Part shown: positions 1 to 64,000 of the stretch, piece after piece | Position numbering within the stretch: the first letter of the stretch is position 1 | How the letters are laid out: every line of letters begins with the position of its first letter | Origin: Fimbriiglobus ruber | GTDB taxonomy: Bacteria > Planctomycetota > Planctomycetia > Gemmatales > Gemmataceae | DNA: 64,000 nucleotides | Assembly: GCF_002197845.1 (NCBI RefSeq) | Contig: NZ_NIDE01000014.1 | Coordinates: 186,001 to 250,000 of the forward strand | Reading direction: 5' to 3' | The notes under the pieces: model-generated | What the model was told of the DNA's origin: nothing | The model's input: the letters and a program-made list of their open reading frames with translations, nothing else | The model's database searches: none | Translations under genes and position numbers: made by a program

Positions 1-2
1 TT

Positions 3-1805
3 TGCGTACCCAGCGCGTGGACCCAACCGCCGGACGGGGGTGGAAAGGGCGGGTTCGGCGGCAAAGGCGGGTTCGGCGGCAAGGGCGGCCCCGGCGGCCA
101 GGAACGCAAGATCCTCAAGGACTTCGACAAGGACAACGACGGCTGGCTGAACGCGGAGGAGCGGAAGGCCGCCAGGGAGGCCGTCAAGAAGGGCGGCGGT
201 GGTGGGTTCGGCTTCGGTGGCCCGAAGGGTGGGTTCGGCAAGGGCGGCGAACGCGGCCGACCCGGCCCGAAAATGACCCCGGCCGAGGTGAAGAACTACC
301 CGGACGCGGCCCTGTACGACAGGGCGGTTCTCCGCACCATCTTCCTGGACTTCGAGAACGCGGACTGGGAGGCGGAGATCCAGGATTTCCACGGGACCGA
401 CGTGGACGTGCCCGCGACCGCCACCGTGGACGGCAAAAAGTACCCGAACGTCGGCGTCCACTTCCGGGGCATGTCGTCGTACTTCGCCGTCGGGGCCGGC
501 TCAAAGCGGTCGCTCAACCTGTCGTTCGACATGGCCGACGGCAAGCAACGGCTCTACGGGTACAAAACGCTCAACCTGCTCAACTCGCACGAAGACCCGT
601 CGATGATGAGTACGGTCCTGTACTCGCACGTCGCCCGGCAGTACATGCCGGCCCCGAAGGCGAACTTCGTGAACGTGGTCATCAACGGCGAGTTCTGGGG
701 CGTGTACGGCAGCGTCCAGCAGTTCGACAAGGTGTTTCTGAAAGAGAACTACAAGACGACGAAGGGCACCCGCTGGAAGGTCCGCGGCAGCCCCGGCGGG
801 CGCGGCGGGCTGGAATACTTCGGCGACGACGTGTCGGCGTACAAGCGGATCTTCACGATCAAGTCGGAGGACAACGAGGAAGCGTGGAAGGCGCTGGCCC
901 ACTTGTGCAAGGTGTTGAACCAGACGCCCGCGGATCAGCTGGAGGCTGCGCTGAAGCCGATTCTGGACGTCGATGAAGTCCTCTGGTTCCTCGCGCTGGA
1001 CGTGGCACTTATCAACGGCGACGGCTTCTGGGTTCGCGCGAGCGACTACAGCCTGTACCTGGACGACAAGGGCAAGTTCCACCTGATCCCGAGTGACATG
1101 AACGAGGGGTTCCGGCCGGCGGGCGGGCCGGGCATGGGCGGCCCGGGTGGGCCGGGCGGCGGGTTCTTCCGGTTCGCACCGCCGGGCGTGCTGTTCCCGG
1201 AACCGATGCAGAACATGCTGCAAATGACCGACGCCCAGAAGAAGGAAGTAGCCGCACTCCAGAAGGAAGTCGACGTAGCACTCGAAAAGTTGATGACCGA
1301 GGAACAGCAGAAGCAGTTCAAGGAGATGAAAGACCGCGGCCCGGGTGGGCCGGGAGGCGGCCCCGGCGGTGGGTTCGGTCCCCCGGGCGGCGGTGGTGGT
1401 CCGGGCGGCGGCGGTGGCGGTCGTGGGATGGAACTTGACCCGCTCGTCGGGTTGGCCGACCCGAACAAGCCGCTGCGGAGTAAGTTGCTCGCCGTGCCCG
1501 CGTTGCGGGCCAAGTACCTCGCGGACGTGAAGAAGATCGCGGCCGATGCCCTCGACTGGAAGAACTTCGGCCCGGTGGTGATGGGGTATCGCAAGCTGAT
1601 TGAGAAGGACGTAGAAATCGACACCCGAAAATTGGACTCGTTCGAGGCGTTCAAGCGGAACACAGACGACGCCCCGCCCGCGGCCGGTGGAGCGGGTCCG
1701 GGTGGCGGGCGCGGGTTCGGCCAGGGAATGAACCTGCGGGCGTTCGCGGAACAGCGGCGGACGTACCTCATGAATTACTCTGAGGCGAAGAAGGCCGGGC
1801 CGTGA
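3..1805 (+). CDS. CotH family protein with N-terminal EF-hand (5' truncated)
   Basis: The frame is open from the window edge, so the true start lies upstream. Near the beginning, after a Gly-Lys-Phe-rich stretch, a canonical 12-residue EF-hand loop (D-K-D-N-D-G-W-L-N-A-E-E, about bases 120-156) is visible, suggesting calcium binding. The main body resembles CotH, a family that includes atypical secreted protein kinases: a VHFRGMSS segment, a KTLNLLN segment, and the IPSDMNEGF segment that matches the catalytic Asp region of CotH proteins. Two Gly/Pro-rich low-complexity stretches interrupt the C-terminal half. In planctomycetes such proteins are usually secreted; kinase activity here is an inference. 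A later ATG at 273 would remove the EF-hand and is probably not the start. Confidence 0.85.
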   Translation, partial: CVPSAWTQPPDGGGKGGFGGKGGFGGKGGPGGQERKILKDFDKDNDGWLNAEERKAAREAVKKGGGGGFGFGGPKGGFGKGGERGRPGPKMTPAEVKNYPDAALYDRAVLRTIFLDFENADWEAEIQDFHGTDVDVPATATVDGKKYPNVGVHFRGMSSYFAVGAGSKRSLNLSFDMADGKQRLYGYKTLNLLNSHEDPSMMSTVLYSHVARQYMPAPKANFVNVVINGEFWGVYGSVQQFDKVFLKENYKTTKGTRWKVRGSPGGRGGLEYFGDDVSAYKRIFTIKSEDNEEAWKALAHLCKVLNQTPADQLEAALKPILDVDEVLWFLALDVALINGDGFWVRASDYSLYLDDKGKFHLIPSDMNEGFRPAGGPGMGGPGGPGGGFFRFAPPGVLFPEPMQNMLQMTDAQKKEVAALQKEVDVALEKLMTEEQQKQFKEMKDRGPGGPGGGPGGGFGPPGGGGGPGGGGGGRGMELDPLVGLADPNKPLRSKLLAVPALRAKYLADVKKIAADALDWKNFGPVVMGYRKLIEKDVEIDTRKLDSFEAFKRNTDDAPPAAGGAGPGGGRGFGQGMNLRAFAEQRRTYLMNYSEAKKAGP

Positions 1806-1825
1806 CGCCCGGATGATGTCGCACG

Positions 1826-1857
1826 GGCGGGCGCCGGGAAACCGCGCCCGCCTCTTT
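1826..1857 (+). terminator. Putative intrinsic terminator after the CotH gene
   Basis: A 9-bp GC-only stem (1826-1834 with 1844-1852), a 9-nt loop and a short T-rich tail (TCTTT) follow the CotH stop codon by about 20 bases. The tail is weak, so termination efficiency is uncertain. Confidence 0.5.
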
Positions 1858-2085
1858 CGTCGGGCTATTGATGGCACATCTTCCGCCGCCGTTGACAACG
1901 CGAACACTCTCGCGGGTCGGCTACTTTTCCGAAGTCATTCAACCGCATACCGATGAACCGCCGGCCGTGATTTAGGGTGGGCAATGATTCGCTCGACCCT
2001 AAATCATTCGGTACACGAACGGCTACGCCCTCCCGAGCCGATGTCATCCCCGCCCGTACCCGCGGGCTCGCAACAGGACGCTCCC

Positions 2086-2844
2086 ATGTCCCGCCCCAAG
2101 TTCGTCGCCGGCAACTGGAAGATGTACACCACCCGCGCGGGGGCGGTCGACCTCGCGGCGGCCGTCGCGAAGGGGCTGCCGGCGGGCGGCAAGACGCGGG
2201 TCGCTGTCTGCCCGCCGTTCCCCTGGCTGACCGCGGTGGCGGACGCCCTGAAGGGGACGCCGGTCGCTGTCGGGGCGCAAAATTGTCACTTTGAAAAAGA
2301 AGGCGCGTTCACCGGCGAGACGGCCCCCGGAATGATCCTCGACGCGGGCTGCCAGTACGTCATTATCGGCCACAGCGAACGGCGGCACGGGTTCGGGGAA
2401 ACGGACGGGTTGCTGAACAAGAAGACCAAGGCCGCCCTCGCCGCCGGCCTTTCGGTGATCTTCTGTGTCGGTGAACTGCTCGCCGAACGTGAAGCGAGCC
2501 AAACCGAAAAAGTCCTCGAAACGCAGCTCACCCACGGGCTGGCCGACCTGTCCGCGGCGCAACTGGAGAAAGTCGTCGTCGCTTACGAGCCGGTCTGGGC
2601 GATCGGGACCGGGAAAGTGGCCACGACCGAGCAGGCGCAGGCCGCCCACGCCTTTATCCGGCAAAAAATCGCGGGCCAGTTCGGCGAGAAAGCCGCGGCC
2701 GGGCTTCTCATTCAGTACGGCGGGTCGGTCAAGCCGGACAACGCCGCCGCCCTGCTGCACCAACCGGACGTAGACGGGGCTCTGGTCGGTGGGGCCAGCC
2801 TGAAGGCCGACACGTTCCTGGCGATCGTCGCCGCGGGCGGTTGA
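2086..2844 (+). CDS. tpiA: Triosephosphate isomerase
   Basis: This 252-residue protein is a complete cytosolic triosephosphate isomerase, which interconverts dihydroxyacetone phosphate and glyceraldehyde 3-phosphate in glycolysis. It shows the N-terminal GNWKM segment with the catalytic lysine, the GHSERR segment with the catalytic histidine, the AYEPVWAIGTG segment with the catalytic glutamate, and the C-terminal YGGSV phosphate-binding motif. The ATG at 2086 was chosen because it begins directly before the conserved KFVAGNWKM start and has an AGGA motif about seven bases upstream; the frame stays open a further 34 codons upstream without family similarity. It heads the block that continues with secG after an inserted pair of genes. 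Confidence 0.97.
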   Translation: MSRPKFVAGNWKMYTTRAGAVDLAAAVAKGLPAGGKTRVAVCPPFPWLTAVADALKGTPVAVGAQNCHFEKEGAFTGETAPGMILDAGCQYVIIGHSERRHGFGETDGLLNKKTKAALAAGLSVIFCVGELLAEREASQTEKVLETQLTHGLADLSAAQLEKVVVAYEPVWAIGTGKVATTEQAQAAHAFIRQKIAGQFGEKAAAGLLIQYGGSVKPDNAAALLHQPDVDGALVGGASLKADTFLAIVAAGG

Positions 2845-2996
2845 GCGGGACCGGGTTACGTAGGTTCGGCACGAGAAAGTCCGCGCACACGATTGTGCTG
2901 TGCGGCCCGGTTCGGGTTCAAATTGATGGGGAAGAGGTAAAGAGTAAGATAATCCCAGGGCTTTTGTCGGAGTACATAACTCGCGGGGATCGAAAC

Positions 2997-3284
2997 ATGC
3001 CGGCGCTTGCAAAACAGGAAGCCGCCGAGACGCTGGCTCAAGTTGTGGAGAGAGCGAAACCGAGCGATCTCGCTGAGATTTATGCCGAACTCTTCCCGGA
3101 GCAGTCCGTGTCTTCTCCCCCGACCGCGAGCGAAATCGCTCGCTACGTTCGAAGCGGGCTTGCGGCAGAGGAGATCGTCGATCTGTGGAACGTAGTGTTC
3201 CCGAGCGATCGTAACGTCTGGTACGACGAGGAGGCGAAAGCGATTCACTACAACGAGGAACCAGTCGGGTACGCGGCGGAGTAG
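2997..3284 (+). CDS. Small acidic protein of unknown function, possible partner of the HEPN protein
   Basis: The product is 95 residues, acidic, without membrane segments or signal peptide, and I do not recognise a family. It has a helical-looking N-terminal half and an acidic C-terminal tail (WYDEEAKAIHYNEE). The ATG at 2997 was chosen over upstream in-frame starts because the upstream part overlaps tpiA. The HEPN-type gene begins 39 bases after its stop on the same strand, so the two are probably co-transcribed. Small upstream genes next to HEPN RNases are often antitoxins, but nothing in this sequence proves that role. Confidence 0.7.
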   Translation: MPALAKQEAAETLAQVVERAKPSDLAEIYAELFPEQSVSSPPTASEIARYVRSGLAAEEIVDLWNVVFPSDRNVWYDEEAKAIHYNEEPVGYAAE

Positions 3285-3323
3285 CACGACGGTCGGTGCG
3301 GACCTTTACGTTCGGAGTCTGCC

Positions 3324-4097
3324 GTGCCCGCTACCGCCTTGCAGCATTTTCGGGAAGACGTGGCGCGAGCCAGAGCGATCCTCGCCCACGCCGACCCGAT
3401 GCCTCGCGCGAGCGCCGGCGAGCAGCTGCTCTGCTCCGACTTATTGCGCTCCGCCTGGATGTTCACGGTCGGCGCGTTGGACGCCTACTTTTGCGATGCG
3501 TACACGGACCTCGTGGCGGCCACGGTCAGCTCAAAGAGTCGACAGCCGACCATCACACTCCCGGAGTGGGTCTACGACATCAAGTTCCCCATCCGGGCGA
3601 TCCTTGAGGAATACGACCATGCGAATTGGCGGTGGCGGATGGCGGCCCGCAAGATGATGGAGCGAGAGAATGTTCTCAGCCTTTCGACCATCCAGGCGCT
3701 GTTCAACAAGTTTTTCCGAAAGGGGCACAAGTTCTTCCGCGACCTCCTCGACACCTGGATCTCCCGGCCGGACTCGAAGATCCGGCTCTTCGGCGTCTCG
3801 CGGGGGGATTACCTGGCGATGGCCGATGCGGACAAGCGCGCGGCGCGGGAGAACGCGGGCGACCGGCTGGAAGACCGATTCCGGACGATCTTTCAACGCC
3901 GGCACGACTGTATCCACAACTGCGATCGACCGAGGATGATGCCACAGCCGCTCGATAAAGGCAGCACGGTGTTGAAAGTCGTCCAAGATGTCGAGTACTT
4001 CGTAAATCGGTGCGATGAGCACATTGCCCTTGAGTTCCGACAATTCCTGGTTGGAATCGGGTGTTCGGCGGCGACTATTGCCCGAACAGGGTATTAG
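3324..4097 (+). CDS. HEPN-type protein, candidate RNase (RiboL-PSP-HEPN-like)
   Basis: This 257-residue cytosolic protein begins at a GTG with a GGAG motif six bases upstream. Its C-terminal part contains R193-H-D-C-I-H198, the R-x4-H motif that forms the RNase active site of HEPN domains, followed by the polar N199 and a helix (DVEYFVNRCDEHI) typical of the end of these domains. An N-terminal helix (WMFTVGALDAYFCDAY) also fits the four-helix HEPN fold. HEPN proteins act as toxins, abortive-infection RNases or CRISPR-associated RNases; the preceding small gene makes a toxin-antitoxin or defence role possible. The unit interrupts the tpiA-secG order, which suggests insertion. RNase activity is inferred. 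Confidence 0.7.
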   Translation: MPATALQHFREDVARARAILAHADPMPRASAGEQLLCSDLLRSAWMFTVGALDAYFCDAYTDLVAATVSSKSRQPTITLPEWVYDIKFPIRAILEEYDHANWRWRMAARKMMERENVLSLSTIQALFNKFFRKGHKFFRDLLDTWISRPDSKIRLFGVSRGDYLAMADADKRAARENAGDRLEDRFRTIFQRRHDCIHNCDRPRMMPQPLDKGSTVLKVVQDVEYFVNRCDEHIALEFRQFLVGIGCSAATIARTGY

Positions 4098-4312
4098 GAA
4101 ACGCCGCCCGCTTGGAAAATGCGTCGGCGTCACGCGATCGCGGCCGGGTCGCACCCGCACCCTTGGTGGTCATCGCGGGAGGCCGAGGTCGTCGGTATGC
4201 TGGGGCCGGTCTTCCCGACCCGGCCGGTTAGTCGTACATTTACTTTTCACATTTCCCCGGGGTTGTCCCGCCGGGTGGTGTGTTCGCGTCCGCGTGACGG
4301 AGGAGTGTTGTC

Positions 4313-4621
4313 GTGGCGCTGCCGTTGTTCGCCATCTCCACGGGGTCGATTGCCCTGAACGTGGTGGTAATCTTCCTCAGTCTGCTCCTGATGTTCATTG
4401 TCCTGATTCAGCGGGGCAAAGGCGGCGGCCTGGCCGGGGCGTTCGGCGGGGCCGGCGGGTCGAGCCCGTTCGGCTCCCGGGCCGGCGACACCTTCACCAA
4501 GATCACCCTGTACCTCGCGGGCGTGTGGGTACTCGTCATCATGATCCACGTGAAGGTCGCCCAGAACGACATCCAGGACACAGAAACCTCGATCACGGTC
4601 TCCTCCAAGGACAAACAGTAA
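4313..4621 (+). CDS. secG: Preprotein translocase subunit SecG
   Basis: The 102-residue product has two transmembrane helices (about residues 10-31 and 66-84) separated by the Gly-rich loop [13 protein letters not shown]...SSPFGS, which is the SecG signature. SecG is the non-essential third subunit of the SecYEG channel in the inner membrane and speeds protein export. Translation starts at GTG 4313 with a GGAGGAG sequence about eight bases upstream. It is followed by yicC, gmk and rpoZ in the same direction, an arrangement that looks like one operon. Confidence 0.93.
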
Positions 4622-4668
4622 CCGGCCCCAGGTGCCCCCCGCGCGCCCGTTTTTCGAGAGTGCCCACC

Positions 4669-5562
4669 GTGTTGTTCAGCATGACCGGGTTCGGCGAGGC
4701 CCGGGGCCAAGGTTCCGGGTTCGCGGTCGGCGTCGAGGTCCGGTCGGTCAACAACCGCCACCTGAAAGTGACCGTCCGCGGGTCGGACCCGTACCCGATG
4801 TTGGAGTCCGAGGTCGAGAAGGTCGTCCGCCGCGGGGTCCGGCGGGGAACCATTTCGGTCCACGTGCGGGCCGAACGGGCGCCCCGGCCCGGCGACCTGA
4901 AACTCAACACCGCCGTCGTCCAGACGTACCTCGAACTGCTCCGGACCACCTGCGAGGCGGCCGGAACCCCCCACCTGCTGCCGAGCCTCGCGACGGGCGT
5001 CCTGGCCCTCCCGGGCGTCGCCCCCGAACCCGGGCAGGGCGGGAGCGTCCCGGACGACGAGTGGCCGGTCTTCGAGCAGGCGCTGGAGCGGGCCCTCGCG
5101 AAACTGGACGTGTCCCGGAAAGAAGAAGGCCGGGCGATGGCGGACGAGTTGCTCCGCCACCACGCGTATTTAACCGAGCAGCTGGGGCTGGTGAAAACGC
5201 AACTGCCGGCCGTGATGGTGCATTACCGGGCCCGGCTACTCGATCGCGTCAAACAGGCGATCGCGGACGCCGGGGTCACGCTGGACGAGAGCCACCTGAT
5301 CCGGGAACTTGCCCTGTTCGCGGACCGGACCGACGTGGCCGAGGAGTTGTCCCGGTTCGCGGCCCACCTCGACCAGTTCCGGGAACTGGTCACGACCGTC
5401 ACCGACGGGGCGGGCCGGCGCCTGGAATTCGTCGTGCAGGAAATGGGCCGGGAGGCGAACACGCTGGGGTCGAAGGCCGGCGACGTGTCGATCTCCCGCA
5501 TCGTCGTCGAGATCAAGGCGACGCTCGAAAAGGTCCGCGAACTGGTTCAGAACGTGGAGTAG
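4669..5562 (+). CDS. yicC: YicC family endoribonuclease
   Basis: The 297-residue protein starts with the family hallmark SMTGFGEARG and contains the SVNNRHLK motif; the C-terminal half corresponds to DUF1732, ending in the conserved region EMGREANTLGSKAGD and VVEIKATLEKVRELVQNVE. YicC proteins are cytosolic RNases that act on small RNAs or mRNA in bacteria. GTG 4669 gives the typical M-x-x-SMTGFG beginning; GTG 4660 is an alternative, three codons longer. The gene lies 47 bases after secG and 44 before gmk; yicC next to gmk and rpoZ is a widely conserved order. Confidence 0.92.
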   Translation: MLFSMTGFGEARGQGSGFAVGVEVRSVNNRHLKVTVRGSDPYPMLESEVEKVVRRGVRRGTISVHVRAERAPRPGDLKLNTAVVQTYLELLRTTCEAAGTPHLLPSLATGVLALPGVAPEPGQGGSVPDDEWPVFEQALERALAKLDVSRKEEGRAMADELLRHHAYLTEQLGLVKTQLPAVMVHYRARLLDRVKQAIADAGVTLDESHLIRELALFADRTDVAEELSRFAAHLDQFRELVTTVTDGAGRRLEFVVQEMGREANTLGSKAGDVSISRIVVEIKATLEKVRELVQNVE

Positions 5563-5606
5563 CCGGGCTGGTGGGTCCGGCGGTCGTTTTTCATCACCGG
5601 TGCCCC

Positions 5607-6212
5607 ATGCCCCACGCGCCGCTGATCGTGCTGTCCGGTCCGAGCGGGGCCGGGAAAACGACGGTCGTGCATCGCTTGTTGGAGCGCGACACCTTGCCGC
5701 TCCGGCGGGCCGTAACCGCGACGAGTCGACAGAAACGGCCGGGCGAGGAAGACGGCCGCGACTACCACTTTTGGACGCCCGAAGCGTTCAAGGCGGCGAT
5801 CGACGCCCACGAGATGCTCGAACACGCCGTCGTCCACGGCAAGGACTACTACGGCACCCCGCGGTCCGAGGTCGACCTCTACCGGGCGGACGGTAAGGGG
5901 GTGATCCTGGTCATCGACGTGCAGGGAGCCGAGCAGATCCGCCGGCTCTACCCGGGCGACCACCTGTCCGTGTTCGTCGCCCCGCCAGCGGAGGGCGCCC
6001 TGGTGGAACTGGAGAAACGGCTCCTCGCCCGCGGCGACAAGCCGGAATCGATCCGCAAGCGGCTGGAGACCGCGCGGGCCGAATTCGCGCGGGCCGGGGA
6101 GTTCGACCGGCAGCTCCTGAACGCCGACCTGGACACCGCCACCCGCGACCTGGAAACCCTGATCCGCGAACAATTTCACCCGAGGGGGCTCGACCGATGC
6201 TCGACGACCTGA
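5607..6212 (+). CDS. gmk: Guanylate kinase
   Basis: The 201-residue cytosolic enzyme phosphorylates GMP to GDP with ATP. The P-loop GPSGAGKTT lies at about residues 10-18, followed by the GMP-binding region [17 protein letters not shown], and by the [14 protein letters not shown] segment that is strongly conserved in the family. ATG 5607 gives the normal short N-terminus ahead of the P-loop. Its last 16 bases overlap the start of rpoZ, which implies translational coupling. The last residues beyond the usual helix are read within that overlap. Confidence 0.96.
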
Positions 6213-6517
6213 AAGAAGAAGAGATCGTAAACAAGGTGGGCGGGCGGTTCAAACTGTCCACCCTCATTCAAAAGCGGATGGTCGCCCTGAACACCGGGGC
6301 CAAGCCGCTCGTGGACGCCAAGGGCGGGGACAAACTGGCCATCGTGCTACAGGAAATCCTCCAGGACAAGATTTACCTCGACGCCAGCGGGGAAGTCGAA
6401 ACGACGAACATGACGATCACGGCGAACCTGCCGCCGGTCTACCTGAGCGGGAGCCCCCCGGCGGTCCCGCCGCCCGCCCCGGCCCCGGCCGTGCAAGCCA
6501 CCGACGACGACGACTGA
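6197..6517 (+). CDS. rpoZ: DNA-directed RNA polymerase omega subunit
   Basis: The 106-residue product carries the omega-subunit pattern: a basic segment ([22 protein letters not shown]) followed by a helix that ends in a conserved acidic region ([17 protein letters not shown]). Omega helps assemble RNA polymerase by binding the beta-prime subunit. A Pro/Ala-rich tail ending in DDDD is added beyond the conserved core. It overlaps gmk by 16 bases, and the gene is followed within 31 bases by a strong intrinsic terminator, which marks the end of the operon. Confidence 0.9.
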
Positions 6518-6547
6518 CGCCGGAATCCTTGAATCGATCAGCACCTA

Positions 6548-6584
6548 CGCGCGGACGGGCCCCAGCCCGTCCGCGCGTTTTTTT
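6548..6584 (+). terminator. Strong intrinsic terminator of the secG-yicC-gmk-rpoZ operon
   Basis: A perfect 12-bp GC-rich stem (6548-6559 with 6566-6577) closes a 6-nt loop and runs directly into seven T residues (6578-6584). This is the best intrinsic terminator in the window. Confidence 0.93.
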
Positions 6585-6700
6585 CCGCCCGCCCGTCCTG
6601 CTGAAGCGGGCGGCCCGATGAACCCCTTCCGGCCGGGCGGCGTAATGGTAGAACAACACCGTGTGACCCCGTACCGGCCGCCGTCGTCCCGGGTGGAACC

Positions 6701-8203
6701 ATGACCCAGCAGACCCCGCCGCGCCTGAACACCGACGTCGGCATCCAGAGCGGGTACGCCCCGATCTCGTGGACCGCCGTCGCGGCGCTGGCCGTCGTCA
6801 TCGTGTACCTCTTCGCCCTCGCGATCATGGGGTTGTTCGCGTTCCGCGACGGGAAGCCGCTGATCGAAGTCGGGTTGCTGATCCCCCCGGCCCTGGTCGT
6901 GGTCCTGGCGTTCGTCGCCCGCCGCCAGATCCGGGTGTCCGAGGGCACCCGGACGGGAGAAACCTACGCGAACGTCGCCTGGTGGATCGCGATCGTCTGC
7001 GGCCTCGGGTACGTGACGTACCTCGGCGCCATCGAGTTCCTGATCCGGAATCAGGCGGAGGCGACGTTCACCAAGTGGGCCACGTTCCTCAAAGACGCCG
7101 ACCCGAGCAACCCGAACGACCCGAACCTGTTCGAGTCGTGTTGGTGGACCCTCTCGCCCGGCACACGGGTCAATTCGAACCCTCGTGATCTGCCCGGTTT
7201 CGAGAAGTCCCACCAGGCGGAACTGGCGGCCTACCGCCAGGTCGACGTCGTCCGCATTTGCAGCCGGAACCGCGGGGCGGTCGAGTTCAAGACGCACGGC
7301 CTGCAAGACTGGCAGCAGAAGCCGACCGAGATTTCGTGCGTACTCGCGGCCACGCTCGTCACCCCCGAGGGCGACTTCGAGCTGATGGTCCCGCTCCGGG
7401 CGTCGGTGGACGACAAAAAGGTCCGCCGCTGGCAGATCGCGCCGTCCATGGACGGGTACGTCAAGCACAAGAAACTGACCCGGTACGGGTGGATGGTCGA
7501 ATACCTGGACGTGTCGGGCCGGCAGGCGGCCCGGGATTTCATGTCCCGGGTCGGCTCCCCGGACACGGCCCAGGCGGCCATCGCGTACCTCGCGTTCGTC
7601 CGCCCGGAGTGGACCGCGCGCCACGCGACCGAGGTGGTGAATGAGATCGTGAAGTCGACCGACGCCCGGTCGGCGGTCGTCGGGTCGACGGGCGCGGTCG
7701 TCTTCCCCTACCCGCCTCAAATGCGGGAACACCTGTCCGAGAAAGTGTTCGCCAAGCCGAACGGCGCGGCCCTGAGTTCCAACGACCTCGACACGTTTTT
7801 CCGCTGCTGGCACCGCCCGAACCGGATCGTCCCGAGCGGGTCGGTGATCCGCGGGAACACGGACGTGAACCCCGTCCTGATCGCGGACGGGAAGACGGTG
7901 GAACTCCGCAACCCGTGTGAACTGGTGACGTCGTCCGACAACGCCACCCCGGCCGCCGCCCGGGGCCGCCTGATCCTCCGCCCCATCCCCTTCGGCGACC
8001 CGTTCCTGTCCGAATTCCTCGCCGCCCGCGAGGCCGGGCTCACCGCCCCCCGCACCGAAAAGCCGCCGGCCGACATGACCGATTTCGGCCTCAACTGGAA
8101 GGTCGTGAAGATCGAATCCGACCTGGCGACTTACGACCCCAAGCCGCCCGGCCCGCCCCCGGGCGGCCCCGGCGGCGGCATGCCCGGCATGATGGGCAGC
8201 TGA
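6701..8203 (+). CDS. Membrane protein of unknown function
   Basis: The 500-residue protein has three probable membrane helices near its N-terminus (about residues 24-48, 55-73 and 92-112). The remaining 390 residues look soluble, without a motif I recognise, and end in a Gly/Pro/Met-rich tail. The first 70 residues have the look of small planctomycete DUF4190-like membrane modules, but this is only a resemblance. The ATG has a purine-rich GGGTGGAA just upstream. It stands alone, after the rpoZ terminator and 153 bases before ribBA in the same direction. Confidence 0.8.
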   Translation: MTQQTPPRLNTDVGIQSGYAPISWTAVAALAVVIVYLFALAIMGLFAFRDGKPLIEVGLLIPPALVVVLAFVARRQIRVSEGTRTGETYANVAWWIAIVCGLGYVTYLGAIEFLIRNQAEATFTKWATFLKDADPSNPNDPNLFESCWWTLSPGTRVNSNPRDLPGFEKSHQAELAAYRQVDVVRICSRNRGAVEFKTHGLQDWQQKPTEISCVLAATLVTPEGDFELMVPLRASVDDKKVRRWQIAPSMDGYVKHKKLTRYGWMVEYLDVSGRQAARDFMSRVGSPDTAQAAIAYLAFVRPEWTARHATEVVNEIVKSTDARSAVVGSTGAVVFPYPPQMREHLSEKVFAKPNGAALSSNDLDTFFRCWHRPNRIVPSGSVIRGNTDVNPVLIADGKTVELRNPCELVTSSDNATPAAARGRLILRPIPFGDPFLSEFLAAREAGLTAPRTEKPPADMTDFGLNWKVVKIESDLATYDPKPPGPPPGGPGGGMPGMMGS

Positions 8204-8356
8204 CCCGCCCGGCGCGGCCGGTCCGACTTCTGCCTGCCCGGTGAACCGGCTACCGCGTAGAATTCCTCCGACGCACCACACCCGACGCCCCCGCGCGGCA
8301 CCCGTTGCCGCGTGAGTCGACCCGGGTCGCGGGATGCGACGGGGAGACGCGACGCC

Positions 8357-9625
8357 ATGCCGACCGAGCCCAAATTCAGCCCGATCGAAGACGCCCTGGC
8401 CGAACTGCGGGCCGGGCGGATGATCGTCCTCGTGGACGACGAACACCGGGAGAACGAGGGCGACCTCGTAATGGCCGGCGAGACCATCACCCCGGACGCG
8501 GTCAACTTCATGATCCGCCGGGCGTGCGGCCGGCTCTGCGTGGCGATGTCCAGGCCGAACGCCGACCGCCTCGGCCTCGACCTCCTCCCCGGGGTCAATC
8601 TCGACCCGACCGCCACCCCGTTCACCCACAACTTCGACGCCAAGCACGGGATCACGACCGGCATCTCGGCGGCCGACCGCTGCCGGACGATCCGCGTCTG
8701 TGCCGACCCCGCGAGCGGGCCGGGCGACCTGTCCCGCGACAAGGGGCACGTGGACGGGCTGATCGCCCGGCCGGGCGGCGTCCTCGTCCGGGCCGGCCAC
8801 ACCGAGGGGAGTGTCGACCTCTGCCGGCTCGCCGGGCTCCGCGAAGTCGCGGTCATCTGCGAGATCCTGAACGACGACGGGACGATGGCCCGGCTCCCGG
8901 ACCTCTACCAGTACTGCGGCGAACACCACCTCAAGCTCTGCTCGATCGCCGACCTGATCGAATACCGCCGGCGGGCCGAGAAACTCATCAAGCGCGAGAT
9001 CGAGCTGAAGCTGCCGACGCCGTTCGGCACGTTCGACCTGGTTGCGTACTCGTCCCTGGTCGACCCGGAGCCGCACCTGGCCCTCACCCTCGGCGGCGTC
9101 GGCGTGCCCGGCCCCAGCGGGGCGATACCGACTCAGGACGAACCGGTCCTCGTCCGGATGCACAGCGAATGCCTGACCGGGGACGTGCTGCACAGCCAGA
9201 AGTGCGACTGCGGCCCACAACTCCAGTACGCAATGCAGCAAGTCGCGCAGGCCGGCAAAGGCGTGATCGTGTACATGCGGCAGGAGGGCCGCGGGATTGG
9301 GCTCTTAAACAAGCTCCGGGCGTACAAACTCCAGCAGGACGAGGGCCTCGATACGGTCGAAGCGAACCGCCGGCTCGGGTTCGCCCCGGACCTGCGGCAC
9401 TTCGGCATCGGCGCCCAGATCCTCCACGACCTCGGCGTCCGCCAGATCCGGCTCCTGACCAACAACCCGCGGAAGGTGATCGGGCTGGACGGCTACGGCT
9501 TGCGGATCGTCGAGCGCGTCCCGATCCAAATGGCCGCCGGCGAACACAACGCCGGGTACCTGAAGACGAAGAAAGACAAACTCGGCCACCTGCTCGACGA
9601 CCTGGGCGACGCGGGCGTCGATTGA
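8357..9625 (+). CDS. ribBA: Bifunctional 3,4-dihydroxy-2-butanone 4-phosphate synthase / GTP cyclohydrolase II
   Basis: This 422-residue cytosolic enzyme catalyses the two entry steps of riboflavin synthesis. The N-terminal RibB domain (about residues 8-205) shows DDEHRENEGD, HGITTGISAADR and GHTEGSVDL. The C-terminal RibA domain shows the zinc-binding stretch SECLTGDVLHSQKCDCG and the substrate-binding segment RQEGRGIGLLNK, so both domains keep their key residues. ATG 8357 is preceded by GGGGAG. I looked for an FMN riboswitch in the 153 bases upstream and did not see the conserved elements. A bidirectional terminator follows the gene. Confidence 0.96.
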   Translation: MPTEPKFSPIEDALAELRAGRMIVLVDDEHRENEGDLVMAGETITPDAVNFMIRRACGRLCVAMSRPNADRLGLDLLPGVNLDPTATPFTHNFDAKHGITTGISAADRCRTIRVCADPASGPGDLSRDKGHVDGLIARPGGVLVRAGHTEGSVDLCRLAGLREVAVICEILNDDGTMARLPDLYQYCGEHHLKLCSIADLIEYRRRAEKLIKREIELKLPTPFGTFDLVAYSSLVDPEPHLALTLGGVGVPGPSGAIPTQDEPVLVRMHSECLTGDVLHSQKCDCGPQLQYAMQQVAQAGKGVIVYMRQEGRGIGLLNKLRAYKLQQDEGLDTVEANRRLGFAPDLRHFGIGAQILHDLGVRQIRLLTNNPRKVIGLDGYGLRIVERVPIQMAAGEHNAGYLKTKKDKLGHLLDDLGDAGVD

Positions 9626-9640
9626 GCGCGGACCTGCGGT

Positions 9641-9674
9641 CGTCTCGGGCCGGCCATCCGACCGGCCCGAGACG
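9641..9674. terminator. Bidirectional hairpin between convergent ribBA and patatin-like genes
   Basis: A perfect 13-bp stem (9641-9653 with 9662-9674) and an 8-nt loop fill the 88-base gap between two convergent genes. There is no long T-run on either side, so it could act as a weak terminator or as a 3'-end stabilising structure for either transcript. Confidence 0.7.
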
Positions 9675-9713
9675 TTGGCTTCTGTCCGTCCGATCGTGCG
9701 TTGCGCGAACTGT

Positions 9714-12290
9714 TCACGGTCCGCCGCCATTCCCGAACCATGTCTTCAGTTTGCTCACCGACGTTCGGAAATTCGACCTCTGGCCCGTCTTCGCCTCGGC
9801 GATGACGCTGTCCCGCTCCGACTTCGGCAAGGTCCAACTCAACGCGGCCGTCTCGCTTTCGCATTCGAGTGTCATCGTGGTGAAGAAACCGGGATCCTTC
9901 ATGCCGTTCATCGCGCGTGCGGTTAGCTGCATGAGTTGATCGTTCCGGAAATAGGCCCCGCGCCCGTACAGGTTGAGAAGCGCTTCGGCGGGGGTACTCA
10001 GTTCCGACAATCCCCACGTGATCAGGTCGCTTTTGCCGTCGCCACTCTCGAACAAGATCTTCTGGGTCCGCAGCGGGTACGCGCGGACCTCGATCAAGAC
10101 GACGCCGGACGTGTGGGCCGCCAACTGTTCCCGGTAGCGGTACACCCAGAGGGCGGCTAGGTCCAAGCCGTAGTCGTCGAAATAGCCCGCGTCGACCACC
10201 CGCCGGGGTGGCCGCGACGGGAGGTTCACGGCCACGCCGACGTAGGGGAAGGTGGCGTTCATCCGGGCCGCCGTCCCGACCTTGAACGTGTCGTAGGCCG
10301 CGGGAAAGTACCGCCAGAACTCGAACGCGGAAACGGACTGCACGTTCGGCGACAGGCGGCTCGGGGGCACTGCCCCGGGTGGATCAAGTTTGGAATTCAG
10401 GCTGCCGACCTCCGCCCGGGTCAGGTCGGCCAGGTCGAGGTTACTGATCAGGACCCGCCGGCAATCCTCCACCAGCATCGGGGCGAAAACCAGGGACGGC
10501 CGCCGGGCCGCGGCCTCGGCGTCGCGCAGGTCTTTAAACGTACTCTCCAACGGGGACGGCCGCCCGTGGTCCTCTTTTAAGTGCATCTCCGTCAGAACCC
10601 GTCCGAGCGGCGAGGGCTGGTCGTCCCGCGTCGGCCATTCTTTGGTGTTTCGATACCACGCCTCCTCCAGACTCCGGCCGCGGTCCTTCCGGGTCGGCAA
10701 CGGCGTCCCGATGGCCGGCAAATCCCGGAACAACATGGTCTGGACCGTGGGCCACAAGCTGTCCTCGCCCAACTGTTCCGAGAGCGGCACCGCCGGCGGA
10801 CTCGGGGCGCCGAACCGCGACGCATACAGCGCGGCCCCGACCATTCCCCCGCTCGCGCCGGTGAACAGCCGGATGTGATTTTGGAACCCCGTGCCTTGTT
10901 TTCCCTGAAATTCGCTTTCCAACTGTTCCAGGACCGCGGCCGTCCAGACCGCCGCCCGAATCCCGCCCCCGCTCGTACAAACGATCACGAGCTTCGGCTT
11001 CGTGTCGGTGCCCTTGCCGGGGCCATCGTCGCTGGTCCAGTTACGGTGAAACTGCTCCAACATGGCCGGCGTCTGGACCAGGTTGACCGGTTCGACCCCC
11101 GGCGGGAGCGTGGTAGCCGGGTCTTCGTCGAGGTTCGGAAGGGTTTGCAGGCCCGCGGCCGGGTCGTACCGGTCCAACCCGGGGAAACTCATCTTGAAAG
11201 GAAACTGGTAATTGCTCACGGCCCCGAGGGCGACGCAGAGCAGCAGGAAGACGTACTGGAAGCCGGACAAATGGAAGACGAGGAACCCGTAAAACAAGTT
11301 GAGCAGGGCGAGGATCAGGCAGAGGAGCCAGACCGGAGACCAGATCGCGTCGAACAGGCTTTCGATGCCGAACAACGTCAGGAACAACGCGGGAATGGCC
11401 GCCATCATGGCCGCGAAAGCGTGAAGCGGCCACTGCGCGCCGGGGATGCGCCCGGACGCGATCCCGGGCAGCGTGCGGAACACGCGCGTTCGGGCGATCC
11501 AGCCGGTCACCCCGGTTCGCTCCGCGGCCCACACCAACCCGACCGTGAAGAGGACGCCAAGAACCAGACCGGCCAACATGGGTAGGACCGGGATGGCGGG
11601 AGTCGGCGCGGGCTTCAAGACACTCGGCACGTCCGACCCCCAATAGCGGATGACGACCTTGGGGACGTAAAAAACGGCCAGCGTCGGCACCCACGTCCAG
11701 AAAAGAAATCCGCCCGCTTTCCGGACCAACTCGTTCGACGAAAATGCGAACAGTGACAGCCGTTCCCCGAAGTCCGGCGCCCCGGCCCGCGTGTCCAACA
11801 TGTAGCGAACGAACAGGACGTTCCCAAACAAAAGAGAAACCGATAACCCGGCGAAGAATTGCCACGGCCCCCATTCTTCCCAGACGAGGTCGGGCAGACC
11901 GAACGTGGTTCCGAATCCGGCCCACGAGACGGCGCAAAAAAGGACGATTTCGAGCAGAATCAGCGGGTACGCGACGAGCCAGGAAAGGACGGGTTCCACG
12001 ATCAACACGAGGAACCGGACGCCGCGGACGAAAAGCCCCAAATCACGCGCCTCTGCCGGCACGTCATGACCGGACACGCTCTCACCGTGTTCGTCCGAAG
12101 ATTTGGTAGCGGTGCCCCGATAACTCGGCGCGGCAACGGCCTCGGCAATAATGGCGCGGACTGTGCGGGCCGCCGCCCCGGCTTCCTGCCGAAACAGGGG
12201 CTTCATGTTGTAAAGCCACCAAAGCACCACAATTCCACTTGCGACCGCGAGACCTATGAGCCAAACGATCAATCGCAGATCACCGGGCAT
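9714..12290 (-). CDS. Patatin-like phospholipase with multiple membrane spans
   Basis: The 858-residue protein has about eight hydrophobic segments in its first 365 residues, followed by a soluble patatin domain. That domain shows the oxyanion-hole glycine run SGGGIRAAVW (about residue 441), the nucleophile motif GASGG (Ser about residue 480), and a D-A-G in VVDAGYFDDYG (about residue 700), where patatins carry the catalytic Asp. Patatins hydrolyse acyl esters of lipids; the fused membrane part suggests action at a membrane. ATG 12290 was preferred over a TTG two codons upstream because GAGGG lies seven bases before it. Confidence 0.85.
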   Translation of the reverse strand: MPGDLRLIVWLIGLAVASGIVVLWWLYNMKPLFRQEAGAAARTVRAIIAEAVAAPSYRGTATKSSDEHGESVSGHDVPAEARDLGLFVRGVRFLVLIVEPVLSWLVAYPLILLEIVLFCAVSWAGFGTTFGLPDLVWEEWGPWQFFAGLSVSLLFGNVLFVRYMLDTRAGAPDFGERLSLFAFSSNELVRKAGGFLFWTWVPTLAVFYVPKVVIRYWGSDVPSVLKPAPTPAIPVLPMLAGLVLGVLFTVGLVWAAERTGVTGWIARTRVFRTLPGIASGRIPGAQWPLHAFAAMMAAIPALFLTLFGIESLFDAIWSPVWLLCLILALLNLFYGFLVFHLSGFQYVFLLLCVALGAVSNYQFPFKMSFPGLDRYDPAAGLQTLPNLDEDPATTLPPGVEPVNLVQTPAMLEQFHRNWTSDDGPGKGTDTKPKLVIVCTSGGGIRAAVWTAAVLEQLESEFQGKQGTGFQNHIRLFTGASGGMVGAALYASRFGAPSPPAVPLSEQLGEDSLWPTVQTMLFRDLPAIGTPLPTRKDRGRSLEEAWYRNTKEWPTRDDQPSPLGRVLTEMHLKEDHGRPSPLESTFKDLRDAEAAARRPSLVFAPMLVEDCRRVLISNLDLADLTRAEVGSLNSKLDPPGAVPPSRLSPNVQSVSAFEFWRYFPAAYDTFKVGTAARMNATFPYVGVAVNLPSRPPRRVVDAGYFDDYGLDLAALWVYRYREQLAAHTSGVVLIEVRAYPLRTQKILFESGDGKSDLITWGLSELSTPAEALLNLYGRGAYFRNDQLMQLTARAMNGMKDPGFFTTMTLECESETAALSWTLPKSERDSVIAEAKTGQRSNFRTSVSKLKTWFGNGGGP

Positions 12291-12825
12291 GGGCAATCCC
12301 TCTGAAATAACGAGACTTCCCGACTATGAAGGCGCGAACAGGTCGGGCCCGTTCGTTCTCGACGGCGTAGCGTCTCGCCGTCGTCGTGGCCGATTCCTCG
12401 AAACGAAAGCGCCGTTGGCGTCTCGAACGGAGTATCTTCCGACTTGAGACTCACCCCGGTGCGGACGGGAACCGTGCCCTCCGCGACCGCCGACCCGCTG
12501 CAAAGATTGGGCGGTAGTACCGGGGATTTTTTGCGCTTTTTGCGCCGCCCACTGCGTTTCGTGATCAGGCACGGACAAAGACCGGGCCGCAGACGCGACC
12601 GGTCGTGGCTCCCGAGGACACTAAGGACATCAGATCATCCGCTTTTTCAGGGCAAGCTGCAAGACAGCGCACACGATCATAAGTCTGCAGCATCCGTACA
12701 ACGACAGGGCAAAAAACCAAGGTTCGTTCACCAGCCGATCGGACGGTTTGATGAGCCGCGAATGCCAGTGGCGGATGATTCGTTAAGATGTCGGCGACGT
12801 CCATTCGGCACCCGAGGAGTACCCG
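12291..12825. other. Intergenic region between divergent genes, no gene seen
   Basis: About 535 bases separate two divergent genes and I see no credible coding frame. A stretch at 12520-12550, containing GATTTTTTGCGC and a following TTGCGCC, resembles a sequence at 52968-52982 in another intergenic region, so a degenerate dispersed repeat may be present at about 12440-12550. Confidence 0.5.
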
Positions 12826-13482
12826 ATGCGCTGCCTCACGCTGCTAACGCTCGTGTTCGTCGCGACCGCCGCCGCGGTCCCCGCGGCCGACCCGTCAGCC
12901 GCCTCGCGGTTCGAGAAGGCCGACCTCGGGAAGCTCCCGCCCGGTTGGGTGGCGGCGAAGACGGGCCAGGGCGAGGGGAGCGTCTGGGTGGTCGTCGCAG
13001 ACGACACGGCGCCGGGGAAAACGGGCTACTGCCTGGCCCAGACGGCCGAGGGGCCGAACCCGTTCTTCAACCTCTGCGTCCGCACCGCCGGGGCTTACCA
13101 AGATGTCGCGGTCAAGGTTCAGTTCAAGGCCGTCGCCGGCAAACTCGACCAGGGCGGCGGCGTGGTCTGGCGGTACCAGGACGCGGACAACTACTACATC
13201 GCCCGGATGAACCCGCTCGAAGACAACTTCCGCGTTTACAAAGTCGTCGCCGGGAAGCGCACCCAGCTCGATACCAAGGAAAGACTGAAGGTGCCCGTCG
13301 GCGAGTGGTACACCATCGCCGTGACGATGGCCGGCTCCGCGATCGAGTGCCGCCTGGACGGCGAGAAACATCTGAGCGCGACGGACGATACGTTCAAGAC
13401 CGCGGGCAAGGTCGGGCTCTGGTCCAAGGCCGACGCGCGGACGCGGTTCGATCAGTTCGCGGCCGCGGCGATCGAGAAATGA
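12826..13482 (+). CDS. Secreted LamG/DUF1080-like protein
   Basis: The 218-residue protein has a clear signal peptide (about residues 1-20, cleavage near AVPAADP). The rest resembles the concanavalin-like beta-sandwich of DUF1080 (3-keto-disaccharide hydrolase) and LamG families: GGGVVWRYQDADNYYIARMN, GEWYTIAVTMAGSAIECRLDG and a final GKVGLWSKADARTRFDQF strand. Planctomycetes have many such exported proteins, thought to bind or cleave carbohydrates. I cannot identify catalytic residues. The ATG has GAGGAG six bases upstream. It is convergent with the DUF3817 gene. Confidence 0.85.
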   Translation: MRCLTLLTLVFVATAAAVPAADPSAASRFEKADLGKLPPGWVAAKTGQGEGSVWVVVADDTAPGKTGYCLAQTAEGPNPFFNLCVRTAGAYQDVAVKVQFKAVAGKLDQGGGVVWRYQDADNYYIARMNPLEDNFRVYKVVAGKRTQLDTKERLKVPVGEWYTIAVTMAGSAIECRLDGEKHLSATDDTFKTAGKVGLWSKADARTRFDQFAAAAIEK

Positions 13483-13545
13483 GGCGCCACGAGCCTCGAC
13501 GCCCGTGAGCCCAAAAGGGCGACCTCCTTCGGCGGTCCGGTTCGA

Positions 13546-13905
13546 TTAGACCTTCGACAAGTCGCGTTCGGCTTCGGCCAACACCGCGAGGTTGTTTTGC
13601 GCGGCGCGGGCCTCTTCGTTCCGCCGCAGCCACACGTCGAACAGGAACGTCCCGCCCGGCACCACCGACGCGACGGCGGCGGTCGCCCAGAACTTGACCG
13701 ACCACCACGGCCGCCGCACCGTCACCTCCGCGACCGCGGCGAAGAACAGCAGGAACAACACCCCGTGCGCCGTCCCGACGACGCGGACCGCGAGCGGCAT
13801 GTCCGCGAGGTATTTCAGCGGCATGGCCACGCCGAGCAGCAACAGAAACGAGATCCCTTCGACGAAACCGATCGCGCGGAGGCGGCCGACGGGCGTATTC
13901 AGCAC
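13546..13905 (-). CDS. DUF3817 family membrane protein
   Basis: The 119-residue product has about three hydrophobic helices and matches the DUF3817 pattern: GFVEGISFLLLLGVAMPLKY followed by a segment with VGTAHGVLFLLF. The function of this family is not established. A GTG at 13905 was chosen as start because GAGGAA lies eight bases upstream; an ATG at 13950 would add 15 residues that lack family similarity. The gene stands alone, converging with the LamG-like gene and divergent from the thioredoxin-like gene. Confidence 0.85.
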   Translation of the reverse strand: MLNTPVGRLRAIGFVEGISFLLLLGVAMPLKYLADMPLAVRVVGTAHGVLFLLFFAAVAEVTVRRPWWSVKFWATAAVASVVPGGTFLFDVWLRRNEEARAAQNNLAVLAEAERDLSKV

Positions 13906-14094
13906 GGGAACGATTCCTCGGGGTGATCGGGTACACTTCCGTCGCATCACGTCTTCATTTACTGTAGGACTTCAGCCGGGCGTCGTGGATCGCACGAATC
14001 GGTCGGCGATTGTTCTGGACCCCGGCTCGCGGCCGTGATAGTCTCACATTCCTGCCAGATTCCCACTCCCCTTTTCCCCGTCCCGAGGTGCCCC

Positions 14095-14649
14095 GTGTAT
14101 CGTTCGCTCGCCGCCGCCGTGATCCTGGCCGCCGTGCCGCTGTTCGCCGTAGCCGCGGAGCCCGCTCCGGCGGCCAAAGTCGCGGTCGGACAGGCGGCCC
14201 CCGAGTTCAAGATCAAGGACGCCGCCGGCAAGACCGTCGACCTGGCCGAGCTGACCGCCAAGGGGCCGGTCCTCGTCCGCCTGACCTGCGGTTGCTCCGG
14301 GTGCGACAAGGAACTCGCGTACTTCCAGCAAATCCACGACGCGTACAAGGGCCAGGGGCTCATCAGCCTGTACGTGTTCAAGGAACCCGACGCGAAGATG
14401 GCGAAGTACGCGGCCGACAAGAAACTCGACGTGCTGTACGCGGTCGACCCGAAGGGCGACGCCTGGGGGACGTTCCAGACCAAGACGATGCCGACGAACT
14501 TCCTGATCGCCAAGGGCGGCAAGATCGTCTCCATCGCCTCCGGCTGCGACCCGAGTGGGCTGCTCGCGAACACCGTCTCCGAGAAGACCGGCAAGCTCCT
14601 CGGCACCACCGCCGTCGACGTGAAGAGCAAGGTCGAAGCGAAGAAGTAG
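14095..14649 (+). CDS. Exported thioredoxin-fold (redoxin/AhpC-like) protein
   Basis: The 184-residue protein has a signal peptide (about residues 1-21, ending AVAAEP) and a thioredoxin-like domain of the AhpC/TSA-redoxin type: VGQAAPEFKIKDAAGKTVDL, then PVLVRL followed by C-G-C-S-G-C, and later TMPTNFLIAKGGKIV with the cis-proline. The cysteine cluster has three cysteines spaced C-x-C-x2-C instead of a plain C-x2-C, so the exact redox chemistry is unclear. GTG 14095 is preceded by GAGG. The gene ends 16 bases before a long inverted repeat. Confidence 0.85.
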   Translation: MYRSLAAAVILAAVPLFAVAAEPAPAAKVAVGQAAPEFKIKDAAGKTVDLAELTAKGPVLVRLTCGCSGCDKELAYFQQIHDAYKGQGLISLYVFKEPDAKMAKYAADKKLDVLYAVDPKGDAWGTFQTKTMPTNFLIAKGGKIVSIASGCDPSGLLANTVSEKTGKLLGTTAVDVKSKVEAKK

Positions 14650-14665
14650 GAATGATCTTTGCGTA

Positions 14666-14741
14666 AATTTGGAGTGCGGCGCTTGACCGCCGCTTTGGTT
14701 TTTAAAAGCAAAAGCGGCGGTCAAGCGCCGCACTCCAAATT
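14666..14741. repeat. 31-bp perfect inverted repeat between convergent genes
   Basis: Two perfect 31-bp arms (14666-14696 and 14711-14741) flank a 14-nt spacer. The right arm reaches into the stop codon of the ceramidase-like gene (14740-14742). The hairpin can form in transcripts from both strands and so may act as a bidirectional terminator. The same architecture recurs at 48992-49084, with different arm sequence. Confidence 0.9.
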
Positions 14742-16110
14742 ACGGCCCCTCGCGCACGTCCTTCACTAGCCGGGCTGTCGTCTCGACGATCATGTCTTCG
14801 ACCTTGGGGCTCCAGATGGTCGGCAACCCGTAGTAAATCATCGACGTGGCCCCCTCGTAGCCCCCTTCTTTCAACACCCGACGCGACGGGATGTACGCCA
14901 TCAGGTCGTTCGCGTAGGCCGTGACCCAGACGTCGCCGAGTTCCTTCTTGAGCCGGAGTGCGTAATCGACGACGACTTCGCCGCCCAGAGTGACCCAGGT
15001 CAGGTCGTCGCCCAGTCGCCACACCTGGACGGGGTACGGATAGGTCGTCCGCAGCGTCCCCTTTGTCCGTAATTCTTCAAACAACATCTTGGCCCGGGAC
15101 GCGATGAACTTGTTCGTGCTGGTCATGTCCTGGGCCACGGCCTCCCGGGTCGGCAGGTCGCCGAGCGGCAGGTCGATCTCGGTGTAGCGGGCTTTCATCA
15201 CCGGCTTCACGGGCTTCATCGGGGACTTGATGACCGCCTCGACGCCCTGGGCGAGTTCCTTCCCGTAAGCCTGGGCCAAGGCGATGGACTGGCGGGGAAG
15301 GGGGTTTTGGTCGGCCCCGCAGCCGGCCCAGAAGAGGGCGACCGCGCCCGGATGAGCCGCCTCGATCTCGGTCTGGGCGAACCCCGGCCAGTCGGCGCAC
15401 CACTGGTAGAAACTGAGCGTGGTCGCGTGGCAGGCGTACCCGAACACGACCGCCCGGACGGCCCCGGCCGGGTCGCGGACGCACAGCACCGGCACGTCGT
15501 GGTCGACCGGCCCCTGGAGCTTGCCCACCGGTCGCAAGGCAGGCACCTCGGGTTCTTTGTTGTTCCGGCGGTTCGTCGCGAACGTGACGAACCCGTGGCC
15601 GGACGTGATGGTAGCCGGGGCGAGGGCTTTTTGCGCCTTGTCCACCGCTTCCAGAATCAAGCCGTGCAGGTGGTCGGTGTACTCGTCGACGAGCTTGGCT
15701 TGGGCGGCGTCGAAGAAGTACATCGGCCGGAGGTTGTGGCCGACGACCGGCCCGCAATGCGTGTGGGAGACCGACAAGATCACCCGGTCGCGCGCGAGGC
15801 CGTACTTCTCACGGATCGCCTGGGTCAGTTTCTGAGCGGTGTCGCGGTCGATGCCGACGAGGTCGAGGGTAATCAACACGGCCCGGCCGGCGTCCCCGCC
15901 GGCGTCGAGGAACAGGGCCTTGGCGTACAGATCGGACGCCTTGCCTTCGGCCGGCTTGGTGCGGGATCCGTAGCCCGACATCCACATGAATTTTTCCGGC
16001 GTGATCACGACGGCGGCCGCCCCCGCCCGCCACGTCGGGTCGGCCGCGACCGAAACCGTCGGCAGACCGGCCAGCGCCGCGAGAGCGAACAACAACACAA
16101 CCCGGGCCAT
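14740..16110 (-). CDS. Neutral/alkaline ceramidase-like secreted hydrolase
   Basis: The 456-residue protein carries a signal peptide (about residues 1-22) and resembles the N-terminal domain of neutral/alkaline non-lysosomal ceramidases: AAVVITPEKFMWMSGYG, DLYAKALFLD, the zinc-site motif SHTHCGP, and GYACHATTLSF, which carries another likely metal ligand. True ceramidases split ceramide to sphingosine and fatty acid and carry a further C-terminal domain, which seems short or absent here, so the natural substrate is uncertain. Many planctomycete genomes carry numerous paralogues of this type. The ATG at 16110 has GGGAG seven bases upstream. Confidence 0.85.
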   Translation of the reverse strand: MARVVLLFALAALAGLPTVSVAADPTWRAGAAAVVITPEKFMWMSGYGSRTKPAEGKASDLYAKALFLDAGGDAGRAVLITLDLVGIDRDTAQKLTQAIREKYGLARDRVILSVSHTHCGPVVGHNLRPMYFFDAAQAKLVDEYTDHLHGLILEAVDKAQKALAPATITSGHGFVTFATNRRNNKEPEVPALRPVGKLQGPVDHDVPVLCVRDPAGAVRAVVFGYACHATTLSFYQWCADWPGFAQTEIEAAHPGAVALFWAGCGADQNPLPRQSIALAQAYGKELAQGVEAVIKSPMKPVKPVMKARYTEIDLPLGDLPTREAVAQDMTSTNKFIASRAKMLFEELRTKGTLRTTYPYPVQVWRLGDDLTWVTLGGEVVVDYALRLKKELGDVWVTAYANDLMAYIPSRRVLKEGGYEGATSMIYYGLPTIWSPKVEDMIVETTARLVKDVREGP

Positions 16111-16459
16111 GAACTTCTCCCAGAGTCAGTCAATACGAACGAAACTCGGGCGGGGGGAGGTGGCCGCCCTTGCGGCCCGCGCCCGGTTCCTATTTGCTGA
16201 TCTCAACCGCGAAGATGCCAGACAAAAATTACGGAATGTCCGGGACGGGCGGTCCGCGCGGGCGAATCCACCCCGACGGAGGGTGTTTCACCCGCGCACC
16301 GATCCGAACGTGTCGATTGCGCGGGCTGGGTCGACGCAAGCAGGCACCGCTTGCACCATTCCGGGCGAGCGGATATGGTCTCGATTGTGGTATTCTCGAT
16401 GGACTCGGGCGCCGCGTTGAACGCCGGTACCCATCTCGGGAAGCACTGGGGGCGTTCGG
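16111..16459. other. Intergenic region between divergent genes, nothing recognised
   Basis: These 349 bases between two divergently transcribed secreted-protein genes should hold both promoters. I see no credible coding frame, long repeat or RNA structure in them. Confidence 0.5.
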
Positions 16460-17227
16460 ATGTCGCGCAATCTTCGATTCGGTCGGTGGGTTGTGGCTGC
16501 GGCGGTACTGGCCCTGGGCACTACCGGCACGGCCCCCGCGCAACTGCCGAAGGTGTCGCCGTTCAACAACGTCGACCCGATCACCCTCCCGCTCGACCGG
16601 AGCGAGGTCTGGACCCTCCACTTCGCCTACCTGTCCCCGCGGATCATCACGCTCGACGTGCCGAAGTACGGCAAGCGGCAGGTGTGGTACATGGTGTACC
16701 AGGTGTGGAACACGTCCGACACGCCGCAACCGTTCGTGCCGAAGTTCGAACTGGTAACCAAAGACGGCGAATTGCGGTCGTTCCTGGACGAACCGCAACC
16801 GAGCGTCGCCCAGGCGATCAGTGAGCACGAAGACATTCAAGGCCCGAAGGGGCGGATCGAACTCCAGACGTCCATCGGCATTAGCAAGACCCGCATCCCG
16901 GTGACCAAGCCGGACTCGATCCCCCGGGCCGTCTACGGCGTGGCCATCTGGCTCGACGTGCCGGCGAAGGTGTCGACGACGAACAATTTCAGTGTGTACG
17001 TGACGGGATTGTCGAACGGCGTGGCCGAGTTGGAGACCGCGAACGGGGTCAAGATCAGCGAAAAGACCCTGCAAATCGACTTCAACCGCGCCACGGACAA
17101 CGTCCGCCCCCAGCGGAACGACATCAAGCCGAACGACAACAGCGGCCTCGGGTCCGAGACGTGGGTCTACCGCGTCATCCCGAACGTGAAAGCCAAGGCA
17201 GAGAAGGTCGAAGAGAAGAAGGAATAA
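16460..17227 (+). CDS. Secreted protein of unknown function
   Basis: The 255-residue product has an N-terminal signal peptide (about residues 1-27, ending GTAPAQLP). The mature part is rich in beta-type sequence (WTLHFAYLSPRIITLDVPKYGKRQVWYMVYQVWNTSD) and ends in a charged Lys/Glu tail. I do not recognise a family; such proteins are common in planctomycetes. It stands alone, 215 bases ahead of the GNAT gene; that gap contains a dispersed repeat. Confidence 0.8.
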   Translation: MSRNLRFGRWVVAAAVLALGTTGTAPAQLPKVSPFNNVDPITLPLDRSEVWTLHFAYLSPRIITLDVPKYGKRQVWYMVYQVWNTSDTPQPFVPKFELVTKDGELRSFLDEPQPSVAQAISEHEDIQGPKGRIELQTSIGISKTRIPVTKPDSIPRAVYGVAIWLDVPAKVSTTNNFSVYVTGLSNGVAELETANGVKISEKTLQIDFNRATDNVRPQRNDIKPNDNSGLGSETWVYRVIPNVKAKAEKVEEKKE

Positions 17228-17248
17228 AGGCAGACGATTCCCGTCCCA

Positions 17249-17312
17249 GACTCTTTTTCGAGCCCCAACGTGGCGACAGAGAATAGCCCAGGCCATGAGC
17301 CCTGGGCCCACC
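17249..17312 (-). repeat. Dispersed intergenic repeat, copy 1
   Basis: Read on the minus strand, this stretch contains a CCCAGGGC...GCCTGGGCTAT palindrome followed by a G-rich segment and GGCTCGAA. The same arrangement appears on the plus strand at 27068-27123, with diverged loops, so the two appear to be copies of one dispersed element. Confidence 0.6.
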
Positions 17313-17442
17313 CTGAGCGGACTGCACCCGTGCCAAAAGCTGGCGAACCCACGGGCTGAACACCCGCCCGATTCGGCAACTCACCCATCGAAATCCGTTC
17401 TCGCCCGCAACACATCACAAAGCTCCAGAATGGAGGCCGGCC

Positions 17443-17910
17443 GTGCCCCATGTGGAGCGAATGACCGACCTGACGCCGGCCGATCGCGCGGCCATCGTCG
17501 CACCCCTCGACGCCTTCAGCCGCGAGCGCGGATTCCCCTGGCAACCCACTCCCCTGGCGTTCGCCCTCCGCGAAGAAGCTGGATCGATCGTCGGCGGGCT
17601 CATCGGGGAGATCAATTGGGGCTGGCTACGGATCGAGATCCTGGCCGTGGCCGAGGAGTTTCGCGGCGACGGGTGGGGTCGTCGGCTGGTCGAGGAGGCG
17701 GAGCGAACCGCGGTTGCCACCGGGTGTCATGGTGCGTGGGTGGACACGTTCAGTTTCCAGGCACCGGAGTTCTATCGCCGGCTCGGTTATCACGTGTTCG
17801 GAGAACTGCCGGACTACCCGGCCGGCCAAACGCGGTATTTCCTGGCCAAGCGGTTAACCGAAGGCGAAGCTGCCCCTGTGGCACCGCCCGCTGGCACGTA
17901 TCCTATCTAA
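17443..17910 (+). CDS. GNAT family N-acetyltransferase
   Basis: The 155-residue cytosolic protein shows the acetyl-CoA binding motif of GNAT enzymes: EILAVAEEFRGDGWGRRLVEEAER, where R-G-D-G-W-G contacts the pyrophosphate, and the C-terminal EFYRRLGYHVFGEL motif. GNAT enzymes transfer an acetyl group from acetyl-CoA to an amine; the substrate cannot be told from sequence. GTG 17443 has GGAGG six bases upstream; an ATG at 17461 is an alternative. Confidence 0.9.
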   Translation: MPHVERMTDLTPADRAAIVAPLDAFSRERGFPWQPTPLAFALREEAGSIVGGLIGEINWGWLRIEILAVAEEFRGDGWGRRLVEEAERTAVATGCHGAWVDTFSFQAPEFYRRLGYHVFGELPDYPAGQTRYFLAKRLTEGEAAPVAPPAGTYPI

Positions 17911-17990
17911 AGACTCGGCGTCCCCGCTCGCACTCGTGAAGGGGGCGTTTGCATCGTCAGGAAATCGGGCTGCCTCACTTTTTAATACGA

Positions 17991-18701
17991 ATGACTGAAT
18001 CCGAATTACGCACGGTTCTCACCGATCGGTTCGCGGCCGTCGAGCAACGTATCGCCGCCGCGTGCGCGCGGGCCGGCCGCGACCGCGCGGGCGTCACCCT
18101 CGTCGCGGCGACGAAGACGGTGTCGCCGCAGGTGGCCGCCGTGGCGCTGGAACTCGGGGCTCGCGACCTGGGTGAAAGTCGGCCGCAGGAGTTGTGGAAG
18201 AAGGCCGACGCGATCCCGGCCGCGCGGTGGCACCTGATCGGCCACCTCCAGCGGAACAAGATCGACCGCACCGCGCCGCTCGCGGCCCTGATTCACTCGG
18301 TCGACAGCGTGCGGCTACTCGACGCCCTCGACGCCTTCGGCCGCGCGCGGAAGTTGCCGGTGCCCGTTCTTCTCGAAGTGAATTGCAGTCGCGAGCCCGC
18401 GAAAGGTGGATTCGCCCCGGCAGACATCCCGCCATTGGGCGAGAAACTCGCGGCGCTGACGGGCGTGACGGTCGGCGGGTTCATGACCATGGCCGCCTAC
18501 CACGACGACCCCTCACTCTGCCGGCCAACGTTCGCCGAACTCCGGACCCTCCGCGACAGCCTCCGGGTCGCGACCGGCCTCGCTCTTCCGCACCTCTCGA
18601 TGGGCATGAGCAACGATTTTGAAGTGGCGATCGAAGAAGGGGCGACACTGGTACGAATCGGAACAACACTCTTCGAGGGTCTCGGCGACGAGGCCGCCTG
18701 A
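17991..18701 (+). CDS. yggS: YggS family pyridoxal phosphate homeostasis protein
   Basis: The 236-residue cytosolic protein has the PLP-binding lysine in VAATKTV (K42), the motifs [12 protein letters not shown] and [11 protein letters not shown], and the phosphate-binding end [28 protein letters not shown]-like. YggS proteins bind PLP and maintain vitamin B6 and amino-acid balance without a known reaction. ATG 17991 gives the usual length; an upstream GTG or TTG frame extension is not conserved. yggU follows after three bases, a common pairing. Confidence 0.94.
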   Translation: [236 protein letters not shown]

Positions 18702-18704
18702 CCC

Positions 18705-19010
18705 ATGCCGATCCCCATCAGCCCGCACGCGGACGGGGCGACCCTGCCGGTTCGGGCGCAACCCGGGGCCAAGAAGACCGGCGTCCTCGGCGAGCAGGCA
18801 GGCGCGCTCAAGGTCGCCGTCACCGCCCCGCCGGAAGACGGCCGCGCCAACGACGCACTGATTGAAGTGTTAAAAGATTGGCTCGGCGTCAAGCGGTCCC
18901 AGGTCGAACTCCTGTCCGGCCGCACGAACCGGAACAAGGTGTTTCTGATCCGCGGCGAGACGGCGGACGAGATCGGGGCACGGGTGGCCGGGTTGCTGGC
19001 GGAGATGTAA
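18705..19010 (+). CDS. yggU: DUF167 / YggU family protein
   Basis: The 101-residue product matches the YggU (DUF167) pattern: VRAQPGAKKTGV near the start, LKVAVTAPPEDGRAND, and VELLSGRTNRNKVFLI. The function is unknown. It lies three bases after yggS and was probably transcribed with it. A large palindromic element follows about 90 bases later. Confidence 0.92.
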   Translation: MPIPISPHADGATLPVRAQPGAKKTGVLGEQAGALKVAVTAPPEDGRANDALIEVLKDWLGVKRSQVELLSGRTNRNKVFLIRGETADEIGARVAGLLAEM

Positions 19011-19164
19011 AAACGCCCCCGACCTGTTGAGGGGCGTGCCCTCTGTCCGGCGATCGAATCGGCAGTCGGGAATTCCAGGGCGTCCTGGCGGGAGGGCGTC
19101 TTGGGGCTCGGCCCCAAACCCCGCCGGAGGGGTCGAACCCCTCCGGACCTCCCCACATGCTCCC

Positions 19165-19204
19165 GACCCGCGGACTCATCCCAAAGCGGATGAGTCCGCG
19201 GGTC
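19165..19204. repeat. Hairpin A of the composite element
   Basis: A perfect 17-bp stem (19165-19181 with 19188-19204) closes a 6-nt loop, CAAAGC. Compared with the reverse complement of hairpin B, the stem differs at six positions, each compensated on the other side. Confidence 0.9.
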
Positions 19205-19354
19205 GCTCGCAGGGGCCTGGGTTGTTGGCGGCGGGAAGACGTCGACTCATGAGCGGCGGGATCGGATCGTTCGACGGCGGCGGGTTAGAGCCTGAGTTGA
19301 TGGCGATGGGGAGACATCGACTCTTTGCCCGGTTTTCAAAACGGCTCCGCGAGC

Positions 19355-19394
19355 GGTCCGCGGGTCGATCCGCCTTGGGATCGACCCGCGGACC
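19355..19394. repeat. Hairpin B of the composite element
   Basis: A perfect 17-bp stem (19355-19371 with 19378-19394) closes a 6-nt loop whose reverse complement is CAAGGC. It lies in inverted orientation to hairpin A, at the same distance from its 58-bp arm. Confidence 0.9.
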
Positions 19395-19625
19395 GAGAGC
19401 AGATGGGGAGGTCCGGAGGGGTTCGACCCCTCCGGCGGGGTTTGGGGCCGAGCCCCAAGACCTCACCCCACAAAAACCGCCCAGGCCCGGGCACCGGTAG
19501 CCGACGCTGACCAGACACGAAACTGATCCCGACCTGTTGCCCGATCCTTGCAGACCCGCCGTTCCGGGCGGTATGCTTGACATTCGCTCGCCCGACCAAT
19601 TCTCACCCCGCGGAGTCTCGGCGCC

Positions 19626-20549
19626 ATGGCTCGCTCCCCGCTGCACCTCTGCTGCGCCGTTTGCGCCATTCTTCTCGTCGGTCCCGCGATCGCCCAGGAC
19701 GCGCCCAAGGCACCGAAAGCCGTCCGGCCGGTAATCGAAGTCAAACTGACGGACGATACCGTCGTCAAGTTGACCCTGCTCGACGAGCAGTTCGAGTTCC
19801 AAACCGCCTACGGTAAGCTGACCATCCCCGCCGGCGACGTCCGCCGGATTGATCTGGGCTTTCGCGTCCCGGACGACACGGCCCGGGAGATCGCCGCGGC
19901 CGTCGCGGACCTCGGCAGCAACCAGTATCAAAAGCGGGAGGAGGCGATGACGGGCCTCCTCGCCCACCGCGAGAAGGCGTACCCGGCGCTCAAGGCGGCC
20001 GCCAAATCCACGGACGCCGAAGTCGCCAAGCGGTCGGCCGAGCTGATCGAGCGGCTACAAGTCCTCGTGGCCAAGAACCGGCTCGACTGGCCCGAGTCCG
20101 ACATGATGTACACGGACGCGTCGAAAATCTCGGGGAAGATCCTGTCCCCGACGCTCAAGGTTCGCTCGTTCGCGTTCGGCGAGTTGCAGCTGAAATTGTC
20201 CGACTGCGTGACGATCACTGTGCTGAACGGCGGGGCCGATCTCGCGACGGCCGACACCCTCAACGACCCCGGCTCGATGGCCGGCTACCAGGGGCACGTC
20301 GGCCGGACGTTCGTGTTCCGGGTCGTCGGCGCCGCGTCCGGGTCGGTGTGGGGCACGGAGACGTACACCCTCGATTCCACGCTCGCCCTGGCAGCCGTCC
20401 ACGCCGGCGTGTTGAAACAGGGGCAGACGGGCAACGTCCGGGTGACCATCCTCGGCCCTTCGCAAAATTTCATCGGCTCGACTCAGAACGGCGTCACGTC
20501 CTCGAACTACGCCTCGTACCCCGGTGCGTACAAGATCCTGCCGCGGTAA
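19626..20549 (+). CDS. Secreted LCCL-domain protein
   Basis: The 307-residue protein has a signal peptide (about residues 1-23, ending AIAQ). A middle helical part (about residues 75-145) resembles a single HEAT-like unit. The C-terminal 90 residues match the LCCL domain: VFRVVGAASGSVWGTETYTLDSTLALAAVHAGVL, then GQTGNVRVTILG and NGVTSSNYASYPGAYKI. LCCL domains are best known from eukaryotic secreted proteins and are presumed binding modules. The cysteines of the eukaryotic LCCL consensus are absent in this domain. Ligand and role are unknown. It is convergent with the flippase gene, 16 bases away. Confidence 0.85.
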   Translation: MARSPLHLCCAVCAILLVGPAIAQDAPKAPKAVRPVIEVKLTDDTVVKLTLLDEQFEFQTAYGKLTIPAGDVRRIDLGFRVPDDTAREIAAAVADLGSNQYQKREEAMTGLLAHREKAYPALKAAAKSTDAEVAKRSAELIERLQVLVAKNRLDWPESDMMYTDASKISGKILSPTLKVRSFAFGELQLKLSDCVTITVLNGGADLATADTLNDPGSMAGYQGHVGRTFVFRVVGAASGSVWGTETYTLDSTLALAAVHAGVLKQGQTGNVRVTILGPSQNFIGSTQNGVTSSNYASYPGAYKILPR

Positions 20550-20565
20550 CGGTCACGAATTCCCG

Positions 20566-22086
20566 TCACCGCGCCGCCGTCGCCCGCAACGCGACGAGTC
20601 GCTTGCGCCAACCCGTCGGCCGCGTCTCACAAGCGGCGACCACCATCGCGTAAGGGAGCAACCCCGCGGCGATGCCGACCGCGATCGCGCCCCACGTCGG
20701 GGCGACCTCGCCCGCTGCCGCCCACACGACGACCGGGACCGCGCCCGCGAGGACCGGCCGCAGCCATCCCGCGCGGAGGTATTCGCCCATCGGGATGTCC
20801 AACAAGCGGGCGGTGTACGCGACGACGAACAGGCAGAACAGCAGATTCGGCACCGCGACCGCTGTGGCCACGCCCTCGACACCCAGCGGGCCGGTCAGAG
20901 CCAGTGTGAGGATCAGGTTCAACGCCGCTTCCCCGAGCGCCGCCCGGGCGAACAGACGGAGCCGGCCCAGACCGTACAGGATTCGCGACGAGACCGACTG
21001 CGCCACCCCGACAGAAAGTGTGGTCGCCATGAGGGCCAGGGCCGGGAAACTCCCTTCGACGAACTCCTGGCCGACCCACCGGGCGAGGAACGGCCGGCCG
21101 AAGAACCAGAGACCGAGGTTCACCGGCACGACGGCGTAAAGCATCCACCGGGTCGCGGTCAGGAACAGCCGGCGGACGCCCGCGTGGTCGCCGCGGGCCT
21201 CCATCGCGCTGACGCCGGGGGTGAGCGTGGTGGTGATCGTGCGGAGCAACGTCTTCGCGTACTCCACGAGCCGGGCGGCGATCGCGTAAAGCGTCACCTG
21301 GCCTTCGGGCAGGAACACGCCGACGACGATGGCCCCGGTCTGCACGGTCACCCGCCCGGCGAGCATCGCCAGGAACGCATCCGTGCTATACCCGCGGACT
21401 TCCCGCAACGTCCCGCGGTCGACGAACCGCCGCGCGAGTCGCAACCCGGGGAGGAAGCGGAAGCAGAGGGCAGCCAGGACCGCGTTTTCGGCGACGTTGG
21501 TGACCGTGTACACCACGGCGAGCGGCAGCAGGCCCGCTTCGCTATGTACGACAGCCACGATTCCGGCCGTGCGCGCGAGCAGGAAGAGAATACGGACGAC
21601 GCTCTTGGCGGTGAACTTCTGCAACCCGTCCAGGATCGAGGGGAAGATGCTCAGCGGCAGGGTGGCGGCGAGGTTTGCGAGCATCAGGAGCATGAACGGG
21701 AGGACGTCGTCCGCACCGGACTTGGCCTCCATCCGCGGCGCGAGCGCGACCAGCACCGGCGCCCCGATCAGGATCGCCACAGCTCCAGCCGCCAGGAACA
21801 GCGCCAGGCACGACGACGCGATACGGTTCAACTCGTCCCGCTCGGCCGTCGCGTGGTGCCGGGCGACGGACCGCACCAGGCACGCGGCCACGCCCATGTC
21901 GAGCAGCGTGAAGTACGCCAGCACCGACTCGACTACACACCACACGTCGTACCGCGGCGTGCCGAGGGCGGTAATCAGATACGGCGTGAGGAAGAAGCTG
22001 ACCGCGAGGACGGCCGCGAACGCCAGCCAGTTGGAGGCGGCGCCGAGAAGGAACGAGCGGCGGGTGCGAACGTCCGTGTTCGACAA
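20566..22086 (-). CDS. Oligosaccharide flippase family membrane protein (Wzx/MATE-like)
   Basis: The 506-residue protein has about 12-14 hydrophobic helices, with the N-terminal look of polysaccharide flippases (SFFLTPYLITALGTPRYDVWCVVESVLAYFTLLDMGVAACLVRSVARH). Such proteins move lipid-linked sugars across the inner membrane for surface polysaccharides. No glycosyltransferase genes are next to it, so its substrate cannot be inferred. The start is uncertain: a TTG at 22086 has AGGA about eight bases upstream, and another TTG at 22149 would add 21 residues. Confidence 0.87.
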   Translation of the reverse strand: MSNTDVRTRRSFLLGAASNWLAFAAVLAVSFFLTPYLITALGTPRYDVWCVVESVLAYFTLLDMGVAACLVRSVARHHATAERDELNRIASSCLALFLAAGAVAILIGAPVLVALAPRMEAKSGADDVLPFMLLMLANLAATLPLSIFPSILDGLQKFTAKSVVRILFLLARTAGIVAVVHSEAGLLPLAVVYTVTNVAENAVLAALCFRFLPGLRLARRFVDRGTLREVRGYSTDAFLAMLAGRVTVQTGAIVVGVFLPEGQVTLYAIAARLVEYAKTLLRTITTTLTPGVSAMEARGDHAGVRRLFLTATRWMLYAVVPVNLGLWFFGRPFLARWVGQEFVEGSFPALALMATTLSVGVAQSVSSRILYGLGRLRLFARAALGEAALNLILTLALTGPLGVEGVATAVAVPNLLFCLFVVAYTARLLDIPMGEYLRAGWLRPVLAGAVPVVVWAAAGEVAPTWGAIAVGIAAGLLPYAMVVAACETRPTGWRKRLVALRATAAR

Positions 22087-22223
22087 CGTAGCATCCTGAA
22101 CGTGGGTGCAAATCCGTGCGGCAAATGACCGGCCGCGCTGCCAGGGCAATGGGAGAGCCTAACAAACGGCAACGCGGCGCGTCCACGTCAAGTCGGATCA
22201 ACTGAATTGAAATGAGGTTACGT

Positions 22224-22250
22224 CGCGGCCCGCGGGGATATCGGGCCGCG
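22224..22250 (-). terminator. Hairpin after the first DUF1501 gene
   Basis: A 9-bp GC-rich stem (22224-22232 with 22242-22250) lies about 30 bases downstream of the DUF1501 stop codon on the minus strand. No T-run follows, so termination is only a suggestion. Confidence 0.4.
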
Positions 22251-22280
22251 TATTCGTCGGGTTATCTCGTCGGGCTCGGG

Positions 22281-23717
22281 TCACATTGACTTCGCGAACA
22301 AGTCGACCACAGGTTTCCCTTTGCCGTCGTCGGTGGCGTAGAATGGCCGGCGCTCGACGTCGAACGCCGTCTTGGGTGACACGCCCATCGCGGTGAAGAT
22401 CGTCGCATGGAGGTCGCGGATCGAGACGGGGTTCTTGACCGCCACCAGCGGTCGTTCTTGGGCCGTCGCGCCGTAGAGGTAGCCCTTCTTCATCCCGCCG
22501 CCGAACATCATCACCGAACAGCCACCGGTGAAGTGGCGGTGCAGCCCGTAATGCTTCATCTCGCCGAGCTTTTCAGCTTTTGCCCGCGACTGGTCCTGGG
22601 CGGTGCTGCCGGGGACGCCTTCGATCATCATGTCCCGGCTGAACTCGCTCGCCAAAACGACGAGCGTGCGGTCGAGTAGACCGCGGGCCTCCAGGTCGAG
22701 GATCAGTTGCGCGATCGGCCGGTCGATCTCTTTCTTCATCCGGGCGTAGGTGGTGTGACCGTTCTCGTGGGTGTCCCAATGCAGGAACGGCACATACTCG
22801 GTCGTCACCTCGATGAACCGGGCGCCGGCCTCGGTCAACCGCCGGGCGAGCAGGCAGCCGAGCCCGAAGCGGCCGGTGTTGTATTTCTCGTAGCTCTCCC
22901 GCGCTTCCTTCGTCAGGTCGAAAGCGTCGCGCTCCTTGCTGGTAAGTAGACGGTCGGCGTTGTCGATCGACCGGAGCATCGACTCGTGGTGATGGTCGCT
23001 GGCCGTCTCGCCGATCGGGCTGCTTTTCAGCAATTCCTTGAACGCGGCCCGGCGGGCGGCGAATCGCTCCGGCGTCATCCCCTTGGGCGGGCGAACGGCG
23101 GCCGCGGCGTCGTCCGGGAAGGGGAGGTTGAACGGCCCGAACTCGCTGCCGAAAAAGCCGCCGGTGGTGAAGGCCTTGAGTTCCTCCTGCTCGCCGACCC
23201 CTTCGAGCCGCTGGCCGATGTTGATGAACGGCGGGATGGCCGGGTTCCGCGGGCCGAGGACGCGGGCGAGCCACGACCCGATGTGCGGGCACGCGACCGT
23301 TTGCGGCGGCACGTACCCGGTGTGCCAGTGGTACTGGTGGCGGGAGTGGAGGATGTTGCCGAGGTCCGCGACCACGTGCGACCGGATCAGTGTGCCGCGG
23401 TCCACTACTTTCGCGACGTTTTCGAGCCCGGCCGTGAGCTTGATGTTGTCCACAGCCGTATCGATGGCCGGGAACGTGGACAGGATCTTCTCGACCGGCA
23501 CGCCGATTTCAAACGGCGTGTACCGCTTCGGGTCGAGCGTGTCGGGAGCCCCCATGCCGCCGCCCATCCAGAGCAGGATGCAGGTGTCCGCGGTCGGCTT
23601 CGGGTGGACGATGGCCTCGGCCGCAAACGTCCGCGGCGCGCCGGCGGCGACGGTCGCGAGCCCCGCGGCCGTCATCCCGCGAAGGAACTCGCGGCGGGAA
23701 AGGTCGGAGTGGGTCAC
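22281..23717 (-). CDS. DUF1501 domain-containing protein
   Basis: The 478-residue protein starts with a Tat-type signal (SRREFLRGMTAAGLATVAAGAP), so it is probably exported folded. The body is DUF1501, related to the sulfatase/alkaline phosphatase fold: WMGGGMGAPDTLDPKR, GCLLARRLTEAGARFIEV, LVVLASEFSRD and FGGGMKKGYLYGATAQE. DUF1501 proteins are abundant in planctomycetes, nearly always beside PSCyt/PSD proteins, and their function is unknown. GTG 23717 has GGAG eight bases upstream. It follows the DUF1549/1553 gene by 12 bases in one operon. Confidence 0.92.
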   Translation of the reverse strand: MTHSDLSRREFLRGMTAAGLATVAAGAPRTFAAEAIVHPKPTADTCILLWMGGGMGAPDTLDPKRYTPFEIGVPVEKILSTFPAIDTAVDNIKLTAGLENVAKVVDRGTLIRSHVVADLGNILHSRHQYHWHTGYVPPQTVACPHIGSWLARVLGPRNPAIPPFINIGQRLEGVGEQEELKAFTTGGFFGSEFGPFNLPFPDDAAAAVRPPKGMTPERFAARRAAFKELLKSSPIGETASDHHHESMLRSIDNADRLLTSKERDAFDLTKEARESYEKYNTGRFGLGCLLARRLTEAGARFIEVTTEYVPFLHWDTHENGHTTYARMKKEIDRPIAQLILDLEARGLLDRTLVVLASEFSRDMMIEGVPGSTAQDQSRAKAEKLGEMKHYGLHRHFTGGCSVMMFGGGMKKGYLYGATAQERPLVAVKNPVSIRDLHATIFTAMGVSPKTAFDVERRPFYATDDGKGKPVVDLFAKSM

Positions 23718-23729
23718 GGCAAATCTCCG

Positions 23730-25637
23730 TCAGCGGACGAGCTGGAATTCGGGGAGCATGACGATCGCGCCGAGCAGGTCGGCCACGCCTTCGGCTGTGG
23801 GCTTGTCGCCGAGCAGGGCGTGGGCGGCCGACCGTTCGGCCGGCTGGGGCGGGCGGCCGAGCGTGCGAACGAAGAGCCACTCGGTCACCTGGTCGGGCGT
23901 CGCCTTCGGGTTGGCTTTGAGTATGTGCGCACCGCCGGCCGCGAGCGTCGTGGTCAGCGTCGTACCGTTGAGTAGATCGAGGGCTTGTAGCGTCGTCAAC
24001 TGCGCGGGCCGGGTCGTCACCACCTGCTCGCGATTCGGCCGGCCGAGCGACCGCATCAGGTCGTCGCAATGCACGAGCGTCGCCCGGACGAACCGCCGCT
24101 CAGCCGGGACGGTTTGCGGGAACGCGGGAATCGCCGCCGGGGCGATTGGCTTCGCCGGGGCCGTCCCGGCGACCATCCAGATCGCGTCGATGAACTGCTC
24201 GGCCGTGAGCCGTTTGACTTCCGGGCCGCGGAAAACGTAGTCGTCGCCCGTCTCTTCCGTGGCCCGCGGCACCGACCGGGACTGGTACGCCTGTGAGGTG
24301 ACGATGTGTTCCAGCAACTTCTTCAGATCGTACCCGTTGTCCGCGAGGTATACGGCGAGGTAGTCGAGCAGGTCTTCGCTCCACGGCTTGCTGCCCATCA
24401 CGTCCACAGGGTAAACGATCCCGCGGCCCATGAGCCGGTCCCAGAAGCGGTTCGCGATGGTGCGGGTGAACCGGCCGTTGTCCGGGTGCGTGACCAGGGC
24501 CGCGAGTTGTTCCAGGCGCTTGTCCTTCGGGGCGGCGGGGTCGATGCTGCCGAGGGCGGGGAAGAGGAACTTGGGGCCGGCCGTCGCCCCAGTCGGCTTG
24601 TCGCAGCGGTGGACGGCGAGCGGCTTGTCCGCGATCACCGCGGCCAGGCCGTAAGCGTCGTTCAGCTTCCAGGAGTCGATGAAGCTGTCGTGGCACGACG
24701 CGCACTTCAGGTTCGCCCCGAAGAAGACTTGGCCGACGTTCTGCGCGAACTGGAGTTCGACGACCTGGCTGGCGTTCACCACGCCCCGCCACTTGATTCC
24801 CTTGGCGAACCCGTCCGAGCCCGCCGTCGGGTGGATCAGTTCGCGGGTGAATCGATCGTAAGGCTTGTTCTCCAGCAGTGACTTGTAAAGCCAAGCGGTG
24901 ATCTGCGTGCGGCCGCCGTCGATGTAGCCGGTGCCGCGGTATTCGTTGCGGAGCAGGTCGTTCCAGAACGCCATCCAGTGGTCGGTATACGATCGGTCCT
25001 CGGCCAGCAGCTTGCGGACGAGCTTCGCCCGCTTGTCGGCCGCCCCGTCCGCGAGAAAGGCAGACAACTCGGACGCGGCCGGAGGCAGGCCGATCAGGTC
25101 GAGGTAGACCCGCCGGGCGAACCCCGCGTCGTCGAGGGGCGGCGGTGCGGGGACTTTCTTGGAAGCGAGGTAGGCGTCGATGATCCGGTCGATCGGGTGG
25201 TCACGCCCGGCCGTCGCCTGCGGGAGTTGTACGCGGCGGGGCTTGAGGGGCGCGGTATAAGCGGCCGGCTTGAATGTGAACCCCGGCTCCCACGTCAGCC
25301 CGTCGTCGATCCAGGCCGAGAGGAGTTTGACTTCCTTCTCGTCGAGCGGCTTGCCCTTCGGCGGCATCCGGGTCTCGGGGTCCGTACTCGTGACCCGCTT
25401 CACGATCTCGCTGGCGGCCGACTTGCCGGGGACCGCGGCCTTGGCCTTGAGCAAATCCTCGCGGGTGTCGAACGACACGCCGCCCTTGTAAGTACCATTG
25501 GTGTGGCAGCCCGCGCACTTCGCCTTCAGGAGCGATACCACGTCGTGCGCGAAATCAGGCTTTGCGGCGGGCGTCTGCGCGGCCGCCGGGGTGGCGAACG
25601 CGAGAGTCATCGTCAACAGCACGAAGTGCCGGGTCAT
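23730..25637 (-). CDS. PSCyt1-DUF1549-DUF1553 protein
   Basis: The 635-residue protein has a signal peptide (about residues 1-21) and then the planctomycete cytochrome-like module with C41-A-G-C44-H45, a heme c attachment motif. DUF1549 follows (RVYLDLIGLPPAASELSAFL) with a second C-A-S-C-H motif near residue 312, and DUF1553 forms the C-terminal half (RFTRTIANRFWDRLMGRGIVYPVDVM, HIVTSQAYQ). It is likely periplasmic; redox or carbohydrate-related roles have been suggested for the group but not shown. It is the first gene of the pair with DUF1501. Confidence 0.92.
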   Translation of the reverse strand: MTRHFVLLTMTLAFATPAAAQTPAAKPDFAHDVVSLLKAKCAGCHTNGTYKGGVSFDTREDLLKAKAAVPGKSAASEIVKRVTSTDPETRMPPKGKPLDEKEVKLLSAWIDDGLTWEPGFTFKPAAYTAPLKPRRVQLPQATAGRDHPIDRIIDAYLASKKVPAPPPLDDAGFARRVYLDLIGLPPAASELSAFLADGAADKRAKLVRKLLAEDRSYTDHWMAFWNDLLRNEYRGTGYIDGGRTQITAWLYKSLLENKPYDRFTRELIHPTAGSDGFAKGIKWRGVVNASQVVELQFAQNVGQVFFGANLKCASCHDSFIDSWKLNDAYGLAAVIADKPLAVHRCDKPTGATAGPKFLFPALGSIDPAAPKDKRLEQLAALVTHPDNGRFTRTIANRFWDRLMGRGIVYPVDVMGSKPWSEDLLDYLAVYLADNGYDLKKLLEHIVTSQAYQSRSVPRATEETGDDYVFRGPEVKRLTAEQFIDAIWMVAGTAPAKPIAPAAIPAFPQTVPAERRFVRATLVHCDDLMRSLGRPNREQVVTTRPAQLTTLQALDLLNGTTLTTTLAAGGAHILKANPKATPDQVTEWLFVRTLGRPPQPAERSAAHALLGDKPTAEGVADLLGAIVMLPEFQLVR

Positions 25638-25788
25638 CTCGAATCTCGGGCGCGAATGGAGAGCGGGTGACTGGTGTTATACGCGGCCGATACGTAGGTG
25701 CGAGAGGTGCAGCGGCGAACTGTCAGAGGACGGCTGACGTTGACTGCGGCGAGAAGGTATGCTGGTACATATCGAAGGAGGGCGGCCG

Positions 25789-26982
25789 ATGAACGGGACC
25801 AGGGTGTTCGGGCTCGCTGCGTGCGGTCTGGCAGTGGTTGCTGCGTCCGTTGTGTCGGCGCAACAGGCGGTCGCCCCGCCCCCGCGCCAGGTCACCGGCG
25901 AGGTGTCGTTATTGGTGGTCGAGAACCTGCAGACCACTGGGTGGGGTGTTGATCGTCAACGGATCCTCCGGGTCAAGTTCAAGAACGGAATCATGCAACC
26001 GTCCGAGGTCGGATGGGAGGGGCCGTGGGATATTTACCTGGGGCTTGGAGCCCAGTTCGTTCAGAATCGGTACGTGGTGACCACAGAAATGTCCGTGATC
26101 GACGTGGTCGCCGGAAAGAGCATCAATCCGAGATCCGGGAAGCTGATCGCAGTCGACGGCGATGAGATCGCCTACCGCGTAGACACCGCCTACCGCGACG
26201 TGCAAGCCGGGGTGTACACCTTCAACCTGAAGACACACACCAACCGGAAGGTTGGCGGCCACGGCGAAGGGAAATACGGTTTGCCGGGGAAACGGTCGCC
26301 GCGCGGGACGAAGTCTGTCGCCAACGACTGGGACGAGATTGACGCCGGCGTGCCGAAACCTTACGCGACCTCGGGCGAGTTGATGCTGTATCGCGTCGGC
26401 GAGCCTCGCCGGTCGCTGGGAAAAAGCTTCTCCGTCCAGAGCGAAGCGGCCGGCCAAACTTTTTCGGCCCTGTCCTTACTACCGATCCTCTGGCTGGGCG
26501 ACAGCCACTTTCTCACGCAGGCGAAGAACGGCGAACTCATCACGGTTTCGCTCGACGGAACCCGGACGCCTGTTGTCAAGATTCCCTGGGACAACAAGCA
26601 GCGGTTCAACTGGCCGAACTTGGAGCGCGAGCCGGGCGGACGGCTGATCTATTCGGGGTACGGCGGACCAGCGGTGGTCATCGATGTGAAGAACCGGAAA
26701 TGGGAAAAGAGGAAGTGGGCCGATCTCGGCCACGGGTTCGACATGAGCGAGATCAAGGACAAAGACGGCTTCCTGCTGAGGCACAACGGGCGGGAGATCG
26801 GCCGGGTGTGGTCTTCGCCCTGGCACACGAAAACCACGGACGGGTATGTCGCACTTGAGGCTTGGCGCGACGACTTCTTCGTCGGCGGCAGCCAGGAACA
26901 GCGAGTCTGGTCAGCCGCGACCGGCAGATGGTCCACCCTACAGATGAAGTCGCCGGAGTGCATCATCGGCTGGACGAAGTGA
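25789..26982 (+). CDS. Secreted protein of unknown function, possible beta-propeller
   Basis: The 397-residue product begins at ATG 25789 with a very good GGAGGG seven bases upstream; an upstream TTG or ATG frame extension adds only ten residues. A signal peptide spans about residues 1-25 (ending VVSAQQ). The mature part alternates short beta-like strands with polar turns (ELITVSLDGTRTPVVKI, GRLIYSGYGGPAVVIDVKNRKW), which suggests a beta-propeller, but repeats are too weak to be sure. I do not recognise a family. It is divergent from the first PSCyt operon. Confidence 0.8.
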   Translation: MNGTRVFGLAACGLAVVAASVVSAQQAVAPPPRQVTGEVSLLVVENLQTTGWGVDRQRILRVKFKNGIMQPSEVGWEGPWDIYLGLGAQFVQNRYVVTTEMSVIDVVAGKSINPRSGKLIAVDGDEIAYRVDTAYRDVQAGVYTFNLKTHTNRKVGGHGEGKYGLPGKRSPRGTKSVANDWDEIDAGVPKPYATSGELMLYRVGEPRRSLGKSFSVQSEAAGQTFSALSLLPILWLGDSHFLTQAKNGELITVSLDGTRTPVVKIPWDNKQRFNWPNLEREPGGRLIYSGYGGPAVVIDVKNRKWEKRKWADLGHGFDMSEIKDKDGFLLRHNGREIGRVWSSPWHTKTTDGYVALEAWRDDFFVGGSQEQRVWSAATGRWSTLQMKSPECIIGWTK

Positions 26983-27067
26983 CGCGACCGTCGGCGAGGA
27001 GACGGTTCTCGGCCATAACGGTCTCGCGTCTGGGGTCTGGGCGAACGTGAACCCCGAGCGGAGTTTT

Positions 27068-27123
27068 CCCAGGGCGTTCGTTGCCTGGGCTATGTAATGT
27101 ACCCCCAGTCCTTCGGGCTGAAC
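27068..27123 (+). repeat. Dispersed intergenic repeat, copy 2
   Basis: This copy contains CCCAGGGC...GCCTGGGCTAT, then a C/T-rich stretch and CTTCGGGCTGAA, matching the minus strand of 17249-17312 in layout. It lies between two convergent genes. Confidence 0.6.
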
Positions 27124-27178
27124 AACGCGCGCACATTTCCGGTCATGTGAAAGGCAGCTTTGACCCGGGTTGAATGCC

Positions 27179-28519
27179 TTACACGCGGCCGAAGACGGAG
27201 CCGTTCACAGTGCCGGTGCTGTCGGCGAACGACTCCATTTCAATGCCCAGCGTCCGCAGGATGCTGAGGTGGACGTTCGACATCCGCGTCTCGCCGTTCC
27301 GCCAATAGGTGCCGTGCTTGAGCCCGAGCCCGGTCCCGCCTGCTATCAACGTCGGCAGGTTCCGGGGGTTGTGAGTCGTACTGGCGCCGCTGCCGAAGAG
27401 GACGACGGTGTTGTCGAGTACGCTGCCGGTGCGGTCCTTGTAGGTCGTCAGACGGTCGAGGAAGTGGGCCACCTGCTTGCTGAGGAACTGGTCGTACTTG
27501 GCGAACGCCAGTTGCCCGCCCTTGTCTTCCGCGTGGGAGAGGTTGTGGTGCGTCTTGGACAGACCGAGCTTGATCGGGAACGTGTCGCTGATGCCCATCC
27601 CGTCTTCCCGGTTGAGCATGAAGGTAACCGACCGGGTGATGTCCGCGTCAAACGCCAGCGCGATCAGGTCGAACATATTTCGGTAGTATTCGGCCGGCTC
27701 GCCCTCGGACGTGGCGTCGAGGTTGAGGTGCGAGTAGTCCTGCCTCTTCAATGGCACGTCGATCCACCGCTCAGAGGCGGTCAGCCGGGATTCGACCTCG
27801 TTCAGCGAGGTGAGGTACTGATCCATCCGCTCGCGGTCGGTTTTGCCGAGTTGTTGGTTGAGCGCCCGCGCGTTCTCGGCCACCGCGTCCACCAACTTGA
27901 TCCGCCGCCGTAGGTCGTCGCGTTGTGAGGCGAGTGAGGAGCGGTCGCCGCGGAAGAGGCGGTCGAACACCCGGCGGGGGCTATTCTCGGCCGGGATCGG
28001 GCGCCCTTCCAGGCTGTACGAAATGGTGCCGGTCCGCGACAGGAACCCAGTCCCGGCGTCGATCGACAGCACCAGCGACGGCTGCCGGCAGTGCTGCTTG
28101 GTGTGCAGGGCGATGATCTGGTCGAGGCCGACCGAGTTGTAACTGCCGGGCTTCGGGTTGTGCAACGGGGCGCCGGTGAGCCACATGTCGGAGCAGACGT
28201 GCGGGTCGGACTTTGGACCGCTCGGATGGTAGAGGCCGCCCAGGAAGCTGAGGCTCTTGCGGAACGGCGCGAGCGGTTCTGTCGACTTCCCGAAGACGAA
28301 CTCGCCGTTCTTCTCGACCCGCGGGAACCAGCTCCACTCGTCGATCCCGTGGGCTTCCCGCGGCAGCGACATCCCGTTGGCCGTGTAGATCGCACAGAAC
28401 CGCCGGGGTACCTTCGCGGTCACCTCTGCGCCCATCGCGTCGAGTACCGGCAGGGCCAGCGCGACCCCGCCCGCCCCCCGGAGGAACGCACGCCGGTCGA
28501 GCTTCCGAAACGACTTCAT
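27179..28519 (-). CDS. DUF1552 domain-containing protein
   Basis: The 446-residue protein has a Tat-like N-terminus ([24 protein letters not shown]) and the DUF1552 pattern: [15 protein letters not shown], the [14 protein letters not shown] region, and the C-terminal [11 protein letters not shown] followed by [14 protein letters not shown]1552 proteins are exported, related in layout to DUF1501, and of unknown function. ATG 28519 was chosen for the GGAG seven bases upstream; the frame stays open 18 codons further. It follows the DUF1592-type gene in the same operon. Confidence 0.92.
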
Positions 28520-28579
28520 CGCTGTCTCCGAGTCATTCACCGTTAGACGAATGTTAACCACTGCCGACCGCAACCGACA

Positions 28580-32227
<3,648 letters not shown>

Positions 32228-32536
32228 GGGTGGCAACTTGAGGCGGGGCGGGTCAGCCGTCACGATGCGGCGGGGGTCGAAGCCAACGGGAACCGTCGGA
32301 AGCAGCGGCGGGTTTGAGCCGGGTCGGTAAGAAGCTCAATCCTAAAGTCGACCGGACCGACCTGAAAACTCTGGCGTACAAGCTGTCGGGGTGGGTGGGT
32401 TCAATATCGCAAGCTGGCTACGCCACTTCAAATAGTTTAACCGACAATTCGCGTGTGGCGAGCGGTGACTTTCGACAAATCTGGTAGAGGCGGTTCAGAC
32501 GCTGCACAAGGCGACGAAGGCCATCAGGGTTGCCGG

Positions 32537-33058
32537 TCACGGCGGGCTCGGTTGCCCGTTGATCTTGGCCTTCAGAAAAAGGGCCAGGTTTTCGGCGTCG
32601 TCCGTGCCGATTCGCAGAACGCTCCCTCTCCTCATCCGCACGACGACGCAATCCCGGCCCCAGATGTTCCAGACCCAACCGCCGCGGATGCTGAGGTGAA
32701 TCCCCCAGCCGTCCAGGATCAAGGTCCGCCCGACTTCGACCTCCTCGATGTCGGCATACAGCACCGTTTTGCGGCACAGCGGGACGGGGCCGAAGCGGAT
32801 CGCCAGTTCTTCTCCGCGGTCTTCCACCTTGAGGTGATGAAAGGCCGGCGCGATGAGAGCGAGCGCCACGCCCGTGGTTCCCGCGATGATCACGCCTGGC
32901 ATTTCGCCAATGGCCCAAGCGAGCGCCAGACAGCCGGCGGCCGCGACGTCCAGGAACAGGCAGAGCGGCGCGGTCTGCGTGTGCGAGTAAGCCGGTGATT
33001 CGTCGCTCTCGATCATTCGCCCCACGGGGACCTCGGTTTCAACGCGGTAGAATGGCAA
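32537..33058 (-). CDS. Small membrane protein, possible bacterial PH-like domain
   Basis: The product is up to 173 residues with two membrane helices (about residues 32-47 and 53-72) followed by a beta-rich part (ADIEEVEVGRTLILDGWGIHLSIRGGWVWNIWGRDCVVVRMRRGSVLRIGTDD). This pattern of two helices and a short beta domain resembles membrane proteins with a bacterial PH domain, but the match is by general look only. The start is uncertain: TTG 33058 gives the full frame; ATG 33016 is an alternative. It is the last gene after the unknown secreted protein, 44 bases away. Confidence 0.7.
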   Translation of the reverse strand: MPFYRVETEVPVGRMIESDESPAYSHTQTAPLCLFLDVAAAGCLALAWAIGEMPGVIIAGTTGVALALIAPAFHHLKVEDRGEELAIRFGPVPLCRKTVLYADIEEVEVGRTLILDGWGIHLSIRGGWVWNIWGRDCVVVRMRRGSVLRIGTDDAENLALFLKAKINGQPSPP

Positions 33059-33102
33059 CCGACTGTCATGCGGGCTCGTGCGGCTGCTATTAGGAATGCC
33101 GA

Positions 33103-34170
33103 TCAGACCGGGCCGCGGATGAACGAGAGGAGCAACTCGATCACGTTGCCCTCGGCCGACGTGGTCCAGAACACCTGACAGCCCTTGCGCTCGATGAGCG
33201 TTCTCGTCAGGGATTCTTTGGCCATCACCGCGAACGGCCCGGGATCGGTGTTCGCTTTCAGATCCTCGTCAGCCATCTCAAGGAGTCGCCGGATCGCGTA
33301 AGTCACGATCTTGGCACGCCGATCATCTTTGGCGATGACGGTGACCCGGATTCCGGACCGGTCGCAGACGGAGAGGCTCAACGCCGCCGTCTGAGCGGAA
33401 TCGGCCAGAGCCTTTAACTCCTCGATCCCCGGCTTGCTGACCGAAAGTGGTTGTCCCGCGAACAGTGGGGTTTCCCGGTTGTCGAAAAAGATGGCCAAAA
33501 ACTCTCGATCGATTTCCGCCCACCCCGACGAGGGCGCGGGAGCCGGTTTACGGGCGGCCAAACGGTCGAGCAACGCGCGAACTTCCGGCTCCGGGCTGCA
33601 CACCAGCGTCCGATCGTCCGCGGCGAAAAGAACGAACGGAACGCTTTCTTTCGGAGTGGTCTGAAGCTGGACTCGCGCGTACGACCGGCCGGCGTGGCGG
33701 ACCCAGTCCGCCTTGGGGAACCATTTCCGGAGCCGCCCGTTCCAGTCGAACGGGCGAATGGTCCGGATCACGCACGGCGCGGCGCCGTTAATACCAATTT
33801 TCCCGTGTTCCCCATCACTTTCGGGCTGAACGTAAGCATTGAGGTTGAACACGCACTGTTCGATATCCGCGAAGGCCGGCGCCTCGGCAGCCGAAAGAGT
33901 CCCATCCTTGATCCAACCAAATGCGTATGTGAACAACTGGCTTGTAGCGGAGACGAGTTCGGGCCCTTTCGCGGACCGGGCGATCGCAACCGGGCGGAAG
34001 CCGATCAACCCCTGGTGGCTGACCCGCGGGAAGTACGTGAGGTCGAACCGCGGGTAGATCGGCCGTGGCCGCGGCGCCGCTTCGACGGCCGGTGCCGTGC
34101 CGGGACACGACCAGACGACGGCTACAGCGGTCAACGCGGTGAACACGAGTTGCGTGGGTCGTGAAATCAT
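33103..34170 (-). CDS. Secreted protein of unknown function
   Basis: The 355-residue product begins at ATG 34170, preceded by AAGGAGGTG, the strongest Shine-Dalgarno sequence seen in this window, so high expression is likely. A signal peptide spans about residues 1-30. The remainder has no motif I know; the segment FVLFAADDRTLVCSPEPEVRALLDRL and the later LADSAQTAALSLSVCDRSGIRVTVIA read like an alpha/beta protein. It lies 53 bases after the alpha/beta hydrolase gene and likely shares its transcript. Confidence 0.8.
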   Translation of the reverse strand: MISRPTQLVFTALTAVAVVWSCPGTAPAVEAAPRPRPIYPRFDLTYFPRVSHQGLIGFRPVAIARSAKGPELVSATSQLFTYAFGWIKDGTLSAAEAPAFADIEQCVFNLNAYVQPESDGEHGKIGINGAAPCVIRTIRPFDWNGRLRKWFPKADWVRHAGRSYARVQLQTTPKESVPFVLFAADDRTLVCSPEPEVRALLDRLAARKPAPAPSSGWAEIDREFLAIFFDNRETPLFAGQPLSVSKPGIEELKALADSAQTAALSLSVCDRSGIRVTVIAKDDRRAKIVTYAIRRLLEMADEDLKANTDPGPFAVMAKESLTRTLIERKGCQVFWTTSAEGNVIELLLSFIRGPV

Positions 34171-34223
34171 CGGGGCACCTCCTTGTGATCGCGGCACAAA
34201 CAACCTGACACCCTCCGCGCGGG

Positions 34224-36269
34224 TTACTTCCCGTCGTCGCGGAGAAGTTCCCACTTCTCGCCGAAGAATCCGGCCCGGACGATCTTCCCCGCGTACCGGG
34301 TGCCCGGCGGGGTGGTCAGGTCGACGACGGCGTAGTCGGGCAGCTTGGGCACCTGCCGGGCGTTGTTCAAGTAGTCGTACTCGCGGAACGTGAACCCGCT
34401 ATTGATCACGACATACTTCCGCGGGTTCAGGGGGTTCGGGTAGATCAACAGCGGGACGTGGGTCGCGACATCGTACGTCTTGTTTCCGACCGCGACCCCT
34501 TCCTTCGTCCACTTGATTGGGAGTTTGTCGGCGATCCTGGCCAGGACCGCGTTGCTTTTCGGATCGCCCCACAGGACGAGGTTGTTGGCCGCGATGTCGT
34601 CGGCCGACACGTCGGCGTCTTTCAGGACGCGGGCGTCGCCGCGGAACTGCTTCCGCCAGTGCTCGACCGCGCGGGCCATTTCGGCTGTAGCCCACTTCCC
34701 CGCCTTCTCGGACAGTGGCTTCCCCGTCGGGGCGACCATCACGAAGGCGTCCAGGAAGGCATCATCGATCGGCCCCTGGAGGCCCGGCCGCTTCGCGAGG
34801 CCATCCGGGGCCGGTGCCTCCGTCTGCCGCCACTTCTTACCCGCTCTCTGAAAGTGCGCCGTCAACGAGCGGTCGGAGGTGAGCGGGAGAGGGTCCGACG
34901 GCTTTTCATCCGGGGCGAACGCGAATCGTCGCATCATCGGGGTCGTCACGGAGCCCGGCGGGAAGCGAACGGTTAGCGCCGTCGCGCCCTCGGCCTGAAT
35001 GAGAACGCAGCCCGTTGCCGGCTGCAAACTCGCGTTCACCGTCGCCTTGTCCCAGTGCTTGTCGAGCCCGTCCACGGTGATCCACCCGCGCTGGTTGTAC
35101 CGCAGGGTGTACGTGGCGAAGCGGATCTCGGCCGGCAACGGGTCGCGGCCCTTCTCGACGATGGCGTCGATCCGCCGGTTCAGTTCGGCCTTGGCCGCCG
35201 GCTCGTAGCTGTGGGCGGTCTTCGGCCCGATCAGGTGGGTCAGTTCGATCCCTTCCGCCTTGAGCGCCTTGGCCATGGCGTCGGCGGCCTGCTTCTGGCT
35301 GTCGACCTCGCCGCTGTAGGCGACGGTGGGCAGGTTGAATAAGTTCCGGGCGGAGTCGGTGGCGTTGTACCAGTGCCACAGCTTCTGCTCGTACCACACT
35401 GCGTCGACTTCCTCTTTTTGGAAGACCTTGAGGAACTCCGGCGTCTCGCTGAACCCGGCCCCCGGAGCAGCCGCGCAAAACAAAGTCGGGTAGTGGACGG
35501 CGAACTGCCAGCAGGCGGCCCCGCCCATGCTGAACCCGCGGGCGACGACGCGGGAATCGTCGATCGGGTAGTGTCGGCGGACGTGGTCGAGGCATTCCAG
35601 CGTGTCGATCTCGCCGGCGAACTTGTTCGCGTTACAGTACCGGCCGTAGGGGTGGACGACGATCGCCCCGGGCGGGGTGAACGCGCCGGCCGAGGTCCGC
35701 CGCTGGCGGAGGAAGTTGACCTCGCTGAGCGTTGCCCCGCGGCCGTGCCACCAGAAATCGAGCCGGTACCGCTGGCCGCCCGCGGGTACAAACCCGGCCG
35801 GAATCACGAGCCCGTATGGCTGGACAGAGCCGTCAATTTTCGACCGATAGCCGCGGACGACCAGCCCGGTCGCGGTGGTCCAGGGAGCCTTGCCGAAGCG
35901 GAGGTGACTGGCCCGCAGCAATCCTTCCTTCAACAACTCCTTCGCCGCCACCACGTCCGCCGACGCGAAGATCTCGTCGTACTCGACCGCGTACCGGACC
36001 GCCTTCTCGTAAATCTCGATGTCGGGAAGCAGGTCGAGGAGAGCAGGGGTGCTTCGTAAGAGGGCGGCGAGATCCCGGATCTCGGTCCGCAGGGCGGCCG
36101 CCCCCTTCATCAATTCGTGTTCGTCGGCCGGGCTGAGCGTAATGCCCTTCGGCGGGACCGGGCGGACCTTGGCCGGGTTGTTATCCGTCGGACCGTCCGC
36201 GGACGCGGTGGAAACTGAGGTTAGAGCGAACAGAACGACGATCCAACCGGCTTTCAGGCGCGCTGCCAT
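34224..36269 (-). CDS. Secreted alpha/beta hydrolase (prolyl oligopeptidase/esterase type)
   Basis: The 681-residue protein has a signal peptide (about residues 1-25). The alpha/beta hydrolase core shows an oxyanion region (LDFWWHGRGA), a HPYGRYCNANKFAGE loop, and the nucleophile elbow G-F-S-M-G-G (Ser near residue 247), in the style of prolyl oligopeptidase-family esterases. A following TAHSY could hold the catalytic His. A beta-rich domain of about 250 residues follows. The substrate is unknown. The start ATG 36269 gives the best signal peptide. An ISKra4 element begins 86 bases upstream and could affect its promoter. Confidence 0.85.
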   Translation of the reverse strand: MAARLKAGWIVVLFALTSVSTASADGPTDNNPAKVRPVPPKGITLSPADEHELMKGAAALRTEIRDLAALLRSTPALLDLLPDIEIYEKAVRYAVEYDEIFASADVVAAKELLKEGLLRASHLRFGKAPWTTATGLVVRGYRSKIDGSVQPYGLVIPAGFVPAGGQRYRLDFWWHGRGATLSEVNFLRQRRTSAGAFTPPGAIVVHPYGRYCNANKFAGEIDTLECLDHVRRHYPIDDSRVVARGFSMGGAACWQFAVHYPTLFCAAAPGAGFSETPEFLKVFQKEEVDAVWYEQKLWHWYNATDSARNLFNLPTVAYSGEVDSQKQAADAMAKALKAEGIELTHLIGPKTAHSYEPAAKAELNRRIDAIVEKGRDPLPAEIRFATYTLRYNQRGWITVDGLDKHWDKATVNASLQPATGCVLIQAEGATALTVRFPPGSVTTPMMRRFAFAPDEKPSDPLPLTSDRSLTAHFQRAGKKWRQTEAPAPDGLAKRPGLQGPIDDAFLDAFVMVAPTGKPLSEKAGKWATAEMARAVEHWRKQFRGDARVLKDADVSADDIAANNLVLWGDPKSNAVLARIADKLPIKWTKEGVAVGNKTYDVATHVPLLIYPNPLNPRKYVVINSGFTFREYDYLNNARQVPKLPDYAVVDLTTPPGTRYAGKIVRAGFFGEKWELLRDDGK

Positions 36270-36450
36270 GCGGATTCCCCGTGTCAATGATTCCGCATAC
36301 TTTACACTCATTGAGAGTGGCGGTCATGCCGAATCGCGGCGGATGAGCTGGCGCGGGTGGGCAGCTCAAAAGGGGGCGGATTTTTTGATACTCTAATGGT
36401 GGCATTTTGGTGAGGTTAAAAATCCCCGTCCGAACCCCCCGAGCCCCGTC

Positions 36451-36693
36451 ATGGACACACTCACTCTGACCCCGGAACAAGAGCAACGGGCCGACGAACT
36501 CTACCAGCGGTTCCAGGATCTGTTCTGCGAGGAAGCCAAGCGGGTCGCCCGCCTGTTCGCCAGTAAGTCCGACGATCAACTCCTCGGGAAGACCGAGTTC
36601 GAACTCCGGGATCGGGTCCACGAACTGGCCGCCCGGAGTCTTCAGACCGCTCTCGACGAGCGGAAAAAAGGGGGTACCAGGGGTCGACCATGA
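36451..36693 (+). CDS. ISKra4-family transposase, N-terminal frame (orfA)
   Basis: The 80-residue product (EQRADELYQRF, ASKSDDQLLGKTEFELRDRVHELAARSLQTALDERKKGG) matches the N-terminal part of ISKra4-family transposases, which are often a single frame. Here the second frame begins at an overlapping ATGA (36690). The minus-one frame is open back to the A6G5 tract at 36664-36674, and slipping there would give K-R-G-Y-Q-G-S before the zinc-finger part, close to the usual fused sequence. Programmed slippage or simple coupling are both possible. Confidence 0.8.
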   Translation: MDTLTLTPEQEQRADELYQRFQDLFCEEAKRVARLFASKSDDQLLGKTEFELRDRVHELAARSLQTALDERKKGGTRGRP

Positions 36694-36906
36694 CGTGCCC
36701 GCACTGCCGGGAATCGGCCCGGTGCAAGGGATTCAAGTCCCGTCAATTGGTCAGCCTGTTCGGTCCGCTCGAGTACTCCCGGCACTACTACTTGTGCCGG
36801 CACTGCCACCACGGGATATCGCCCCTGGACGGGGTGCTCGGGTTACGGGCTCACGACCTGACCCCGGCCGCCGACGAGGTCGTCTGCCTGTCCGGGTTGG
36901 AGGATA
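36690..36906 (+). pseudogene. ISKra4-family transposase, 5' fragment (interrupted by IS630)
   Basis: This part encodes the zinc-finger region, C-P-H-C...C-R-H-C-H-H-G (about residues 3-40), typical of ISKra4 transposases. At codon GAT-A the sequence enters the IS630 element. Joining base 36906 to 38081 restores a continuous frame reading L-E-D-S-F-A-T-A-A-D-T, which proves that this and the fragment at 38081-39021 were one gene. Confidence 0.88.
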
Positions 36907-36910
36907 TACT

Positions 36911-37477
36911 TTACGCGTCCAGGAGTGACACATTGTCCCACGTCTGGAATTTGTGGGTCATCAGGGTCGCCAGTTTCTCTCGGTGTTTCGTCGGCAGATC
37001 CGCCAAGCAATGGTCGATGGCCTCCTGGAACTTCTTGAAGTCCTGATGGTGGCGGCTGTTCAACGCCTCCTTCTTCACGAACTTCCAGAGTCGCTCGATC
37101 AAGTTCAGGTTCGGCGAATACGACGGCAGGAACAACAACTCGATCCCGAGTGCCTTGGCCGTGTGCTCCACCAGCGCGCACCGCTGGTAGCGGGCGTTGT
37201 CGAGTACCAGCGTGATCGGCAATGACCCACCGAGGGCCGCGATCTTGCGGAGCAACGCACACACCGAGGTGGCCGTGATGTACGTCGTGTTGATTTCTGT
37301 CACCAGCTCGTGCGTGACCGCGTTCAGCGCACCCAGCACGTTGTACCTCTGCCGTCCCGACGCGGCCCGGACATGTAACCGGACGAAGCACCACACCCAC
37401 CCCAGGAACGACGCCAAGACGAAGTGCGACGCGTCCACGAAGTACACCGTCCGCTTACCGTCGCGGGCTTCCGCCAA
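36911..37477 (-). CDS. IS630-family transposase, DDE catalytic part (orfB)
   Basis: The product is the DDE superfamily domain of an IS630 transposase. The catalytic triad is intact: D in YFVDASHF, D in LVLDNARYQ, and E in NLNLIERLWKFVKK. The frame continues upstream of the listed TTG start back to the T6A4 tract (minus strand) at 37497-37506, where a plus-one shift from orfA gives the natural junction F-L-K-T-E-L-E-P-K. It is therefore probably made as an orfA-orfB fusion. Confidence 0.88.
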   Translation of the reverse strand: MAEARDGKRTVYFVDASHFVLASFLGWVWCFVRLHVRAASGRQRYNVLGALNAVTHELVTEINTTYITATSVCALLRKIAALGGSLPITLVLDNARYQRCALVEHTAKALGIELLFLPSYSPNLNLIERLWKFVKKEALNSRHHQDFKKFQEAIDHCLADLPTKHREKLATLMTHKFQTWDNVSLLDA

Positions 37478-37979
37478 CTTCGGTTCCAGTTCCGTCTTTT
37501 AAAAAATCCGCCTGCGTGCGGGCGTGTTCGTCGACCGTTTTCTTGGGCGGCACCGGGATGGGTGCCACCTTCAGGCATTTCATCCCCAGATCCTCTTTCA
37601 AGAACTGGCGCACCCGCGACGCCTTGCGTCGGACGCCCGTCAGGTCCTCGATCCGCCGCGCCGCCTCGTGGGCCGTGTGCGGCGGGTGCCGGCGAAACGC
37701 GTCTTCGATCGTCCCGTGATGCGGTGTCAGCGCACTGGGTTGGCCCTTCCAGCCGAACGATCGGACCCCATCCAGACCCTTCGCCGCATAGATCCGCAGG
37801 GTCCGCTGCACCGTGGAGCGCGACACGTTGGCCAACTCCGCGATCCGACTGTGCGTCACGTTCCGGGTCTTGAGCCAGAGAATCTCCATCCGCTCTTGGA
37901 CACGCGGGTCCGGGTGCCGATAGCGCGCGTCCGCGATCGCTTGGACCACGGGTTCGGGAAACGAATATTGGGGACGCAT
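37455..37979 (-). CDS. IS630-family transposase, helix-turn-helix part (orfA)
   Basis: The 174-residue product has the N-terminal DNA-binding half of IS630/Tc1-type transposases: a helix-turn-helix (HSRIAELANVSRSTVQRTLRIYAAKG) and a second winged helix-like part (GVRRKASRVRQFLKEDLGMKCLKVAPIP). It starts at ATG 37979, about 100 bases inside the right end. The useful sequence ends at the T6A4 tract at 37497-37506; the last 18 residues after it are out of the family frame. Confidence 0.85.
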   Translation of the reverse strand: MRPQYSFPEPVVQAIADARYRHPDPRVQERMEILWLKTRNVTHSRIAELANVSRSTVQRTLRIYAAKGLDGVRSFGWKGQPSALTPHHGTIEDAFRRHPPHTAHEAARRIEDLTGVRRKASRVRQFLKEDLGMKCLKVAPIPVPPKKTVDEHARTQADFLKDGTGTEVGGSPRR

Positions 37980-38080
37980 CCTTGCCCTCCCGCAGACGGA
38001 TCGGTGAAGGATCTATCCTCCGCTATCCAGGCCTGGTTGCTCAAGGCCGACTTGTGTCACTTCAGGCGAGTCCGAGAATA

Positions 38081-39021
38081 GTTTCGCCACGGCCGCCGAC
38101 ACGGTGTTGCCGCGGTTGGCCGGTCTGCGAGTGAGTGAGTCGACGGTCCAGCGGGCGACCGAGGCCGCCGGCGAGCGGTTGGCCGAAGCCCAACATGCGG
38201 GCCAGACGTTCGGCCCGTCGACCCCGTGGGCGTGGCACAAGGATGCCGACGGGAAAACGGTCGGTTACGTGTCGGTCGACGCCACCGGCGTCGGGCAACA
38301 AGGTTCCCGCGGTGCCAAGGCCGAGGGGCGGATGGCGTACATCGGGATGATTGACAACCCGGTCCCCGAGGAACGCCCACGGTGGGCGAATCCGACGGCG
38401 GCCAAGCGACCGGAGTGGAAGGCCCGGTACGTGTCCCAGGTGCGGTCGCTCGCGGAGTTGGCCGAGCCGTTGCGGCGACAAGCCTCCCAGGTGAATCTGG
38501 GCGGTGCCGATCGATGGGTCGCGTTGTCCGACGGGGGCATTGGGTTGGAGGACTTCCTGCGGGCGAATTTCCCCCGTGTGGAAGCCGTCATCTTGGACTT
38601 CTACCACGTGGCCGAATACGTCGCCAAACTGTCCCGCGTCCTGCATCCGGGGGACGCGGACGCGGACCGGCGATGGCGGGAGACGACGTGCGAGGAACTC
38701 AAGACCTCCGGCGGATCCGCCGTGCTAGAGAAGGTCCGGTCGTTGGATCTCGCCGACCGGGCCGGGGCGGCGAGTGTTCGTGCGGAGGTCGTGACGTACT
38801 TCACGAATCAGACCCATCGGATGGATTACCCGCACTACTTGGCCCAGGGCTGGCAGATCGGCAGTGGTCCGGTGGAGAGTGCCTGCAAGACGGTCATCGG
38901 GGAACGCATGAAGGGCGGGGGAATGCGTTGGGGCGAGGACGGCGCCGATGCGATGAGCCACTTGCGCGCGCTGTTTTGTAGCTCGGATAACCAGTGGGCG
39001 GCGTTTTGGTCTAAGAATTAG
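38081..39021 (+). pseudogene. ISKra4-family transposase, 3' fragment
   Basis: This fragment holds the catalytic half: D in YVSVDATGVGQQ, D in WVALSDGG or the following VILDFYHVAEYV, and E in IGSGPVESACKTVIGERMKGGGMRW, all characteristic of ISKra4 transposases. It is in frame with 36690-36906 when the IS630 insert and one TA are removed. No other lesion is visible, so only the insertion makes it inactive. It might still be translated from an internal GTG or TTG. Confidence 0.9.
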
Positions 39022-39100
39022 ACCAGCTTCTGCCCCCTTACGTGACGCTCACCCAGCTGGCGCGAACTTGACGACCCGGATCGCCTCCCGAAATCGATCC

Positions 39101-40504
39101 CTACAACAAATCTTTCACGACCTGGGCGTGCGTCACATCCGCGTCGGTCAGGGTGTCGTTTCGCCCTTCGTGCGGGAACGTCAGCCTGGTGTGGTCCAGC
39201 CCGAGCGCGTGAAGCAGGGTGGCGTGTAGCGAAGAGACGCGGACCACCTTTTCGACAGATCGGTAGCCGAGGTCGTCGGTCGCCCCGTGGACGTAGCCCT
39301 TCTTGAACCCGCCGCCCGCGAGCCACAGCGAGAAGGCGTGCCGGTTGTGGTCGCGGCCGTCCGATCCCTGGGAAATCGGTAGCCGGCCGAACTCGCCCGT
39401 CCACATCACGATGGTCGAATCGAGGAGCCCGCGCCGCTTCAGGTCGAGGACCAGACCGGCGGACGGCTGGTCGGTCATTGCGCAAAGGCCCTTCAAGCTC
39501 TCCGCGTTCTTGCTGTGCGTGTCCCACGGCTGGCCGCTCAGGAAGATCTGCACGAACCGCACGCCGCGTTCAACCAATCGGCGGGCCAGCAGGCACCGCT
39601 TGCCGTACTCGGCGGACTTCGGGTTGTCGATGCCGTAGAGCCGCTTGGTCTCGTCTGTTTCCTTCGAGAGATCGAGAACTTCGGGGACGGCAGTCTGCAT
39701 TTTCGCGGCGAGTTCGTAATGCCCGAGTCGGGCTTCGAGTTCGGTGTTGCCCGGGTGTCGGCGGCGGTAGTTCGCGTTCAAATCGTTGAGAAAGTCGAGT
39801 TGATTCCGCCGGGCAACGGGCGAAACGTCGGGCGGCGTGGCGAGGTGGGCGACCGGGGTGCCGGACGCCCGGAACGGCGTCCCCTGGTAGACCGCCGGGA
39901 GGAAGCCGGACGCCCAGTTGTTCGTCCCGTCCACGGGAAGGCCGCCGGGGTCGGACAGCACGACGTAAGCCGGGAGTTCCTGGCGCTCGGTGCCGAGGCC
40001 GTAGACCACCCACGAGCCCCACGCCGGCCGACCCGGGAAGATTTTGCCCGCGTGGATCACTCGCAGCGCCGCCTCGTGGTCGACGGAGTCGGTCGTCATC
40101 GACCGCACGAGGGTGATGTCGTCGACGATGCCGGCCGTGTGGGGCAACAACTCGGACAATTCGACGCCGGCCTTGCCGCGCTTCGCGAACTTGAACGGCG
40201 ACGCCAGGAGTTTGCCGGTCTGGGTGTGGAAGTGGACTTCAAGTTTATCCGGGTGGGGCTTGCCGTGTTGTTTGGTGAGTTCGGGCTTCGGGTCGAACAG
40301 GTCCATCTGGCTCGGGCCGCCGTGCTGGAACAGGCAGATGACGGCCTTCGCCTTCGCCGGGTGGTGCGGTGGTTTTGGCGCCAGCGGGTCGCGCGGCGTA
40401 TCTCCAGCCGGGGCCGTGAGGTGGGCGAGCGCGAGGGTGCCGAGCCCGCCGGCGTAGCGGCCGAGGAACGCCCGGCGGTTGAAGGCGAAGTCGGAGTGTG
40501 TCAT
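39101..40504 (-). CDS. DUF1501 domain-containing protein
   Basis: The 467-residue protein has a Tat-like N-terminus (NRRAFLGRYAGGLGTLALAHL) and the DUF1501 hallmarks VICLFQHGGPSQMDLFDPKPEL, GRPAWGSWVVYGLG, KRCLLARRLVERGVRFVQIF and IVMWTGEFGRLP. It belongs to the larger DUF1501 subtype, different from the copy at 22-24 kb. ATG 40504 has GGTGG eight bases upstream and stays 11 bases from the DUF1549/1553 gene, so the two form an operon. The role is unknown; export is expected. Confidence 0.93.
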   Translation of the reverse strand: MTHSDFAFNRRAFLGRYAGGLGTLALAHLTAPAGDTPRDPLAPKPPHHPAKAKAVICLFQHGGPSQMDLFDPKPELTKQHGKPHPDKLEVHFHTQTGKLLASPFKFAKRGKAGVELSELLPHTAGIVDDITLVRSMTTDSVDHEAALRVIHAGKIFPGRPAWGSWVVYGLGTERQELPAYVVLSDPGGLPVDGTNNWASGFLPAVYQGTPFRASGTPVAHLATPPDVSPVARRNQLDFLNDLNANYRRRHPGNTELEARLGHYELAAKMQTAVPEVLDLSKETDETKRLYGIDNPKSAEYGKRCLLARRLVERGVRFVQIFLSGQPWDTHSKNAESLKGLCAMTDQPSAGLVLDLKRRGLLDSTIVMWTGEFGRLPISQGSDGRDHNRHAFSLWLAGGGFKKGYVHGATDDLGYRSVEKVVRVSSLHATLLHALGLDHTRLTFPHEGRNDTLTDADVTHAQVVKDLL

Positions 40505-40515
40505 CGCGGTCCACC

Positions 40516-42783
40516 TCACTCGACGTACAGGAAGGCGTTGCTCGCCAGGAGCATTTGACACACGTCGGCCCACGCCCGCTCCCCGCCGGCTTTGTCATTA
40601 GCGTAGGCGGTCCGCTGGGCGGTCAGAAACTTCTCACCGGCCGCGGCTTCGGCGTCGAGCGGCGGGCGGCCGTATACGAGGCGGAATGCGAGACGCATTC
40701 GCTTGCCCGCGTCGTCGCCCGCGTCGCGGGCCAGACGTTGGGCAAAGCTCCGGCCCCGGGCCCGGGCGAATTCCGAGTTCAAGAGCGCGAGCGACTGGAG
40801 CGGCACCGTCGACGGCGTCCGCTTCCCGCAGGTCGTCACGATGGCCGGCGAGTCGAACAGTTGGAGAAAGCTGACAACCTGCGTCCGGCGTTGTTGGAGA
40901 TAGATCGACCGCCGCCGGGCTCCCTCTGACGGCTCGGGAATCTCGACCACCCCTTCCGGCGTCCGATGGCTCGCGACGAACGGCCCGCCGACGCGCGGAT
41001 CGAGTTCGCCGGAGATGTGCAGCATCGCGTCCCGGATGGCTTCCGCGTCCAGCCGCCGGACGGGGAAGCGGGCGAGCAAGCGGTTGTCGGGGTCGATCGC
41101 GTCGAGCCCGTCCCGGGGCGCGCTACTCTGTCGATAGACGGCCGATGTCAGGATCAGGCGGTGAAGTGCCTTGAGGCTCCAGCCCCCGCGCACGAACTCC
41201 GCAGCCAGGTAGTCGAGAAGATCCGGGTGGGAGGCTTTCGCCCCCGAGAGGCCGAGGTTGTCGGGCGTGGACACGAGGCCGGTGCCGAAGTGGTGCTGCC
41301 AGACGCGGTTCACCATGACCCGGGCGAACAGCGGATTCTCCGGCGACGTGACCCATTTCGCGAACGCCGTCCGCTGGCCCGTCGAGACCCGCCCCGTGGG
41401 ACGGGTCTCGACCTGATACGTGTTTGTTTTCGTGCAGAGCGCGGCCGGGACGCCGGGCCGGACTTCGGCCCCCGGCTGGTTGTGAAGCCCCCTCTTGAGG
41501 AGGTGGTGAACGGCCGGATTCGGATCGGTTTCCACGAACGCCGCGAGTTTGTCGAGCGGCTTCGGCCGGTCCTTCTCCCGGGCCGCGACCGCTTGCTTGA
41601 CACCGTCGCGGAACGTGGCGTATTCCGGGAACCGCTTCGCCAGTTCGTCGTCGGTGACATCGACCGTCTTCGCGTGCGTTTTCAGCAGGGCACGTTGGGC
41701 GGGGGTGCGCTTTTCCTTCAGAGCTTTCACCGCCTCGATCACCGCGTCACGAGCGGGCGGGTCGAGGTCTTTCAGTCGCTCGCCGATGAACTGTTCGCGG
41801 AGCGGTTCGGCGAACGCGGTCAGGCCGCCCTGGATGGCCTTCACCTGACGGTCGATCAGGGCGGTGCGGCTCTGCCACACGGCGAGTTCGGGGCGGGTGC
41901 CGACGGTCACGACGCGGGCGTTCGGCGTAGCCCACCGTTCGGGGTTGTAGACCGGGAACAGGATCGCCTGCAGGCGGTAATACTCTTCCTGCGTGACCGG
42001 CTCGAATTTGTGGTCGTGGCAGCGGGCGCACTGGACCGTAACGCCGAGCAGACAGTTCATGACGTTCTGGACGTTGCCCTCCAGCACGGTGAGGCGATCG
42101 GTCCGCACCTCGTCCGGGTTGCCGTCGCTCTCGCCGGTGCCGTCAGGGGCGTTGCGGAGGAAGTGGGTCGCGGTCAGGGCCTCGACCATGTTCGGGGTGA
42201 CATCGCCGCCCGGGGCAAACCCGACGAGTTCGTCGCCCGCGATTTGCTCGTAAACGAATTTATCGTAAGGCTTGTCGGCGTTAAGCGAGCGGACGACGTA
42301 GTCGCGGTAGCGCCACGCGAACGGCCGGTCGCTGTCGGCGTTGAAGTAGCCGTTCGAGTCGGCGTACCCGGCCGCATCGAGCCAGTGCTTGCCCCACCGC
42401 TCGCCGTATGCGGGTGCCGCCAGGTACCGATCGACCATCTTCTCGTAAGCGTTCGGCGAGGTGTCCGCCAGGTATGCGTCGATTTCCGCGATCGCCGGCG
42501 GCAGGCCGGTGAGGTCGAAGCTGACGCAGCGGATGAGTGTCGGCCGGTCGGCTTCGGGGTTGAGGGCGAGCCGTTTGGCTTCGAGGGCGGCGAGAATAAA
42601 ACGGTCCACGTCGGTACGGCACACCCCGCGCACTTCGGGAACTTTCGGGCGCACGACCGGCCGGAAGGCTCGATGCTCCTCCGGCCGCGGCTCGCCCGCG
42701 GACAGCCGGGGATAGACCAGGGCCCCGAAAGCGGCGACGAGCCCTACGATAGCGAACCGCGAAATTCGCGAACGGGTGTGCAT
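40516..42783 (-). CDS. DUF1549-DUF1553 protein
   Basis: The 755-residue protein has an N-terminal signal or membrane anchor (RISRFAIVGLVAAFGALVYPRLSAGE), then DUF1549 (DRFILAALEAKRLALNPEADRPTLIRCVSFDLTGLPP style) with C-A-R-C-H near residue 253, and DUF1553 (FARVMVNRVWQHHFGTGLVSTPDNLGLSGAKASHPDLLDYLA). Unlike the copy at 23.7-25.6 kb it lacks the N-terminal PSCyt1 module. ATG 42783 was chosen since a longer reading would run into the promoter region and start of the divergent enolase-superfamily gene. Confidence 0.92.
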   Translation of the reverse strand: MHTRSRISRFAIVGLVAAFGALVYPRLSAGEPRPEEHRAFRPVVRPKVPEVRGVCRTDVDRFILAALEAKRLALNPEADRPTLIRCVSFDLTGLPPAIAEIDAYLADTSPNAYEKMVDRYLAAPAYGERWGKHWLDAAGYADSNGYFNADSDRPFAWRYRDYVVRSLNADKPYDKFVYEQIAGDELVGFAPGGDVTPNMVEALTATHFLRNAPDGTGESDGNPDEVRTDRLTVLEGNVQNVMNCLLGVTVQCARCHDHKFEPVTQEEYYRLQAILFPVYNPERWATPNARVVTVGTRPELAVWQSRTALIDRQVKAIQGGLTAFAEPLREQFIGERLKDLDPPARDAVIEAVKALKEKRTPAQRALLKTHAKTVDVTDDELAKRFPEYATFRDGVKQAVAAREKDRPKPLDKLAAFVETDPNPAVHHLLKRGLHNQPGAEVRPGVPAALCTKTNTYQVETRPTGRVSTGQRTAFAKWVTSPENPLFARVMVNRVWQHHFGTGLVSTPDNLGLSGAKASHPDLLDYLAAEFVRGGWSLKALHRLILTSAVYRQSSAPRDGLDAIDPDNRLLARFPVRRLDAEAIRDAMLHISGELDPRVGGPFVASHRTPEGVVEIPEPSEGARRRSIYLQQRRTQVVSFLQLFDSPAIVTTCGKRTPSTVPLQSLALLNSEFARARGRSFAQRLARDAGDDAGKRMRLAFRLVYGRPPLDAEAAAGEKFLTAQRTAYANDKAGGERAWADVCQMLLASNAFLYVE

Positions 42784-42934
42784 GGCCAGTACCCAGACAC
42801 GGCGACGGTGGGGCCGGCATTCCGGCGGCGGGCGGCAGGGAGGGCTCTCGACAGGCACTACTGTAAATGAGTGGCCCCGGTTTCGGAAAAGGAATGTCCG
42901 GGAACATCCGAGATGAGGGTGAGGAAGCTTTGCC

Positions 42935-44092
42935 ATGAAAATCACCGAACTCCGAGTCGACGTGATCGGCGACGGGCCGGAGATCGATCCGGACCGGGGC
43001 GGCGTCGAACCGCTCGCCTGTATCCGTGTTCGCACCGACGAGGGGATCACGGGGCTGTCCGAAGTCTTCCGCGTGCCGCCGGGCGTCGTGCAAGCCACGG
43101 TCGGCGGGCCGCAGACGCACTTCGGCCGGCTCCTGATCGGCCAGGAGATTACTCACCCGGAACGCCTCTGGCAACGGATGTGGGACGCGCTGTTGCACAC
43201 CAACCGCCGCGGCTGGGAGGTCATCATTCTCGGTGCGCTGGACGTGGCCATCTGGGACATCTACGGCCGGATGTTGAAGCGGCCGGTGTGGGAACTGCTC
43301 GGCGGCGTCCAGCGCGGCCCGTTCCAGACGCCCGCCGGGGAGACCACGGTCGTCACCCCGTATTGCACGCTCGTCTCGGACGTGTGGGGCGGCGAGCCGA
43401 TGTTCGCCCAGCAGGTCTCCCGCGCCGAGCGGCTGGCGGCCTTCGGCTACCGGGCGTTCAAGGTCGAGCCGATGATGTCCGCCCCGCGGGACGTGGTCGA
43501 ACTCGCCCGCCGCTTTCGGAAAGCCCTCGGGTCGACGCCCACCCTGATGGTCGATGTTGGCTATCTCTTTCACGACGTACCCACGGCCGCCCGCGTCTGC
43601 CGCGAACTGGAAGAGTTCGATATCTACTTTTTCGAGACGCCGTTTCCCGTCGACTCGGCCGTGCCGTATGCCGAACTCGCGTCGCGCACGTCGATCCCGC
43701 TCGCGGCCGGGGAACACGGCGTAACCCGGTGGGAATTTCTCGACATGATGGACCGCGGGCGGGTGTCGGTCGTGCAGCCTTACATGACCACCTGCGGAGG
43801 ACTGACCGAGGCGAAGCGGATCGTGGAACTCGCGCGGGCTCGCGGGGCGATCGTCTGCCCGGGGAACTGGTCGACGCAGATTCTTGGGGCCGCGTCGGTC
43901 CACCTGGCGGCCTACTCACCGATTACGCCATTCATCGAGTTCGCGCCCGCCGAGGTGTACGATTCTCCGCTCCGCCGCGAACTCCAACAGGTCGGCTTTC
44001 CGGTCCGCGACGGCGTCATTTCGCTCCCATCGACCCCCGGGATCGGATACGATCTGCCCGACGACCTCGTCCGCCTCTTCCGGATGACGTAG
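42935..44092 (+). CDS. Enolase-superfamily (mandelate racemase/muconate lactonizing) enzyme
   Basis: The 385-residue enzyme has the capping domain followed by the (beta/alpha)7-beta barrel. Metal ligands are D207 (LMVDVGY), E234 (YFFETPF) and E260 (LAAGEHG). K176 lies where the catalytic lysine pair normally sits, but the second lysine is replaced by E178. The set of ligands suggests a sugar-acid dehydratase, such as one acting on an aldonate or uronate, but the substrate is not determined. The MFS transporter gene begins 34 bases later and could import the substrate. Confidence 0.9.
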   Translation: MKITELRVDVIGDGPEIDPDRGGVEPLACIRVRTDEGITGLSEVFRVPPGVVQATVGGPQTHFGRLLIGQEITHPERLWQRMWDALLHTNRRGWEVIILGALDVAIWDIYGRMLKRPVWELLGGVQRGPFQTPAGETTVVTPYCTLVSDVWGGEPMFAQQVSRAERLAAFGYRAFKVEPMMSAPRDVVELARRFRKALGSTPTLMVDVGYLFHDVPTAARVCRELEEFDIYFFETPFPVDSAVPYAELASRTSIPLAAGEHGVTRWEFLDMMDRGRVSVVQPYMTTCGGLTEAKRIVELARARGAIVCPGNWSTQILGAASVHLAAYSPITPFIEFAPAEVYDSPLRRELQQVGFPVRDGVISLPSTPGIGYDLPDDLVRLFRMT

Positions 44093-44126
44093 CGCCCCGC
44101 TTTCCCGCCCCGTCCGGTGACACCCC

Positions 44127-45479
44127 ATGTCCGTTCCCGCGCCCGGGCTCCGGCCCACGAACGTCCGCTGGCTGATCGTGGCGATGTTGACCGGCCTGGT
44201 CTTTCTCGCCCACTTCAACCGGGTCAGCATCTCGGTCGCGGCGAACGCCTATTTCATCGGACCGGACAAGCTGTCGGAAGAACAGATGGGGCTCGTTTAC
44301 TCGGCGTTTCTGTTGGTCTATACGCTCGGCATGCTCCCCGGCGGCTGGCTGATCGATCGCGTCGGCCCGCGCTGGGCGATGACCGTGATGGGCCTCGGCC
44401 TCGGGGCGTGGGCGGCGGCGACGGGGGCACTCGGGTGGAGCGGAGTCGCCGTCTCCGCCATGCTGGTGCCGCTGCTGGTGATTCGCGGACTCGCGGGGGC
44501 GTCGAGTACGCCCCTCCATCCGGGGGCGGCTCGGTCCGTGTCACTGTGGCTGCCGCTGGGCGAACGCTCGACGGCGAACGGGTTCGTCACCGCCGGCGCG
44601 CTGGTCGGCATCGCACTGACCTACCCCGGCTTCGGTTGGCTGATGGACACCGTGGGGTGGCCGGCGGCCTTCGTTGTCTGCGGGGGCGCACTGGCCCTGT
44701 TTGCCCTGCTCTGGTGCGTGACGGCCTCCGACGATCCTTCCGGACACCCACGGTCGAACGCCGCGGAAAGAGAAGTCGTGCAGGGAAAAGATGTCATCCC
44801 GCCCCGCGCGCGGGCTACGCCCCGCGACTTCTTACGGCTCGTCAGCAACCGCGGTCTTGTGCTACTCACGCTCAGCTACGGAGCCGTTTGTTACGTCCAG
44901 TACATGTTTTTTTACTGGGTCGAATACTATTTCAAGATAGAGCTGAAACAGCCGCCGTCGGAGAGTCGGGATGCGGCGTTCGTCATCACAATGGCCATGG
45001 CGGTCGGGATGGCCGGCGGCGGGTGGGTCTCGGACCGCCTGTGTCGGTGGCTCGGGCACACGGCCGGCTGTCGGGTGGCCGCGTTCGGTGGGATGGGGCT
45101 CGCGGCGTTGTTCAGCCTGCTGGGAGTCTCGACGCACGACCCGCGTGAGGTCGTTTGGTGCTTCTCGCTGGCCCTCGGAGCCCTCGGGTTCTGCGAAGGG
45201 ATCTTTTGGACGACGGCCCCCACGCTGGATACGCAAAACGGCGGCCTGGCCTGCGCGGTGCTGAATACAGGCGGCAACGGGATCGGCATGATGGCCCCGA
45301 TCTTCACGCCGCTCTTGGGCCAGCACTTCGGCTGGACGACGGCCATCCTCGTGGCCTGCGCGATTTGCGGAGTCGGGGGCGCGCTCTGGCTCGGCATCCG
45401 GGTCGCGCCGGCGGTTCCCACCTCGGGCCGCGAAAAAGTACGAGCCGCGGCAAACGGGGAGGCGACTTGGAAATCCTGA
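44127..45479 (+). CDS. MFS transporter, anion:cation symporter type
   Basis: The 450-residue inner membrane protein has about 12 helices. The signature between helices 2 and 3 (GWLIDRVGPRWAM) and the first-helix region LVFLAHFNRVSISVAANAYF are typical of the ACS subgroup, which imports organic anions such as hexuronates, aldonates and phthalate with protons. It follows the enolase-superfamily gene closely and the two probably form an uptake and breakdown operon for a sugar acid. Confidence 0.9.
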   Translation: MSVPAPGLRPTNVRWLIVAMLTGLVFLAHFNRVSISVAANAYFIGPDKLSEEQMGLVYSAFLLVYTLGMLPGGWLIDRVGPRWAMTVMGLGLGAWAAATGALGWSGVAVSAMLVPLLVIRGLAGASSTPLHPGAARSVSLWLPLGERSTANGFVTAGALVGIALTYPGFGWLMDTVGWPAAFVVCGGALALFALLWCVTASDDPSGHPRSNAAEREVVQGKDVIPPRARATPRDFLRLVSNRGLVLLTLSYGAVCYVQYMFFYWVEYYFKIELKQPPSESRDAAFVITMAMAVGMAGGGWVSDRLCRWLGHTAGCRVAAFGGMGLAALFSLLGVSTHDPREVVWCFSLALGALGFCEGIFWTTAPTLDTQNGGLACAVLNTGGNGIGMMAPIFTPLLGQHFGWTTAILVACAICGVGGALWLGIRVAPAVPTSGREKVRAAANGEATWKS

Positions 45480-45638
45480 CCGCCGCCGCATCGCTACAAT
45501 ACTTCACGCCCGTTCGATGGCTCACGGAGAACTTCGCATGACCTCCGGTCAGCCGGCCTTTCCCTCGGTAGCGGCCGGCGCTCCCACCTCTCTCGCTTTG
45601 CGACTCTCACGGGCCGAGGTGTCACGGAGGACGACTCG

Positions 45639-47294
<1,656 letters not shown>

Positions 47295-47342
47295 CGCCCG
47301 CCACGCCCGCCGCGGATTGATCTCCGGCGAGCGTCGCGGCCG

Positions 47343-48950
47343 TTACTTCTTCGCCGGTGGAGGCGCGTCCTGCTTCGCCAGCGCGACGTAGGACGCCGTT
47401 TGTTTCTGCCACACGTCGGCTAATTCGCGGACCTTCTCCGGGCGTTCCTTCGCCAGGTTCTTGCTCTCGGTGGGGTCCGTCTTCAAGTCGTAGAGTTCCC
47501 ACTCACTTGTTTTGCCGGCGGCGACAATCTTCCAGTCCCCCGCCCGCAACGCGCGGTTCCCCTCGTGCTGCCACCAGATCGACTCCCGGTCAACAATCAC
47601 GTCTTTGGCGAACGCCGGCACGAGGCTGCGGCCAGCCAAAACCGGCGCGTCTTTTGTGTCCGGCTTCGTCGCCGGCTTGCCGGTCGCCAGTTCGAGAACC
47701 GTCGGGACGAAGTCGACGACGTGGCCGGGCGTGTGCCGCAGTTCGCCCTTCGCGGCGATCCCCTTCGGCCAGTGGGCGATGAGCGGGGTGTGAATGCCGC
47801 CCTCGTGGACCCAGGTCTTGTGTCGGCGGAACGGGGTGTTGCACAGGCTCGACCAACCCGGCCCGATACTCAGGAAGGTCGCCCCGGTGCCGCACTCGGC
47901 GTGCGGGTCGTGGCCGTCACCCCGCACCATGATTTCCGCGCTGGCACCATTGTCCGACAGGAACATGACAAGCGTGTCTTCCAATGCGTTCGCCTTCTTA
48001 ACCGCGTCGAGGACGCGACCGATCTCACGGTCCATACGGTCCACCATCGCCGCGTGGACCGCCATCTTGTCGGCCTGGAACGCCCGCTGCTCCGGCGTCA
48101 ACCCGGCCCAGGCGAGCGGGCGGTTCAGTTCGTTCGGCCCGAGTTTCTTGATCGCGTCCGGAAACGCGTAAGGCGGGCCGAGGTCGCGTTCGATCGGTGG
48201 CAGGGTCTCGCCGAGCGACAGGTCTTTCATCCGCCCCCAACGTTGAGCACGGAGGTCGTCCCAGCCGCCGAGGTACTTCTTGCGGTACTTGGCAACGTCG
48301 TCGGCCGGCGCCTGGACCGGGAAGTGCGGGGCGGTGAACGCGACGAAGCTGAAGAACGGCTGACCGGCGTGCTTCTCGAAGTGCCCGTTCAGTTGGGCGA
48401 TGGCGTGGTCGGCGATAGCGGTGCTGGAGTAGTATCCGGCTCTCGGGTCGACCGCGGGCAAAGACTTGTCATCGAGAGTGTGGTTCTTGGGCGCGAAGTG
48501 GCGGTCGTGGTCGTTCAGGCTGTACGAATGCTCGAACCCGTTCTGAAGGGGCAGGCCGTCGACGTGCCATTTGCCGGAGTGGTACGAGATGTAGCCGTGC
48601 GGACGAAGCAGGTCGGGTAAAAGCTTCGCCCATGCCGGGCGGGTTCCCTGGCCGCCGCTTGGTACGCCTGGCACGGTGTCGCGGCGGACCTGCTGGGCGT
48701 AATACCCGGTGAGGATCGCGGCGCGGGTCGGCCAGCAGCGGGCCGTGTTGTAGAACTGCGTGAAACGTAAGCCGTCCTTCGCCAGCGCATCCAGGTTCGG
48801 GGTGTCGATTTCCCCGCCGTAGCAACCCACGTCCGAAAACCCGAGGTCGTCCGCCAGGATGAGCAGGACGTTCGGCTTGGTGGGCTCGGCCGCCGGGACG
48901 CGTAAGACGGCGACAAGAAGCACGACCGCCGACAACAAGTATCTTCTCAC
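47343..48950 (-). CDS. Secreted sulfatase 1
   Basis: The 535-residue protein has a signal peptide (about residues 1-21) and the sulfatase core: metal-binding LADDLGFSDVGCYGG, the formylglycine motif C72-W-P-T-R with AAILTG, HSGKWH, and LSDNG. The cysteine must be oxidised to formylglycine by an enzyme encoded elsewhere. Sulfatases of this group remove sulfate esters from polysaccharides. It is convergent with ptsI and closely similar in sequence style to sulfatase 3 at 50.6-52.2 kb. GTG 48950 has CGGAG eight bases upstream. Confidence 0.94.
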   Translation of the reverse strand: MRRYLLSAVVLLVAVLRVPAAEPTKPNVLLILADDLGFSDVGCYGGEIDTPNLDALAKDGLRFTQFYNTARCWPTRAAILTGYYAQQVRRDTVPGVPSGGQGTRPAWAKLLPDLLRPHGYISYHSGKWHVDGLPLQNGFEHSYSLNDHDRHFAPKNHTLDDKSLPAVDPRAGYYSSTAIADHAIAQLNGHFEKHAGQPFFSFVAFTAPHFPVQAPADDVAKYRKKYLGGWDDLRAQRWGRMKDLSLGETLPPIERDLGPPYAFPDAIKKLGPNELNRPLAWAGLTPEQRAFQADKMAVHAAMVDRMDREIGRVLDAVKKANALEDTLVMFLSDNGASAEIMVRGDGHDPHAECGTGATFLSIGPGWSSLCNTPFRRHKTWVHEGGIHTPLIAHWPKGIAAKGELRHTPGHVVDFVPTVLELATGKPATKPDTKDAPVLAGRSLVPAFAKDVIVDRESIWWQHEGNRALRAGDWKIVAAGKTSEWELYDLKTDPTESKNLAKERPEKVRELADVWQKQTASYVALAKQDAPPPAKK

Positions 48951-48991
48951 GGTGGTGGCTCCGCTTTCTGCACGACGCGGTCAGGAGAACC

Positions 48992-49084
48992 GGCGAGCGG
49001 GGGACGTGAGTCCCCTGATTCTTTGAAACAGTTTTTTTCTGGACGCGCTCCAAAGAATCAGGGGACTCACGTCCCCCGCTCGCC
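48992..49084. repeat. 34-bp perfect inverted repeat between two sulfatase genes
   Basis: Arms 48992-49025 and 49051-49084 are perfect reverse complements over 34 bases, separated by 25 bases that include a run of seven T. It lies downstream of sulfatase 2 and upstream of sulfatase 1 (both minus strand), so it may separate their transcripts. Confidence 0.92.
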
Positions 49085-49107
49085 CCAATAGCGCCTTCGT
49101 AGAACCG

Positions 49108-50427
49108 TCACTCCGCTTTGCCGCCGCCCCACAATGGGGGCACGTTGGCTTTGTTCCAGGCGTCCCAGGCGGTTTGCAGTTCTCTCACCCGGTCCGGTTG
49201 CTTCACGGCCAAATCGGTCGCCTCGCCGATGTCCGCCTTGAGATCGTAAAGCTTGGTGGCAGACGTGCCGGTCTGACCCTCCGCGGTCAGGTCGTACCGG
49301 ACCAGTTTCCAGTCCCCCTTTCGGATCGCCATTTGGCTACCGAACCGCCAGTACAGGGCGTCGTGGGGCGCCGCGGTTTTCCCCGTCAGGTACGGGAGCA
49401 GATCGGCTCCCTCCAATTTCCACTCGGGCTTGACCCCGACCCCGGCCGCGGCGAGCGCCGTCGGGAGGACGTCGAGTTGGATCACAGGCCGGTCGTCGGT
49501 GGCCCCGGCTGGGACGTGCCCCGGCCACGAGACGAAGAACGGCACCCGCACCCCGCCTTCGAGCGTCGTCCGCTTGGACCCCCGGAGCGGGGTGTTCACC
49601 GAGCCGTTAATCGTCGTCCCCTTCATCGTCGGGCCGCCGTTGTCGCTGAAGAAGAACACCAGCGTGTTCTCCGTCAACCCCTCGGCCTTGAGCTTGCCGG
49701 CCACCAGCCCGACGGCGTCGTCCATCGCGCTCATCATCGCGGCGTAGGTCCGCCGCCGCTGGTCGGCGATCCCGGCGAACTTTTTCAGCCGCGGGTCGTC
49801 GGCTTGCATCGGGGTGTGGACGGCGTTGAACGCCAGGTACAGAAAGAACGGATTCGCCTTGCTCCGGTTGATGAACTCGACTGCTTCCCGGGCGAGGGCG
49901 TCCGTGAGGTAAGCCTTGTCGCCCGCCGGGGTGGTCCCGCGGAGGATGCCGTTCGGGGCGAAGTAGTCGTGGGCTCCGCCGAGGAACCCAAAGAACTCGT
50001 CGAACCCCCGCTTTTGCGGCTGCCGGTCGGCCGAGTTGCCGAGGTGCCACTTGCCGACCAGGGCGGTCCGGTAGCCGGCCGCCCGAAAGCGGTCGGCCAT
50101 TGTCGTCTCGGTCACGGGCAGTCCCTGGGCGGCCCCCGCGGGGTTGAATTCGTGGCCGAACCGGGTCTGATACCGACCCGTGAGCAACCCGGCCCGCGTG
50201 GGAGAACAATACGGCCCGCTGACGTATCCGCTGGTGAATCGGACGCCGGACCGTGCCAGGGCGTCCAGGTGTGGGGTCGGGATGTCCTTGCACCCCTGAA
50301 CGCCGACATCGGCATAGCCCATGTCGTCCCCGACAATGACGACGACGTTCGGCCGTGATTCGGCCGCGACTGCCGGGCCGATCAACAGGACCGCCACCGC
50401 GAGGGCGAACGCCGCGCGAATGACCAT
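49108..50427 (-). CDS. Secreted sulfatase 2
   Basis: The 439-residue protein has a signal peptide (about residues 1-22), the metal-binding GDDMGYADVG, the formylglycine motif C74-S-P-T-R with AGLLTGRYQTRFG, VGKWHLG, and FFSDNGGP. It is shorter than its two neighbours and belongs to a different sulfatase subgroup. ATG 50427 has GGAG about eight bases upstream; the frame stays open 11 codons further up. The substrate is unknown; sulfated polysaccharides are likely. Confidence 0.94.
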   Translation of the reverse strand: MVIRAAFALAVAVLLIGPAVAAESRPNVVVIVGDDMGYADVGVQGCKDIPTPHLDALARSGVRFTSGYVSGPYCSPTRAGLLTGRYQTRFGHEFNPAGAAQGLPVTETTMADRFRAAGYRTALVGKWHLGNSADRQPQKRGFDEFFGFLGGAHDYFAPNGILRGTTPAGDKAYLTDALAREAVEFINRSKANPFFLYLAFNAVHTPMQADDPRLKKFAGIADQRRRTYAAMMSAMDDAVGLVAGKLKAEGLTENTLVFFFSDNGGPTMKGTTINGSVNTPLRGSKRTTLEGGVRVPFFVSWPGHVPAGATDDRPVIQLDVLPTALAAAGVGVKPEWKLEGADLLPYLTGKTAAPHDALYWRFGSQMAIRKGDWKLVRYDLTAEGQTGTSATKLYDLKADIGEATDLAVKQPDRVRELQTAWDAWNKANVPPLWGGGKAE

Positions 50428-50592
50428 TAGGAATCTCCGAGTCGGGGGAGCGAACAACACCGGCTATGGGGCACGTACCTTCCACTGCTGTAGCGGTACG
50501 CCCGGACAGCGGTGGCGTCAATCGCGGCCGGCGCGTCCACACCCGACCGGACGCCGGGCGCGGCAAACCGAAACGCTATTGCGGACAGGCTT

Positions 50593-52239
50593 TTATCTCG
50601 CTCCTCCGGGGTACGGCAACACCTGACAGCGCTTCGCCCAATCGTCCCATTTCCTGGCCCACTCTGTCACCTTCTCCGGCATCTTCGCTGCGAGGTTCGT
50701 CATCTCCACCGGGTCGGCTTCGATGTCGTATAGCTCCCATTCCCCGCCCGCCTTCGCAACCAGTTTCCACTTCCCGACTCGGATCGCGCGGTTTCGTTCG
50801 TGTTCCCACGCCAGCATCTCACGATCCAGCGGCTTGTTCGCGAACGCCGGTAGCAGGCTCGTCCCTTCCATCGGCGTAATGGCCACGTCCCCCACCTTGT
50901 CCGGGTACTTCGCGCTGCCCAGTTCGACGCACGTCGTCATCACGTCGATGAGGTGCCCCGGCTGGTCGCGGTATTCCCCTTTCGCGGCGATGCCCTTCGG
51001 CCAGTGGGCGATGAACGGCGTGCGGATGCCGCCCTCGTGGCAATAGTGCTTGTACATCCGGAACGGCGTGTTGCCGGCGTTCGCCCACCCGCTGCCGTAG
51101 CTGTGATACGTCTTCGCGCTGCCCATCTCGGCCAGTTGATCGCCTTTGTGGAGGACGTTGTTCGGTCCGCTGTTCCCGTCGAACCCGAACGGGTCCCACT
51201 CCGCACACGCCCCGTTGTCGCTCAGGAACAGGATAAGGGTGTTGTCCAGTTCGCCGTGCTTCGTCAGGTCGTCCACCACACGGCCGATGTTGTGGTCCAT
51301 ACAAGTGACCATCGCCGCGAACACGGCCATCCGGCGGGCGAGGTCGGCCCGGCGGGCGGTGTCGAGCGTGTCCCATGCCGGGTTCTCGCCGTGGCGGAGG
51401 AAGTCGGCCCGGGTCGTGTAGTCGGACAGAGGCGAGAGCGGGGTGCCGGTCGGGAACAGCCCGATCTCGATTTGCTTCGCGAGCCGCGCGGCCCGAATCT
51501 TGTCCCAGCCCTTTGTGTACGTCTCGGCGTACTTCCGGATGTCGTCCGGTTTGGCGTGCAGCGGGAAGTGCGGGGCGTTGAAGGCGAGGTACTGGAAGAA
51601 CGGCTTCTTCTGTTTGCGAGCTTCGGCCAGGAAATCGAGGGAGTAATCGCCGAACACGTCGCTGCTGTAGAACCCGTCCTTCGCGTACTTCCGTTTCGGC
51701 CGACCCGCTGGCAGGCGGGTATAAAACGGGTCTTCCTGAAAGCAGGAGTTGAACCCGCCGATCATGCCGTAAAACTCGTCGAACCCGCGGTCGGTCGGCC
51801 GCGGCGTCTTCGGCCCGGCGCTCAGGTGCCACTTACCGATCATCGAGGTGTGATACCCGGCCGCCCGCAGCACCTCCGCAATGGTGACAGTGTTCGGCTG
51901 GGGGAAGCCCTTGTAGCCGGGTGCCGCGGTCTGGTTGTTCATGGCCCCGACGCCGGCTTGATGCGGGTACAAGCCGGTCATCAGGCTCGCCCGACTGGGA
52001 CAGCACCGGGTGGAGTTGTAGAACTGGCGGAAGCGGAGGCCGTTCGCCGCCAACTTGTCGAGGTGCGGTGTGGCAATCTCCCCGCCGTAGCAGCCCACGT
52101 CCGAAAACCCGAGGTCGTCGGCCAGGATGAGTAGGACGTTCGGCTTCTGGGGTTCGGCGGCTGGCAGCGTAGCCGGCGCGAAGACCGGCAGGATCAGCCC
52201 GATCAAAAGGGGAACAAAGGATTGCGTCATGAGCGGCAT
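50593..52239 (-). CDS. Secreted sulfatase 3 (arylsulfatase type)
   Basis: The 548-residue protein has a signal peptide (about residues 1-27), LADDLGFSDVGCYGGEI, the formylglycine motif C79-C-P-S-R with ASLMTGLYPHQAGVGAM, IGKWHL, and LSDNGACAEWDPFGFDG. The serine version of the motif and the extended C-terminal part fit the arylsulfatase A-like subgroup that is very common in planctomycetes. ATG 52239 and ATG 52230 are both possible starts; neither has a good Shine-Dalgarno sequence. It is the first gene of the sulfatase group on this strand. Confidence 0.93.
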   Translation of the reverse strand: MPLMTQSFVPLLIGLILPVFAPATLPAAEPQKPNVLLILADDLGFSDVGCYGGEIATPHLDKLAANGLRFRQFYNSTRCCPSRASLMTGLYPHQAGVGAMNNQTAAPGYKGFPQPNTVTIAEVLRAAGYHTSMIGKWHLSAGPKTPRPTDRGFDEFYGMIGGFNSCFQEDPFYTRLPAGRPKRKYAKDGFYSSDVFGDYSLDFLAEARKQKKPFFQYLAFNAPHFPLHAKPDDIRKYAETYTKGWDKIRAARLAKQIEIGLFPTGTPLSPLSDYTTRADFLRHGENPAWDTLDTARRADLARRMAVFAAMVTCMDHNIGRVVDDLTKHGELDNTLILFLSDNGACAEWDPFGFDGNSGPNNVLHKGDQLAEMGSAKTYHSYGSGWANAGNTPFRMYKHYCHEGGIRTPFIAHWPKGIAAKGEYRDQPGHLIDVMTTCVELGSAKYPDKVGDVAITPMEGTSLLPAFANKPLDREMLAWEHERNRAIRVGKWKLVAKAGGEWELYDIEADPVEMTNLAAKMPEKVTEWARKWDDWAKRCQVLPYPGGAR

Positions 52240-52482
52240 CCGTTTCACGTTGGACGGTTCGAGCGACGTCGATGAGTAGACTACCCCAGACCGGGGCAAA
52301 CCCTCAATCGCCGGGTCGTCGATTCCAGCGGAAACCATGCGGTGAGCCGTCACCCCCCTGACCGCCGCGTTCGTCGCGAGTGCCTCAATCGGACGTGATC
52401 CCGAGAGCGGTCCGGACGAGCTATACTTCGCGCGGTTCGGAATGAGGTATTTCTCCGTCCCGGCGAGTGGAGACGGGTGGAA

Positions 52483-52595
52483 GCGGCGACCTCACCCCCG
52501 GGGGGCGGCGACCTCACCCCCGGGGGGCGGCGACCTCACCCCCGGGGGGCGGCGACCTCACCCCCGGGGGCGCCGACCTCACCCCCGGGGGCGCC
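52483..52595. repeat. Tandem 21-22 bp repeats
   Basis: Five successive units beginning GCGGCGACCTCACCCCC (later units GCGCCGACC) start at 52483, 52505, 52527, 52549 and 52570. A sixth begins at 52591 and runs into the inverted repeat. Units lie back to back without spacers. Confidence 0.9.
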
Positions 52596-52757
52596 GACCT
52601 CACCCCCCGGCCCCTCTCCTCCGAGAGGAGAGGGGAGCACGAGCGGACGGCTCGCGGATTGGGGGTGGCAGTTCGGGAAACGGCGTCCGCCCGTGTCGGT
52701 GACGTTCGTCCACGTGCTCCCCTCTCCTTTCGGAGGAGAGGGGCCGGGGGTGAGGTC
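52596..52757. repeat. 45-bp near-perfect inverted repeat
   Basis: Arms 52596-52641 and 52713-52757 pair with one inserted C and one mismatch. Each arm contains its own palindrome around CTCTCCTCCGAGAGGAGAG, so nested hairpins could form. Confidence 0.85.
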
Positions 52758-53133
52758 GCACCTGCCGGGGGCGCCGACCTCGCCCACACCCGGGCGGCGA
52801 AAGACCTCATTCCGGACCGCGTAAAGTATAATCCCCCGAGCGGATCGGTGCTCCCCTTCGACCTTAGACTAACCCCGTACCCCGGGCGGGATGGGGAGCC
52901 GTGTCCGACCGCCAGTGCTGCAGAGGTGACGCCCGGGCCACGAAACCGGGACCCGAGGGAGTTTTTGCGCTTATTGCGCCTTGCAGCGTGTTTTCTGACG
53001 TTAGACAGACCAGGGCATCACTGCACGGAAAATTGTCAGCCCAGTAGACCGCGTTTCGTCGTCTAACATTGACTTGCACGCCCGGGCCAGAGACGGTTTT
53101 TGCGCGGTCGCAGGTGAGAATCGATCTCTGGAC

Positions 53134-54165
53134 TTATTTCTTCGCCGCGATCCCCTCAACCGGCGAATACGCCTCATGGAACTTCTTGAGGGCGGCGTCC
53201 ACGCCCGGCGCGTCCTTCTTCCCCGCGGCCTCGTACGCCTCCCGCAAACTCGCCTGGGCCGTTTTCAGCTGGGCGCGCAGGTCGTCCGTCTTCGACTGCT
53301 GCTGCATCGCCACCAGGGTCGGGGCAAACGCGCCTGCGCGGGTCAACTTTCCCATTTCTAGAGCCGCCGAGTTGGCCTTGTAGCGGATCTCGTCCCAGTC
53401 TTTTTGGGCCACCGCTTGTTCGAGGGCGGCGACCGATGCGTCCACACCGGCGGTCTGGGCGGCCACCCGCTTCTCGGGAGCCTGCACGTACAACCCCATT
53501 ACCGTGACTTGCGCGGAAACGACCAGAGCGAACAACGTCAGGGCGACCACACCTGTCAATCCGAGGGCCGTCGTTCCGAGCAGCGACAGGCGGACCAGTG
53601 ATTTGTTTTCGCCCCGCACCCGCCATTCGAAGAGCGCGATGGCGGCCGCCGCGCCACCCGCCCACCACAACCCGTCCGACAACGTCGGTAATTCGCCAAG
53701 AAACGACCACGACCAAGTCAGGAAGTTTCGCTCGCTTACGTGTAACTCGGGGAAGAGTCCGTCGCGCATCAACAAATTTCGGTGCATCGGCACGAGGGCG
53801 GTCGTAACGAACAGGATGAGCGCCACGTTCAACGCGATCATCCCGACGAGGGCCAGGTGCGCCCACGTCGTCCAGAGCCATCTCGCTTTCATGGTCGCCT
53901 CCTTCCATTGAATGGTTCGGTCGATGACGACGGTCATGAACCGTTGCCCGTGGGCCGCGAGCAGTTCCGCGCGAACGGCGTCCGGCCCGCCGAAATCCTC
54001 GATCGCGCGGGCGACCGCATCGGCCTCGGTCATGCCGGCCGCGCGGTGCCCGGCGACGGCGTCCCGGAGGTGTTCGCCGAGTTCCTGGCGGATGTGCTGC
54101 CGCAGCGCCCGCGGGCCGGCGACGCCCCGGCAGATCTGATCCAGGTAGCGATCAAGTTCGTCCAC
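53134..54165 (-). CDS. Permease-prefix (HAAS-type) membrane protein partnered with PadR
   Basis: The 343-residue protein starts with a helical domain (ELDRYLDQICRGVAG, LRQHIRQELGEHLRDAVAGHRAAGMTEADAVARAIEDFG) typical of the prefix domain found next to PadR regulators. After it come about four membrane helices (near residues 104-122, 165-180, 195-220) and a C-terminal helical soluble part. Its start overlaps the PadR gene by 14 bases, so the pair is coupled. The prefix domain presumably senses or relays a signal; the exact role is unknown. Confidence 0.85.
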   Translation of the reverse strand: MDELDRYLDQICRGVAGPRALRQHIRQELGEHLRDAVAGHRAAGMTEADAVARAIEDFGGPDAVRAELLAAHGQRFMTVVIDRTIQWKEATMKARWLWTTWAHLALVGMIALNVALILFVTTALVPMHRNLLMRDGLFPELHVSERNFLTWSWSFLGELPTLSDGLWWAGGAAAAIALFEWRVRGENKSLVRLSLLGTTALGLTGVVALTLFALVVSAQVTVMGLYVQAPEKRVAAQTAGVDASVAALEQAVAQKDWDEIRYKANSAALEMGKLTRAGAFAPTLVAMQQQSKTDDLRAQLKTAQASLREAYEAAGKKDAPGVDAALKKFHEAYSPVEGIAAKK

Positions 54166-54487
54166 GGGACGCCTCCAGAATGAGGTTCACGGCGCCGCAC
54201 AACTCGGCCCAGGATTCCGTTTTCGCTTTCAGCACGGCCCGCCCCGCGGGCGTGATGTGGTAGTAGCGGCGCTTGCGGCCGGTCTCCTTCTCCTCCCACC
54301 GGCCGTCGATCAGCCCGTCCGCCTGCAGCTTGTGCAGGCTCGGGTAGAGCGATCCCTCCCGCCAGGTGAAGGCGCCGCCCGTGTCCCGGTGGACCGTGGC
54401 GGCCATTTCGTAGCCGTACATCGGCTTGCGGCTCAGGAGCGACAGGATGAGCAGCGTCAGCGTGCCCTTCAGGAGTTCGGTGTCCAT
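54152..54487 (-). CDS. PadR family transcriptional regulator
   Basis: The 111-residue protein has the PadR winged helix: LLKGTLTLLILSLLSRKPMYGYEMAATV, then WREGSLYPSLHKLQADGLIDGRW and RKRRYYHITPAGRAVL. PadR proteins usually repress adjacent genes and are released by ligands or stress. ATG 54487 was chosen because it gives the standard M-x-x-E-L-L-K-G start. The gene overlaps the following membrane protein gene, which is probably its partner or target. The AT-rich upstream region would hold its promoter. Confidence 0.93.
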   Translation of the reverse strand: MDTELLKGTLTLLILSLLSRKPMYGYEMAATVHRDTGGAFTWREGSLYPSLHKLQADGLIDGRWEEKETGRKRRYYHITPAGRAVLKAKTESWAELCGAVNLILEASRGRT

Positions 54488-54858
54488 GCCGACCGACAAC
54501 CTCAGGACTTCGATGCATAGGAATTCGATGTATTGTGTCGTAAAGTAAAACTCTGTCAAGCAGAATCGGTGGTCGGGCGAATGGGATGTCCGCCAGCTGG
54601 AAATGTCCGGAACCGATTCCGAACTTGGGAGGCGGGCGCCCAGGGCTTGATTCCTAGGCGTTTTGAATAGCCGTTGCGCGGTATGATCGCGCGAACTGGC
54701 ACATTCGCACTCGCCAAGCCCATCTATTTTCAGGGTAATTTCACTTGCGCTTTGACCATCTCCCGTGCTACTAGGTAGGCTAACAAATGACTCGGGCACC
54801 TCTCCCAGGGTTACCGAGTCTGACAATTCGTACGGCAGCCCCTTTCCTGAGGGTAGCC
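54488..54858. other. Intergenic region between divergent padR and clpS-like genes
   Basis: These 371 bases hold the promoters of two divergent genes. The part next to padR is AT-rich (54510-54560). I see no credible gene and no clear operator palindrome. Confidence 0.5.
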
Positions 54859-55158
54859 ATGTCGTCGCGCCATTCGTCCGGGAGGAACTTCGACGCCGAC
54901 GCGTCGAAATCATCCTTCCACCGGCTTCTACCCCGCTACAAAGTGGTCCTCCACCGAGCCGCCGACAAGGGGCTCCTCTTCATCGCCGGGGTCGTTCGCG
55001 ACCTGACCCGGTACGGTGAAGCGGAGGCCATGACGCGGATGTGGGAGGCGTACCACCGGGGCCGGTCCCTGGTACTCGTCACCCACCTGGAGCGCGCGGA
55101 GCTGTACGTCGAACAGTTCCGCGACCGGGGCCTGTTCGCCAGCATCGAGCCGGCGTAG
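54859..55158 (+). CDS. ClpS-like Clp protease adaptor
   Basis: The 99-residue product has the ClpS fold pattern: YKVVLHRAADKGLLFIAGVVRDL, then EAEAMTRMWEAYHRGRSLVLVTHLERAELYVEQF and SIEPA at the end. ClpS delivers N-degron proteins to ClpA-type unfoldases. In typical ClpS the segment after V-V-L-L is N-D-D, which binds the degron amino terminus; here it reads R-A-A, while the pocket histidine in Y-H-R-G-R is kept. The protein may thus have another cargo. ATG 54859 has GAGGG five bases upstream. No clpA lies nearby. Confidence 0.82.
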   Translation: MSSRHSSGRNFDADASKSSFHRLLPRYKVVLHRAADKGLLFIAGVVRDLTRYGEAEAMTRMWEAYHRGRSLVLVTHLERAELYVEQFRDRGLFASIEPA

Positions 55159-55366
55159 CCAGCCCGGACACCGCCCGTCGCTCGCGCGTAAGTTACTGCC
55201 ACCTGTGCCCCGTCTTTATGGGCCAGGCAGGTGGTAGGGCTGCGCGCGTCCCTTCGCGCGTGCGGTTTCGAGCCCGACGCGATCACCGCGACCTTCGGGG
55301 CGGATAGAATCCTATTCGTCTCGGTCAGGTTCCGCGCGGGCTCGCGCGCCGCATTCGGGGGCGTTC

Positions 55367-55978
55367 ATGGCTCGATTGGTTCTTGGCAGCCGCAACAAGA
55401 AAAAGCTCGGCGAACTGCACGACCTGCTCGGCGACCTCGGGATCGAGCTGACGGACGTGTCGTCGTTCCCGACCGCCCCGGAGGTCGACGAAACCGGAAC
55501 CACGTTCGAGGCAAACGCCCGGCTCAAGGCGACCACGCTCGCGCCGACCCTCGGCGAGTGGGTGCTGGGCGAGGACAGCGGCCTGGTCGTACCGGCGCTC
55601 GGCGGCGACCCGGGCGTCGACTCCGCGCTCTACGCCGGCGAACACGGCAACAATGCCGCGAACAACGCCAAGCTCCTCAAAGAGATGGCCAACCTGAAAG
55701 GCGACCAGCGGGCCGCGTACTACATCAGCACGGCCGTCCTGGCGAACCCAACCGGGGAAGTGGTCGCCGTGACCGAGGGGCGGTGCTGGGGCGTGATCGC
55801 GGAAGACTACCGCGGCACAGGCGGGTTCGGTTACGACCCGCTATTCATCATCCCCGAATATCACGCGTCGTTCGGCGAACTCAACAGTACGGTCAAGCAC
55901 GCGCTCAGTCACCGCGGACGCGCGATCGCCCGCCTCCGCCCGGCCGTCCGGGCGCACCTCTTGTTGGAGAAGAGTTAA
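55367..55978 (+). CDS. rdgB: Non-canonical purine NTP pyrophosphatase (RdgB/HAM1)
   Basis: The 203-residue cytosolic enzyme hydrolyses ITP, XTP and dITP to monophosphates, cleaning the nucleotide pool. It shows LGSRNKKKLGEL, DETGTTFEANARLKA, LGEDSGLVVPALGGDPGVDSALYAGE, GGFGYDPLF and a C-terminal SHRGRAI, all family motifs. ATG 55367 directly precedes the conserved start. An AT-rich inverted repeat follows at once. Confidence 0.96.
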   Translation: MARLVLGSRNKKKLGELHDLLGDLGIELTDVSSFPTAPEVDETGTTFEANARLKATTLAPTLGEWVLGEDSGLVVPALGGDPGVDSALYAGEHGNNAANNAKLLKEMANLKGDQRAAYYISTAVLANPTGEVVAVTEGRCWGVIAEDYRGTGGFGYDPLFIIPEYHASFGELNSTVKHALSHRGRAIARLRPAVRAHLLLEKS

Positions 55979-55979
55979 G

Positions 55980-56120
55980 AGTTAAAAATTAAAAGTTAAA
56001 AGTTAAAAAAGCAGAGAAGCAACAAAGGAGCGATGGCGCTTCAAACAGGTGAAAAAGACTGCCATCTCATTGATCCTTGCTTTGCCTTCTTTTTTAACAT
56101 TTAACTTTTCATTTTTAACT
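55980..56120. repeat. AT-rich inverted repeat between rdgB and the Xer recombinase gene
   Basis: Arms 55980-56010 and 56090-56120 are reverse complements at 29 of 31 positions and consist of GTTAAAA-like units in a strongly GC-rich genome. The inner 79 bases also show partial inverted similarity. The left arm begins two bases after the rdgB stop codon. Confidence 0.88.
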
Positions 56121-56143
56121 GCTTCTGATCTGAGGGGAACACG

Positions 56144-57067
56144 ATGTCGACCCTGAACGAACTCGTCTCGGACATCCTGGCCTTCGGCAACTACCTCAAA
56201 GCCGAGCGCGGGATGTCCGAGAACACCACGATGGCCTACCGCCGCGACCTCGATCGCTATTCCACCTGGGTCGCGACGGTCAGGCTGCCGAACTACTTGG
56301 CCCCATCGCTGACCGAACTGTCGCGATACATCGGGTTCCTGCACGACGAGCAGCTCGCGCCGCCGAGCATCGCCCGGCACATCGTCTCGCTGCGGATGTT
56401 CTACCGCTTCCTCCGGCTCGAAGAGCGCGCCAGCCCGACGGCAGTCGACTTACTCGGCTCGCCGAAGCTCTGGCAGCGGATTCCGACGGTGCTGTCGCCC
56501 GAGAACGTCGACGTCCTTCTCGCCGCGCCCCAGGCCGGGGATCGCTTTTACCTGCGGGACAAGGCTCTCCTCGAAACGCTCTACGCCACCGGCTGCCGGG
56601 CCTCCGAGGTCGTCGGGCTGAAGGTCGCGGACGTCTACCTGGACGCGGCGTTTTGCAAGTGCGTGGGCAAGGGGAGCAAGCAGCGGGTGGTGCCGCTGGG
56701 CAAGCCGGCCGTGGCGGCGTTGCGGGCGTACCTGGGCGAGGGCCGGCCGCAGTTCGCGAAATCGACCGAGCAGGGCGGCCCGGCGCACGTCTTCGTGAGC
56801 AAGTCCGGCCAACCGCTGACGCGCATCGTCCTCTGGCAACTGGTGAAAAAGTATTGTGCTCGCGCTGGCTTACCGAAGGAGGTGAGCCCGCACACACTGC
56901 GGCACAGCTTCGCCACCCACGTCCTCGCGGGCGGCGCGGATCTGCGGACAGTGCAGGAACTCCTCGGCCACGCCTCCATCCAGACCACCCAGCACTACAC
57001 GCACATCGACCGCGCGCGGCTCAAAGCCATGCACCAGAAGTTCCACCCGCGGGCGAGCGGCGGTTGA
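56144..57067 (+). CDS. Tyrosine recombinase, XerC/XerD type
   Basis: The 307-residue protein has the SAM-like core-binding domain (about residues 8-95) and a complete tyrosine recombinase catalytic domain: R152 in TGCRASEVVGL, K176 in GKGSKQR, H250 and R253 in SPHTLRHSFATH, H276 in LLGHASIQTTQ, and the nucleophile Y285. Length and motifs are those of XerC/XerD, which resolve chromosome dimers at dif; an integron or phage type integrase would normally be longer. Which of the two it is cannot be told here. No dif site was recognised nearby. Confidence 0.93.
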   Translation: MSTLNELVSDILAFGNYLKAERGMSENTTMAYRRDLDRYSTWVATVRLPNYLAPSLTELSRYIGFLHDEQLAPPSIARHIVSLRMFYRFLRLEERASPTAVDLLGSPKLWQRIPTVLSPENVDVLLAAPQAGDRFYLRDKALLETLYATGCRASEVVGLKVADVYLDAAFCKCVGKGSKQRVVPLGKPAVAALRAYLGEGRPQFAKSTEQGGPAHVFVSKSGQPLTRIVLWQLVKKYCARAGLPKEVSPHTLRHSFATHVLAGGADLRTVQELLGHASIQTTQHYTHIDRARLKAMHQKFHPRASGG

Positions 57068-57537
57068 GAACGCACACGAGGGAAGTCGGCGCCGTCATGA
57101 GGCCCGGGGTAATCCGGGACATTCGCATAGTACACGCCGGGCAGCCTGCGGAAGTTCTGATTGGTGCCATCAGGGCACCGGACAAGCGGGACAGCCAAAG
57201 TCGGGAGGCAATTATTATCGCTACATTCGTTTAGTCTTGGTATCTTTGTTCTTTTGCTCGCGTACTCCGCAAATCAAATCAGAACAACTCTTTACCCCGT
57301 TTTTGACGGCTTTTCGTTTCGTGACGGGGATTGTGTAAAGAAAAGAAAGAATCGAGTAATTGTCGCTTTTGACTCTACGCCCATTGACTACCAACCCTCC
57401 CAAAGTCTAGCATACTCCTGCCCACCAAATCGGTTCAAAATATTTACGACTGATTCTGTCAAGAAAAATATTCTAATTAAATGCGCGTAAGCGTTTGATT
57501 TGATTTCGGTTCCCGAACCTAAGCATTGAGGCGCACC
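57068..57537. other. AT-richer intergenic region upstream of the beta-helix gene
   Basis: The 470 bases contrast with the GC-rich surroundings, especially 57230-57530. I see no credible gene. A promoter-like sequence is listed separately. Confidence 0.6.
57384..57413 (+). promoter_or_regulatory. Possible housekeeping-sigma promoter for the beta-helix gene
   Basis: TTGACT (57384-57389) and TAGCAT (57408-57413) are spaced 18 bases apart, 125 bases before the start codon. The minus-35 box matches five of six and the minus-10 box four of six consensus bases. In an AT-rich stretch such matches can arise by chance. Confidence 0.3.
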
Positions 57538-60500
57538 ATGTTCAAGAATCTGTTCGGCCGTTCCGTGAGCAAGCGGGTAAACTCTGGCCGCCAGAACTTT
57601 GCGCGGTTGCGAATGACCGAATTCGAAGACCGAATCGTGCCGAATACTTACTGGGTCGATGTTAACGGCGGGTGCGATGCAACGGCACTGCAGGGGAACC
57701 CTAACCGCGGAACTGAAGGCGACCCGTTTAAGTCGATTCAGGCGGCCGTCGACCAAGCGTTGAACGATGACACCACATCGACACCTGATACCATCAACGT
57801 GGCGACGGGAACATATCAATACACTTCCGCCCAGGCCAATCCAAATTTTGCCGCCGCCGGGGTAACGGCTGTCGTTGAGGTCTTCCCCGCTTTTGGCGTG
57901 GTGCATGGCCTGATAATTCAGGGTGGCTTCCCGCATCAGTTCACTTCTGGGCCCAACCCCCAGGCGAACCCGACCATAATCGACGGGGGCGGAACCAACC
58001 GCGGCGTGTATGCTACTGGGCTCAACGAATCGGCTGGCGGCGGCCCGTACGTTGCATTGACCATGAACGGGTTCACCGTACAGCACGGTTACGGCGGGCC
58101 GGTCTCGGACCCCGTTGGCGCTGATCTCGCTTACCCGGCGATGCAATATGGGGACAATGATTTTACACAGACTGGGGCCGGTGGCGGAATGCTCGTAATG
58201 GAAACCAGCTTGTCTCTCCAGAACATGACCTTCGATTCAAACAGCGCAGTGGGAGCGTCGACGGGACCCGGTACATCAAACACAGGTGGATATGCGACTG
58301 GGGGCGGATTGGCGATCTTCCGGGCTGGCCCGTCGACTACCCTGCCACCACCTCCGACCGATCTGGGGGTTACCCTGAATCAGGTCAGCTTCACCAATAA
58401 TTTCGCACAAGGGGGATACGCATCCGCTAGTCCGCCTTCGCCTGACAATCCGAATTACTCCTACGGTGGGTTCGCCGTCGGAGGCGGGTTAGTTATCGTG
58501 GGTAACCAAAACCCGGCGAACCCATCCCAGGAGGAGACATTGACGGTGTCCTCGGGTAACGGGTGGAACTTTTCCGGAAACGTCGCTGAGTCTGGTGGAA
58601 CAAACGGGAGTGGGCAGGGTCCGGGTGGAGAAAATGGCAATCCGGGAACAACTGCCGATGCATTGGGTGGTGGGGCGACCTTCGAGGGCGGGAGCAATAT
58701 CACCGTCTCCAACCTTACAGCGTACGGGAATACGGCTCAGGGCGGCAACGTTGTGGACGGCCAAAGTGGGGCGGCATTTGGTGGCGGAATCTACGTGGCG
58801 GATGGCGCTAACGTGAACATCACAACCGCCTCTCTGACCAACAACCTGGCGTTGGGAGGAGGCGATTTGGTGCCCGGCACAACGAATACCGGATTAAAAG
58901 GGGGTGGGGGTTACGGCGGCGGACTCTTCGAATCGGACCCAGGGACCACCCTGCTCAACCAGATCATCGTAACTGGGAATCATGCTCAAGGAGGGGATGG
59001 TCATGACACCCCGGATGCTTCTGGTGAGATAGCCGGGGGGGGCAGTGGCGGGGGGATCGGTATCCAAAGCACGAAAAGCACTGCAGCGGAGGTGACCATT
59101 ACGAACGCCATCGTGGGCGGCAATTTTTCGCAAGCTGGGAATAACTACGCCGGCCAAACGAATCAAAATCCAAATTCATCTGGGATGATCGGAGCTGGTT
59201 CGGGAGGAGGTGGAGGAATTTATATAAGCAACCTTCCCGTCACAATGAATTTTGTCACCGTGGCAGACAACACGATCGACCAAGATGGTTCGGGCGAAAT
59301 CGGCCAAGGAATAGTTGTGAACGTGCTGCCGACGCAGCAACTCACCAATCCAGCGCCCACAATCATCGAAAACAGTATTATCGCCGAACACAATTCACCT
59401 TCCTCGATAGTCCCCGCTCTCTACGTCAACACGGGGGCACAAGTGGATCTGACGGACGTCTTGTTTGCTCACAATTACTCTGACACGAACGGCATCAGCG
59501 GCGACAACATCTCTGGTTACAACCCCGCCTGGTCGACTACGCAGACCGCTGGCTTCGTATCCCCGAGCACGAATGATTTTCACCTGTCTCCAAGTTCAAT
59601 AGTCCTTCAGTATCCGGTCCAGAATCCCGGAGACCAATACGACGTGTATGGAAATACACGGAGTGACACAACACTGGTTGGCGCCCAAGGCGAGTCATTC
59701 CTTTACACCGCGACGAGTGCATTCGTACCCGACGCTCAGCAGCATCTGTGGGAGAATAACCCGAAATTCAATCCGACTGCGGGAACGAATCTAAACGCGC
59801 AATGGCTGGAAACCTCTTCAGGCACGTTTACGGCTATCAGTTCGACGCAAAACATTGACGGCGACCAAGTCGCCTTCGCCATCAAAAACGACGGAACCCT
59901 GTGGGAGAACAATCCCCAATTCGATCCGGCGGCGGGACAAAATCTGAGCGCGCAATGGCTGGAGGTCTCACCGGGTTCATTTACGGCCATTAGTGCTACC
60001 CGGAATGCCAATGGCGACCAAGTCGTTTACGCCATCCGAAGTGACGGAACCCTGTGGGAAAACAATCTCCAATTCAACCCGACCGATTCCGCTACCGACC
60101 TGAACGGCCACTGGGCGGAGGTCTCGCCCGGGTCGTTCACGGCCATCAGTGCTACCCGGAATAGTGACGGCAACCCCGTCGTCTATGCCATCTTGAGTGG
60201 CGGAACCCTGTGGGAGAACAACCCCCAGTTCAACCCGACCGACCCCAACATGAACGACCACTGGGCGGAAGTCTCACCCGGGTCGTTCACGGCCATCAGT
60301 GCTACCCGGAATAGTGACGGCAACCCCGTCGTCTATGCCATCTTGAGTGGCGGAACCCTGTGGGAGAACAACCCCCAGTTCAACCCGACCGACCCCAACA
60401 TGAACGACCACTGGGTGGAACTTTCCACCTTGACGTTCACTACCATTAGTTCCACCCAAGACGGCAATAATAACCCGGTCGTCTATGCCATCAAGAGTGA

Positions 60501-60735
60501 CGGAACACTGTGGGAGTACAATCCGACTAACCAGTGGCTGGAGGTCTCCCCCGGGACGTTCACGGCCATTAGCGCCACCCGGAATACCGACGGCAATCAA
60601 GTCGTCTATGCCGTTTTGAATGACGGAACTGTGTGGGAGAACAACCCCCAGTTCAACCCCTCCGCGGGAACGGACTTGAACGCGCAATGGCTGAAAGTTT
60701 CATCGGGTTCGTTCACGGCCGTCAGCGCTACGTAA
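57538..60735 (+). CDS. Large surface protein: beta-helix domain plus seven C-terminal repeats
   Basis: The 1065-residue protein begins with a basic N-terminus and F-E-D-R-I-V-P, like the L-E-D-R-x-x-P motif that marks many large planctomycete exported proteins. Residues about 40-700 look like a right-handed parallel beta-helix: DPFKSIQAAVDQAL, repeated GGG-rich turns and N-x-A-x-GG units as in Pel/pectate-lyase-like surface proteins. From about residue 737, seven repeats of about 40-52 residues (LWENNPQFNP...FTAISATRN...VVYAIxSDGT) suggest a tectonin-like propeller, the last repeat ending at FTAVSAT. ATG 57538 has GAGG upstream. Codon use is less GC-rich than in neighbouring genes. Confidence 0.88.
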   Translation: MFKNLFGRSVSKRVNSGRQNFARLRMTEFEDRIVPNTYWVDVNGGCDATALQGNPNRGTEGDPFKSIQAAVDQALNDDTTSTPDTINVATGTYQYTSAQANPNFAAAGVTAVVEVFPAFGVVHGLIIQGGFPHQFTSGPNPQANPTIIDGGGTNRGVYATGLNESAGGGPYVALTMNGFTVQHGYGGPVSDPVGADLAYPAMQYGDNDFTQTGAGGGMLVMETSLSLQNMTFDSNSAVGASTGPGTSNTGGYATGGGLAIFRAGPSTTLPPPPTDLGVTLNQVSFTNNFAQGGYASASPPSPDNPNYSYGGFAVGGGLVIVGNQNPANPSQEETLTVSSGNGWNFSGNVAESGGTNGSGQGPGGENGNPGTTADALGGGATFEGGSNITVSNLTAYGNTAQGGNVVDGQSGAAFGGGIYVADGANVNITTASLTNNLALGGGDLVPGTTNTGLKGGGGYGGGLFESDPGTTLLNQIIVTGNHAQGGDGHDTPDASGEIAGGGSGGGIGIQSTKSTAAEVTITNAIVGGNFSQAGNNYAGQTNQNPNSSGMIGAGSGGGGGIYISNLPVTMNFVTVADNTIDQDGSGEIGQGIVVNVLPTQQLTNPAPTIIENSIIAEHNSPSSIVPALYVNTGAQVDLTDVLFAHNYSDTNGISGDNISGYNPAWSTTQTAGFVSPSTNDFHLSPSSIVLQYPVQNPGDQYDVYGNTRSDTTLVGAQGESFLYTATSAFVPDAQQHLWENNPKFNPTAGTNLNAQWLETSSGTFTAISSTQNIDGDQVAFAIKNDGTLWENNPQFDPAAGQNLSAQWLEVSPGSFTAISATRNANGDQVVYAIRSDGTLWENNLQFNPTDSATDLNGHWAEVSPGSFTAISATRNSDGNPVVYAILSGGTLWENNPQFNPTDPNMNDHWAEVSPGSFTAISATRNSDGNPVVYAILSGGTLWENNPQFNPTDPNMNDHWVELSTLTFTTISSTQDGNNNPVVYAIKSDGTLWEYNPTNQWLEVSPGTFTAISATRNTDGNQVVYAVLNDGTVWENNPQFNPSAGTDLNAQWLKVSSGSFTAVSAT
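60112..60411 (+). repeat. Tandem duplication of a 150-bp coding repeat
   Basis: Units 60112-60261 and 60262-60411 differ at only two of 150 bases, and both changes are silent (GAG/GAA, TCG/TCA). They encode 50-residue repeats of the surface protein; the other repeats are much more diverged. Confidence 0.95.
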
Positions 60736-60772
60736 TCTTGTACGGCGAATGAAGGTACTTAAAATTAACTCC

Positions 60773-60802
60773 GACATGTCGGTCGATATGGACCGACATG
60801 TC
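60773..60802 (+). terminator. Hairpin downstream of the beta-helix gene
   Basis: A perfect 12-bp stem (60773-60784 with 60791-60802) with a 6-nt loop lies 37 bases after the stop codon. It is followed by AT-rich sequence but not a T-run, so it may be a terminator or an mRNA-stabilising structure. Confidence 0.55.
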
Positions 60803-60912
60803 ATAAATAAAATTTGCGCGTATCATTCGTCTGCAAATAATTGCACGTGACAAATTTGACCTGCTGAAGCCGCAAAAGATTTGAAGGTGAGCGGGCAGGC
60901 AGATTGGAAGAA

Positions 60913-60949
60913 CCGACCCGTCACATGCAATAAAACTTGCATGGGTCGG
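60913..60949 (-). terminator. Second hairpin in the convergent gap
   Basis: A stem of seven plus six base pairs (60913-60919 with 60943-60949, and 60925-60930 with 60937-60942) with a 5-nt bulge lies about 145 bases after the esterase gene on the minus strand. With the hairpin at 60773 it fills the 357-base gap, in which I see no gene. Confidence 0.4.
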
Positions 60950-61092
60950 CTCGTAAATGGGTAATGCTTCACACCGCCGCCCGCCGGCCGGGCTTGAGTT
61001 GCGCCGGTTCGGAACACCCGCCCGCGGTCGGGAGCATCGTGTTCGGGCTACGCCGGTTGACCGGGTCGAACGCGGTCCGCCGGGGCTCAAAC

Positions 61093-62106
61093 CTATTTCT
61101 TCGCCGCGGCCGGCTGGCGGAACCCCCGCTCGACCTTGTCGTTCGGGTCGGTCGACACCGGGCCGTCCCGCCAGAGCCACCGCATCATCTCCGGCAAGAT
61201 CGCCCCGCCGAACTTCTGCCCGTGGTTGTTCATGCCCCACGAGTAGTTCACGTCGTACCCCTTCTGGGTCAGCGCCTTCATCAGTCGGACGTTCTGATGG
61301 AACCAGTCCCGGGTCTCGTCGTACTTGTCGTTGCGGAGGCCGCGGTTGTCGTTCCGCCCGTCGCACAGGAACACCCGGATCGGCTTCTTCTCGGCCGCCA
61401 ACACCTTCTCCGGGTAGACGTGCCCGCCCCGCAAGTTCACGAAACTGCCGACGTTGCTCAACACCTTCCGGAAGTGGTCCGGCCGCTCCCAGGCGACCGT
61501 GAACGCCGCGATCGCCCCCGAACTCGACCCGCCGATCCCGTGCATTTCCGGGTCCTTCGAGATGGCGTAATCCTTGGCCAGCGCCGGCATCAGCTCCTCG
61601 GTCACCACCCGGGCGTACTTGTCGTCGAGCGAGTTGTACTCGGTCGGCCGGTTGGTCGCCCGGTCGCCCCAGTCCCGCGGGGTCGGCTCGGGTTGGTCCG
61701 GCTTCCGGCCGGGGTTGATGAACACCCCAATCATGACCGGGATTTCCCGCCGGTAGATCAGGTTGTCCATCACGTTCTGGGCCCGCATGTCCCCCTTCTC
61801 GTCCTTGAACGCCTGCCCGTCCTGGTAGACCATCAGGGCCACCGGGACGGCCGGGTCGTACTGGGCCGGGACGTACACCCAGTACGTGTGCTGGGTGCCG
61901 GGGTAGACCTGGCAGGGGAGCGTGAACGGCCCCCGGATCTCGCCCTTCGGAACGCCTTCTTGCGGCAGGGAGTCCGGCCCCAACCGGTATTGCGAGTCCG
62001 GGTTCGCGGACGGGGCGGGCTTCTGTTGGCCCGTTGCCCGCGTCAGAGCGATCGCCGCCACCCCGGCGAGCCCGAGGCCGACCGCGTATCGAATCGCTTT
62101 TCGCAT
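61093..62106 (-). CDS. Secreted esterase of the enterochelin esterase / esterase D type
   Basis: The 337-residue protein has an N-terminal signal ([21 protein letters not shown]). The alpha/beta hydrolase fold shows the [25 protein letters not shown] start common to enterochelin-esterase-like proteins, the nucleophile motif GIGGSSSGA (Ser near residue 192) and a C-terminal MNNHGQKFG that could give the catalytic His. In planctomycetes such proteins are often carbohydrate esterases. The substrate is unknown. ATG 62106 is preceded by GGGGAA. Confidence 0.9.
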
Positions 62107-62266
62107 CCGTCAATTCCCCAAGTCGAACAGATTGCCGATGCCGAGACCGGGCCGCACGGCCGTCGATCCCCGTCGGGTCAGGTTGCCGTGAGTGGACCGC
62201 GCCAAAGACTGGCTCGCAAGAACATTCCGGAATCTTCGCCCCGACGACGACCCCTGATTCGTATTT

Positions 62267-62297
62267 TGTGGCGGCACGTTGGAAACGTGCCGCCACA
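62267..62297. repeat. 13-bp perfect hairpin after the SRPBCC gene
   Basis: Arms 62267-62279 and 62285-62297 are perfect reverse complements with a 5-nt loop, two bases beyond the stop of the SRPBCC gene (minus strand). There is no T-run; it fits the pattern of 3'-end hairpins in this window. Confidence 0.85.
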
Positions 62298-62299
62298 CA

Positions 62300-62746
62300 T
62301 TAACGTTTACTCGCGAGTATCGCCTCAAGCCGGTCGAGGTTCTGCTCGTTGGCGGGTTCGCAAATAGGGCGCATTTTCGCGGCGACCTCGGCGCTCTCAA
62401 ACTCCTGGACCCAGGCCAGGTGTGTTTTGTCACCGTGGGCCGTCAGCGTCACGGTCAGCGTAAACCGCGGCTGCGAGACGTGCTCGATCACGATTTTGGT
62501 ATCGGGCGTGATTTCCCGGAACACGCTCTCGTTCGGGTAATTGGCGCCGTTGGGGCCGTGCATCACAAAGTTCCACCGCCCGCCGGTCGCGAACTCGAAT
62601 TGCTCGAACGTGTTCCGGAAGCCGTTCGGTCCCCACCATTGAGCGAGGCGATCCGGTCGCTCGAACACCGCGAACACGTCGCGCGGGGAAACGGATAGCA
62701 CACGCTCGGTGCTAACGACAGCGTTCGGGTTGTTCGCCGGGGGCAT
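62300..62746 (-). CDS. SRPBCC / AHSA1-like domain protein
   Basis: The 148-residue cytosolic protein shows the AHSA1-type SRPBCC pattern: VSTERVLSVSPRDVFAVFERPDRLAQWWGPNGF, GGRWNFVMHGPNG, YPNESVFREITPDTKIVIEHVSQPRFTLTVTL and a final C-terminal helix. These small helix-grip proteins bind hydrophobic ligands; many are of unknown function. ATG 62746 was chosen because GGAG lies six bases upstream, which is missing before the ATG at 62758. Confidence 0.9.
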   Translation of the reverse strand: MPPANNPNAVVSTERVLSVSPRDVFAVFERPDRLAQWWGPNGFRNTFEQFEFATGGRWNFVMHGPNGANYPNESVFREITPDTKIVIEHVSQPRFTLTVTLTAHGDKTHLAWVQEFESAEVAAKMRPICEPANEQNLDRLEAILASKR

Positions 62747-62936
62747 CGACAACTCCATCAAAGAATCGGAACGTGCGCCGGTTTGAGGGCGACCGCGCGA
62801 AGATCCAGCCAGGTCGAATCGATATTACTGTGCCGGCATCGGCCGAACAACCATCGTACGCATTGGTGTTTCAACACCGTGGGGGTGAATTCGGGCGCGC
62901 GAATTCGCCCGTTGTGCGCCTCACAGAACGCACCCG

Positions 62937-63917
62937 CTATTGATCGGCGATGTTGCACTTTGGCAACTCCTTTCGAAGCGCGGCAACGCCCGCCGGCGTC
63001 GCTTTCGTGCCCCACATGATCAGCGTTTGCAAGTTCTTCAGGCCGGCCAATTCCTTCAGCCCCGCGTCCGTCACCTCCGTGGCGCTAATGTTCAGCATTT
63101 GCAAGTTCTTCAGGCCGGCCAGTTCCTTCAGCCCCGCGTCCGTCACCTCCGTGTGATTCATGTACAACCTTTGCGGCGTCGTCAGGCCGGCCAGTTCCTT
63201 CAGGCCCGCGTCCGTCACCTCCGCCTTCGTATGTTTCTTGCTGTTGCGAATGTCCAGCGTTTGCAAGTTCTTGAACCCGCTCAGTTCCTTGAGCCCCGCG
63301 TCTGCCACCTGCGAATAGGCCAAGTATAGCTCGCGCAAGTTCTTCAGCCCGGCCAGCTCCTTGAGCCCCGAGCCCTTGACCTGCGTGTGAAAAAGGTACA
63401 GCGCTTGCAGGCTCTCCAGGCCGGCAAGCTCCTTCAACCCCGCGTCCGTCACTTTCGTGTCGTCAAGATCCAGCGTTTGCAAGTTCGTCAGGCCGGCCAG
63501 TTCCTTCAGCCCCGCGTCCGTCACCACCGTGTATCTCAGGTACAGCGCTTGCAAGCTCTTCAGCCCGGCCAGCTCCTTGAGACCCGCGTCCGTCACTCCC
63601 GCGTCGGTCTTTTTCGTGAGGTTAAGACACAGCCCGAACGGAACCCCGGGATCGGGCAGCTTCGCCAGCACTCCTTCTTTCCACGCGGGGAATTGAAACA
63701 CCGGCACAGCCTTGGTCGCGCCTTGTTGCTTAAACTTGGGCCCTCCGGGCGCCCCACCCGGGAACGGATCGGTCATCCAGCCGACGGTGGCCCCGGCTTC
63801 GCTCCAGGCTTTGACGATCTCCTGCGGCAGCGGCTCGGGTGCCTCTTTCTTGTCGGTGGCGGGCAGCGGAGATAGTTGCAGCCCCAGGACGATCAATACG
63901 GTCAAATACACTTTCAT
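62937..63917 (-). CDS. Secreted leucine-rich-repeat protein
   Basis: The 326-residue protein has a signal peptide (about residues 1-20, LTVLIVLGLQLSPLPAT). After about 110 residues come eight leucine-rich repeats with the unit TDAGLKELAGLKNLQTLxLxxTxV; seven are 24 residues long and the fifth carries six extra residues (KKHTKA). This unit type is common in planctomycete proteins and forms a curved binding surface. ATG 63917 has GGGAG seven bases upstream. The high identity of units suggests recent duplication or gene conversion. The partner is unknown. Confidence 0.9.
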   Translation of the reverse strand: MKVYLTVLIVLGLQLSPLPATDKKEAPEPLPQEIVKAWSEAGATVGWMTDPFPGGAPGGPKFKQQGATKAVPVFQFPAWKEGVLAKLPDPGVPFGLCLNLTKKTDAGVTDAGLKELAGLKSLQALYLRYTVVTDAGLKELAGLTNLQTLDLDDTKVTDAGLKELAGLESLQALYLFHTQVKGSGLKELAGLKNLRELYLAYSQVADAGLKELSGFKNLQTLDIRNSKKHTKAEVTDAGLKELAGLTTPQRLYMNHTEVTDAGLKELAGLKNLQMLNISATEVTDAGLKELAGLKNLQTLIMWGTKATPAGVAALRKELPKCNIADQ

Positions 63918-64000
63918 TCTTTTCTCCCGAGGACGCGGTTTGAGATGATCGCCCGGGGACATGCGTCGAATCGTCAGGGCGACGAATTGACCGGCTGCTA

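Follow-up and report, generated by a model that had tools for sequence, protein, structure and literature searches.

Paired stem changes in a fold-back element family of Fimbriiglobus ruber probably record template switching

The window, which is the whole stretch of 64,000 nucleotides of Fimbriiglobus ruber DNA analysed here, carries a composite palindrome inserted a few bases past the stop codon of a YggU/DUF167 gene. The first-pass annotation placed the palindrome at 19098-19461. The inverted arms lie inside these bounds but the true ends had been missed, and the element extends from approximately 19030 to 19527. Recomputation agrees with the annotation that the 58-bp arm at 19098-19155 is the exact reverse complement of the one at 19404-19461. 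These are the longest perfect inverted arms up to 1.5 kb apart in the window; five shuffles gave 14-18 bp. They form the outer portion of longer arms, 113 nt each, with 86% complementarity and 138 nt between them. The features are as follows.

19018-19029, + strand: left target-site duplication CCCGACCTGTTG, 12 bp that adjoin the A end and recur exactly, in direct orientation, at 19528-19539; its last G possibly belongs to the element
19030-19097, + strand: flank module A with a precise outer end, (G)AGGGGCKTGCCCTCTGTCC...GGGAGGGC, conserved in many copies and only beside units
19098-19155, + strand: left outer arm with H1 (TTGGGGC TCG GCCCCAA) and H2 (CCGGAGGGGT CGA ACCCCTCCGG), the perfect complement of 19404-19461, homogenised with the partner arm within copies
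19164-19205, + strand: left H3 hairpin, type 1, 18-bp stem, loop CAAAGC
19211-19348, + strand: middle segment, in which 19215-19248 recurs imperfectly as a direct repeat at 19290-19323; found in both orientations relative to A and B among copies
19354-19395, - strand: right H3 hairpin, type 2, 18-bp stem, loop CAAGGC
19404-19461, - strand: right outer arm with H2 and H1, an inverted copy of the left arm
19462-19527, + strand: flank module B (CTCACCCCACAAAAACCG...CACCGGTAG...) with a ragged outer end, its core conserved beside units; where a target-site duplication is present the module measures 46-67 nt
19528-19539, + strand: right target-site duplication CCCGACCTGTTG, the direct repeat of 19018-19029

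The two inner hairpins pair 19164-19181 with 19188-19205 and 19354-19371 with 19378-19395. Their stems are 18 bp long and not 17 bp as annotated, but the six compensated stem differences between them are present, and so are the 6-nt loops CAAAGC and CAAGGC when both hairpins are read in one orientation. As single-stranded DNA the 364-nt strand has a predicted folding energy of -174.2 kcal/mol, against -85.3 +/- 3.95 in shuffles (z -22.5). The predicted fold is a four-way junction in which the outer arms form the 58-bp stem, each H3 arm folds on itself and a further stem lies inside. A like junction is predicted for 30 of 32 copies.

Other palindromic sequences occur in the window. At 48992-49084 lies a second palindromic repeat with perfect arms of 34 bp, GGCGAGCGGGGGACGTGAGTCCCCTGATTCTTTG. 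It belongs to a fold-back family that is likewise multicopy: BLAST gives 116 matches in the genome, and many of these are full-length palindromic copies. A 31-bp perfect inverted repeat with a short T-rich loop at 14666-14741 (TGGAGTGCGGCGCTTGACCGCCGCTTT) may represent a third repeat of palindromic type, or else a terminator. At 52604-52750 a 21-bp perfect inverted repeat is surrounded by further GC-rich complementary sequence (CCGGCCCCTCTCCTCCGAGAGGAGAGGGGAGCACG).

A covariance model run on the whole genome (12.36 Mb in 20 contigs) gave 71 strong unit matches, which resolve into 34 pairs of inverted units plus 3 units that stand alone. Two of the pairs, L053 and L054, lie in identical surroundings and may represent a single locus at the end of a contig. 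The search for copies with paired changes that the annotation had proposed thus found many in the host genome, and it settled the question. Nor is the palindrome a one-off assembly artefact, given 34 two-unit copies at the window and other genome sites. Unit matches were absent from 118 relatives, two of them congeneric, and from 396 further genomes sampled more widely in the class, with few candidates scored per genome in both searches. Plasmid and phage records contained no match to the element, and a search of Rfam returned chance matches only, far under the gathering scores.

Each element is built as A, a unit (H1 H2 H3), a middle, the inverted unit (H3 H2 H1), and B, and is approximately 400-530 bp long. 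The unit of about 118 bp consists of three hairpins. H1 has the consensus TTGGGGC-TCk-GCCCCAA and is followed by the linker ACCCCGC; H2, CYGGAGGGn...nCCCTCCRG, is followed by GACCTCC; H3 reads GCTCCCG...GATCC-CAAAGC-GGATC...CGCTCGC. The two-unit cores are 285-450 bp long, except for two of about 925. The middle between the facing units is about 50-145 nt in most copies and about 200 nt in L060 and L065. Copies L064 (2223-2711) and L061 (2257-2742) have a middle of about 690 nt with ORFs of about 160 aa, and the interior of L061 looks richer in AT than the remainder. These cargo ORFs had no Pfam match and no meaningful NCBIfam match. The outer modules A and B are common to many copies, and away from the units the genome holds neither module, apart from one match with E = 0.057.

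The two ends of the element differ. The A end is precise and its tips coincide among copies, while the B end is 46-67 nt long with unrelated tails, and by eye there is no inverted repeat between the A and B outer ends. Twelve copies have a clear A tip. In 7 of them the 8-12 bp immediately outside this tip are repeated exactly, in direct orientation, beyond B; a clean target-site duplication is missing in the other 5. When the A side of one copy was set against the B side of another, such a repeat appeared in 3 of 156 pairings. No empty site was found, and the homologues of the YggU/DUF167 neighbour in relatives are too distant for site comparison. Taken with the restriction to one genome, the target-site duplications indicate a mobile element and argue against a palindrome with a host function.

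The copies lie between genes, for the most part at distances of about 20-230 bp from the flanking ones. According to a simple gene call the flanking genes are co-directional in 24 cases, divergent in 7 and convergent in 4, and no bias towards the 3' sides of genes or convergent gaps was seen among the copies. No transposase was recognised among the recurring neighbours; some paralogous proteins do recur there, with low identity. The annotation had suggested looking for a RAYT or IS200/IS605 enzyme. The genome has three Y1_Tnp (RAYT/IS200-type) genes, all of them away from the units and with flanks that carry none. There are also 16 RVT_1 matches. The genome yielded no autonomous parent with modules A and B, and no transposase or autonomous partner of the element. 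The annotated suggestion of a palindrome recognised by a recombinase is possible; nothing speaks in favour of a chromosome-organising site.

Pairing was analysed in 67 units with 2327 cells, which are not independent events because the copies share ancestry. A standard pair occupies 98.5% of the cells. Stem changes are two-sided in 276 cases and one-sided in one, and a single G-U pair was found in all 2327 cells. In H3 the paired changes comprise 137 double transitions and 94 double transversions (94 of 231, 41%). The loop CAAAGC, the foot GCTCCCG/CGCTCGC and the GATCC/GGATC segment are conserved, and the middle of the H3 stem varies only in pairs. On the unit strand H3 has no G-T pair and 14 other mismatches, 7 of which are A-C; residual mismatches that include A-C yet never G-T amount to a small asymmetry between the DNA strands. 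In selected structured RNAs, G-U intermediates are expected and make up a sizeable fraction of pairs. Compensatory changes passing through G-U intermediates were not what the 276 two-sided changes and the one one-sided change displayed. The near-absence of G-U and the many double transversions therefore indicate that pairing is kept at the level of DNA, unlike in a selected RNA. The proposal that structure is selected is not supported where RNA is concerned, given the G-U count, the H3 double transversions and the absence of Rfam matches close to gathering scores.

The arms of one copy resemble each other in H1 and H2 and not in H3. Identity over H1 and H2 is 96.2% between the arms of one copy versus 89.0% between copies (permutation p <= 1e-4), and position 13 in the H1 loop is 100% identical within a copy versus 48% between copies. 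Columns 13-50, from the H1 loop to H2, are near-identical within a copy and differ among copies, and this homogenisation ends from column 58. For H3 the identity is 71% within a copy versus 73% between copies, which is no arm-to-arm homogenisation. This division matches the predicted junction, in which the outer arms pair mutually and each H3 pairs with itself. The annotation had offered conversion from arm to arm as one account of the hairpins; this account is supported, with the refinement that the outer hairpins are converted between arms and H3 within itself.

Further changes involve whole blocks. In 4 of the 67 units the H3 foot GCTCGC is replaced by GGGAGC, which is complementary to the opposite foot, and no intermediates are found. 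In copy L053 the H3 loop CAAAGC is inverted to GCTTTG. The entire block from H3 through the middle to H3 is inverted relative to A and B in one set of copies (about 5 versus 9), and near-identical middles occur in flipped orientation in L037 compared with L036 and L038, and in L050 compared with L041 and L053. Two tandem arrays were also noted. In L047 (1858-2004) one element is bordered by four tandem 45-bp copies of the B module and H1, with the breakpoint in the linker after H1. L050 (2560-3040) has a tandem duplication of 319 bp that includes host flank, target duplication, B and H1, with the breakpoint in the H1-H2 linker. The shared H1-H2 linker breakpoint is in line with replication trouble there.

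We consider it likely that the window palindrome is a small non-coding, non-autonomous fold-back (MITE-like) element whose pairing comes from template switching between its arms. The element would have inserted beside the YggU/DUF167 stop codon, duplicating approximately 11-12 bp of the target, and the enzyme that moved it probably acts in trans. As a single strand it would fold into the four-way junction, with the outer arms paired mutually and each H3 on itself. Replication or repair synthesis could then switch template between the paired arms and copy one arm onto the other, which would leave the outer arms identical within a copy and each H3 its own perfect palindrome. At times the switch would invert the enclosed sequence. 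We infer template switching over another conversion mechanism from what it predicts for inverted arms, namely homogenisation, block conversion, and inversion of loop and interior. Template switching between inverted repeats has been described to homogenise arms, invert spacers and produce multi-nucleotide changes (PMC8604942, PMC7202029). Arm homogenisation, block changes and spacer inversion are all present in the family, and template switching is the simplest account of its covariation.

Other explanations account for portions of these data. Recombination of the RecA type between the long inverted arms, flipping the interior and converting the outer arms while a separate process acts on H3, is possible but rather improbable. 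Homogenisation ending at about column 58, where the arms diverge, and an interior block that inverts as one both speak for it. Recombination or gene conversion over the 58-bp arms could give outer-arm identity and interior inversion, but not the self-palindromy of H3 with its paired double transversions, and the inverted loop of L053 is left unexplained too. We regard as unlikely a selection of the hairpins by an enzyme acting on single-stranded DNA (HUH/Y1 of IS200/IS605, RAYT or another structure-reading recombinase) that reads the fold and the loop while the stem sequence is free. The conserved loop and feet around an H3 mid-stem that changes only in pairs fit such an enzyme, and the genome has its three Y1_Tnp genes, but these are neither near the units nor flanked by them. 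Target-site duplications are not expected for IS200/IS605 elements and are found here. Selection alone, moreover, gives neither loop identity within a copy nor block conversions that lack intermediates. The conserved loops and stem feet could still reflect selection of the hairpins by a protein, which is compatible with conversion. The precise A tips, the ragged B end of 46-67 nt with unrelated tails, the duplications of variable length (8-12 bp) and the lack of terminal inverted repeats between the A and B ends recall a target-primed or one-ended insertion, perhaps by way of a host reverse transcriptase, for which the 16 RVT_1 matches could provide. Later deletions could also explain the ragged B end, and we judge the insertion account very unlikely.

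Readings that assign the palindrome a host function fare less well still. It is highly improbable that the copies are bidirectional terminators or chromosome-organising palindromes. Their intergenic position near genes and their strong hairpins would suit that role, but H1-H3 have no T-tract, every gene orientation is found, with 7 divergent and just 4 convergent cases, and the target-site duplications and the restriction to one genome fit a mobile element. We give next to no credence to a structured non-coding RNA or RNA regulatory element with its fold under selection. The strong predicted fold and the many compensated changes invite it; against it stand one G-U pair in 2327 cells, the many double transversions, the lack of any Rfam family above threshold, the absence of positional bias 3' of genes or between convergent genes, and a symmetric two-unit build that reads much alike on either strand.

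A further reading, which we hold to be quite unlikely, gives the element a life-cycle stage as folded single-stranded DNA, with hairpin-primed copying shaped like that of parvovirus terminal repeats that would both move the element and rewrite its arms. If so, the perfect pairing and the flip and flop of the interior would be by-products of transposition, and the occurrence of the tip GGGGCTCnGCCCCAAACCCCGC in other phyla and phages would be the signature of a widespread class of such elements that has yet to be described. This tip was found in 4 of 392 sampled Planctomycetota, including the host genome. In one of these genomes (G719) it lies within a distinct fold-back family whose inverted ends read GCCAGGGAGCTTCGCCCCCCGGACCCCC. 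In another (G685), which has nine tip-motif copies, a gene for an IS110-family transposase (DEDD_Tnp_IS110; L139:1484-2464) ends in the tip motif. Genomes of Oscillospiraceae, Desulfovibrio and Ruminococcus also contain the tip, as do viral contigs, and it is often followed by the same linker and an H2-like hairpin. The 202-kb viral contig IMGVR_UViG_3300035182_002389 (L159, L161, L165) carries this tip on three or more H1-linker-H2 units. Such matches across phyla reflect either common descent or convergence, and a literature search on the tip motif returned nothing relevant.

The 67 natural units of this one genome demonstrate that perfect compensatory changes can arise at the DNA level and resemble RNA covariation. 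The two can be distinguished by the lack of G-U pairs and by the double transversions. The family probably also constitutes a natural bacterial record of template switching, comprising arm conversion, loop inversion and interior inversion, and it points to fold-back elements that share a tip motif across several phyla and phages.

Prokaryotic MITEs such as Correia, ERIC and RUP are likewise short, non-coding, intergenic, multicopy and palindromic, with target-site duplications and no transposase of their own (PMC10969869), and all of these traits were found here. Terminal inverted repeats and ends in common with a transposase-bearing parent were not found; the inverted repeats are subterminal, formed of three nested hairpins, the variable middle reaches 690 nt and can contain ORFs, and the genome yielded no parent transposon. 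Because the inverted repeats are subterminal and the A and B outer ends look unrelated by eye, we call the element MITE-like and not a MITE.

Eukaryotic fold-back elements (e.g. Tm1 and Galileo) have long inverted repeats built of sub-repeats, a variable middle and target duplications of about 9-10 bp. Inverted arms built of sub-repeats, a variable middle and a target duplication all recur in the present family, which differs in being bacterial and much shorter, with hairpins within the arms and non-repeated A and B flanks. In integron attC sites, which IntI recombines into cassette arrays, structure is conserved and stem sequence varies. The present units share this trait but are paired in inverted orientation and accompanied by a target-site duplication, and do not form cassette arrays. 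The REP/BIME/REPIN-RAYT systems also feature intergenic palindromes, inverted pairs of units, lone units, and Y1 transposases in the genome (PMC2817692, PMC3733652, PMC3116915). However, REP/BIME units are tagged palindromes of 20-40 bp (PMC3733652). The units described here measure about 118 bp with three hairpins, carry no GTAG/CGTC tag at the palindrome, are associated with target-site duplications, and neither neighbour nor flank a RAYT gene.

Quasipalindrome correction by template switching resembles the present case in process, with arm homogenisation, spacer inversion and multi-nucleotide block changes (PMC8604942, PMC7202029). That work concerns single sites, unlike the whole family of dispersed nested palindromes reported here. 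Both the process and this general kind of element were known before; the novelty lies in the nested build, the single ragged end and a record that extends over a whole family.
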